Below are positions 1 through 36,675 of a stretch of 36,675 nucleotides of DNA, one piece after another. The DNA comes from a virus, in IMG/VR virus record IMGVR_UViG_3300009285_000555, positions 1 through 36,675 of that record. One strand, 5' to 3'. The position numbers were made by a program, and so were the translations under genes. The notes beneath the pieces are model-generated. The model worked only from the letters and a program-made list of their open reading frames with translations. It was not told the DNA's origin and did no database searches. The number at the start of each line of letters is the position of its first letter. Within the stretch, counting starts at the first letter, position 1.

Positions 1-103
1 TTTTATAAAAATATGAAACGGAGATACTTACAAAAGAACTTGATTCAAATCTGTCCGAGGCAAACCCAAATCAATATTATAATTATACCATATACAAAAT
101 TAG

Positions 104-112
104 TTATCCACA
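104..112 (+). promoter_or_regulatory. DnaA-box-like TTATCCACA upstream of lysozyme gene
   Basis: TTATCCACA is an exact match to the classical DnaA box and is preceded by AG, as in the copies seen upstream of several other transcription units here (near 3203, 7105, 9556 and 34680). No convincing -10/-35 pair follows it. The rest of 1-177 holds only a 47-codon open frame from 13 to 156 that does not look like protein, and a GGGGAGG at 141-147 that is too far from the ATG at 178 to be its ribosome site. Confidence 0.4.
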
Positions 113-177
113 CTTCAATCTGGACAAATATGTTACCATTGGGGAGGTCGAATTAAAAAGTAATTTGATAATAAAAT

Positions 178-537
178 ATGCCAGCAATCATCATTCAAGC
201 AATTATCGCTATTGGGATTAGTGTGTTCCCGTCAGTTACTACATATTACCAGGCTTCTGATGTGCGAATAATCAAGGAGGAAAAGCCTCAACTTGACCCT
301 ATCATTGAAACCATTATCAGATGTGAATCCAGTGGTAAACCAGATGCTATAAACTTAAATAAAAATGGTACAAGAGATTGGGGTCTTCTCCAAGTAAATG
401 ATGTCCATCGTAAGCGCATGGAAGAAATGGGTTTAAATATTGAAAACCCCGAACATTCATTTACTTTCGGTTTATTGCTCTTCAAAGAGCAAGGGACTAA
501 ACCGTGGAACAGTTCTTTAAAGTGTTGGAATAAATAG
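178..537 (+). CDS. small secreted lysozyme / lytic transglycosylase (SLT-like)
   Basis: The 119-residue product most likely cleaves host peptidoglycan during lysis or entry. Residues 1-25 form a hydrophobic signal or membrane anchor. The lysozyme-like core follows: CESSGKPDAINLN (catalytic Glu expected at residue 50), then DWGLLQVN (residues 67-74), the usual transglycosylase motif that packs against the active site. Cys49 and Cys116 could form a disulfide, fitting an exported enzyme. It is short compared with full transglycosylases, as is common for phage versions. It lies on the plus strand, convergent with the minus-strand early operon. On a circular map it would be the last late gene, which is the usual place for lysis functions. 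No Shine-Dalgarno is visible; the in-frame TAA at 172-174 fixes the start at 178 or later. Confidence 0.75.
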   Translation: MPAIIIQAIIAIGISVFPSVTTYYQASDVRIIKEEKPQLDPIIETIIRCESSGKPDAINLNKNGTRDWGLLQVNDVHRKRMEEMGLNIENPEHSFTFGLLLFKEQGTKPWNSSLKCWNK

Positions 538-549
538 TTCTTTTATCAA

Positions 550-581
550 AGCCATTGGAGTTGTGACCAGTGGCTTTTTTT
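550..581 (+). terminator. Rho-independent terminator after lysozyme gene
   Basis: AGCCATTGG (550-558) pairs with CCAGTGGCT (567-575) with one G-U, leaving an 8-base loop, and a run of seven T follows at 575-581. It lies 13 bases after the lysozyme stop. Confidence 0.85.
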
Positions 582-599
582 GTTACAATTACAGCTATG

Positions 600-673
600 C
601 TTATCAATGATAAGTCTTGGTTGGATTGAGGCTAGAAAACTTAATCTAAACCACGCATGCCGATTTCTAGGCC
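600..673. other. structured intergenic element, possible pseudoknot
   Basis: Between the two terminators lie a palindrome CTTATC-AAT-GATAAG (600-614), a hairpin of TGGTTGGATT (618-627) with AATCTAAACCA (643-653, one bulged A), and GGCTAGAAA inside that hairpin's loop (630-638), which is complementary to TTTCTAGGCC (664-673, one extra base). The last pairing would make an H-type pseudoknot. No protein-coding frame is evident. It could be a small RNA, a processing site or a recombination site; the sequence alone does not decide. Confidence 0.3.
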
Positions 674-677
674 GGCG

Positions 678-708
678 AAAACACTATTCTGTTGTGGAAT
701 AGTGTTTT
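678..708. terminator. bidirectional terminator between convergent units
   Basis: AAAACACTATTC (678-689) and GAATAGTGTTTT (697-708) form a perfect 12-bp stem with a 7-base loop. Each strand ends the stem in TTTT. It sits five bases from the end of the minus-strand RecU-like gene and downstream of the plus-strand lysozyme gene, so it can stop transcription from both sides. Confidence 0.75.
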
Positions 709-713
709 GCGAT

Positions 714-1094
714 TTATATGACAATAGACGTGATTTCTTTGGCTCTTTGGGAAGTTAGGGATTTTCTTTTGCTTTGTTCTTTTTCTTTTACAAAATCATC
801 AATATCTATCAAGCAAAAAAATTTTGGGTATTTAATAACGATGTAAGAAAGAACTTTTGCAAGACAAAAACAATCAAAAGGCTTGTAGCCGATCATATCA
901 AAATCGCTTATCTTGTACGACAATATGGCATGCTTTGCGATTTGAAGCGCACGGATTTGATGATCTTTTATTTCGTTAAAGGCAATATAATCTTTACCTC
1001 GGGTGCTTTTTATTTCAAATGCAGCTGTCTTTTTAAATTCATTTTTAACCCATTTTAAAAATAAAGTTGTAAATTTTTGTTCATATTTTTTCAT
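714..1094 (-). CDS. RecU-like Holliday-junction resolvase (PD-(D/E)XK nuclease)
   Basis: A 126-residue protein that probably resolves branched DNA during phage replication and recombination. The visible signature is AFEIKST (Glu27-x-Lys29, the core of a PD-(D/E)XK site), then EIKDHQIRAL around residues 41-50, which matches the E/H-Q helix found after the active site in RecU/Hjc-type resolvases, then a DFDMIGY...FCLIDIDDF pattern like the C-terminal strands of RecU. The C-terminal tail is Lys/Arg-rich. Its start overlaps the end of the upstream helicase gene by four bases (ATGA), implying translational coupling. It is the last gene of the early minus-strand operon and is followed by a strong terminator. 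The family call rests on motif pattern only. Confidence 0.6.
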   Translation of the reverse strand: MKKYEQKFTTLFLKWVKNEFKKTAAFEIKSTRGKDYIAFNEIKDHQIRALQIAKHAILSYKISDFDMIGYKPFDCFCLAKVLSYIVIKYPKFFCLIDIDDFVKEKEQSKRKSLTSQRAKEITSIVI

Positions 1095-2266
1095 GTTATT
1101 TTTTCTTTACAATACAAAGCAAGATCGAAATCTTTTTTAGCTATTAAATTTTCATAGACCGCTTCGTCTATGGATTTACTTGTTAGCATATATATAAATA
1201 ATTTTGGAGTATTTTGCTTGTTTACACGAATAAACCTACCCATGCTTTGCACATAAGCAAGGTAACTATAAGACATTCCGGCGAAGGCTATTGTACTGAT
1301 TGAAGGTAATTCAAATCCTTCGGCACAGTCCATTTGCACGATGACCGTGCAACGGTCAGAGTTTTCTACCTCTTTCGCGGTCAAATCTTTATCCTTAGTA
1401 GCTCCGTTGATAACAAATACCTTATGGCCATTCTGTTCTAGAATAGCTTGTGTTGCTTCAATTTGGGCTGTGTAACGGCAGAATATGGCTAATTTGGGAG
1501 TTGTGTCGGCTAGTTCAAGCAAACGTGCTGTCTTGGCCGTGTTAGCCCCTATACCAGCGCAAATCTGATGTTCTTTGCCATAATAAACTAATGGATTAGC
1601 CTCGGTCATTTCTAGCTCTTTTAACGCCTTTTTTTGTCCTATTGTTAGATCAAAATATTCTATTTTATGTTGTATCGGCGGTAAATCGCCACACTCTTCA
1701 AAGGCTACAACATCACCTATTTTTTTTAAAAGATTGGCAATGTCTTGCTCAATGCCGGTTTTCGGGACCCAAACGGCTCTTTGCCCAAAATATTGAAGCC
1801 TGTAGAATTTATTTCTAAATTCTATATAACTCCAATTATGGCCTAAGATGCGACCTAAAGCATAAACATTCATTGGTTCGCGGCGATATGGTGTAGCTGT
1901 CATAGCTAGTACATGTTTAATTCCATGGCTTTTAAGATATTTAAAAAGCGATTTATGTAATTGTGATTTAAGTCCTGAAAAATGATGAGCCTCGTCTATA
2001 ATAACACCTTCAAATTTACCTAGTGTTTGATAAACTTTTTTAAATTCCTCTTTAGTTAAAACATTAAACACATTATCTTTGAAATCTTTAACGACCTCTT
2101 GCCACTTGGACTTGATACCTTTAGGGCAGATTATGAGGCAGGTATAAACCCTTTGAGATATAGTATAAAGCCCAGTAAAAGTTTTACCAGTGCCACACGC
2201 GTGCCATATGCCAAAACTGGCGGGGGCTATATCGGAGAATCTTTTTTGATGAGCTAGGGGGATCAT
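1091..2266 (-). CDS. SF2 DEAH-box helicase
   Basis: A 391-residue superfamily 2 helicase that likely remodels DNA during phage replication or recombination. All main motifs are visible: Walker A ACGTGKT (residues 23-29), DEAH (91-94), TATP (123-126) and motif VI QSMGRFIR (340-347). The first RecA-like lobe begins almost at the N-terminus with AHQKRF, like the Q-motif of restriction-type and phage UvsW-type helicases, so no extra N-terminal domain exists. It lies downstream of the gene at 2315-3097 with a 48-base gap containing a small hairpin (GGGCT-ATAA-AGCCC, 2280-2293), and overlaps the resolvase gene by four bases. Helicase plus resolvase is a common branch-migration pairing. No Shine-Dalgarno is seen. 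Confidence 0.88.
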   Translation of the reverse strand: MIPLAHQKRFSDIAPASFGIWHACGTGKTFTGLYTISQRVYTCLIICPKGIKSKWQEVVKDFKDNVFNVLTKEEFKKVYQTLGKFEGVIIDEAHHFSGLKSQLHKSLFKYLKSHGIKHVLAMTATPYRREPMNVYALGRILGHNWSYIEFRNKFYRLQYFGQRAVWVPKTGIEQDIANLLKKIGDVVAFEECGDLPPIQHKIEYFDLTIGQKKALKELEMTEANPLVYYGKEHQICAGIGANTAKTARLLELADTTPKLAIFCRYTAQIEATQAILEQNGHKVFVINGATKDKDLTAKEVENSDRCTVIVQMDCAEGFELPSISTIAFAGMSYSYLAYVQSMGRFIRVNKQNTPKLFIYMLTSKSIDEAVYENLIAKKDFDLALYCKEKIT

Positions 2267-2314
2267 ATATTTATCACAAGGGCTATAAAGCCCCTGTGGA
2301 AACGTACGAACGGA

Positions 2315-3097
2315 TTAAAACTTCTCAAATTCGTCCTTTGATGTACTAACTTTAGAATAGTATGAACGTTCTTGATCTAATCCGTCTTTGATGTTTTTGA
2401 GTTTTTCCACGACATCTTCAACTTCTTTGCCATTAAGAGGGCGAACAACTTCAAAGGTCATTTTATTCCATGAGATTTGACCTTTTTCCATTGGTTCTGA
2501 AGAAAGCTCTACAAGTACAGATGGCGGTAAAACTTTTTTAGCGAAAGTCATCCATGAGTACATTGAACTTCCTCTCAAGCTAAGTTGTAAAATCTCTTCA
2601 TCTTTTAAGATATAGAGAATACGATTATCTTCTAGTTTACTTTTTGTTTTGCCATCTTTATCTTGATATTGGTATTTGGCTTTTAATTCTATCGGAGTAC
2701 CTCGAGTGACTTCTTGTTTATTGGAAAAAAGAGGAATAATTTGGTCATCTTCATCGTAAATCGGAGAGGAAATGTAAGCCTCTGTTTTTTCATCATAGAG
2801 GCGTAATTGCTTTCGTTGATACAAAATAATTCCTTTAACTTTTGTTCCTAATTCTTTCTTTGTCCACTCTTTCTTGCCCTCTGTATTTTCTTCTTCATTT
2901 TGACGCTCTTCAAAGAAAGTGCCAGCTTCTGCTATAACTTTCATAGACTTGCCCTTGCCCTCTGTGCGGTCTTGGCTTAGAAAACTTAATCGAGGTAGTA
3001 ATATTCTAGTAAAACCTTGTTCTACAGGAAACGATGCTTTTAATTCTGACAACGCTCGTTCGTTAGGTAATGTTGCTAATTCTTTTGTTTGTTTCAT
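2315..3097 (-). CDS. putative ssDNA-binding / replication accessory protein
   Basis: A 260-residue protein that I do not firmly recognise. It is charged, with no signal or membrane segment. After a variable N-terminus it has LPRLSFLSQDRTEGKGK (about residues 34-50) and an alternating-strand pattern through KGIILYQRKQLRLYDEK and RILYILK, ending in an acidic/aromatic tail (YYSKVSTSKDEFEKF). Such an OB-like layout with an acidic tail is typical of phage single-stranded DNA-binding proteins, and it sits directly before helicase and resolvase genes. Function is inferred from context and architecture. It is the first gene of a sub-operon with its own promoter at 3168-3213. Confidence 0.4.
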   Translation of the reverse strand: MKQTKELATLPNERALSELKASFPVEQGFTRILLPRLSFLSQDRTEGKGKSMKVIAEAGTFFEERQNEEENTEGKKEWTKKELGTKVKGIILYQRKQLRLYDEKTEAYISSPIYDEDDQIIPLFSNKQEVTRGTPIELKAKYQYQDKDGKTKSKLEDNRILYILKDEEILQLSLRGSSMYSWMTFAKKVLPPSVLVELSSEPMEKGQISWNKMTFEVVRPLNGKEVEDVVEKLKNIKDGLDQERSYYSKVSTSKDEFEKF

Positions 3098-3167
3098 ATA
3101 TTTATTTTATTTATTATCTTAATAATTATCTTTTATTTAGACCGACCACTTGTTTAAAGATGTTTCC

Positions 3168-3213
3168 AGTATACTACAATGAAAAATTATCGCAAGTAAA
3201 TGTGTGGATAACT
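3168..3213 (-). promoter_or_regulatory. promoter with DnaA-box-like upstream element
   Basis: Reading the minus strand: AGTTATCCACA, then ACTTGCGA in which TTGCGA is the -35, 16 bases, and TATACT as -10 (complement of 3168-3173). It lies between the nuclease stop (3215) and the start of the gene at 3097, giving a leader of about 60 bases. It is one of four minus-strand copies of the same module. Confidence 0.65.
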
Positions 3214-3214
3214 T

Positions 3215-3802
3215 TTATTTATGTTCTTCTGCGTATTTGATCATCTTTTTACGCACGTCTTTAATGTAATTGCCGAATTTAAGCACGTCTACCGCTGTTT
3301 TTTTTACCTCGAATATCTGTACCGGTTCACCAGTAAGCTCTATGTCAAATGATCCGGTCTCACGACATGGTAAGTAACATAAATGACATTTCTCCGGGAG
3401 CTTGCCATGATTGAGCCATACAAGCAAACAATAAAATGACAATTGACCATGCTCTTCAGCTTTTTTTTGGTTCCAACGATTTTTATTGCTTGAAGTTTTA
3501 AACTCCAAGATTGACAAGGTATTCGGGCAAAACGAATCTAAGAAACCAATAAGTTCTATATCTCCTATCTTGCCGATAAACTTTTTCTCCATGTGTTTAT
3601 ATCGCGGGACCTCTGGCAGGAACGCCAGATCGGTCGCAAGGCGTTCGCCGATCTTCTTGCCAAAAATGAGTGGGCCGGTCTCGGCTTGTTTCTCGCCAAG
3701 GATATATCGAGAATACCAGTCTTCAGGATTCCATTCAAAACTGGATATTTGGGACCAAGAGAGGGGGCGAAGAAGATTAAATTTTGGTTTCAACGTTGTC
3801 AT
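3215..3802 (-). CDS. PD-(D/E)XK exonuclease of RecB/Cas4-like type
   Basis: A 195-residue nuclease, probably a DNA exonuclease for recombination or host DNA degradation. The N-terminal LSWSQISSFEWNPEDWYSRY resembles the opening helix of the PDDEXK_1 (RecB/Cas4) family. GFLDS (Asp89), ILEFKTS (Glu100-x-Lys102) and GQLSFYC (Gln120, Tyr124) give the full motif II-III-IV set. Cys139, Cys142 and Cys146 cluster near the end but do not form the four-Cys Fe-S pattern of true Cas4. The start ATG lies one base after the stop of the small gene at 3804-3980, so it is translated as part of that operon. No CRISPR genes or arrays are present, so a CRISPR adaptation role is unlikely. Confidence 0.7.
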   Translation of the reverse strand: MTTLKPKFNLLRPLSWSQISSFEWNPEDWYSRYILGEKQAETGPLIFGKKIGERLATDLAFLPEVPRYKHMEKKFIGKIGDIELIGFLDSFCPNTLSILEFKTSSNKNRWNQKKAEEHGQLSFYCLLVWLNHGKLPEKCHLCYLPCRETGSFDIELTGEPVQIFEVKKTAVDVLKFGNYIKDVRKKMIKYAEEHK

Positions 3803-3803
3803 A

Positions 3804-3980
3804 TCAATCCTTCAATAACTCCAAATACCAATCTAATAATCCTATAAGCATTTGACCTCTGCAATTAGCGCAATCAAACATTATCGGATAACAAGCTTCT
3901 TTACCAAAGCCCTTATTGCTTTCTAGGTGTTTAATCAGTTTCTTTACTAATTTTGCTTCGTTTTCATAATTCGTTTTCAT
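3804..3980 (-). CDS. 58-residue hypothetical protein with Cys triad
   Basis: A small protein not recognised. It is a Lys/Glu-rich helix (about residues 1-25), then CYPIMFDCANCRGQ (Cys30, Cys37, Cys40), then a Leu/Trp-rich C-terminal helix. The Cys pattern could bind zinc with one further ligand missing. The stop is one base before the ATG of the nuclease gene, supporting a real co-translated gene. A 19-codon frame just upstream (start 4023) overlaps it and is not supported. Confidence 0.55.
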   Translation of the reverse strand: MKTNYENEAKLVKKLIKHLESNKGFGKEACYPIMFDCANCRGQMLIGLLDWYLELLKD

Positions 3981-4036
3981 AATATAAGTTTTCTTCTAAA
4001 TAATTTAACAATTCGTTTTGCATAAATTAATCTAAT

Positions 4037-4183
4037 CTACTTTTTTAGAATATAATGCTTACATTCTTTTCGCAAAATTACTATATCGTCCTCAAAATAA
4101 CACTGTGGACAATAGTTCTCTTTTCCTTTTGGAAACTCTTTTGTTATTTCTTCTTTCTTCATATTTTTATTGGGGTTGTGCAT
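4037..4183 (-). CDS. 48-residue small zinc-finger-like protein
   Basis: A Lys-rich N-terminus is followed by YCPQCYFEDDIVILRKECKHYILKK. Cys25, Cys28, Cys41 and His43 make a plausible CxxC...CxH zinc site. The gene starts inside the last codons of the upstream 4167 gene (17-base overlap), typical of compact phage operons. Function is unknown; such mini zinc fingers in early phage operons often act on host factors, but nothing here shows that. Confidence 0.55.
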   Translation of the reverse strand: MHNPNKNMKKEEITKEFPKGKENYCPQCYFEDDIVILRKECKHYILKK

Positions 4184-4442
4184 TTATTTCCTGCCAAGTT
4201 CTATTTCCTAACTTTTGAATATTTTGATTCCTTAATTTAATAAGCAATCTCACCGCCATTTCTATTGCCCCTTCTCCATTCGGGCTTTCGCCTTTCCCGA
4301 TTTCTTCCTCAAAGTTTTCTACAAGAAATTGTGCCAATAAATCTACTTGGTTTTGAATAGGAATGTTATCTGGTTTTAATTGTTGTAGTATTTCTTTTTT
4401 CACAGGTTTATGCTTCATAAGCGTAAGTGCTTCCATCTTCAT
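4167..4442 (-). CDS. hypothetical protein, about 83-92 residues
   Basis: Not recognised. The product is predicted mostly helical with an acidic middle (QFLVENFEEEIGKGESPNGEGAIEMAVRLLIKLRNQ). Three starts are possible: GTG at 4445, ATG at 4442, or ATG at 4418. The 4418 start overlaps the upstream small gene by only a few codons and gives a better basic N-terminus (MKHKPVKK). The end overlaps the start of the zinc-finger-like gene at 4183. Composition and the tight overlaps argue for a real gene. Confidence 0.5.
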   Translation of the reverse strand: MKMEALTLMKHKPVKKEILQQLKPDNIPIQNQVDLLAQFLVENFEEEIGKGESPNGEGAIEMAVRLLIKLRNQNIQKLGNRTWQEINAQPQ

Positions 4443-4592
4443 CACATCGCCAGTTTGAGTGGTATTCCCAGATTTTCCACCAACGATATTGCGGACATCT
4501 AAATCGCCAATGATTATATTGTTCAGCAGTATCGTGATTAAAGTAAGTTGCTATATGTATCCGCACTTATTGCAATTTATTTTCATTGTCAT
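4408..4592 (-). pseudogene. small zinc-ribbon gene broken by an apparent frameshift
   Basis: AGAGGA precedes ATG at 4592 by a few bases, and translation gives MTMKINCNKCGYI, the start of a zinc ribbon, then TAG at 4551-4553. Moving to the -1 frame at that point gives a very protein-like continuation, IATYFNHDTAEQYNHW and then RFRCPQYRWWKIWEY, ending NWRCDEDGSTYAYEA at 4408. Joined, the product would be about 61 residues with two Cys pairs. Either one base has been lost, or there is programmed -1 slippage (no classic slippery heptamer is seen), or the base is a sequencing error. A separate GTG start at 4566 for the second part is possible. Confidence 0.45.
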
Positions 4593-4624
4593 ATATCCTC
4601 TTTATCTTTTAATTTTTCTGATAA

Positions 4625-4879
4625 TTATACGCCATAGCCAGAGCCAGAGCCATAGCCAGAGCCAGAGCCATAGCCAGAGCCAGAGCCATAGCCAGAGCCA
4701 TCGCCATAGCCAGAGCCATAGCCAGAGCCAGAGCCAGAGCCATCGCCATAGCCATAGCCAGAGCCAGAGCCATAGCCAGAGCCATCGCCATAGCCAGAGC
4801 CAGAGCCATAGCCAGAGCCAGAGCCATAGCCAGAGCCAGAGCCAGCCATTTGGTCAGTTGTTAAAATTTTATATGACAT
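4625..4879 (-). CDS. Gly-Ser-Tyr repeat protein (GSGSGYG type)
   Basis: The 84-residue product starts MSYKILTTDQMA and then consists almost entirely of GSGSGYG-type repeats, occasionally GDG. I chose ATG 4879, four bases after the upstream stop, rather than an upstream ATG (4912) that would overlap that gene. From memory, phage and bacterial proteins starting with KILTTDQ-like segments and ending in such glycine-tyrosine repeats occur beside DUF6948 genes, as here; this should be checked. The repeat would be disordered or phase-separating rather than enzymatic. Function is unknown. Confidence 0.55.
   Translation of the reverse strand: MSYKILTTDQMAGSGSGYGSGSGYGSGSGYGDGSGYGSGSGYGYGDGSGSGSGYGSGYGDGSGYGSGSGYGSGSGYGSGSGYGV
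4631..4843. repeat. 18-bp-period low-complexity repeat
   Basis: About twelve imperfect units built from GCCAGA and GCCATA hexamers, with occasional GCCATC. All three minus-strand frames and one plus-strand frame stay open across it (Gly-Ser-Tyr, Ala-Leu-Met and Ser-Gln-His types), but only the Gly-Ser-Tyr frame fits the operon. The repeat is prone to slippage and to mis-assembly. Confidence 0.85.
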
Positions 4880-4883
4880 AAAT

Positions 4884-5246
4884 TTATTGTTTCCATACAG
4901 CAACAGAAGCAATACTTTCTTTGGCTTCTTGCGTTGCGTCTATGATTTCAATAACTTGATTAAGCTCTATACTACCTACTTCACAAGGGAATTTACACTC
5001 ATTTGATTTTTTAGTTCCTTCCATTGCTAGCTGTGAAAGTGAACAAGCTCCTGACCAATACCATATTCTGCGAGCATTTTTTAAGATAATTGTTTCGCCT
5101 GTTTTTTCTTTTAAATATCCTGCGAATACTCCTGCGCTTTGCGTGCGAACAATAACATATTTCATACCGTCTAATGTTTCCGCATTTTTCTTAATATCAC
5201 TTTCTTTTATGTAGTTTGCGCCATCTATTGAAATTACTTTTTCCAT
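4884..5246 (-). CDS. DUF6948-like protein
   Basis: A 120-residue protein. After a 28-residue lead comes KYVIVRTQSAGVFAGYL, then LKNARRIWYWSGACSLSQLA and a C-terminal EVGSIELNQVIEIIDA. This matches my memory of the DUF6948 family (VRTYSAGV...ARRIWYWSGAxxLSxLA), small proteins of unknown function frequent in phages. It is soluble, with no signal peptide. It lies four bases upstream of the Gly-Ser-Tyr repeat gene, and the pair seems to be a recurring cassette. Family assignment is from pattern memory and no activity is known. Confidence 0.6.
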   Translation of the reverse strand: MEKVISIDGANYIKESDIKKNAETLDGMKYVIVRTQSAGVFAGYLKEKTGETIILKNARRIWYWSGACSLSQLAMEGTKKSNECKFPCEVGSIELNQVIEIIDATQEAKESIASVAVWKQ

Positions 5247-5300
5247 TTTAATTTTGCAGTGAGTTGCAAGCTATATTATTTAATAATTCCTGTCGACATA

Positions 5301-5360
5301 TTATTCTGATTCATCACCATACTTATCCATATATTCTTTTATTGTCTTACCTGCTTTCAT
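5301..5360 (-). CDS. possible 19-residue mini-protein
   Basis: ATG 5360 opens a 19-codon frame (MKAGKTIKEYMDKYGDESE) starting two bases after the stop of the small membrane protein gene. Charged helical composition and tight spacing are the only support. No other gene is seen between 5247 and 5362. Confidence 0.25.
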   Translation of the reverse strand: MKAGKTIKEYMDKYGDESE

Positions 5361-5362
5361 AT

Positions 5363-5494
5363 TTATATTATTATTAAATTAATTATTACTAAAGCTAACG
5401 AGACTATCACCCAAAATATTGTCCACCAATAAAGTCTGTTTAATTTGTATTTTAATCTCGCATTTGTAATTTTTAATTCTGTGAATTGATCCAT
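5363..5494 (-). CDS. 43-residue single-pass membrane protein
   Basis: The product has a charged 20-residue head (MDQFTELKITNARLKYKLNR) followed by a strongly hydrophobic helix (LYWWTIFWVIVSLALVIINL) ending at the C-terminus. It is a tail-anchored or N-in type mini membrane protein. The nearest upstream gene of size encodes the membrane-anchored protease, so the two may act at the same membrane, possibly in host takeover or superinfection control; this is inference. It is too small for a holin call, and lies in the early rather than the lysis region. Confidence 0.5.
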   Translation of the reverse strand: MDQFTELKITNARLKYKLNRLYWWTIFWVIVSLALVIINLIII

Positions 5495-5531
5495 GTTCTT
5501 TTTGCTTTTTTACTTTTTAATAATAACTTTT

Positions 5532-5594
5532 TCATTGACCGAGATAATCTTGATTAGACAATCCTCGTTCGTCATAAATTATAATATTCGACAT
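5532..5594 (-). CDS. possible 20-residue mini-protein
   Basis: The frame starts one base after the protease stop (MSNIIIYDERGLSNQDYLGQ). Spacing suggests translational coupling, but the size gives little support. Apart from this frame and the membrane protein start at 5494, nothing else is evident in 5495-5595. Confidence 0.25.
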   Translation of the reverse strand: MSNIIIYDERGLSNQDYLGQ

Positions 5595-5595
5595 A

Positions 5596-6450
5596 TTAAT
5601 TAATTATAAAACTAGATTTTAATATTCGACCTAATGTTTCCGCGCTACCTACTTCGCCGTAACTTGGAATACCGAGCCAACAATTGTCTTTTAAAAGTAT
5701 CGCCGCGCCACCAGAATTGCCATGTTCGATCTTGGCTGAAGTAACATAATAATTCTGTTCTATGCCTGCAACAATACCCTCAGTGGCTGTAATAGTATCG
5801 CTCGAACCTACCCCCGGATAACCAAGGACTACCAGCTTATCACCGATGTTGATGCTAGTGCAGAGCTTTATAGAACTTGATGTTAAATCGCGAAGAGCTT
5901 GATTTGTGGCGTTTATCTTGATGTAGCCAGAGTCTTCATAATTTCCCCAGTAATACGGCTTTTGATATGTACTGACATTTTGTGTCCAATCTATTTCAAA
6001 ATCACCCATTGCTGTAGAAATTACACAGGCGTTAGGAATATACCCATTATAATTAATGACATGTTTGTTGGTCAATGCAGCAACACCTAGTCCGCTTAGA
6101 TTTACTAATGTTGCCGAACCAGAGAACACTCCAACGCCCGTCCATTTACACGCCACAAAGGCTACTCTAGGTGTCCATTCAGCTATGATTGCGGATAAAT
6201 CAGGCTCATTTGATCCTCCTGAGACATATTTAGTATTGTCTATTGTTACAGTCTTAGTAATTATTTGAGGCTTTTTGTTCTTAATAGTTTCCATTTCAAA
6301 CTGCAAATCAGAGATTAAGACTAACTGGTCTAACTGTTCCTGTTTGGTGTTTTGGTAAAATTTATATCCTTGACTTACACCTAAATAAGAAAAGAAAACT
6401 CCTCCCACTATCAAGATTAAAATTATAAATGAAGTAATATTATTTTTCAT
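5596..6450 (-). CDS. membrane-anchored trypsin-like (S1/DegP-type) serine protease
   Basis: A 284-residue protein with an N-terminal membrane segment (residues 7-27), a short Gln/Lys-rich stalk (30-65) and a chymotrypsin-fold domain. The catalytic triad is visible: His130 in LTNKHVI, Asp173 in YEDSGYIKI, and Ser246 in HGNSGGAAI. Gly-rich strands (KLVVLGYPGVG) precede the Ser motif as in DegP and Deg-type proteases; no PDZ domain follows. The protease would face outside the cytoplasm. It is in the early operon, one base after the coiled-coil gene, so it is not a late prohead protease. A role in modifying host surface or defence proteins is inference. Confidence 0.8.
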   Translation of the reverse strand: MKNNITSFIILILIVGGVFFSYLGVSQGYKFYQNTKQEQLDQLVLISDLQFEMETIKNKKPQIITKTVTIDNTKYVSGGSNEPDLSAIIAEWTPRVAFVACKWTGVGVFSGSATLVNLSGLGVAALTNKHVINYNGYIPNACVISTAMGDFEIDWTQNVSTYQKPYYWGNYEDSGYIKINATNQALRDLTSSSIKLCTSINIGDKLVVLGYPGVGSSDTITATEGIVAGIEQNYYVTSAKIEHGNSGGAAILLKDNCWLGIPSYGEVGSAETLGRILKSSFIIN

Positions 6451-6451
6451 A

Positions 6452-7030
6452 TTATCTATAATTTACTGGTATCTGAATAATATCGACCTCGGCCCCGGGG
6501 ATTACTTTGCCTTCTTTTAAGTCTTTGAGTAGTAGTGCTTCGTCTATTTTCCAGTATTGATCTGGAATTTGATTACTTTCAGTGATCTTTAACACTTTCG
6601 ACTCACGGAATTGCACAAGTCCCTCATTGGTGGACGTCTCTTTTTCCGGTATTTTTATTGCTTCCATCTTCTTCATCGCTGTCTCGACCTTTAACGTGCC
6701 TTTTTCAAGTCGAGCGGCGATCTTGGCTTCGGCTTCTTTCTGCTTTACTACCTCGGCTGTTTGATATGCAGACATCTTAGATCGGATGGAGTCTATAACA
6801 CCCGTAAGGACAGTCTCTAACGGCTTCCAACGAGATCGTTCGGCTTTTAAAGCCTCGTTTAAGGGCCTAGTAACGCGCTCACGCTCTGTAGTAATACTGT
6901 CGAGGGCTTTGTTGGCTTTTGAGAGTATCTCAACGCCCACGGTCATTGTAGTGCGATCTGTGATGGTTAAGGCCTCGGCTTGGGCTACGATGGGTGATAT
7001 TTGCTTTTTAATTATTATTTCGTTTGTCAT
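6452..7030 (-). CDS. coiled-coil phage protein near recombination genes
   Basis: A 192-residue, strongly helical protein. A central KALDSITTERERVTRPLNEA segment and an Ala/Lys/Glu-rich coiled coil (residues 80-120) lead into a C-terminal segment, IPDQYWKIDEALLLKDLKEG-VIPGAEV. Proteins with this layout often sit beside phage recombinases and single-strand binding proteins, but I cannot name the family with confidence. It has its own promoter at 7070-7115, inside the end of the upstream zinc-ribbon gene, so it likely opens a new transcript that also carries the protease. No Shine-Dalgarno precedes ATG 7030; the leader is a U-rich run. Confidence 0.5.
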   Translation of the reverse strand: MTNEIIIKKQISPIVAQAEALTITDRTTMTVGVEILSKANKALDSITTERERVTRPLNEALKAERSRWKPLETVLTGVIDSIRSKMSAYQTAEVVKQKEAEAKIAARLEKGTLKVETAMKKMEAIKIPEKETSTNEGLVQFRESKVLKITESNQIPDQYWKIDEALLLKDLKEGKVIPGAEVDIIQIPVNYR

Positions 7031-7069
7031 TATCTTTTTTTATTTTTTTAATAATTATTCGACTTCTTA

Positions 7070-7115
7070 AGTTTATACTATCGTTTATCGCAAGTCAAGC
7101 CCAATGTGGGGATAA
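7070..7115 (-). promoter_or_regulatory. promoter with DnaA-box-like upstream element
   Basis: On the minus strand: AGTTATCCCCACA, then TTGACT (-35), 17 bases including TGCGATAA, and TAAACT (-10, complement of 7070-7075). It overlaps the stop codon of the zinc-ribbon gene and drives the genes from 7030 leftward. Confidence 0.6.
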
Positions 7116-7280
7116 CTTATTTTTAATACTTTTTCTTGCCACAACTCGCGATCTTTCTGTTTTACAAGAAAAACACGTCCCTGAATATGTACCGAAAAAT
7201 TCACCAAGAACTTTTCGTTCTTCCGTCTCTCCGCAGTTTTTACAAACTACCTTTTTTATATTTAAATTTTTCTTTTTCAT
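7095..7280 (-). CDS. 61-residue zinc-ribbon protein
   Basis: A Lys-rich N-terminus (MKKKNLNIKK) leads to VVCKNCGETEER (Cys13, Cys16) and TCFSCKTERSR (Cys36, Cys39), a complete CxxC-CxxC zinc ribbon, followed by a basic tail. Likely a nucleic-acid-binding accessory protein. It overlaps the primase stop by one base (TAATG), so it is co-translated with the primase. Confidence 0.6.
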   Translation of the reverse strand: MKKKNLNIKKVVCKNCGETEERKVLGEFFGTYSGTCFSCKTERSRVVARKSIKNKLSPHWA

Positions 7281-9394
7281 TACATTTTATCAAACTCATT
7301 TTCACTGACGACCTTTTTTTCTTCATTATCTTTTATAATTGATACGTTTCTCCAGCCTCTTACTCTTTTATCTTTTCCACTCATTGTGTCATAGATAAGA
7401 CCTTCAGAAGCGTATGGAGTATAAAAAAGAAACTTTGTCCCAAACATTTTTATTGTTTCTGCGGCTAGGTTGTTTCTAGCACAATGTTTTGTATATGTTT
7501 CATACATATCTTCTTTACTAATTTCATTGCCAATCTCTTGTGTTACTTTTTCTGCAACAAAGGTAGCAATTGATGAACCTCCTCTCATCATTTCTAGTTT
7601 TGTGTCGATCGCATTTTTACTATAAGTAAATGAATTTTGTTTTAATAGTCTTTCAAGTCCTTTCATTGCTAAATTGAACAAACCGGACCGCTCTTCCTCT
7701 GTGATTAATGTTTTTATAAAATTTGGTATTTGTTGTTCAATCACCTTTTCGAAACGAATTACCATCCAACGGGCAAAATATGCTTCATCATCAAAATCTT
7801 TAACATCTGGAATTTTATTACAGGCAAATGTTAACTTTGAAAAATTACAAAATGAAAATTGATTACCAAATTTATACTCTCCTGATATTGACCCTCCTCC
7901 AGTGGCTATTTTAAAATTTCCAGTGTCAGAGATGTCTTTTGCGGAAAGTTCATCAACTAGATTCCCGTGTTTTTCGTACAGATAAGCTGCTGCAAATTTA
8001 TCCGATGCCATTTTTTGAAGTGAGACGCTCGATATATTCTCTTTTCCAAGTAAATGAATTATCGTTTCAAGAAGCGTTGTTTTTCCTGTGTTACCTTCAC
8101 CAACGAATATTATTGCTTTTTTAAACATATATATGCGGTAAAAATAATATCCAAGCCACTCTTCTATCGTTGACCTTTGATTTTCTGATAATATTTGATC
8201 AAAAAAAGCTTTTGTTTTTGGGCAATCGCTGGATGGATTATATATCACAGGGAAACTATATTTGAATCGATATGCTGGAGAGTGTGGTAATAATTCTTTT
8301 GTTTCTATATTAAATATTCCATTTTTAAGAGGAATTAATATAGGAGAAGCGGATTGAAACACATCTCTAGGATAAGAAGTCATGTCTGCTATCTTGTGAA
8401 ATGTTTCCATTTTTGCTGATTTAGTAACATTATGCGCTAAAATACGTTGTATTTCAGGATAAATTATTTCATTTTCTGCTCGAAAATAGATACCGTCTTT
8501 ATAAACAAACATCTCTCTTTCTTTTTCTCCAACTGTTATTATGTTGAATTTTTGCGTTAAATATTTTGCTAGATAAAAAGTTCCTTTAGTTTTATTCTTT
8601 GCAAATTCTTTTGTTATATTTTTTTCTTCATTAGTGACTGAGTCTGTAGATGCTTCTTCAGGAGGATTGATATTCTTAATATGAGTTTTTTTAATACTAT
8701 TCCATGTGGTTAAAAGCTCTTTTTCTGACAAAGACGGCACATTAAAATCTTTATTCCATAATTTAAAATATGAAATCCCCAAAGTGTCCCACATTTCAGG
8801 AGATGTTTCGTATAAAATTTTGCCGGCAAGCTGTGTTGCGGACATATTCCTCAATCCTTTTACTTTGGATTCAGAGAAAAACTTTTCCCAATCTGTTTTT
8901 TCATTCTCCTGATTTTTCTCTTCTAACCATTCTGGAGCATCTATTATTTCAGATTCTTCGTTTATCCATTCGTATAATTTTTTTGAAGCATGTAAAGATG
9001 GCGGAAGTACGGCATAAGATAAATCACTGCGAATATCCACACCGGGCTTTATTCCTACTTTAGCACCAACTAATCCTTTTCTCCATTTATAAAATATATG
9101 CTGACCTCCACCTCCAGTGTTGGAACATAGTGTTGGTGGCAATATCAATCCATTTGTTGTTCCTCCAGATTTTGGATCAATATCTATAAGTATGATGCCG
9201 GAGATCTTACCACATATTAAGGCAATATTAGCTGAAGGATTATCTGTCCACCACTTAACAACTTCTTTTTGGGTAGGTAATCTGTTTTGATACTCTAACC
9301 ATGATTTTACCAATGGTAATTTACTTCCATTTTTTATAGGAATTATTGACCATCCTTTTGCTAAATATTTTAATGCAAAATCTAAATTGTTCAT
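7280..9394 (-). CDS. bifunctional primase-polymerase / SF3 (D5/P4-type) helicase
   Basis: This 704-residue replication initiator primes DNA and unwinds the fork. The N-terminal archaeo-eukaryotic primase domain shows DIDPKSGG (Asp71, Asp73, metal ligands), TGGGGQHI (His99) and a final SYAVLPPS strand. A linker (about residues 160-265) precedes the D5 N-like region and the SF3 helicase: Walker A GEGNTGKTT (432-440), NLVDEL (Walker B, 479-483), and motif C LTFACNKIP (521-529). The C-terminus has a winged-helix-like segment. It is typical in length for P4/D5 primases. It has no visible Shine-Dalgarno and a structured leader (9412-9462) behind a good promoter. Confidence 0.9.
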   Translation of the reverse strand: MNNLDFALKYLAKGWSIIPIKNGSKLPLVKSWLEYQNRLPTQKEVVKWWTDNPSANIALICGKISGIILIDIDPKSGGTTNGLILPPTLCSNTGGGGQHIFYKWRKGLVGAKVGIKPGVDIRSDLSYAVLPPSLHASKKLYEWINEESEIIDAPEWLEEKNQENEKTDWEKFFSESKVKGLRNMSATQLAGKILYETSPEMWDTLGISYFKLWNKDFNVPSLSEKELLTTWNSIKKTHIKNINPPEEASTDSVTNEEKNITKEFAKNKTKGTFYLAKYLTQKFNIITVGEKEREMFVYKDGIYFRAENEIIYPEIQRILAHNVTKSAKMETFHKIADMTSYPRDVFQSASPILIPLKNGIFNIETKELLPHSPAYRFKYSFPVIYNPSSDCPKTKAFFDQILSENQRSTIEEWLGYYFYRIYMFKKAIIFVGEGNTGKTTLLETIIHLLGKENISSVSLQKMASDKFAAAYLYEKHGNLVDELSAKDISDTGNFKIATGGGSISGEYKFGNQFSFCNFSKLTFACNKIPDVKDFDDEAYFARWMVIRFEKVIEQQIPNFIKTLITEEERSGLFNLAMKGLERLLKQNSFTYSKNAIDTKLEMMRGGSSIATFVAEKVTQEIGNEISKEDMYETYTKHCARNNLAAETIKMFGTKFLFYTPYASEGLIYDTMSGKDKRVRGWRNVSIIKDNEEKKVVSENEFDKM

Positions 9395-9411
9395 AATATT
9401 TTACAAGCAAA

Positions 9412-9462
9412 ATCCGCAAGACGGTTGGACAGGCTCGTGAGAACCTAGACCATCTTGCGGAT
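9412..9462 (-). other. long hairpin in the primase mRNA leader
   Basis: ATCCGCAAGA (9412-9421) and TCTTGCGGAT (9453-9462) pair perfectly and, past one mismatch, GGT pairs with ACC. An inner AGG-CT/AG-CCT stem is possible. In the minus-strand transcript the stem is followed by UUUUG and the start codon comes 18 bases later, so it may act as a weak attenuator or a translational control element. Confidence 0.5.
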
Positions 9463-9508
9463 GTTGCCTACAAATTAAATTGTTATTCACGAATTTGTCC
9501 ATGTCATT

Positions 9509-9567
9509 ATTATAATTCTTACATAATTTTACGCAAGTTGAGAACTGTTGAAAAAGTGGGGATAACT
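9509..9567 (-). promoter_or_regulatory. primase promoter with DnaA-box-like element
   Basis: On the minus strand: AGTTATCCCCAC (9556-9567), then ACTTGCGT (TTGCGT as -35), 16 bases and TATAAT (complement of 9509-9514). Predicted start near 9502 gives a leader of about 108 bases carrying the hairpin. It also lies just beyond the HNH gene stop. Confidence 0.7.
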
Positions 9568-9569
9568 CG

Positions 9570-10031
9570 TTAAGTCTGTTGATATTTTTTTCCTTTACTA
9601 ATATTATCTCTCCACCACATAGGTTTTAGGTTTGTGTAATGAGACGCTTTTCTAAATTCTTCTTCATTTGAGAGATCAAATAAGGAAAGAGGCTTATCGT
9701 GGTCTATATGCCATCCTTTAAAAGCCCAATTATCCCAATTCATGCCTTTTGTAAACTGTTTTTCTAGGTATATTTTTAATTCTGAAACAGAACAGCCAAT
9801 ATCTTTTAGAATGACTGAGTTTTTTGGATTATTTTTAAGTATATAATACAATCTGCCTCTTATTATTGTTCTAAGTTTTTGTGCTTTTAATTGGTTAATG
9901 TTTTCACTGATATTATTCCATTTAAGCCCTTTAAATTTATGGAATAGAGACTGATTTCTAGCTATTATCTTTTCTTTGTTTTTCTTCATAAAATTAATAA
10001 TAAACTTTTTTTTGGCTTTTCCTTGTCTCAT
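9570..10031 (-). CDS. HNH endonuclease, probably homing-type
   Basis: A 153-residue nuclease. A basic helical N-terminus is followed by LKDIGCSVSELKIYLEKQF and the HNH core: GWHIDHDKPLSLFDL (His108, Asp110, His111), HYTNLKPMWW (Asn134) and DNISKGKKY (Asn143). This is the standard phage HNH family in which the region before the core reads GMNWDNW. Such genes are free-standing homing endonucleases or packaging-linked nucleases; here the gene lies next to the divergent control region, far from terminase, so homing is more likely. It has its own promoter, with an almost leaderless start. Confidence 0.8.
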   Translation of the reverse strand: MRQGKAKKKFIINFMKKNKEKIIARNQSLFHKFKGLKWNNISENINQLKAQKLRTIIRGRLYYILKNNPKNSVILKDIGCSVSELKIYLEKQFTKGMNWDNWAFKGWHIDHDKPLSLFDLSNEEEFRKASHYTNLKPMWWRDNISKGKKYQQT

Positions 10032-10040
10032 ATAGGTTTT

Positions 10041-10069
10041 ATTATATACCTTTAAGAAAAGATATGCAA
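10041..10069 (-). promoter_or_regulatory. promoter of HNH gene
   Basis: On the minus strand: TTGCAT, 17 bases, TATAAT (complement of 10041-10046). Only nine bases separate the -10 from ATG 10031, so the mRNA has a leader of about two to three bases. Confidence 0.7.
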
Positions 10070-10219
10070 GATACTTATATATTTTTACTACGTCAATTTT
10101 TATAATATATATATAATATATATCATTATATGATATGTCAATAGTTTAGTACAAAAACTGATGTAAGTAAAAAAAATAGGTATCTCCGGTATCAGTACAG
10201 ATTGTTTGTGGTGTAATAT
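10070..10219. other. AT-rich divergent control region
   Basis: No gene is seen. The stretch between the divergent promoters is very AT-rich (TATAATATATATATAATATA near 10101-10120) and contains the palindrome ATATCAT-TAT-ATGATAT (10120-10136), a good size for a dimeric repressor operator, plus a direct repeat of GGTATC (10179 and 10188). It could hold an origin or the early/late switch; no DnaA-box match is seen here. Confidence 0.4.
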
Positions 10220-10248
10220 TTGTGTTTTGTTTGCGATAATGATATACT
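10220..10248 (+). promoter_or_regulatory. first late/right-arm promoter
   Basis: TTGTGT (10220-10225), 17 bases, TATACT (10243-10248) with a TG two bases upstream of it (extended -10). The spacer contains TTGCGATAA, as in two minus-strand promoters. ATG 10256 lies seven bases after the -10, so the transcript is probably leaderless. Confidence 0.6.
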
Positions 10249-10255
10249 TATGTGC

Positions 10256-10414
10256 ATGAATAGATCAGAAGCCGCTAAGAAGCGTATTGGGAAGACAAAA
10301 AAAGAGAGAAGTGATATAATGGCTAATATAGCTCGTGTTAAATGGTATAAGATGTCCTCAGATGACCAGTATAAACATATTATAAAAATGGTTAATGGTA
10401 GAAAAAATAAATGA
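10256..10414 (+). CDS. 52-residue basic hypothetical protein
   Basis: The start at 10256 is chosen over 10220 because the promoter's -10 lies at 10243-10248. The product (MNRSEAAKKRIGKTKKERSD...) is rich in Lys/Arg with a helical pattern and may bind nucleic acid; not recognised. It is the first gene of the right arm and overlaps the next gene by four bases (ATGA). Confidence 0.5.
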   Translation: MNRSEAAKKRIGKTKKERSDIMANIARVKWYKMSSDDQYKHIIKMVNGRKNK

Positions 10415-10698
10415 ATAAAAAGGAACAAATAAAAGTTGATAAAGAGTTTCTAATGAAGATGACGAATCAGATTGATAATTTGACTAAACAGTTGGAGGAG
10501 ATGAAGAACAGACCTGTACCGGCTATCGTTAAGGAAATACCAAAAGAAATTCCTACATTAGATTATAAAGTTTCGTTTTATAGTGCTGATCCAAATAAGA
10601 TTGATATTTCAGAATTAAATTTAACTTTTAAAAAAGAAATTGAAAATTTGATGAATAAGTATAAGGTCGTGAAATTTGTAATGGATTATAAGAAATGA
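10411..10698 (+). CDS. 95-residue hypothetical protein with short coiled coil
   Basis: An N-terminal coiled coil (residues 5-35, KVDKEFLMKMTNQIDNLTKQ) is followed by a Pro-rich hinge (RPVPAIVKEIPKEIPTLDYK) and a C-terminal alpha/beta segment. Not recognised. ATGA overlaps link it both to the gene before and to the ParB-like fragment after it, suggesting that the ancestral operon continued directly into the ParB-methyltransferase gene. Confidence 0.5.
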   Translation: MNKKEQIKVDKEFLMKMTNQIDNLTKQLEEMKNRPVPAIVKEIPKEIPTLDYKVSFYSADPNKIDISELNLTFKKEIENLMNKYKVVKFVMDYKK

Positions 10699-10796
10699 AA
10701 ATTGGTCTTATTAAACCTTATAGTAAAAATGCTAAAAAACATCCTGCTAAACAAATTGAACAGGTGGCCAATTCTATTAAAGAGTTTGGTTTGTAA
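10695..10796 (+). pseudogene. truncated 5' end of a ParB-domain gene
   Basis: The 33-residue frame MKIGLIKPYSKNAKKHPAKQ-IEQVANSIKEFGL* matches the first 38 residues of the downstream ParB-methyltransferase ([28 protein letters not shown]) and stops exactly where that protein continues into its ParB core. Its ATG overlaps the preceding stop, as expected for the original start of the operon gene. It looks like the stranded 5' part of an older copy, separated by the endonuclease gene inserted at 10821-11240. Confidence 0.7.
10724..10744 (+). repeat. 21-bp direct repeat flanking the endonuclease gene (mate at 11271-11291)
   Basis: The 21 bases here recur exactly at 11271-11291, 547 bp downstream, within the corresponding codons of the ParB-methyltransferase. 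The two copies are in the same reading frame relative to their ATGs, so recombination between them would delete the endonuclease gene and leave an intact fused ParB gene. Confidence 0.8.
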
Positions 10797-10814
10797 AACC
10801 TTTTATGATACAAT
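10786..10814 (+). promoter_or_regulatory. promoter of the endonuclease gene
   Basis: TTGGTT (10786-10791), 17 bases, TACAAT (10809-10814) preceded by TGA (extended -10). The -35 lies inside the last codons of the ParB fragment. ATG 10821 is six bases after the -10, implying a leaderless mRNA. Confidence 0.5.
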
Positions 10815-10820
10815 ATGGGT

Positions 10821-11240
10821 ATGAAAACCCATAGAATGTCTAAAACAAGATTTTATAAGATATGGAAAGGAATTTTTACTAGGTGTTATAATAAGAATTA
10901 TAAATTATTTAAGGATTACGGAGGCAGAGGAATAAAAGTATCTGACGAATGGCATAAATTTGAAAACTTTAGAGATGATATGTTGGCAGAGTATAAAGAT
11001 GACTTAAGTATTGAAAGAATTGATAATAATGGAAATTATTGCAAAGAAAACTGCCGATGGGCGACAAAGGAAGAGCAGAATAGAAATAAAAGAATGCACA
11101 AATTAACAAGAGATAAGGTAATTGAAATAAGGGATAAATATGAATATGGGAAAGGTAGGATGTTGTCAAAAGAGTATGGTGTAACACCAGCGGTTATATC
11201 AGAAATAGTTAATAAAAAAAGAAATTATGCAAATTATTGA
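10821..11240 (+). CDS. homing-type endonuclease (GGRGI-family) with C-terminal HTH
   Basis: A 139-residue protein of the phage family with the signature [38 protein letters not shown] and [14 protein letters not shown]. These are usually annotated as HNH/AP2-like mobile endonucleases. The C-terminus ([37 protein letters not shown]) is a helix-turn-helix of the kind that homing endonucleases use for target recognition. ATG 10821 is preferred to ATG 10815, which abuts the -10. The gene overlaps the start of ParB-methyltransferase by 14 bases and is flanked by duplicated ParB sequence, which supports mobility. Confidence 0.65.
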
Positions 11241-12474
11241 TTTTAAAATAGAAAATATCAAGCCATACCCTAAAAATGCTAAAAAACATCCGCAAAAACA
11301 AGTAGAACAGATAGCAGACAGTATAAAAGAATTTGGGTGGGGACAACCCATAGTAATAGACCAAAACAATGAGATAATAGTTGGACATGGTCGCTATGAA
11401 GCCGCCAAACGCTTAAAATTGAGCGATGTGCCTATCTTACAGGTAAACTTGACCAAAGAGCAGGCTAAGGCTTATAGACTCGCTGACAACAAATTAAATG
11501 AATCTGAATGGGACATGGGATTGGTCATAGAAGAACTTAAGGGATTAAGTGATGAGATGTTTGATTTGACTGGGTTTGATAAAGACCTAATCATAGAACC
11601 GGACGAAAAAGACGATATAATACCTGAAAATGTAGAACCAAAAGCTAAATTAGGGGATTTATATAAATTAGGAAATCATAGAGTTTTATGTGGAGACAGC
11701 ACAAAGATTGAGGATGTGGAGAGGTTGATGGATGGTAAGAAGGCGGATATGGTGTTTACTTCACCACCATATTCAGATATGCGTGAGTATGAGGGTGGAA
11801 AAGATTTATCGGTTGGTAATATAATTAAGTTTATACAGGTGTTTGAACCATTTTGTACTTATCAAGTAATTAATTTAGGGATACAAAGAAAAGAAGGTGC
11901 TATTTATAGATACTGGGATGATTATATAGATTTTGCTGAATCAGTTGGTTATAAATTGTTATCTTGGAATATATGGAATAGGGAAGAAGCACGCAGTGTT
12001 GGTCAAGCAACCGCAATGTTTCCGATTCAACATGAGTTTATATTTGTATTTGGTTATGAAAAAGGTGAATTAAAAAAGACTGTTGAAAGTAAAACAGCAG
12101 GTAGACAACATACATCAGGTCAAAGACAAAAAGATGGTTCTATGGTTTATAGAGAACATAAAACACATCCATATAAAGCAATAGGAACTGTTCTAACTGT
12201 GGGAGTAGAAAATACTAATAAGACTAATCATCCCGCAGTATATCCTGTGATACTGCCAGAAGAATATATTAAGGCAATGGCACAATCAAGTGTAATTGAC
12301 CCATTCTTAGGCTCTGGTTCTACTCTTATAGCCTGTGAAAAGACAAACAGAATATGCTACGGAATGGAGCTCGATCCCAAGTATGTTTCAGTTATTATAG
12401 AAAGATGGTGTAAATATACAGGGATAACAAAAATAGAAAAGAATGGAGAGACCATGGAATGGGAAAATGGATAA
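11227..12474 (+). CDS. ParB-domain / DNA methyltransferase fusion
   Basis: A 415-residue fusion. Residues 1-120 are a ParB/Sulfiredoxin-like domain ([24 protein letters not shown] at 50-61, the GxGR box). Residues 140-400 are an N4/N6-type methyltransferase: [18 protein letters not shown], catalytic TSPPYS (178-183), and SAM-binding [13 protein letters not shown] (358-370). The TSPPY form suggests N4-cytosine rather than adenine methylation. Such fusions are common in phages just upstream of terminase genes, where they may mark phage DNA against restriction or regulate packaging. It follows the homing endonuclease; no Shine-Dalgarno precedes it. Confidence 0.85.
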
Positions 12475-12480
12475 GGTTAC

Positions 12481-12509
12481 TGGATTGAAAGCTGAATTAG
12501 TGGTATAAT
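12481..12509 (+). promoter_or_regulatory. promoter of the packaging operon
   Basis: TGGTATAAT (extended -10, TATAAT at 12504-12509) with a weak -35 TGGATT 17 bases upstream. ATG 12517 begins seven bases after the -10, so the terminase mRNA is probably leaderless. Confidence 0.6.
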
Positions 12510-12516
12510 AATATTT

Positions 12517-12864
12517 ATGAAAAAGCCTAAAAACAAAGACAAAAACAAAGGACACAGCAATTTGATTTTTATAAAAAAAGGGGAGAGACTTAATCCTAAT
12601 GGTAGACCTAAAGGGCAAAAGAATTATGCCACACTTAGACGAGAAGCTATTATTGCTGTTGGAAAATTAAACGGAAAGACTGCTGAAGAAATAGAAATAA
12701 TGTTACATAGTAAGGGAATTTCTGAAGCGTTAAAAGGAGATTTTAGATTTTATAAAGATGATCTCGATAGAACCCACGGGCAAGCATTACAGAAAATAAG
12801 TGATCCTGATGGAAATCCCATCACTCCAACTATTATTTTTATTCCTGAACCGTATAAAGAATAA
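12517..12864 (+). CDS. terminase small-subunit-like protein (DUF5681-like)
   Basis: A 115-residue basic protein. The N-terminus KKGERLNPNGRPKGQKNYAT matches the DUF5681 type (NPxGRPKGxxN) seen in small proteins directly before large terminase genes. An EAIIAVGKLNGKTAEEIEI helix and DFRFYKDDLDRTHGQ follow. It probably recognises phage DNA for packaging, though DUF5681 proteins are not proven small terminases. It overlaps the large terminase by one base (TAATG). Confidence 0.65.
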   Translation: MKKPKNKDKNKGHSNLIFIKKGERLNPNGRPKGQKNYATLRREAIIAVGKLNGKTAEEIEIMLHSKGISEALKGDFRFYKDDLDRTHGQALQKISDPDGNPITPTIIFIPEPYKE

Positions 12865-14222
12865 TGGAATGGCGCCCGCAAGAAGGAAAGCAAACCGAGG
12901 CTTTAAGATATAGGGTCTTTGAGGAACTTTATGGTGGAGCAAGAGGTGGAGGTAAGACTGCGGCTGGTATTGCTTGGCTTGCTATTGATATTGAACATCC
13001 TAAGTATCGCGCTTTGGTAATTCGTAAAAATGCAGATGACTTGAAAGACTGGATCGACAAAGCTAGAGCTTTGTATGTGCCTATGGGAGCCACTGTGACT
13101 GGGCAAAGTCCAGAGATACGATTTCCTTGGGGAGCTGTAATACGAACTGGACACTTGAATGATGATAACGCTTACGAGAAGTATCAAGGGCAGGAATATT
13201 GTAGGATTTTAATAGAGGAATTGACACAGATAGCTACAGAGGAGAGATATTTAAAATTGATTTCTTCTTGTCGTTCTGCAATACCTGAATTAAAAGCCAG
13301 AGTGTTTTGCACAACTAATCCCGGAGGGGCTGGACATGAATGGGTTAAGAAACGTTTTGTTGATGTGTGTGAGCCGATGAAAGTATATAAAGATTTAGAT
13401 ACAGGGAGAAGTAGAGTATTTATACCGGCAACAGTGAGTGATAATCCTATTTTAAACAAAGCTGACCCGGGTTATATAAAGTTTCTTGACGGATTACCTG
13501 ACGCATTGCGTAAGGCATGGCGAGATGGTAATTGGGATAGTTTTGCGGGACAGTATTTTGGAGAATGGAATAAAGATGTGCATGTCGTTGAACCATTTGC
13601 CGTGCCTGAGTCGTGGGTTAAAATACGCGGAGTTGACCCCTCTGGCCGTGCCGGTACAACCTCTAGCCATATTTACGCGATAGACACTGATGGAATTGTT
13701 TGGGTGGTCCGGGAACATTACAAAAGCGGATTAGACGCTGACCAGCATGCTAGGGAAATCGCTTTAATGTCTGAAGGGTTTAATATCCATTATACGGTGA
13801 TAGACTCATCTGCATTTAGTAAGTTAGGACTTCCTGAAACAATGGCTGAAATATATGAGAGAAATGGGGTGAATGGACTTGTGCCGGCGTCTAAAGATCG
13901 TGTGACAGGATGGAATGTTGTGCATCAGTATTTACGACATGATAAGGACAATAAACCTAAAATAAGGATATTTAGTAATTGTATTAATCTTATACGAACA
14001 ATACCTTTAGCGATATTTGACGAACGAAAACCAGAGGACATTGAGACAAAGTATCAAGGGGCGGAACATAATGACGCACTTGATGAAATAAGATATGTGT
14101 TGCAAACATTGAGAGAACAGAGATCTCCTAGACCGCTTTCGATAGTCGAACGAAGATTGCAAGAATTAAAGGAAAGAGATAGTCAATACAGTTATCGCTA
14201 TTCAAGAGAAAACGTGATATAA
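12864..14222 (+). CDS. terL: terminase large subunit
   Basis: The 452-residue packaging motor. The ATPase domain carries Walker A GGARGGGKT (residues 24-32), Walker B ILIEEL (115-120) and coupling motif TTNPGG (150-155). The RNase H-like nuclease domain has Asp258 (GVDPS), Asp314 (TVIDSS) and an HNDALDE segment (402-408), the three acidic positions expected. It converts ATP hydrolysis into DNA translocation through the portal and cuts concatemers. Its position between the small-subunit-like gene and portal is canonical. The start is fixed by the TAATG overlap. Confidence 0.95.
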   Translation: MEWRPQEGKQTEALRYRVFEELYGGARGGGKTAAGIAWLAIDIEHPKYRALVIRKNADDLKDWIDKARALYVPMGATVTGQSPEIRFPWGAVIRTGHLNDDNAYEKYQGQEYCRILIEELTQIATEERYLKLISSCRSAIPELKARVFCTTNPGGAGHEWVKKRFVDVCEPMKVYKDLDTGRSRVFIPATVSDNPILNKADPGYIKFLDGLPDALRKAWRDGNWDSFAGQYFGEWNKDVHVVEPFAVPESWVKIRGVDPSGRAGTTSSHIYAIDTDGIVWVVREHYKSGLDADQHAREIALMSEGFNIHYTVIDSSAFSKLGLPETMAEIYERNGVNGLVPASKDRVTGWNVVHQYLRHDKDNKPKIRIFSNCINLIRTIPLAIFDERKPEDIETKYQGAEHNDALDEIRYVLQTLREQRSPRPLSIVERRLQELKERDSQYSYRYSRENVI

Positions 14223-14263
14223 TTATTTATTATTTTATAGTTTAAAAGCTGTGGGACTATTAA

Positions 14264-16390
14264 ATGCAAATCAAAGAACTTGAAAAACCATTAGTGGAAA
14301 AAACCTATGATCCCGATAAAGAGGAACAGGTTTTAAGGAATTTTGTCGATGGTCGTATTATGGAGATGCAGGACTTTCGTAAAAATTTGGGAGTTGAAAA
14401 AGAGTGGAAAGAGGCGGATGAAGAATATTTGCCACATGAGTTAGACATGGGTGTTAAACGAAAGAGATTTGAGCAAGATCAAGACACAGGATTGCGGTCT
14501 AGAGTAGTACCTGTCGGAGACAATGACGAAGACTGGCGATCAAGGAACTCAGCGCCAATTCTATTGGCTAAGATTCAAACGGCTGTAGGTGTCATTGTGG
14601 ATAACAATCCTGAAGCAATGCTTACGGCTTTGACTAAAAAGAATGAAAGTTCGACTAATTTGATTTATAGTTTATGGAAAAGAAATTGGCAGATAAATGA
14701 CAGTAAAGAAATACTTAAACTATTTGCTTTTAATGATTTAAAATATGGCTGGGCTGTCGGGAGAAGTTTTCCTAAAATAATTAAATACAAAAAAAGTATT
14801 TTAGACGAAATAGACACAGAGAATTCTGATAATAATAAATATGAAGAAAAAGAAATAATTTGGTTTAACGATGTCGCTAGACAAAATCTTGACCCGTGGA
14901 GAACATGGATTGATGAACAAACTAAGCCCTATGATATTTATTCAATGAATGATTGCTATTATGAAATGGATTTTAGTTATGATGCAGGGCAAGTGGAATT
15001 CGGAAGATATTCTAATTGGCAATATGTTAAAAAAGATTCTAAATTTTTAAGGAGTGAGGATAAAACAGCTAAAGAATCGCCAGAAGAACAGAAGATACGA
15101 AAGGATATTGTTACAGTGGGATTTTATGAAAACAGATTAAAGGATATTTTTATAATCTATATTCCAAAGGATAAAATTGTTTTACACAAATCGCCATTGC
15201 CTAATGATGACGGAATGCTTTCGTTATGGCATGCGCCTTGGATACTTCGAAATTCTAATTCCCCCTATGGTATTAGTTTGTGGACAATAATTAGACAAGA
15301 TAAAGAGCTGTATGACAAGATGAATAACATGACGATGGACCAGCTTGTTTTGTCTATTATGAAATTTGGATTTTACACTGGAACAGATGCGGCACTTGGT
15401 GACGGAAAGATTAAAATAGTCCCCGGACAAGCAAGAAAAGTAACTAATGGCGAAGTGAAATGGATGGAAATACCCGGACCGGGCAGAGAAGCATGGGAAG
15501 GAAGGAAACAACTCAATGCTTCAATGGATGACGCCTCTGGTATTACGCCACAGCTTCAGGGAGAGCTAAGTTCTAAGACGCTTGGTGAAGCACAAATGTC
15601 TAGGGAATCTTCACTTAAGCGTTTGAAAGTGCCACTTGAAAATATTGTAAATGCCATAGAGCAAGACGCTTATTTGACTGTTTCATGGATGAGTCAAGTT
15701 TATAGTACGCCAGAAGTTAAGACATTTTCTAATGATGAGAAAATGCAGGCTTATAATGAAGAAAATGAAATCGAGGCAAACGAAGTTTCACGTGAGACAA
15801 ATCCTGTGACAGGAGAACCCGGAGAAATTCAAGCGACTTATTTACCACAACTTTCGCTCCACTTGGAAGGACGAGACGGGCAACTTTTTGAATCTAAGGA
15901 GTCGCAATTTTTCCAAGTAGGTAAAGACATACTGCCTTCACAAATAAAATGGCGAGGAATATTTAAAGTAATACCAAAATCTTTACTTGGAAGTTCTGAA
16001 ATAATTATAAAGCAGACTAAGAATGAGTTGTTTAATTTACTTGTGCCCTTGCTTTCAATGCCGCCTGAAATAGCAAAGAATCCCGCAATACAACTTTGTG
16101 AAGCAAATGAGGAAGACCCTAAAGACTGGCTACCTGATTCATGGATGCAACCACAGCAACCAATAATGACGCCAGAACAGCCGGGAGTTGAAGGAGGCGA
16201 AGAACAACCACAAGGTGAGGAAGAACCGTTATTCACACCAAAAGGACAACAGGGTGGAGGTGAGGAACAACCTTTATTTACGCCCAGAGGAGGTGGGCAA
16301 GCACCAACCGTGGTACCAAAAGGACAAGTAGCAGGACCAACACCACGGGGCGGTTTGGGAGGACTTTTAAAGTCAATGTTTAAACGATAA
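14264..16390 (+). CDS. portal protein (P22-type)
   Basis: A 708-residue dodecameric head vertex protein. Recognisable portal features are an early acidic helical region, HAPWILRNSNSPYGIS, then a long helix containing DASGITPQLQGELSSKTLGE, the crown/stem region of P22-like portals. The last about 80 residues are a low-complexity Gln/Gly/Pro tail with two copies of PLFTP(K/R)G, ending GGLLKSMFKR; the tail is likely disordered. Its size fits podovirus portals. A TATAAT (14217-14222) at the end of terL could give an internal transcript. The next gene overlaps by one base. Confidence 0.85.
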   Translation: MQIKELEKPLVEKTYDPDKEEQVLRNFVDGRIMEMQDFRKNLGVEKEWKEADEEYLPHELDMGVKRKRFEQDQDTGLRSRVVPVGDNDEDWRSRNSAPILLAKIQTAVGVIVDNNPEAMLTALTKKNESSTNLIYSLWKRNWQINDSKEILKLFAFNDLKYGWAVGRSFPKIIKYKKSILDEIDTENSDNNKYEEKEIIWFNDVARQNLDPWRTWIDEQTKPYDIYSMNDCYYEMDFSYDAGQVEFGRYSNWQYVKKDSKFLRSEDKTAKESPEEQKIRKDIVTVGFYENRLKDIFIIYIPKDKIVLHKSPLPNDDGMLSLWHAPWILRNSNSPYGISLWTIIRQDKELYDKMNNMTMDQLVLSIMKFGFYTGTDAALGDGKIKIVPGQARKVTNGEVKWMEIPGPGREAWEGRKQLNASMDDASGITPQLQGELSSKTLGEAQMSRESSLKRLKVPLENIVNAIEQDAYLTVSWMSQVYSTPEVKTFSNDEKMQAYNEENEIEANEVSRETNPVTGEPGEIQATYLPQLSLHLEGRDGQLFESKESQFFQVGKDILPSQIKWRGIFKVIPKSLLGSSEIIIKQTKNELFNLLVPLLSMPPEIAKNPAIQLCEANEEDPKDWLPDSWMQPQQPIMTPEQPGVEGGEEQPQGEEEPLFTPKGQQGGGEEQPLFTPRGGGQAPTVVPKGQVAGPTPRGGLGGLLKSMFKR

Positions 16391-16611
16391 TGTTAAATAA
16401 AACACAAAAAGACGCGTTAAAGGATATTATGCAACGCCATGGTTGGGAGGCTTTGACGATTTTTACAGGATTAATGATCGATAAATGGAGAGCGAGTGAT
16501 ATAAAAGCGGACACAGAATTTGAAACTTTATGGCGAACAGCTCAACGAGAAGCAAAAACACAGTTTTTATTAGAGTTTTTTGATACATTAGACCGTGAGG
16601 TTTTAAATTAA
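16390..16611 (+). CDS. 73-residue hypothetical protein
   Basis: A helical protein (MLNKTQKDALKDIMQRHGWE, with a TLWRTAQREAKTQFLLEFFD C-terminal helix) of unknown function. The one-base overlap with the portal stop (TAATG) makes it a real co-translated gene; small helical proteins here can be head completion factors, but this is not shown. Confidence 0.55.
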   Translation: MLNKTQKDALKDIMQRHGWEALTIFTGLMIDKWRASDIKADTEFETLWRTAQREAKTQFLLEFFDTLDREVLN

Positions 16612-16612
16612 T

Positions 16613-16768
16613 ATGTCAGGAATAGGAGGAGGAAGAACAACCGGTTTAAATAAAGAAGTAACGCAACTTTATTTAGCGGATAGATTAGATTATGGTCTTA
16701 ATTTCCAGATTGGTCTTACTTATAAAAGTACATCTTTTGTTGGAAGTTTTACTATTATTTGGGAATAA
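16613..16768 (+). CDS. 51-residue hypothetical protein
   Basis: A Gly-rich start (MSGIGGGRTTGLNKEVTQLY) leads to beta-strand-like FQIGLTYKSTSFVGSFTIIW. It begins one base after the previous stop and ends one base before the next ATG, so it fits a compact operon. Not recognised. Confidence 0.5.
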   Translation: MSGIGGGRTTGLNKEVTQLYLADRLDYGLNFQIGLTYKSTSFVGSFTIIWE

Positions 16769-16769
16769 T

Positions 16770-17183
16770 ATGTTACAAAACAAAGCACAGGCAATTTTAT
16801 CAAACTTAGGAGGTCGCCGAAGGGTAATCGCTGATGTTAATTGGGATAAGGATCATAAGGATTGTATTAAATTTACTATTGGTAAAAGCGAGGCCATTAT
16901 ACCGAGAGCGGAGCTTTTTCAGCTTTTATTTACTGTGAGCAACGCGGAGCAACAGGCGGAAATGATGACAGTTAAAAAGGAAGAAGTACGACCACACGCT
17001 AGAAAACACATGGTGAAATTGACAAAAGATATGAAAGCTGGCGAGATAATGAATGTGCATTGCGAAGTAAACATTCCTTTGATACTTGAGGAATCATTTA
17101 AGCAAGAATTTATTAAGGAGGGCAAAGAAATTCATCCGAGTCATTTATCCCCGATTAGTGTTGCAAATAAAAATATGGTATAA
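16770..17183 (+). CDS. 137-residue hypothetical head-region protein
   Basis: ATG 16770, one base after the preceding stop, is chosen over an earlier in-frame ATG (16692) that would overlap the 51-residue gene and add an unlikely hydrophobic lead. The product is mixed alpha/beta (NLGGRRRVIADVNWDKDHKD...VKLTKDMKAGEIMNVHCEVN). Not recognised. Its last codons overlap an extended -10 (TATGGTATAAT) for the next transcript. Confidence 0.5.
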   Translation: MLQNKAQAILSNLGGRRRVIADVNWDKDHKDCIKFTIGKSEAIIPRAELFQLLFTVSNAEQQAEMMTVKKEEVRPHARKHMVKLTKDMKAGEIMNVHCEVNIPLILEESFKQEFIKEGKEIHPSHLSPISVANKNMV

Positions 17184-17184
17184 T
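17176..17184 (+). promoter_or_regulatory. extended -10 promoter
   Basis: TGGTATAAT, with TATAAT at 17179-17184 and no strong -35. A start near 17191 would begin the transcript precisely at the first conserved leader element (17190-17242). Confidence 0.5.
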
Positions 17185-17189
17185 AGAAA

Positions 17190-17242
17190 TATTATTAGTC
17201 ATTTCCTCTGATCTCCAAGAGGTAAAATAAGGGAGTAAAAAA
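17190..17242 (+). promoter_or_regulatory. leader element copy 1
   Basis: The hairpin CCTCT (17205-17209)/AGAGG (17218-17222) is followed by TAAAATAA, GGGAG (ribosome site) and a short A-run before ATG 17243. The 56-base segment including the ATG aligns without gaps to copy 2 (18064-18119), with compensatory stem changes. Confidence 0.65.
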
Positions 17243-17686
17243 ATGGCACCAAAGAAAAATGAGGATAAGTTCGTTTCAAAGGAAGAGTTCGGCTCAAGAA
17301 TGTCGAGTTTAGAAGGATCGGTGTTGCAAATGGTTGAGATGATGAAAGAAAAGAATCAACCACAAGTAATTAAGGATTTTTCTAAAGAAGTTGCTGCGGC
17401 TAAGGAGGTCGAGGAGGCTAAGGCATATCAAGCACCAATCAATCCGGCATGGGAGGCTCATGCAAGAGAAGTATTGGGCGAGAAGCTTGATCATTGTGAA
17501 GTTAGTTATCCAAAGTCAGGGGGATTGCGATTCACAGTAGTTATTAAAAATGATTTCTCGAATGCGCCGAAAGATTATTTAGAAAGATATAAGTCCGATC
17601 GAAGAACTCGAGAAGTTGGAGTGTCCGGATTCGAGGGAGTAAAAAAATGGTGTTTGCTTGTTAAGCAAAATTTAAATAAAAAATAG
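17243..17686 (+). CDS. 147-residue hypothetical protein with N-terminal coiled coil
   Basis: A charged N-terminal coiled coil (residues 12-60) precedes a compact domain (NPAWEAHAREVLGEKLDHCE...GLRFTVVIKNDFSNAPKDYL...CLLVKQNLNKK). Not recognised. It has the first conserved leader and a GGGAG ribosome site, unlike most genes here, suggesting high or controlled expression in the head module. Confidence 0.55.
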   Translation: MAPKKNEDKFVSKEEFGSRMSSLEGSVLQMVEMMKEKNQPQVIKDFSKEVAAAKEVEEAKAYQAPINPAWEAHAREVLGEKLDHCEVSYPKSGGLRFTVVIKNDFSNAPKDYLERYKSDRRTREVGVSGFEGVKKWCLLVKQNLNKK

Positions 17687-17689
17687 TAT

Positions 17690-17848
17690 ATGCCACATAA
17701 AAATAAACAAGTAGCAAAAAAAGTAAAGAAAATAATGCACGAAGGAATAAAAGGAAAAAAAGTCAGCCAAAAACAGGCTGTCGCTGTTGCATATTCTATG
17801 GCAGGGAAGCATAAAAAGCGTGGCACTTCAGACGGGTATATGAAATAA
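17690..17848 (+). CDS. 52-residue basic protein (DUF6496-like)
   Basis: The Lys-rich MPHKNKQVAKKVKKIMHEGI and KVSQKQAVAVAYSMAGK segments match the small phage/bacterial family in which a KVTSRKQAIAIALSEA-like segment recurs (DUF6496, from memory). It ends KRGTSDGYMK, echoing the end of the next gene. Probably a DNA- or virion-associated basic peptide; function unknown. Confidence 0.55.
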   Translation: MPHKNKQVAKKVKKIMHEGIKGKKVSQKQAVAVAYSMAGKHKKRGTSDGYMK

Positions 17849-17852
17849 ATAT

Positions 17853-18062
17853 ATGATGATGGAAAAAATGAAAGAAAAAATTGGAAAAGGGGTTGTTAAG
17901 GTAATGAGTAAAATGCCGGGGATGAAGAAAGGCATGATGGCTGTGAAGGCGATTAGAAAAATGGGACCAATGGATGATTCGGAAATGAGTAAGGCGATGG
18001 TAAGTGGAGTTGCTAAAAAAGCGATGAAACGAGGGTCATCAAATGGGTATATGGTGCGGTAG
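17853..18062 (+). CDS. 69-residue Met/Lys-rich protein with shared C-terminal tag
   Basis: A helical, very Met/Lys-rich protein (KIGKGVVKVMSKMPGMKKGM) ending KRGSSNGYMVR, similar to KRGTSDGYMK at the end of the preceding protein. The shared tail suggests duplication or a shared packaging/interaction tag. Basic composition could mean DNA binding or a membrane-active helix. Four bases separate it from the preceding stop. Not recognised. Confidence 0.5.
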   Translation: MMMEKMKEKIGKGVVKVMSKMPGMKKGMMAVKAIRKMGPMDDSEMSKAMVSGVAKKAMKRGSSNGYMVR

Positions 18063-18063
18063 T

Positions 18064-18116
18064 TATTATTAATCATTTCTTCCTTTCTTTGGGAAGTAAA
18101 ATAAAAAAGTAAAATA
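18064..18116 (+). promoter_or_regulatory. leader element copy 2
   Basis: CTTCC (18079-18083) pairs with GGAAG (18092-18096), then TAAAATAA and AAAAAAGTAAAATA before ATG 18117. It aligns base for base with copy 1, but the purine stretch lacks a clear Shine-Dalgarno. Confidence 0.65.
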
Positions 18117-18578
18117 ATGATAAAAAGTCAAATAATAAGTTTATATAAAAGTTTAAATCAGTTGGGGGCATTAAAAGGTGTTAAGTTTGCTTATGGCGTT
18201 TCAAAAAATTTGGCAATTTTAAAGCCAGAAATTGAAGCTCTTGAGAAATCTGCTGAAGCAACGGGCAAATTTAAAGAATTTGAAAAAGCTAGAGTAGATT
18301 TAGTCAAACAACATGCTAGGAAGGATGAGAAGGGGAAAGAGGTAATTGAAGGTGATGAATATATTGTGGAAGATCAGAAGGAATGGGAAAAGGCTTTCAA
18401 TAAATTAAAAAAGGAACATCAGGATGCGATTGATGAAAGAGAGAAACAAATTAAGGATTATGTGGAAATGCTTAAAACAGAAGTAAAAGTTGATTTGTAT
18501 AAGATAAAATTAGCTGATGTGCCGGAAGATATAACAACCGTGCAAATGAACTCGATTATTAGTGTAATAGAGGAATAG
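18117..18578 (+). CDS. 153-residue helical hypothetical protein (DUF1617-like layout)
   Basis: Almost wholly helical and charged (AILKPEIEALEKSAEATGKF, KEHQDAIDEREKQIKDYVEM), with a C-terminal LADVPEDITTVQMNSIISVI that recalls the L-x-x-LPEDI segment of small phage DUF1617-type proteins. It lies just before the scaffold gene, so an assembly role is plausible but unproven. It has the second conserved leader and is followed by the attenuator-like element. Confidence 0.45.
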   Translation: MIKSQIISLYKSLNQLGALKGVKFAYGVSKNLAILKPEIEALEKSAEATGKFKEFEKARVDLVKQHARKDEKGKEVIEGDEYIVEDQKEWEKAFNKLKKEHQDAIDEREKQIKDYVEMLKTEVKVDLYKIKLADVPEDITTVQMNSIISVIEE

Positions 18579-18597
18579 TTTGACAATATTATAAGTG

Positions 18598-18652
18598 AAG
18601 CTGTGGACTGAGGTGAGCTGTGAAGCTCTCTTAGAGATTTTGCCCACAGCTT
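18598..18652 (+). promoter_or_regulatory. attenuator-like structured RNA upstream of scaffold gene
   Basis: AAGCTGTGG (18598-18606) pairs with CCACAGCTT (18644-18652), enclosing a GAGCT-GTGA-AGCTC hairpin with a GNRA-type loop (18615-18628). GGTGAGCTGT occurs here (18612-18621) and again as the 3' arm of the downstream terminator, so the terminator's 5' arm could pair with either copy. Confidence 0.5.
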
Positions 18653-18669
18653 TATCTTTAGAGAGTTTA

Positions 18670-18699
18670 ACAGCTTACCGCAGTCGGTGAGCTGTTTTT
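18670..18699 (+). terminator. intrinsic terminator (possible attenuator) before scaffold gene
   Basis: ACAGCTTACC (18670-18679) and GGTGAGCTGT (18686-18695) form a 10-bp stem with one G-U, a six-base loop and five T (18695-18699). It lies 44 bases before the scaffold ATG inside a late operon, so it may be partial or regulated. Confidence 0.75.
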
Positions 18700-18703
18700 A
18701 ATT

Positions 18704-18742
18704 CTTGGGTCTTCGCCAAGTAAAATAAGGAAGTAAAAAATT
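18704..18742 (+). promoter_or_regulatory. leader element copy 3
   Basis: CTTGG (18704-18708) and CCAAG (18716-18720) form the hairpin with a seven-base loop, then TAAAATAA, AAGGAAG (ribosome site) and an A-run before ATG 18743. Same topology as copies 1 and 2 with different stem pairs. Confidence 0.6.
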
Positions 18743-19564
18743 ATGGAGACAGACAATAAGGAAGTAAAAGAATTTATTGAGAAAAGTGAGGTAACTCCTT
18801 CGGGGGATGCTGAACTTATCAATGAAGAGAATGAAACTCAATCTGAATCTTCCCAGATAGAAACAAAGGCTGAGACTGAAATTGATGCGGAGGCAGAAAA
18901 CGAAGTTGTGGAAAATCAGCCTGAGGAGCAGAAGACTGAAGAGATCAAGGATGTCTTAGGCGAAAACCCGCAGGCGAGAGCTTTACGAATGGAGGTAACT
19001 CGTGTTAAACGAGAACTTGCCAAATATCGAAAGGATGAGCTTTTTACTCCGGCGCCCAAACAACAGCCTGTTCAAAACAAAGTTCTTGAAAATTATGATT
19101 CTGAACAAGTAAAAGAATTAAAGATGATTCTTGCTGCGGCTGCTGACGAGCTTGGATTTGTCAAAAAAGACGAACTTAACGCAACGATCAACGGTAACAG
19201 TCGAGATGAGATTTGGAACTCCTTTCTGGAAAAACATCCAGAATACTTGGTAGAGAATGATGGTGAAGGTGCTTTTTATAACCAACTCAAAGAAGAGTTT
19301 GGTCTATATAAAGAACCGACATCGGCTAAAGACTTTCAAAAACTTTTAAACAGGTGCCATGATTCTATTTTTGGTACAAAATCTGCTCCTCTCAATATTA
19401 AAAAAATTAATGCCCAACAAGAGAAAATAAAAGTCGCTTCTCATTCGGGCGGAACAGCGGGGAACAAATCTAGCTCATCAAAACCATCGGCAAATTCAGC
19501 TAATTTAAGAACTGATATGCTTAAAGGTTTTACAGAAGATGAAATAAATGAACTTCTCAGCTGA
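18743..19564 (+). CDS. capsid scaffolding protein
   Basis: A 273-residue protein with a very acidic N-terminal third (Glu/Asp/Gln-rich, residues 1-80), a helical middle (NPQARALRMEVTRVKRELAK), and a Ser-rich linker before a C-terminal helix (LKGFTEDEINELLS). Acidic, helical, Ser-linked proteins directly before a decoration protein and the major capsid gene are typical scaffolds, whose C-terminal helix binds coat. It has an AAGGAAG ribosome site, so it is likely translated strongly. No protease motif is seen. Confidence 0.7.
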   Translation: METDNKEVKEFIEKSEVTPSGDAELINEENETQSESSQIETKAETEIDAEAENEVVENQPEEQKTEEIKDVLGENPQARALRMEVTRVKRELAKYRKDELFTPAPKQQPVQNKVLENYDSEQVKELKMILAAAADELGFVKKDELNATINGNSRDEIWNSFLEKHPEYLVENDGEGAFYNQLKEEFGLYKEPTSAKDFQKLLNRCHDSIFGTKSAPLNIKKINAQQEKIKVASHSGGTAGNKSSSSKPSANSANLRTDMLKGFTEDEINELLS

Positions 19565-19575
19565 TATAAATATAT

Positions 19576-20016
19576 ATGGCAGCAGGAGCTTTTTTACTAA
19601 AAGACCCAGAGTCAACAGTATTTGAAAAAGTACGCGTTGCCTCTCAAGCCTACACTATTGGAGATATTGTGATGTTGGATAGAGTGTCTGATGCGATTGA
19701 TGTCGTACCGGCTACTTCGTCTACCACTACAACTAATCTTTATGGTGTAGCAGTTCAAACTGTAGCTTCATCAGCTACGGAACTTATGATTGCAGTTATT
19801 ACTCCTAAACAGGAATGGTTACTCCAATCAGCAAATGATGCAGTAGTAAATAATAAATTTCAGAGAATGTTGTTAACTGACGCAAATACCGTCAATAACA
19901 CAGGCACTGATAACACAACCAAAGAGGCGGTCTTTATGCAGACTGGTTATCAAGGTGCTCTCACAGCTAAAGTATTGGTCGGCAAATTCTTAAAAGTCGC
20001 TAATGTAACTGCTTAA
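19576..20016 (+). CDS. capsid decoration / head-stabilising protein
   Basis: A 146-residue, beta-rich, small-residue protein (MAAGAFLLKDPESTVFEKVR, GDIVMLDRVSDAIDVVPATS, LYGVAVQTV) resembling phage decoration proteins and the DUF2190 type in which a domain of this sort precedes the major capsid. It sits between scaffold and coat genes, the usual place. The stop codon overlaps the promoter of the capsid gene. Exact family not certain. Confidence 0.6.
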   Translation: MAAGAFLLKDPESTVFEKVRVASQAYTIGDIVMLDRVSDAIDVVPATSSTTTTNLYGVAVQTVASSATELMIAVITPKQEWLLQSANDAVVNNKFQRMLLTDANTVNNTGTDNTTKEAVFMQTGYQGALTAKVLVGKFLKVANVTA

Positions 20017-20041
20017 CAAATAAATAAGTTAACAGTATAAA
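20013..20041 (+). promoter_or_regulatory. promoter of major capsid gene
   Basis: TTAACA (20013-20018), 17 bases, TATAAA (20036-20041). ATG 20050 follows after eight bases, so the capsid mRNA from this promoter would be leaderless or nearly so. It overlaps the preceding stop codon. Confidence 0.55.
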
Positions 20042-20049
20042 ATAAATTT

Positions 20050-21051
20050 ATGGCAACAGCCCCATTAAACATAGCTCAAGCGGCCGATCTCGTAGATGTT
20101 TCTATTCAGAAAGTCTTTGAGAAGTCCTCTGAGCCGGAATTGATGTACCCTAAATATTTCAATGTCCGTAAAACAAGTGATTATTACGAGAAGGATTCTT
20201 CTCTATCAGGACTTGGTGAAGCTGATTTCGTAGACGAAAACGGCATTATCATTTCTGATGTTCCAGTGCAGGGATACGATAAAACCTACACACAAGCAAT
20301 GGTTGGTTCGGTCGTAAGTTTCACATATCAGATGTGGAAATTCGGTATTAAAAAGCGTGATCTTGATAATGTAGCATCAGAGCTTAAAGCTTCTATTGCT
20401 CGTAAGAAAGAAAAACTTTGTGCAGAACGCATTGATAACGCATGGGATACAACTTATACTCATAGCGGTCAAGGCGGTTCTAGAACCATTACTATTACTG
20501 GCGGAGACGGGGTTGAAGCTGCTTCAGCAGCGCACACTCGTGAAGATGGCGGTGCCAACATGAACAATGTTGTTTATGATGGTACTACTTACAACTTGCC
20601 CTTTGATTATGCTGGTCTTAAAGCCGCATATCGAACTTGTAGTTTGTTCGTAGACGCGCGAGGCAATCCTAATCCAGCTAATCTTGACACATTGGTTGTC
20701 AAGCTTGGTTCAGCGGTGCACTACAAAGCAATGGAAATTCTAGGAGCTATCCAAAAGGGTAAAATCCCGGAATCAAATGACAATGATGGTGCAGGTGCAA
20801 TGGCTTTCAAAATCGTTCCTTTGAAATATCTTACAAATGCCGCATATTGGGCAATGTTTGATTCTTCAAGAGCATTGAAGGACAAGGAAGGCTTTCAGTT
20901 CGTAGAATCGGAAGCTCCTCATGTCGATCCTGTAAACGTTGTTTACAAGACGAAAGAAATTCAAACTTCAGCTACTACTCTTTTCGACCTTGGTCATAAT
21001 GATGTAGCTCGATCATGGGTCTTCTCGAAAGGTAATTCAGTAAGTGAATAA
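20050..21051 (+). CDS. major capsid protein
   Basis: A 333-residue coat protein, expected to have the HK97 fold. It follows scaffold and decoration genes. Features that fit include an N-terminal arm (APLNIAQAADLVDVSIQKVF), a SFTYQMWKFGIKKRDLDNVA spine-helix-like segment, a Gly-rich loop (GQGGSRTITITGGDGVEAAS), and a C-terminal beta region (FVESEAPHVDPVNVVY). No N-terminal cleavage domain is needed because the scaffold is separate. The name rests on context plus composition; a structure prediction would settle it. Confidence 0.8.
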   Translation: MATAPLNIAQAADLVDVSIQKVFEKSSEPELMYPKYFNVRKTSDYYEKDSSLSGLGEADFVDENGIIISDVPVQGYDKTYTQAMVGSVVSFTYQMWKFGIKKRDLDNVASELKASIARKKEKLCAERIDNAWDTTYTHSGQGGSRTITITGGDGVEAASAAHTREDGGANMNNVVYDGTTYNLPFDYAGLKAAYRTCSLFVDARGNPNPANLDTLVVKLGSAVHYKAMEILGAIQKGKIPESNDNDGAGAMAFKIVPLKYLTNAAYWAMFDSSRALKDKEGFQFVESEAPHVDPVNVVYKTKEIQTSATTLFDLGHNDVARSWVFSKGNSVSE

Positions 21052-21091
21052 TAATTATTAATTAATTGAGGTTTGTCGAAGTGGGTGAGAT

Positions 21092-21129
21092 TAGCTTCCA
21101 GTATTAGACAAAACTGATATTAGAAGCTA
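21092..21129 (+). other. long intercistronic hairpin after capsid gene
   Basis: TAGCTTC/GAAGCTA plus AGTATTAG/CTGATATT around a six-base loop give a 15-bp stem with one mismatch. Two G-U pairs form only in the plus-strand RNA. No T-run follows, so it may be a processing or stability element that separates capsid from fibre mRNA. The remainder of 21052-21167 holds nothing else I can identify. Confidence 0.5.
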
Positions 21130-21167
21130 GTCAATATTCTATACACGAACAAATCTTTTAAAAATAT

Positions 21168-24100
21168 ATGGCAACAATCGCAGGTATTACATATTCTTCA
21201 CCGAAGAATATAAACCTAAAAGGTCAAGATTCAGACAGAGGTTCTGTACTTCGTTTTGATAAAACAAGTACAGCTAATCCTCTAACTAATGATTCAACCG
21301 GAAGAGGACTTTATGTCAATTCTTCTGATGAATTAATCTTTTGGGATGGAACAAGTATTACAACTTTAGGTGCAGGTGGCGCCGGTGGCTCTATGGATGC
21401 TTCTTATGGTGATGGTCATACTATTACTGTAGATGATGGAGCATTGGTCTTTAATGATTCAACCGCAGGAGCAGCCAATATTATAGACTTTAATAAGTCA
21501 GGCGCAGGTTCAGGAAGTTTGTTTGATGTAGATATTACTGCTGCTTTTACAGGCAAAGTAATAGACATCAGTTATGGAACTGGTGTAGCGGCAACAGGTA
21601 TTCTGTTCACTTCAACAACTGATGCAAGGACTGGTTCAGATCTTCTCTTTACGGACACTTCAACAGCAACTCATAATAACATTGAGATCAATGCTGCTGG
21701 TTCAGGAGCAGGTACAGCGTTTGCTTATACAAACTCTTACAATGGCTCACCTGCAGGTAATGCAATTTCTTTGACATTTGATGCCAATGATGGTCTCTCA
21801 ACTGGTGGTATTCTCATCACTCGTGGAGCGGGCGTCAGAACAGATAATGCTATCGCAATAGCAGATTCTTCAACAGGTAATGTGGATTTGATCAATATTG
21901 ATGTTTCTGGTGTTTACTCCGGGGATATTCTTAGTATTGTTACAAGCGCAGCCGCAACAGGAAATATAATTCTTTTGGATATGGATGGAGCGGTGGCTGC
22001 AACAGCTTTGAGGATTCAAGATACAACTACTGAAACACGAACACAGCCTTATATTGAGATTATCTCAGACTGTGCAGGTTCAGCAGTATATATTGACGCA
22101 AATCTTTCAGGTACTTCTTCTGGAAATTTCTTAGATATTACTTATTCAGGAATTAACACAGGTAATGCAATCAATGTAGTTATGGCAAACAATGTCGCCG
22201 GAGCAGCATTGAATATTACCGGTGCAGGTATAAGGACTGATAGTATTGTAGAGATTACAACTTCTGAAACGGGAAGTGTGGATGGAATTATAAGAGTAGA
22301 CGCATCTGGTGTTTTCACTGGAAGTGTGTTGACTCTTACTTCTTCCGCAGCTGCAACCACTGGTTCATTGATTCATCTAGACTTGGACGCTGGTGTTGCT
22401 TATAAAGCAATTACTATCGATCATGCAGGTGCAAGAACAGTGGAAACTATTCTTGTAACCTTTGATGGAACTTTTGGAGCAACTGCTGGAGGTACCTTCC
22501 TTAATGCAGATATCTCAATGACTGGAGCTTTGGCTTCATCATTTATAGATATTGATGTTTCAGATGTTTACACGGGGGATATAATTGACATTGCTCTAGG
22601 TGCAGCTTCAACCGGTGATGTTATATCCGTTGATATGAACGCTGGTGTCGCGGCAAAGTTCTTAAATCTTGACTTTGGTGCAGGAACTAGGACTGTAGAT
22701 GCTATCACTGTCACGGCTGATGGTGATGGTAACAAAGGACTTCTTCTTGTTACTGATTCAAACACAGGTTCTGGACACTTGATTGACATTGATGTTTCAG
22801 GCGTAGGTTCTGGAGATGTATTAAACATCACTTATTCTGCGGCTGATACAGGAGATGCAATTGAAGTTGCAATGGCAGATAATGTCGCGGGTGGAGCTTT
22901 AGTAATAACTGGAGCTGGTACACGCACTGATAGTTTGATTGACGTTGTAACTACAGAAGCAGGTTCAATAGACGGTATCGTTTTGATTTCTCAAACGACT
23001 AACGTCTTTACTGGACACATGCTTACAGTTTCAGCAACAGGCGCTTGTACTACAGGTGGACTTGTCCACTTAAGTACCGGTGCATCAAACATTGCTGGAA
23101 AAGTGATGACTGTAGATACAGCTGGCGCAAGAACAGGGGAATTATTCCTCTTTACTCTTGACCATACCTTTGCTTCAGGTGCGGGTGGTACACTCTTTAA
23201 TATTGATATTTCAACTTTGACTGGAGCAGCAGCTTCGCCTTTGATTGATATCGATATTTCAGGAGGTGTTCACACTGGAAATATCTTCGACTTTGCATCT
23301 GACCAAGCTTCAACAGGTACAGTGTTTGAAATAAATATGACGAACGCTGTAGCGGCTAAACTCGCTAATTACACATTGGCGGGAACTAGAACGGCTGATG
23401 CAATTACAATTACGGATTCTTCTGCAGGCGCAGTAGATGTATTTCAAATTACTTCAACTTCTACCAGCTCAGGACATATATTCAATATTGATGTTGATAG
23501 TGTCTTCACTGGTAATGTAATTGATGTAACGTTTGGAACTTCTGCAGCAACGGGCGAAGCGATAAGCATTACTATGGCTACTAACGTCGCAGGACGAGCG
23601 CTAGCTATCTCTTCAGCAGGTACGGGTGTGTCTGGCGAAGGTAATGCGATTGACGTAACTCATACTGGAGCATTAGTAGCAGGTGCTGATGTAGTGAATC
23701 TTCAGGCAACTGGAGCAGTGTCATCTACTTCTAACATCTTAGCTCTCGAGTCAAGTGGTGCAGCAGTTGCAGGGTCTTATGCTCTGTATATTGACGTAGC
23801 AAATGACATGGAAGCCATTAAGGTAGACTCCGGCACGGTGACTTTTGATGAAAGTCTAAGTATTGGTACTACTCTTGCGGTCACTGGTGCAACAACTTTG
23901 AGTTCAACTCTTAGTTATCGTGAGCTTTCAGAAGCAGTAACTGGAACAAATGTAATTACTGCAGCAGAATCTGGAACTACATTCTTCTTGGATGCAATAG
24001 GTGGATTTACTTCTACTCTTCCAGCTCCAGCAGCAGGATTACATTTTAAGTTTGTGGTTAAAACAGCTCCTACAACGGCTTATATTATTACAACTGACTC

Positions 24101-24299
24101 AGGTTCGAATGTGTTGTATGGTTTGACTGTTGAAAGGGCAGGTGGAGCAGGTGTGGCAGGTGCGGCAAGGGATACTGTAAACTTTGTAGCCTCTCAAGCT
24201 ATCATAGGTGATACATATGAATTCACTTGTGATGGAACTAATTGGTATATGAAGGGTATTGTGGATGTGTCTGCAGCTTGTACGTTCTCAGTCACATAA
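21168..24299 (+). CDS. 1043-residue repetitive capsid/tail fibre protein
   Basis: A long, Cys-poor fibre. Residues 1-70 are an attachment region (TYSSPKNINLKGQDSDRGSV). Residues about 100-870 are many imperfect repeats of roughly 70-75 residues, each with IDVSGV(F/Y)TG, a ATTGxxxxLDM-like strand, VAAxALxI and a GAGTRTD turn, which suggests a beta-helix or beta-prism shaft. The end (TTFFLDAIGGFTSTLPAPAA through DTYEFTCDGTNWYMKGI) is a compact beta domain seen at the tip of several phage fibres and head decorations. It lies directly after the capsid gene, so it may be a capsid fibre. No catalytic motif is visible. Confidence 0.7.
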   Translation: MATIAGITYSSPKNINLKGQDSDRGSVLRFDKTSTANPLTNDSTGRGLYVNSSDELIFWDGTSITTLGAGGAGGSMDASYGDGHTITVDDGALVFNDSTAGAANIIDFNKSGAGSGSLFDVDITAAFTGKVIDISYGTGVAATGILFTSTTDARTGSDLLFTDTSTATHNNIEINAAGSGAGTAFAYTNSYNGSPAGNAISLTFDANDGLSTGGILITRGAGVRTDNAIAIADSSTGNVDLINIDVSGVYSGDILSIVTSAAATGNIILLDMDGAVAATALRIQDTTTETRTQPYIEIISDCAGSAVYIDANLSGTSSGNFLDITYSGINTGNAINVVMANNVAGAALNITGAGIRTDSIVEITTSETGSVDGIIRVDASGVFTGSVLTLTSSAAATTGSLIHLDLDAGVAYKAITIDHAGARTVETILVTFDGTFGATAGGTFLNADISMTGALASSFIDIDVSDVYTGDIIDIALGAASTGDVISVDMNAGVAAKFLNLDFGAGTRTVDAITVTADGDGNKGLLLVTDSNTGSGHLIDIDVSGVGSGDVLNITYSAADTGDAIEVAMADNVAGGALVITGAGTRTDSLIDVVTTEAGSIDGIVLISQTTNVFTGHMLTVSATGACTTGGLVHLSTGASNIAGKVMTVDTAGARTGELFLFTLDHTFASGAGGTLFNIDISTLTGAAASPLIDIDISGGVHTGNIFDFASDQASTGTVFEINMTNAVAAKLANYTLAGTRTADAITITDSSAGAVDVFQITSTSTSSGHIFNIDVDSVFTGNVIDVTFGTSAATGEAISITMATNVAGRALAISSAGTGVSGEGNAIDVTHTGALVAGADVVNLQATGAVSSTSNILALESSGAAVAGSYALYIDVANDMEAIKVDSGTVTFDESLSIGTTLAVTGATTLSSTLSYRELSEAVTGTNVITAAESGTTFFLDAIGGFTSTLPAPAAGLHFKFVVKTAPTTAYIITTDSGSNVLYGLTVERAGGAGVAGAARDTVNFVASQAIIGDTYEFTCDGTNWYMKGIVDVSAACTFSVT

Positions 24300-24309
24300 A
24301 ACTAAATAT

Positions 24310-24356
24310 TCGGTTTCTCACTTCGGGGGTTTATACCCCCGAGATTGAGGGACTGA
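24310..24356 (+). other. long intercistronic hairpin after fibre gene
   Basis: TCGGGGG-TTTATA-CCCCCGA forms a perfect 7-bp stem, extended by CTCA/TGAG and TCGGT/ACTGA across a small internal loop. No T-run follows. It likely stabilises or separates mRNA segments. Past it, to ATG 24390, only AT-rich sequence is seen. Confidence 0.55.
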
Positions 24357-24389
24357 GGGATTACATTATTAATTAATTAATATAAAAAT

Positions 24390-24722
24390 ATGGCATATTT
24401 AGAGAAATTAAATAAAGCAGATATAAATATTTCCACTTCGGGAGACAATATAATTATTGCAGCTCCAGGAGAGGGGCATTATTTGGCAATTGACTTCTTA
24501 ACACTTCTGCCAACTACGGCAGTCACCGTCCAATTCGTAACTGGTTCTACAAACTATGGTGGACCATTTCCTCTCGACGGAAAACAAGCAATGACACTAG
24601 AAAATGCCACCGGGCATGAATATGGTTGCATAACCTGTGGAGACAATGAGGCGTTTAAAATAAACCTTAGCGGAAATGTGCAAGTCGGCGGATTTTTGAG
24701 ATATAGAATTGTGGGAAATTAG
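24390..24722 (+). CDS. 110-residue beta-rich head/fibre-associated protein
   Basis: A single beta-domain protein (GDNIIIAAPGEGHYLAIDFL, TAVTVQFVTGSTNYGGPFPL, INLSGNVQVGGFLRYRIV). It matches from memory a common small phage structural family (NTVIAAPxxGKxIxI...SGSTxLxGP...LNLSxAVQVGGxVxY) found near capsid or fibre genes. It may cap or attach the preceding fibre. The ATG follows an A/T leader with no Shine-Dalgarno. Confidence 0.6.
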   Translation: MAYLEKLNKADINISTSGDNIIIAAPGEGHYLAIDFLTLLPTTAVTVQFVTGSTNYGGPFPLDGKQAMTLENATGHEYGCITCGDNEAFKINLSGNVQVGGFLRYRIVGN

Positions 24723-24741
24723 TAACTAACAAATAATAAAA

Positions 24742-25614
24742 ATGTCTGATGTTATAAAAAAAATTAAAGACTCAGAACAAGAGCTTGATTTCTTAAATGG
24801 AGAAGTCGGACGAGTGAAAGCTGTTTATCAGTCTATTAAAAAAGACATAGAAGATTTAGAGGTTCAAAAAGCTACTAAACATGCTGAATTTGTCAAAAAT
24901 ATTGCTCAATTTGAAGCTCAAGTTGCACGACTTGAGGTGGAAATAACTGATCGTTTAAAGTCTTTAGCTGACTTCAATATTAAAATTAAGGAAGTTGGGG
25001 ATGTTTTAAGCGATAAACGGTTTGAACTTGAAGAAAGCAATAGAAAGATTAAGGAAAATACTGAAAATCATCAGAAGATGATGCAACAGCTCTTTGACGA
25101 GAAAGAAAATGCTTTGAAAACTGAAAAGAGATTAATGGAAAGAGAGTCTGTAGTAGCTGTATCTGAAAAAGAATTGAAAGGAAAGCAAGATGTCTTCTTT
25201 AGGAAGGAGGAATCTAATATTTTGACTAAAAAGATACTGGACGAAGAAATTGAAAAAGCAAAAAAGCTTCAAAATTCACTTGATGATAAAATAAAACAAG
25301 TTGATTCACAAAAAGTATTAAATGATTCTATGTCTGTCCAAATTTCACATGAGAGAAATGAAATAAACTCCATAAAAACAGATTTAAAAATAAAAATTGA
25401 CGAAGTTGATGCTGAAAAAGGCAGGCTAGCTATACAGAAAGCAGATATTGATGTTTTAGAAAAAGACTTGAAGCAAAAGCAGGTCGAAATTAGCATAAAA
25501 CAAAGCGCTCTAGCTGAAAGAGAATCCACTGTAGTTTTAAGAGAAAGAGATGTAAAAGTAAGAGAGAAACTCGTCAGCATCGCCGAGCGTGAAAAACAAT
25601 TAGATGAATCCTAA
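24742..25614 (+). CDS. 290-residue coiled-coil protein
   Basis: Almost the whole length is charged heptad-like helix (KEKELKGKQDVFF..., VEISIKQSALAERESTVVLR), giving a long parallel or antiparallel coiled coil with no globular domain. Not recognised. It overlaps the next gene by 11 bases. Position between head and adaptor genes suggests a virion or assembly role; it might act as a molecular ruler or chaperone, but that is inference. Confidence 0.6.
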   Translation: MSDVIKKIKDSEQELDFLNGEVGRVKAVYQSIKKDIEDLEVQKATKHAEFVKNIAQFEAQVARLEVEITDRLKSLADFNIKIKEVGDVLSDKRFELEESNRKIKENTENHQKMMQQLFDEKENALKTEKRLMERESVVAVSEKELKGKQDVFFRKEESNILTKKILDEEIEKAKKLQNSLDDKIKQVDSQKVLNDSMSVQISHERNEINSIKTDLKIKIDEVDAEKGRLAIQKADIDVLEKDLKQKQVEISIKQSALAERESTVVLRERDVKVREKLVSIAEREKQLDES

Positions 25615-26992
25615 ACTAAGAACAAAATTTAGCGAACCAATTGGAGCAGAATTATTCTTTAAATTTCCCGAAATACAATCAAATGAAAAATCTTATCTTG
25701 ATGCTGATTCTGCTGCAGGTGCTACGACGCTTACCGCTAGTGGCGTTAATTTTGCTGCTAATCAATATATTGCCATAGGTCAGCCGGGGGCTGAAAAAAC
25801 TGAAATAGTGCAAATAAGCGGAACACCGACTTCTACTTCTATTGCTTTAGTGGCCGCTACTTCGTTTGCCCATAATCGAGGCGATCTGATTCAATTTATT
25901 CCTTATAATCAGATAGAACCACAAAGATCAACCGATTCTGGTGCTAACTTTTCAGCTTTGACTGCGGTGAATATCCGACCAGATTCACTTGAAACTTATG
26001 TTCAAAGAACCGGAGATGCTTCAACTGATGTATATCGTTTTAGATTTTATAACTCAACTTCAGCTTTATATAGTGGATATTCAGATAATGCTACTGCCTC
26101 TGGATATGCAGATAATACTGTTTATGCAATTAAAAAACGAGCATTACAACAGCTTGGTGAGAAATACACTGATCTTATAACAAGCGAATTTCTAAATGAT
26201 GCTTTAAATGAAGCTCGCAGAATTGTAGATCAAGATCCTAGGGTTCTTCGTTGGAGCTTCAGGACTTCTTTTAATTCTGATATAGGTTCTATTGTTCCCG
26301 GTAAATGGAGCGTAACTGCACCGACTGATTTAAGAGATAGAAATACATATAAAAACATTTTAGGGCTTCGCATAGGAAAACAAAATAGGCCATGTGATTA
26401 TCAAGATCAGCGAAGATTTAGGCAAAATTATCTAAATGTCGCCCATACGACTCTAAACGGGACAGTTTTAGCAGCAGATACTTCTATTACTTTGACTTCT
26501 TCTGGAGATTTTGATGAATCTGGAAATGTTGTAATTCAAGGAGAAACTGTTACTGGAGCGATAGATACTGTAGCTTATACAGCAAATAATGAATCAACAA
26601 ACGTGATAAGCGGGGTGACCTTAATTGCTTCAGGTGGACATGCAACAGGCGGAGAGGTCTGGCAGAACGCCACCTTTGGACTACCCATGGCCTATACAAT
26701 CGATAATGCAGTAATTTATTTTGATATACCATTTTCTGATGCCTATGCTGGAGAAAATATCTGGTGCGATTATTATAAAACTTTGACAGCAGTAGACACA
26801 GATAGCGATACTCTCGATGAGCCATTTTATGATTTATATGTCTCATATCTTAAATGGAAGATAAAATATACTAAATCAAATGGCAAAGCAGATAGAGATA
26901 CAGATTCAGATTATAAAGATTGGCTAGCTGGTCGAGAAACATTGGTCACACAAGAAGTAACGGGACAAACTATACAATTTTATCCATCATAA
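25604..26992 (+). CDS. head-to-tail adaptor protein with extra beta domains
   Basis: A 462-residue protein. N- and central segments contain Ig/beta-type stretches (SYLDADSAAGATTLTASGVN; TLNGTVLAADTSITLTSSGD), between which lies a helical adaptor core (AIKKRALQQLGEKYTDLITS, ALNEARRIVDQDPRVLRWSF). The C-terminus (LDEPFYDLYVSYLKWKIKYT, then ASDYKDWL-type helix) resembles podovirus adaptors (T7 gp11 / P22 gp4-like) that dock on the portal. The beta insertions are larger than usual and may bind fibres. Function is inferred from architecture and its place before the gp10-like gene. Confidence 0.6.
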   Translation: MNPKLRTKFSEPIGAELFFKFPEIQSNEKSYLDADSAAGATTLTASGVNFAANQYIAIGQPGAEKTEIVQISGTPTSTSIALVAATSFAHNRGDLIQFIPYNQIEPQRSTDSGANFSALTAVNIRPDSLETYVQRTGDASTDVYRFRFYNSTSALYSGYSDNATASGYADNTVYAIKKRALQQLGEKYTDLITSEFLNDALNEARRIVDQDPRVLRWSFRTSFNSDIGSIVPGKWSVTAPTDLRDRNTYKNILGLRIGKQNRPCDYQDQRRFRQNYLNVAHTTLNGTVLAADTSITLTSSGDFDESGNVVIQGETVTGAIDTVAYTANNESTNVISGVTLIASGGHATGGEVWQNATFGLPMAYTIDNAVIYFDIPFSDAYAGENIWCDYYKTLTAVDTDSDTLDEPFYDLYVSYLKWKIKYTKSNGKADRDTDSDYKDWLAGRETLVTQEVTGQTIQFYPS

Positions 26993-26998
26993 TATAAT

Positions 26999-28432
26999 AT
27001 GCCACTTGCATTACAAAGAAATAGTTTAAAAAACGGAGTGATTACAGAAAGCGCTGTGAGTGAAAATGAGTATCCAAAGGATGCCGTTATTGAAGCGGTA
27101 AATTTTCATTTTGATACTATTGGAGAAGCAACACTTCGCAAAGGAACAACTATCTTGGGTAATCAACTAAGCGGAGATGTTTTAGGTCTTTTTCAACATA
27201 TAGATAGTGCTGGAACAAATAATCGAATAATCGCTGTGAATGGTGGTACTGTTTATTATCTTTCGGGTAGTATTTGGACATCTAAAAGAGGTGTAACTAA
27301 TGGGAAAAAAGCTAGATTCTCGACATTTTTAAATTATGTGTTTATGGTGAATGGAACAGATACTACCGCAACATGGGATGGTTCTGCCTCGGCCTTTGGG
27401 ACCACAAATGCCTCAGGTGCTCCAATAGGTAAATATATAGAAAATTATCGGGCAAGAATGTGGATAGCTGGAGATGCGACTTATCCTGATAGACTGTTTT
27501 ATTCTTCACTTCCTTCGGCTGTAACTACGCCTTTAATCACATGGGACACGAGCGTCACAACTGGACAATGGGTAGACATTTCGCCCTCTGATGGTGAGAA
27601 CATTACGGCTTTACATAGAACTAAGGATTCACTTTTAGTGTTTAAAAATAATCATATTTATAGGGTGTATAGCATTGCTCAAGCAGATCCTGATCCGAAA
27701 TTTAATGTGGGTACTTATTCACAAGAGAGTATTGTGGAGGCTAAAAACGGAGTTTACTTTTTCCACCCCACAGGTATATATCGCTATAATGGAGATGTAC
27801 AAGAAGTTTCACGACCTGTCAGAGATTTTGTAGAAAATATAACTCTCGGAAATTACACAAAAGTTTCTGGATATTTAGAAACAGATGGAGATCATATTTG
27901 TTTTTCAATTGGAGACGTGACCGTTAAAGGTATTTCTTATGCGAATGTTGTTTTGAGATATACTATTTCTACGCAAACATGGGCTGTTTATTCATATCCG
28001 ACACAGCAACTTGTTTCGGCTTCATATAACGATGGAAGTACTTTATTTATGCTTGTTGGCGATGAATCAGGTAATGTTTTAAAAATAGGAGTTGGCAAAA
28101 CTGATAATGGGACAGACATTTCTTATGTTGTTACTCATAATTACGACAATTTAGACGGTTTTAACGCTTCAAGAAAAACAATAAACAAAATGATGTTTCT
28201 TGGGCAGGGAATGACTGGGGCGAATGTAAATTATCAAATAGAAAATGATACAATTAATGATTGGACAAAGAAAATAGGGCAAATGAAACAAGTCGATACT
28301 GGATTCGGCAATCTTGCGATTAAAGGTAATAAATTTAAATTTAGAGTCTCCGGAGGGTCGAGTGGAGAACCAATAATTTATAGAGGATTTTCTGTTCTCG
28401 AAGGAGAATCGGAGTTAATTCAATTTACATAA
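26999..28432 (+). CDS. tail nozzle / stabilisation protein (P22 gp10-like)
   Basis: A 477-residue, beta-propeller-like protein. Repeated strands include ITALHRTKDSLLVFKNNHIY-RVYSI and GVYFFHPTGIYRYNGDVQEV, the hallmark of the short-tail stabilisation proteins of podoviruses (P22 gp10, related to nozzle proteins). The end GNKFKFRVSGGSSGEPIIYR is a typical closing beta segment. It forms or caps the tail tube distal to the adaptor. It starts six bases after the adaptor stop. Confidence comes from this strong pattern and gene order. Confidence 0.75.
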   Translation: MPLALQRNSLKNGVITESAVSENEYPKDAVIEAVNFHFDTIGEATLRKGTTILGNQLSGDVLGLFQHIDSAGTNNRIIAVNGGTVYYLSGSIWTSKRGVTNGKKARFSTFLNYVFMVNGTDTTATWDGSASAFGTTNASGAPIGKYIENYRARMWIAGDATYPDRLFYSSLPSAVTTPLITWDTSVTTGQWVDISPSDGENITALHRTKDSLLVFKNNHIYRVYSIAQADPDPKFNVGTYSQESIVEAKNGVYFFHPTGIYRYNGDVQEVSRPVRDFVENITLGNYTKVSGYLETDGDHICFSIGDVTVKGISYANVVLRYTISTQTWAVYSYPTQQLVSASYNDGSTLFMLVGDESGNVLKIGVGKTDNGTDISYVVTHNYDNLDGFNASRKTINKMMFLGQGMTGANVNYQIENDTINDWTKKIGQMKQVDTGFGNLAIKGNKFKFRVSGGSSGEPIIYRGFSVLEGESELIQFT

Positions 28433-28433
28433 T

Positions 28434-29771
28434 ATGGATCCAAATCAACAGCCAAGTATATATGAATTTTATGGAAAAGATCTTTATCGACAAGGATCGG
28501 CTGTTTACCAAACCGCAAGTGGGTATGAAACTGAAGGTGGCGGAGGTGTGGCGATAACGACGGGTACATCTACTATTCCTCCGGATATGATCGGATCAGG
28601 GACTTTAGTTAGCAATGTACAACAAACAAATGGCGCCATTGCCGCAGTTAAAACTAATTTTGACGATAACGACGCCGGATTTATTTTAGGATTTGATACG
28701 GACGGTACTGCTAAATTTTTAATAGGAGATGCTTCAAATTCTTTATATTGGAACGGCACAACTCTTGCAATAAAGGGAGCAGTATCAGCTTCTTCAATCG
28801 ACATTCCTAACACCACCACAGCCAATTCATTCCATGTAGACACTAATGGCAATGCTTGGTGGGGTGCAACTACCTTAGCAGGAGCTGTGGCTAAAGTCTT
28901 AAACACAGGCGCGGCTACTTTTACTTCAGGTTCAATTGGTGGTTGGACAATAGGAGCAACAACACTTTCCTCAACAAATATTGTTATTGATAATGCCAAT
29001 GAGAAAATTACCGTTGGTTCTGGGGCGGATCAAATAACTTTAAATGGTGTTACTGGTGATATTTCGTCGGCTGGCGCAACATGGTCATTAGCCGGAGATG
29101 GAACAATAACTGGCTTTCTGGACTATGTTGTGGGTGCGGGGACAAATGCGGTAAAAACTTATCATAATTTTGTTATTCCATGGGTAGATCCTGCCGATAC
29201 CACAACTGCTATTTGGGTAGAAGTTAATATGCCATTAACTTATTATTATACTTATGTTACAGGACAAGCGTCTCTTAATTCAGTCGCTTCTGTAATTACA
29301 GAAGCCGTATTTCGTGGTGTTGGAAGTTCTATTGGTAGAAGATCTTTTGCAGATGGTAAAAGTTTTGTGTGCGAATTTTTATTAGATTTTGTTGTTTCTG
29401 GTAGTGGCCCACAAGGTGGTTTTGGGGTTGTAAGCGGCGTTGCACCTTTGAATGACTATGATGACCAAACAGTAGATGCCGCTTGTTTTACTTATGATAC
29501 CTCTGGAAACTTATACGCACATACAGCAAATGCTGGAGTAGGACATACAACAACGCAAATTACAGGCATTACATTAGGTAATGTTAATAGTTATAGAATC
29601 GAATTTAATGCAGCTTCTAATGTCAAATTTTATATAAATGGCGTATTAAAAACAACTATAACGACTACGTTGCCAGATGGCGAAGATATTAAATTTGGAT
29701 ATGGGGCTAGTGGCAATAATAATTTTCAACCAGATTATTGTTCTGCACCCGCTTTTGCAATACAAATATAA
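28434..29771 (+). CDS. tail fibre with C-terminal lectin-like domain
   Basis: A 445-residue protein. The N-terminus begins MDPNQQPSIYEFYGKDLYRQ, probably for attachment. A repetitive shaft follows (SFHVDTNGNAWWGATTLAGA, GSIGGWTIGATTLSSTNIVI, NEKITVGSGADQITLNGVTG), a pattern seen in many phage fibres and siphophage tail-tip proteins. Residues about 290-445 (SFVCEFLLDFVVSGSGPQGG...NSYRIEFNAASNVKFYINGV) form a concanavalin-like jelly roll, probably receptor or glycan binding. It begins one base after the preceding stop. Likely determines host range. Confidence 0.7.
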   Translation: MDPNQQPSIYEFYGKDLYRQGSAVYQTASGYETEGGGGVAITTGTSTIPPDMIGSGTLVSNVQQTNGAIAAVKTNFDDNDAGFILGFDTDGTAKFLIGDASNSLYWNGTTLAIKGAVSASSIDIPNTTTANSFHVDTNGNAWWGATTLAGAVAKVLNTGAATFTSGSIGGWTIGATTLSSTNIVIDNANEKITVGSGADQITLNGVTGDISSAGATWSLAGDGTITGFLDYVVGAGTNAVKTYHNFVIPWVDPADTTTAIWVEVNMPLTYYYTYVTGQASLNSVASVITEAVFRGVGSSIGRRSFADGKSFVCEFLLDFVVSGSGPQGGFGVVSGVAPLNDYDDQTVDAACFTYDTSGNLYAHTANAGVGHTTTQITGITLGNVNSYRIEFNAASNVKFYINGVLKTTITTTLPDGEDIKFGYGASGNNNFQPDYCSAPAFAIQI

Positions 29772-29772
29772 T

Positions 29773-29880
29773 ATGAAAGAAATTTTACAAATGGACATAA
29801 CGGTCGGAGAAGACAATCTAAGAATTAAAGTTTTTAAAGACGCAAATGGTAATTATCAATCAACAGTAGAAAAAATATAA
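29773..29880 (+). CDS. 35-residue hypothetical protein
   Basis: A small protein (MKEILQMDITVGEDNLRIKV...) between fibre and PG-binding genes. It begins one base after the fibre stop and ends one base before the next ATG, which supports a real, co-translated gene. Predicted small beta hairpin; not recognised. Confidence 0.45.
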   Translation: MKEILQMDITVGEDNLRIKVFKDANGNYQSTVEKI

Positions 29881-29881
29881 C

Positions 29882-31477
29882 ATGGCTGTATACAAAGTAG
29901 GAGACATATATTTAAATGACCAAGGTCAGAAACTTGGAACAGAACAGGACATACAAAGCGCTGGTGGTGTTTCTGCTAATATACCTTGGTGGGCAAAAGG
30001 AAGTGTATCTTCTATCCCAACAAGAGTTGAAACGACAAGTGGGGGATTTTTAGCCCCTAGTCTTACTTATGCTGCAGGTGTTTCAGGACTTTCTCAAGAT
30101 AAAGTGAGACAATTATTTGGGGCAGCCGGTTTCCAAGATTTTACTACTCAATCTTCAGAGCAATTTACTCAATCTATTAATCAACAAAACACTCAAACTC
30201 AACAAGGACAACTAAGCCTAACTTTTCAACAGAATTTAGCCAATAAAACAAAACAAATCCAAGATTTATTGAAAACCGCTGAAACAAAAGCTCAACAAAA
30301 TATTACACAGTATCAAAATAAGATACAATCAGAAATAGAAAGATTCGCTTCTGCTGGTAAAGATTTTAAAAAAGATGCTCCAAATGCTTATAGTGCATTA
30401 CTTAAAAATATCCAGTATGAACAACAAAATTTAGAAAAAGAACGAGCTACATTAGCAAAGCAAATGCCTAATCGCGCTCCTTCTCAAGACGAATTAGCAC
30501 TTAATCAACAACCAACTATGCCACAACAATCATCGCTCCAAGGAATAACTGGAATTTTCAAACAAGGCTCGAGTGGTAATAGTGTTCTCCAAATTCAGCA
30601 AGCCCTGAAAGCTGCTGGATTTGACCCGGGTCCTTTAGATGGTAAATACGGACCAAAGACTATGGCTGCAGTCTCAGCTTTTCAACAATCTAAAGGATTG
30701 AAAGTAGACTCTATTGTAGGACCTCAGACATTAGGAGCTTTGGGACAAATAAGCGGTAGTGGAGGCGGTACAGGGGGAACAGGCACAGGATTGGGAGGAG
30801 GCGGTACAGGTGATCCTGCTCAAGATGCGTTACTTCAACAATTTCAAACTATGATTAATAATCAAATTGCTGAAGGCAATCAACTGAACCCTGCATTAAA
30901 TATTGATCAAAATACAATAAATAGATTTCTTGAACAAGCTAAAAGAGAAGTAGCTCCATTTTATAAACAGCAAATTGACACGATTAAAGAAGATGTGGTG
31001 AATACCGCCGGCATTCTTTCAAGACAATATGAAAGCGAAGTCGCTGGAGAGGAAGCACAATTTCAACAAAATTTAGGAGGATTTCGTGAACAGCAGGCTG
31101 GAGCTGGCACAGCTTTCTCTGGCGGACGTGCAACGCAAGAATTAGGACAACAGGCTGGTCAAAATAGAGCGTTGAGCGGATTGAGCGATTTATATGCTAA
31201 CAGATTTAGAGAATTAGGTCGCGGTGCGGAAGAAAAAATCGGAGCAGGGAATGTGTCTTATCAATTACCAAGCTTGCAAAGAAGACAGGCGAGCCTTGCG
31301 GGTGCGGGCGGATTCCAAGGAGCAGGATCGGTAGGGGGATATACTCCGGGATCATTTCAACTTGGCGCTATTCCAATGCAAGAAACACAGACGGCTAGAG
31401 CGCTTCAACAGCAATATTTATCAGAGGCATATCAGCGCGCGGCGACAGGAAGGTCGTGGCAAGATTTGTTTCATTAG
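29882..31477 (+). CDS. virion protein with peptidoglycan-binding domain
   Basis: A 531-residue, Gln/Ala-rich protein, likely an internal or tail-associated ejection factor. Residues 85-195 form a long Gln-rich coiled coil (TQQGQLSLTFQQNLANKTKQ). Residues 227-290 are a PG_binding_1 domain (KQGSSGNSVLQIQQALKAAG, GPLDGKYGPKTMAAVSAFQQ, VGPQTLGALG). A Gly/Thr linker precedes a C-terminal helical domain. No lytic catalytic domain is fused, so it may anchor the virion or the ejection apparatus in the cell wall. The next gene has its own promoter. Confidence 0.7.
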   Translation: MAVYKVGDIYLNDQGQKLGTEQDIQSAGGVSANIPWWAKGSVSSIPTRVETTSGGFLAPSLTYAAGVSGLSQDKVRQLFGAAGFQDFTTQSSEQFTQSINQQNTQTQQGQLSLTFQQNLANKTKQIQDLLKTAETKAQQNITQYQNKIQSEIERFASAGKDFKKDAPNAYSALLKNIQYEQQNLEKERATLAKQMPNRAPSQDELALNQQPTMPQQSSLQGITGIFKQGSSGNSVLQIQQALKAAGFDPGPLDGKYGPKTMAAVSAFQQSKGLKVDSIVGPQTLGALGQISGSGGGTGGTGTGLGGGGTGDPAQDALLQQFQTMINNQIAEGNQLNPALNIDQNTINRFLEQAKREVAPFYKQQIDTIKEDVVNTAGILSRQYESEVAGEEAQFQQNLGGFREQQAGAGTAFSGGRATQELGQQAGQNRALSGLSDLYANRFRELGRGAEEKIGAGNVSYQLPSLQRRQASLAGAGGFQGAGSVGGYTPGSFQLGAIPMQETQTARALQQQYLSEAYQRAATGRSWQDLFH

Positions 31478-31493
31478 AAGTTATTAATTAATT

Positions 31494-31502
31494 TGGTATA
31501 AT
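31494..31502 (+). promoter_or_regulatory. extended -10 promoter
   Basis: TTGGTATAAT with TATAAT at 31497-31502, and only a weak -35 (TTAGAA near 31474). Ten bases lie between the -10 and ATG 31513, so the leader would be about three to four bases. Confidence 0.5.
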
Positions 31503-31512
31503 ATAAATATAT

Positions 31513-32640
31513 ATGGCGACACTTCAGAAACAAAAAGGACGATTTAAAATGGCTTTACAAAAAAATCTTAAACCTAGTGCGGGTGGATTTAATGTCTTTG
31601 GATTCCTTGGCGATCTTGCAAGGAAACCAACAGCGGAAGCTTCTCCTTATACAGTTCCATCAACTCCTACTCCTCTTTTGCCTAATCAACCGTCTTCTTC
31701 GTTCTCTGTGCCACCAACTTCTCCTACATCTTCTACTAAACTTGCGAATAAATATATCCCGCCTGCTGGCGGTGGCATCCAACCTTCTCCTCAAGGTGGG
31801 GGACTATCTCCTCAAGGCGGACAAGGCGGAACGGAAAATTTCACAGCGGCTTTAATGAAAATTCTCAAAGATGCTCAAACACAACAACAAGCGGGACAAG
31901 CGGGGCTTTTAAAACAACAGCAAGACATAACTGGAACAGGACTCGATTTGGCTAATACGATAAATACACAAAATATTGAGCAACTAAATCCTGAAAATAT
32001 TATTGGCTTAAGACGAGGAGCTATCGGGGCGGTACAGCCCGGGGAACTTTCTGTAGAAAATCAAATAAGATTAAGTAATGCCGGATTTGAAAATGTAAAT
32101 CAACTTATAGAAAAAACTTTAGGAAGTTATGAAAAGGAACAGGAGAGAACGCAAAGACAAAGAGAACGACAAGAGGACTTATCTTTCAGAGAAAGACAAT
32201 TTGCAGAAGCTCAAAGAATATCAAATCTTAAATTAGGCGTAGATGGTTTAGGTGGAGGTCAAGTGTCAGAAACAGCAAATGATATTTCTACTCTTATTGA
32301 TAGATTGGTCTCTACTGGAGCCACTGGGAGAATTTCAGGACCACTCGACCAATATTTAGGAGGGAGGTTCGGTTCAGCTGCTACGGCTAAAAATATATAT
32401 GACCAAATTAAGGGCATGCTTTCTCTTGAAAATAGACAAAAATTGAAAGGCTCTGGAGCAATCTCTGATTTTGAAGCTAGGACACTTGAACGTGCCGCAT
32501 CTTCTTTGGGTAGAAATCAGAGTGATGAGGAATTTATGAATACGCTTAGACAATTGCAGTCTGACCTATTGGCTGGAGGAATATCACAAAATGCCGGTGG
32601 TGGCGATGATGACGCATTATTAAGTCAATTTGGGCTTTAA
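31513..32640 (+). CDS. internal virion / ejection-type protein
   Basis: A 375-residue protein with a Pro/Ser/Gly-rich disordered N-terminal 100 residues (PPAGGGIQPSPQGGGLSPQG), a Gln-rich helix (QQQAGQAGLLKQQQDITGTG) and a strongly charged coiled coil (EKEQERTQRQRERQEDLSFR). The C-terminus is an Ala/Leu helical segment. Size, disorder and placement between the PG-binding and the giant protein suggest an internal core/ejection protein of a podovirus. Start 31513 is near the promoter; ATG 31549 (MALQKN) is an alternative. Confidence 0.5.
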   Translation: MATLQKQKGRFKMALQKNLKPSAGGFNVFGFLGDLARKPTAEASPYTVPSTPTPLLPNQPSSSFSVPPTSPTSSTKLANKYIPPAGGGIQPSPQGGGLSPQGGQGGTENFTAALMKILKDAQTQQQAGQAGLLKQQQDITGTGLDLANTINTQNIEQLNPENIIGLRRGAIGAVQPGELSVENQIRLSNAGFENVNQLIEKTLGSYEKEQERTQRQRERQEDLSFRERQFAEAQRISNLKLGVDGLGGGQVSETANDISTLIDRLVSTGATGRISGPLDQYLGGRFGSAATAKNIYDQIKGMLSLENRQKLKGSGAISDFEARTLERAASSLGRNQSDEEFMNTLRQLQSDLLAGGISQNAGGGDDDALLSQFGL

Positions 32641-32642
32641 TT

Positions 32643-35600
32643 ATGGAGACAATAGAAACAAGAAAAAAATTAGCAGATGGTATAAGAACACTGCAAGTCA
32701 GCGGTGATACCGATAGCATAAATCGGCTTGTTTCGGCGTATAAAAGCAAATATCAAACGTCAGAATCGGCGGAAAAAGAGCCGTCATTTTTAGGTGGTAT
32801 TGCTAGAGACGTGTCTCGTCCTTTTGCTCGTCTAAGTCAAAATATAAGAGCGACAGGCGAAATAGCAACTGGAACTCCTTATGAAGAAGCTATAAAGCCT
32901 GTACAAAGTAAATATTGGGGTGAATTAAAACCAGTAGGACAAGAAGGCACCTTTGGACAAAGAGTGGGCGAGTCTTTCGGTGTGGGTGCTCAAATCGCTT
33001 CTAATTTACCTTTTACTGGGGGCGTTACTGGCATTGCAAAAGCTGGATTAAAAGGACTGATAAAACAAGGATTAAAAACTGGCGTTAGAGAGGGTGTAGC
33101 TGGTGGTGCGCTATATGGAGGGGGTAAAGCCGCAGAGGAGGGTAAAGGAATTGGTGAAATTGCCAAGGAAACCGCTTTAGGCGGCGCGCTTGGCGGTCTT
33201 GGTGGCGGAATATTGGGTGGATCAGTGCCTGTCGTTGGGAAACTTTTAAAAGGTGCGAAAACAGCTATCTTAAATCCAGTGGATTATATCGAATCTAAAA
33301 TTCTAAGCAAATATGAAAAAGGAGTAAAACCTTTGCTCCCGGGGAAGACTACACCAAGCCAATTAAAAAATTATCGAAGTAAAGTCATTGATGCAGGATT
33401 AACTATTAATGAAAATAAAGCAAATTTGAATTTTTCTGATGATGTGGGAGATGAAGTTGTAGGACAAAATCCAAAATCATTACAACAACTCGCTGATTCA
33501 GTAGAGCAAACTAAAAAAAGAGTATTTTCAGAATATGACACTCTTGCTAAACAAGCAGGAGAAGCAGGAGTGACAGTAGATATGGCACCTATTGCCTCTG
33601 AACTTGATTCAGTAATAAATAACAAGGCTCTTGCTATAACTAGTCCTAAAACTATCCAATATGCGCAACAAGCACAGGAAAGGCTACTTACCGCTGGTAA
33701 ACTTGACACTGTAACTGCACAAGAGGTGGTGCAGAATTATAACAAATCTTTAGAAGCGTTTTACAGAAATCCAAGCTATGATAATGCCTCACAGGCGGCA
33801 GTAGATGCTATGCTTGCAAATAATATGAGAAAAGCTCTTGATGAAGGTATAACTGGACTTACAGGAACCCAATATCAAGCGTTGAAAAATAAATATGCTT
33901 CGCTTAAAGCCATTGAAAAAGATGTTATAAAAGCTGCACTACGCGATGCTAGAAAGAATGTCAAAGGATTGATTGATTTCACTGATATATTTTCTGGAGG
34001 TCAAGTAGTTAATGGAATCCTTACAATGAACCCGGCTGCAATAGCCCAAGGTTTTACTCAAAAGGGTATTGCTTCTTTGTATAAGTTTATGACTGATCCA
34101 AATAGAGCGATTGCAAAAATGTTTCAATCTATTGAAAAAAACGCTCAACGATTAAGACAGTCAAGAAATTCTGGGAACATTCTATTGCAAACCCAAGCTA
34201 ATAACATAAATCCTACTAAACCTATTATAAATGCCATATCTCCTATTATCGCAAGTAATGGAAAAAAGTCAATACCGATAATAAGTAAATCAAAAAACTT
34301 TAATTCACCAGTTTTAGGGAAAATTGAAAAATTTGAGGGGGATGAAAATTTTGGAATGATTAAAATTGAAAAACGGCATCCTGATGTTCTCCCTTATCTT
34401 GATGAAGCAATGCAAAAAGCTAAAATAATCGAAAAATATCCCGACATGTCTATACTTGAAGCTAATGTAGGTAAACAAAAAATTAGGCTAATTGTAGATC
34501 ATCAGTTAGGAACTAAGGATGGTACTGTACCAAAATTGTTTTTAAATAATGCTTATTTTGTGCCTAGAGAGGGACTCGAACCCACGACTTTTCGCGCTTC
34601 AGGCGAACGCTCTACCACTGAGCTATCTAGGCCTATTGACAGTATACCAAAACCGCAGAGGAAGTCAACCGCATCGCAAGTGGATAACTTACAAAAGAAA
34701 TCTATAACTAATACCCTTAAAAAAAAAGGTGAACAGCAAGCATTTGGAGCAGTAGCGGGAATTGAAGAAGACAAAGAAAAAGGCGGAATAAAATTTGATC
34801 CTAAAAAGGCGGCTATTGGAATTGGTGCTATCGGAGCTGTAAGTAGTAAATCTGGAAAAAAAATCGGAGAACAGGTATTTAAAGGGTTTAAAGATTTATC
34901 TACAAAATTAGTTGAAAAATTAAAAGGCAGGAGTGAGGTATCTAAACAATTCATAAGCGACTTAACTAACTCTCCTGACTTAAAACAAGTTGAAAAAGAT
35001 GTTATTCGCAATATACTTGAGACAGAAAAAGGCGTAGTGAATGTGCCAGAGTTTGCAAAGAAAGTGCAGGCGGAGCTGGTGCCTCTCAAGGTGAAAAGTA
35101 GTGATGTAATAAATGCGAAAGCTAAAGATCACTACTCTTCTAATTATATGCGGAGCGAAGGAGATTTTTCTTCTAAGTATGAAAATATAGCTCTCCCAAA
35201 AGAGATAAGAGGAAATGTAGCTGATTATAAAGAAAACATATATGAAAGTCCTATAACCACTTCAGCGGGTGATGTTCACTTTAATTACAATACTAGAAAC
35301 TACTTCGGTCACACTCGTATAGAAGACATGGCAGACAACAAAACCAGACGTGTTATAGAAGTGCAGAGTGATTTGTATCAGAAGGGGAATTTGGAAAGAG
35401 AAAAAAATTTATGGGCCGAAATGGGCCCCAACGAGAGTAAAAACAGTATGGAGTTAAAATACGGACATAAGGGGTTTGCGGATAAAATGGCGAAAAGAAG
35501 GACAGACGTAGCCAAACTCCAACAATACAACGACCCCACAGCCCACTTCCGCATGGTACGAGAAGAAATAAAGAAAGCCGCGCAAGACGGTAAAACTAAA

Positions 35601-36167
35601 CTTCAATTCCCTACAGGAGAGATAGCTATGAAAATAGAAGGATTGGGAGAAAATTATGATTTCAAATGGCACAACGGAAGCAAGATGGAAGCATCTGATT
35701 TGACTAAAGACACTATTGGTGGGTACTTCAACAATAATGGTGAAAACTGGATAATCACCGACATCCTCGGAGATGGGAAGTTTAAGGCTATGCCAAAAGA
35801 ACATTTTGATTCATTTGTAGAATCTAAGGGACTTACTATATCTGGTGAAGACTTAATATCATACGCAGAACACCACGCAACTAAAAACTTCTGGGGTTCA
35901 AAAGAATCCTTTGACATCTCAGGCAAAGTAGACACCAACAATCCTATTTATAAATTTTACGAAAAAGACTTAGGCAAATATGTAACCAATAAATACGGAG
36001 CAAGAAGAATAACAGACGACAAAGGTGTATCATGGTATGAAGTGCCTATTAAAAAAGATTATACTAAATTACCAATAGAAGCTTTCGCCTTTGCTCCGCT
36101 TACTTTCTTACCTAAAAGAAAAGACGAGAAAAAGAAATCATTACCATTTAACTTTATAAAAAAATGA
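32643..36167 (+). CDS. 1174-residue internal virion/polyvalent protein hosting an antisense tRNA
   Basis: The N-terminal third contains Gly-rich hydrophobic segments (GVAGGALYGGGKAAEEGKGI, GGALGGLGGGILGG) suited to membrane penetration. A helical middle follows (VDMAPIASELDSVINNKALA). Around residues 565-640 a domain with KRHPDVLPYLDEAMQKAKII...KIRLIVDHQL...LNNAYF resembles the barnase/EndoU-like (BECR) nuclease modules of phage polyvalent proteins. Residues 640-683 are simply the antisense translation of a tRNA and its promoter. The C-terminus (GHTRIEDMADNKTRRVIEVQ-SDLYQKGN, FYEKDLGKYVTNKYGARRI) matches the large polyvalent-protein associated pattern. No methionine allows the second half to start alone before the NYMRSEGDF stretch. 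Likely ejected with the DNA. Confidence 0.6.
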   Translation: METIETRKKLADGIRTLQVSGDTDSINRLVSAYKSKYQTSESAEKEPSFLGGIARDVSRPFARLSQNIRATGEIATGTPYEEAIKPVQSKYWGELKPVGQEGTFGQRVGESFGVGAQIASNLPFTGGVTGIAKAGLKGLIKQGLKTGVREGVAGGALYGGGKAAEEGKGIGEIAKETALGGALGGLGGGILGGSVPVVGKLLKGAKTAILNPVDYIESKILSKYEKGVKPLLPGKTTPSQLKNYRSKVIDAGLTINENKANLNFSDDVGDEVVGQNPKSLQQLADSVEQTKKRVFSEYDTLAKQAGEAGVTVDMAPIASELDSVINNKALAITSPKTIQYAQQAQERLLTAGKLDTVTAQEVVQNYNKSLEAFYRNPSYDNASQAAVDAMLANNMRKALDEGITGLTGTQYQALKNKYASLKAIEKDVIKAALRDARKNVKGLIDFTDIFSGGQVVNGILTMNPAAIAQGFTQKGIASLYKFMTDPNRAIAKMFQSIEKNAQRLRQSRNSGNILLQTQANNINPTKPIINAISPIIASNGKKSIPIISKSKNFNSPVLGKIEKFEGDENFGMIKIEKRHPDVLPYLDEAMQKAKIIEKYPDMSILEANVGKQKIRLIVDHQLGTKDGTVPKLFLNNAYFVPREGLEPTTFRASGERSTTELSRPIDSIPKPQRKSTASQVDNLQKKSITNTLKKKGEQQAFGAVAGIEEDKEKGGIKFDPKKAAIGIGAIGAVSSKSGKKIGEQVFKGFKDLSTKLVEKLKGRSEVSKQFISDLTNSPDLKQVEKDVIRNILETEKGVVNVPEFAKKVQAELVPLKVKSSDVINAKAKDHYSSNYMRSEGDFSSKYENIALPKEIRGNVADYKENIYESPITTSAGDVHFNYNTRNYFGHTRIEDMADNKTRRVIEVQSDLYQKGNLEREKNLWAEMGPNESKNSMELKYGHKGFADKMAKRRTDVAKLQQYNDPTAHFRMVREEIKKAAQDGKTKLQFPTGEIAMKIEGLGENYDFKWHNGSKMEASDLTKDTIGGYFNNNGENWIITDILGDGKFKAMPKEHFDSFVESKGLTISGEDLISYAEHHATKNFWGSKESFDISGKVDTNNPIYKFYEKDLGKYVTNKYGARRITDDKGVSWYEVPIKKDYTKLPIEAFAFAPLTFLPKRKDEKKKSLPFNFIKK
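34561..34632 (-). tRNA. tRNA-Phe (GAA)
   Basis: The minus strand folds into a full 72-base cloverleaf: acceptor GCCTAGA/TCTAGGC (7 bp), D arm GCTC-AGTGGTA-GAGC, anticodon stem TTCGC/GCGAA with loop CTGAAGC (U33, anticodon GAA), variable AAGTC, T arm GTGGG-TTCGAGT-CCCTC (one U-U mismatch), discriminator A. No 3' CCA is encoded. It lies entirely inside the open frame of a plus-strand virion gene, producing the EGLEPTTFRASGERSTTEL stretch typical of antisense-tRNA translation. G at position 37 is unusual for tRNA-Phe, in which A is the rule. Confidence 0.9.
34641..34690 (-). promoter_or_regulatory. promoter of the embedded tRNA
   Basis: On the minus strand: AAGTTATCCAC, CTTGCGATGCGG, TTGACT (-35, complement of 34663-34668), 16 bases, TATACT (-10, 34641-34646) with TGG upstream. 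The tRNA 5' end follows eight bases later, so the predicted transcript starts about two bases before mature tRNA. The upstream box is the same as in the phage's own early promoters. Confidence 0.75.
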
Positions 36168-36675
36168 GCTATCTTGCATCAAAACCCGAACAATCAGACG
36201 AGAATGAAGTAGCTTTACTCCAAAGCTTAGATGCTTTGGCTGTTTCCAGTGCTACTCAAGCTGTCAGAAAATCAAGTGCCACAACAGTGGCTAATGTTGA
36301 AGTTGGAAGTGGCGGAGCTTCAGGCCACACAATCAAAAACGCAGGCACTGCCCTAACCACCAGAACAGGCTTAAATTTCCTCTCCCCCTTGGTTGCAACA
36401 GATGATGCAGGGGGAGATGAATCAGAAATAACCATGACTGCCCTATCTGGCGATGTAACGACAACAAGCGGGAATGTGGCAACACTTAAAGCCAATCTAA
36501 AAGCTGATTCAATCAAAATAACTCTCGATGGCCAAGGAGGTGTCATCAGTACTGGTTTAAAAGGATTCACTGAAGTCCCCTACGCAGGAACGATAACTGG
36601 CTGGACAATTTTAGGTGACCAGACGGGGAGTATAGTCTTGGACATTTGGGCTGATTCGTACGCTAATTTCGCACC
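36164..36675 (+). CDS. tail fibre-like protein, 5' part (cut by window end)
   Basis: The gene starts with an ATGA overlap with the preceding stop and is open to the window end (170 complete codons). After an N-terminal helical stretch (MSYLASKPEQSDENEVALLQ) comes a Thr/Ser/Gly repetitive part, then SIKITLDGQGGVISTGLKGF and SIVLDIWADSYANFA, which match a beta domain shared by many phage fibres and capsid-attached proteins (SIVVDIWKDTYANFPP-type, from memory). Likely another receptor-binding or fibre protein. Its full size and C-terminus are outside the window. Confidence 0.65.
   Translation, partial: MSYLASKPEQSDENEVALLQSLDALAVSSATQAVRKSSATTVANVEVGSGGASGHTIKNAGTALTTRTGLNFLSPLVATDDAGGDESEITMTALSGDVTTTSGNVATLKANLKADSIKITLDGQGGVISTGLKGFTEVPYAGTITGWTILGDQTGSIVLDIWADSYANFA

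Follow-up and report, generated by a model that had tools for sequence, protein, structure and literature searches.

In a 36.7-kb IMG/VR virus record (the window, by which we mean the whole stretch of DNA analysed), a free-standing HNH endonuclease gene separates the orphaned start of one ParB gene from an intact ParB-methyltransferase gene that begins differently. Comparison with related phages makes it fairly probable that this enzyme is a homing endonuclease targeting the phage ParB-methyltransferase at the codons for FG-xx-(Q/E)P, and that the gene in the window has gained a foreign 5' end while the resident's own was left stranded. The stranded piece is a 33-codon stub whose end point is shared with stubs in other phages; the junction recurs beside enzymes of the same subfamily, the endonuclease gene overlaps the ATG of the gene that follows, and the two N-termini are of different ancestry. 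The initial annotation had described a mobile element that regenerates the 5' end of its target gene after insertion, a mechanism that holds in outline for the window locus but claims too much when applied generally.

The ParB region and its genes

The region comprises the following features, in order of position.

10411..10698, + strand: 95-aa gene, function unassigned; its stop overlaps the ATG of the ParB stub (ATGA)
10695..10796, + strand: orphaned ParB N-terminal stub, 33 codons; phrog_620, E 7e-9, profile positions 12-43
10724..10744, + strand: 21-bp direct repeat, copy 1, exact
10774..10814, no strand: left end common to the window and L220, TATTAAWGWGTTTGG-TTTGTAAAAC...; local alignment score 24, reached by 0 of 2000 shuffles
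10815..11240, + strand: HNH endonuclease; phrog_3377, E 1e-40; model pLDDT 88.6
11100..11237, + strand: C-terminal helix-turn-helix with the motif marking the ParB-associated subfamily, found in 8 of 138 distinct HNH loci
11220..11229, + strand: AGAAATTATG, the conserved HNH 3' end, whose ATG is the ParB start codon; the same in L138 and L339
11227..12474, + strand: intact ParB-domain DNA methyltransferase, 415 aa; ParB_N PF02195, E 1e-8; N6_N4_Mtase PF01555, E 2e-20
11271..11291, + strand: 21-bp direct repeat, copy 2, exact
11329..11349, + strand: EFGWGQP codons, where the stubs in four phages end; EFGWGQPI in 2 of 90 ParBs, atypical
12517..12864, + strand: DUF5681-like gene, following the ParB-methyltransferase in many relatives
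12864-14222: terminase large subunit, directly after the DUF5681-like gene

The upstream gene (10411-10698) does overlap the stub by ATGA, as had been proposed, and a search for relatives of its 95-aa product gave none. The stub encodes MKIGLIKPYSKNAKKHPAKQIEQVANSIKEFGL before its stop codon, reads EFG-L-stop at its end and corresponds in PHROGs to the start of ParB families, its best matches being to the loci L003 and L230 (27 of 32 residues each). The intact gene, with a 5' end unlike the stub, begins at an ATG within the final HNH codons, and no reading frame runs across the HNH gene to join the stub to the intact ParB. The HNH gene itself probably starts at the in-frame ATG at 10821 (MKTH), judging from its relatives in L138 and L220. 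A promoter for this gene, with a -35 element in the last codons of the stub, had also been suggested, but found no support: no site at that position passes a promoter scan, the spacer from TTGTAA (10791-10796) to TACAAT is only 12 nt, and promoter-like sites are about as many in the region as in shuffled sequence.

The 21-bp direct repeat, TAAAAATGCTAAAAAACATCC, is exact and in the same frame at both places, as first reported. Recombination between the copies had been proposed to restore an uninterrupted gene; the repeat is explained by a conserved peptide, KNAKKHP, written in AT-rich codons, and no deletion form was seen.

The HNH protein, of 139 aa, combines a nuclease domain of the homing-endonuclease class, recognised by profile match (E 1e-40 as above; phrog_374 at E 4e-39), with a separate C-terminal DNA-binding domain, for which residues 94-139 of the model align to helix-turn-helix proteins with Z up to 5.1 and which matches a phrog_517 helix-turn-helix. 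Pfam and PDB sequence searches with the protein gave nothing significant, Foldseek with its model returned no match below E 0.001, and the HNH nicking enzyme 4h9d aligned to the model with a Z of only 3.1. A group I intron or an intein around the HNH gene was considered and rejected, since Rfam found no intron in 10400-11500 and the reading frames are not continuous.

Two further observations concern other parts of the window. A second nuclease gene, endonuclease VII-like (phrog_1035), lies at 9570-10031 on the - strand, with the primase gene on one side and the ParB region on the other. A tRNA-Phe(GAA) at 34560-34632 (-) lies antisense within an ORF of 1174 aa (32643-36167, +), which reads VPREGLEPTTFRASGERSTTELSRP there, the antisense translation of the tRNA; it may be a tRNA that was inserted, or may mark a site of recombination.

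Two ParB N-termini of different ancestry

ParB-methyltransferase genes were gathered from about 90 viral contigs, and 127 loci with a ParB N-terminus were compared. The window is the only one among them with two ParB N-termini, and the HNH gene does lie between these, as the initial annotation had described. The closest uninterrupted ParBs begin like the stub (MDVSQIKPYSKNAKKHPAKQIQQVANSIKEFGFNQP in L003; MKISDIKPYPNNAKKHPAKHIQQVASSIKEFGMNQP in L009, where the stub-like start reads MKISDIKPYPNNAKKH), so the initial annotation withstands its own refutation check, which asked whether ParB-methyltransferases share the start of the fragment. In many of these relatives a DUF5681-like gene comes next after the ParB-methyltransferase, as it does in the window.

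Over residues 6-37, 24 of 35 near relatives are more similar to the stub than to the intact N-terminus and 5 show the reverse, in a comparison that spans 32 residues of sequences that are themselves related. As the stub is the nearer of the two to the ParB of related phages, a foreign 5' end would appear to have replaced the resident's; most likely the stub is the resident ParB 5' end, and the 5' end of the intact gene has another ancestry. Aligned with 11245-11336 of the intact gene, the stub is 72% identical over 92 nt without gaps, and the two differ at 7 first, 5 second and 15 third codon positions, of 31 each, which is the pattern expected of two ParB lineages that were both functional. 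An in-place duplication of the 5' end (a target-site duplication) was rejected because most differences between the copies are at third codon positions and it is the stub, not the intact copy, that is nearer to the relatives. Tandem ParB genes as the ancestral state were also set aside, as none occur among the other ParB loci.

Further into the protein, a rise in the identity of the intact ParB to its relatives past residue ~78, considered as a possible mark of the right-hand crossover, lies within the spread seen for other pairs; the relatives are 50-70% identical. The ParB-methyltransferase genes of these phages are mosaics. Across methyltransferase residues ~201-320, identity among relatives (the window gene, 11227-12474, and L003-L082) is 6-23%, as opposed to 50-90% in the flanking segments; this is the probable target-recognition part, with specificity seemingly swapped as a module, or else the alignment fails there. 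A different arrangement is seen in L056 (1835-4211), where a ParB gene is followed by two successive methyltransferase domains and then by a DUF5681-like gene.

A ParB-associated endonuclease subfamily

The C-terminal motif SEI[V/K/I]NxxRNY is shared by the window and seven relatives (8 of 138 distinct HNH loci), and every motif-bearing locus with readable flanks adjoins ParB-methyltransferase sequence. Within the phrog_3377 / phrog_374 HNH genes this subfamily alone is tied to ParB genes: no ParB stub was found upstream of the other HNH loci examined (138 distinct in all), and in the GenBank phages with the closest full-length HNH matches (H41, H42, H47, H66) none of these genes adjoins ParB. 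Bacterial genomes yielded five HNH relatives, none of them of the SEI[V/K/I]NxxRNY subfamily. The distribution of the subfamily is sporadic, the enzyme being absent from nearly all of the 127 ParB loci. The ParB-adjacent endonuclease pattern is real and recurrent.

A ParB stub precedes the HNH gene at five loci, namely the window, L220/L221, L271, L272 and L218. The HNH protein of L220/L221 is 69% identical to that of the window; its gene follows that phage's own stub, MDIKQIKVSELKPYEQNAKKHDSKQIKQVANSIEAFGFN, and precedes the terminase small subunit, and no ParB body was found elsewhere on the 34-kb L220 contig. L271 likewise has a stub (MESIAIDKIKPYPRNAKKHPA, ending earlier, near its residue 22), the HNH gene and the terminase small subunit. 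The stub of L218 (...SLSRFG) is followed by the HNH gene and then by the end portion of a methyltransferase, phrog_498 positions 390-435, and that of L272 (...SIQKFGCVE) by the HNH gene and the next gene. All four relatives (L220, L271, L218 and L272) lack the ParB body for the most part or altogether.

At three loci, the window, L138 and L339, a ParB gene starts at the ATG within the HNH 3' end. In L138 the ParB-methyltransferase that starts at this same internal ATG is about 30% identical to that of the window. In L339 (about 2400-2620) a 70-aa frame from which the HNH domain has gone, leaving only the helix-turn-helix tail, overlaps the ParB start, as a decayed or domesticated endonuclease remnant. 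In L340 it is the terminase small subunit that starts at the conserved internal ATG, the upstream flank being the contig end.

The ParB N-termini that adjoin the HNH sequence in the window, L138 and L339 are no more alike than the rest of the proteins. As these N-termini have no extra likeness, and the ParB body is missing to the extent described in the four relatives, the 5' end is not conserved cargo of the element. The regeneration of the target's 5' end that the initial annotation proposed is seen in the window locus, where a complete 5' end follows the HNH gene, and does not extend to the family as a general property.

The break point and the proposed target site

In phrog_620 positions, the stubs end at 43 (window), 45 (L220), 43 (L218) and 46 (L272), such that four of the five stop at the conserved FG-xx-(Q/E)P codons. 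Were breaks uniform and independent over 400 codons, the chance of four of five falling within four codons would be about 1.5e-5. The conservation of the stretch is seen in G37, present in 88 of 90 ParBs, and P41, present in 84 of 90. The view that a mobile endonuclease gene interrupts the ParB gene gains support from this break, which recurs at the FG codons in three unrelated phages. That several phages have their scars at the same codons makes the cleavage site both predictable and testable.

The site reads EFGWGQP in the window, a form found in 2 of 90 ParBs, EFGILQP in L138 and RFGFVQP in L339, where the nuclease domain has been lost. The uninterrupted ParB genes of L003 and L009 have EFGFNQP and EFGMNQP. 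The forms in the carriers are in keeping with a rule of altered sites in carriers, although only suggestive of it, and the atypical EFGWGQP, as a single motif, is suggestive of protection of the intact copy from self-cleavage.

The left side of the element may also hold a record of past events. Between its own stub and its HNH gene, L220 has a decayed second piece, TATTAATGTGTTTGGTTTTGTAAAAC, that matches TATTAAAGAGTTTGGTTTGTAAAAC of the window, the end of the stub together with the left end of the element, better than any of 2000 shuffles did. This second piece matches the window's ATTAAAGAGTTTGG; the shared left end (10774..10814) comes, in L220, after the ParB stub of that phage. Read most simply, the second piece records a previous visit to this site, and the element took along part of an earlier ParB target. 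The left end of L138 was tried as a relic of the same site and dropped as too weak, 64 of 2000 shuffles being as good.

A model for exchange of the ParB 5' end

In the model that we favour, the C-terminal helix-turn-helix would guide the nuclease domain to the FG-xx-(Q/E)P codons of ParB, and the resident ParB gene of an ancestral phage would have been broken there. The repair template would have been a genome with the endonuclease ahead of its own ParB gene, and repair would have copied in the endonuclease along with the 5' portion of a ParB gene from another phage, starting at the ATG in the last HNH codons. On the right side, the donor ParB would pair with the recipient ParB and be joined to, or replace, the resident body, making a full-length protein possible. 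On the left side, donor and recipient would share little, so that the join would fall at the break, stranding the first 33 resident codons as a scar. Should the right side also fail, most of ParB would be lost, as may have occurred in L220, L271, L218 and L272. Cleavage at the FG codons, homing and this repair route are all proposed from comparative sequence analysis.

It could instead be supposed that a foreign block of HNH gene and ParB-methyltransferase was spliced illegitimately into the resident ParB by plain mosaic recombination, with a passive endonuclease and with the FG break as a conserved stretch that served for recombination. The mosaicism of these ParB-methyltransferase genes is in keeping with this, as is the place of FG-xx-QP among the most conserved ParB stretches. 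We nevertheless consider it unlikely, as enzymes of the same subfamily lie at this break in three further phages, which are unrelated and have differing right-hand partners, whereas the other HNH genes examined are not at that break and the GHGR stretch, although equally conserved, was not used. If, on the other hand, the HNH gene and ParB codons 1-37 always moved as a strict unit, orphaning the old 5' end and restoring the gene, exactly the form found in the window would be predicted, and the three ParB loci that have their ATG inside the 3' end of the HNH gene would fit. Such an element is distinctly improbable, however, given that the N-termini beside the HNH sequence in the window, L138 and L339 are without special similarity and that no intact ParB follows the HNH gene in four relatives.

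The 33-codon ORF might also be an independent small ParB-like protein or regulator, with the HNH gene encoding a packaging-type nuclease near the terminase genes. The stub is indeed open and ATGA-coupled to the upstream gene, terminase genes do lie downstream, and HNH proteins encoded close to terminases can have a packaging role. This is nonetheless a most improbable account: the other 126 ParB loci have no second, free ParB N-terminus, the stubs of L220, L218 and L272 differ in sequence and have only their end point in common, the enzyme has a helix-turn-helix and a sporadic presence, and in uninterrupted relatives the stub sequence is the start of the full-length ParB gene. For phage annotation this is a caution: a short ParB ORF next to an HNH gene is best regarded as wreckage, not as a gene.

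Homing at the FG codons remains our preferred reading, and what is new is most likely a subfamily of free-standing homing endonuclease, distinguished by an unusual exchange of 5' ends and by an internal ATG that starts the gene behind it. The literature searched, which covered few subscription papers, described no ParB-targeting HNH element. That a start codon lies within the endonuclease gene hints at a way in which such an invader could make its own removal difficult. As a more tentative extension, which we regard as rather doubtful, the family may be a selfish one with a built-in start module (AGAAATTATG) that supplies a start codon to any gene joined behind it; homing at the ParB FG codons would then orphan the old 5' end and pass translation of the new one to the invader, and the L339 tail would perhaps have been kept because the host gene needs it.

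Comparison with known systems

By sequence, the nuclease part of the window HNH protein belongs to the phage phrog_3377 / phrog_374 families. Intronless homing is well described for the free-standing endonucleases SegF, SegG, MobA and MobE of T4-like phages, of which the Mob proteins combine an HNH domain with a C-terminal DNA-binding part; flanking target sequence is co-converted, and host genes may be split, as by MobE in Aeh1 nrdA and MobA in T4 gene 60 (PMC2988022). Likewise, the window enzyme has a nuclease domain and a separate C-terminal DNA-binding part, no intron or intein around its gene, a position beside an apparent target gene and a sporadic presence by the same target, with probable co-conversion of flanking target sequence and host-gene splitting as features in common. 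Unlike the T4 enzymes, the window enzyme is predicted to target a ParB-methyltransferase near terminase genes, leaves an N-terminal stub and holds the start codon of the next gene in its last codons.

Nuclease genes have been reported at the boundaries of genetic exchange between phages, in ICP1 and others (PMC10448857), and the window resembles those cases in having a nuclease gene at a junction of differing ancestries, beside important genes. It differs in that ParB and methyltransferase do not feature in the main text of that report, and no start-codon overlap was seen described there.

A parallel in the product is that of fungal mitochondrial mORFs with duplicated gene ends, known from Allomyces atp6 and from Glomus atp6, atp9, cox2 and nad3, in which it is the 3' end (C-terminus) that is exchanged and the enzymes are of the LAGLIDADG or GIY-YIG kind; the Glomus atp6 copies are 63.5% alike at the DNA level (PMC3630166), compared with 72% in the window. 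In both systems the endonuclease lies between an orphaned native end, which resembles close relatives, and an end in use that comes from a foreign lineage and keeps the gene whole; in the window, native and foreign copies flank the endonuclease, the use of the foreign copy being judged from its intact frame. The differences are that in the window it is the 5' end of the gene that is replaced, and that an HNH enzyme and a phage are involved. The window does not qualify as an mORF in the strict sense, since the replaced end is 5' rather than 3' and there is no conserved cargo. It may instead be seen as the phage mirror image of the mORF event, in which an endonuclease is associated with a new 5' end where the mORFs bring a new 3' end, and the scar marks the target site.
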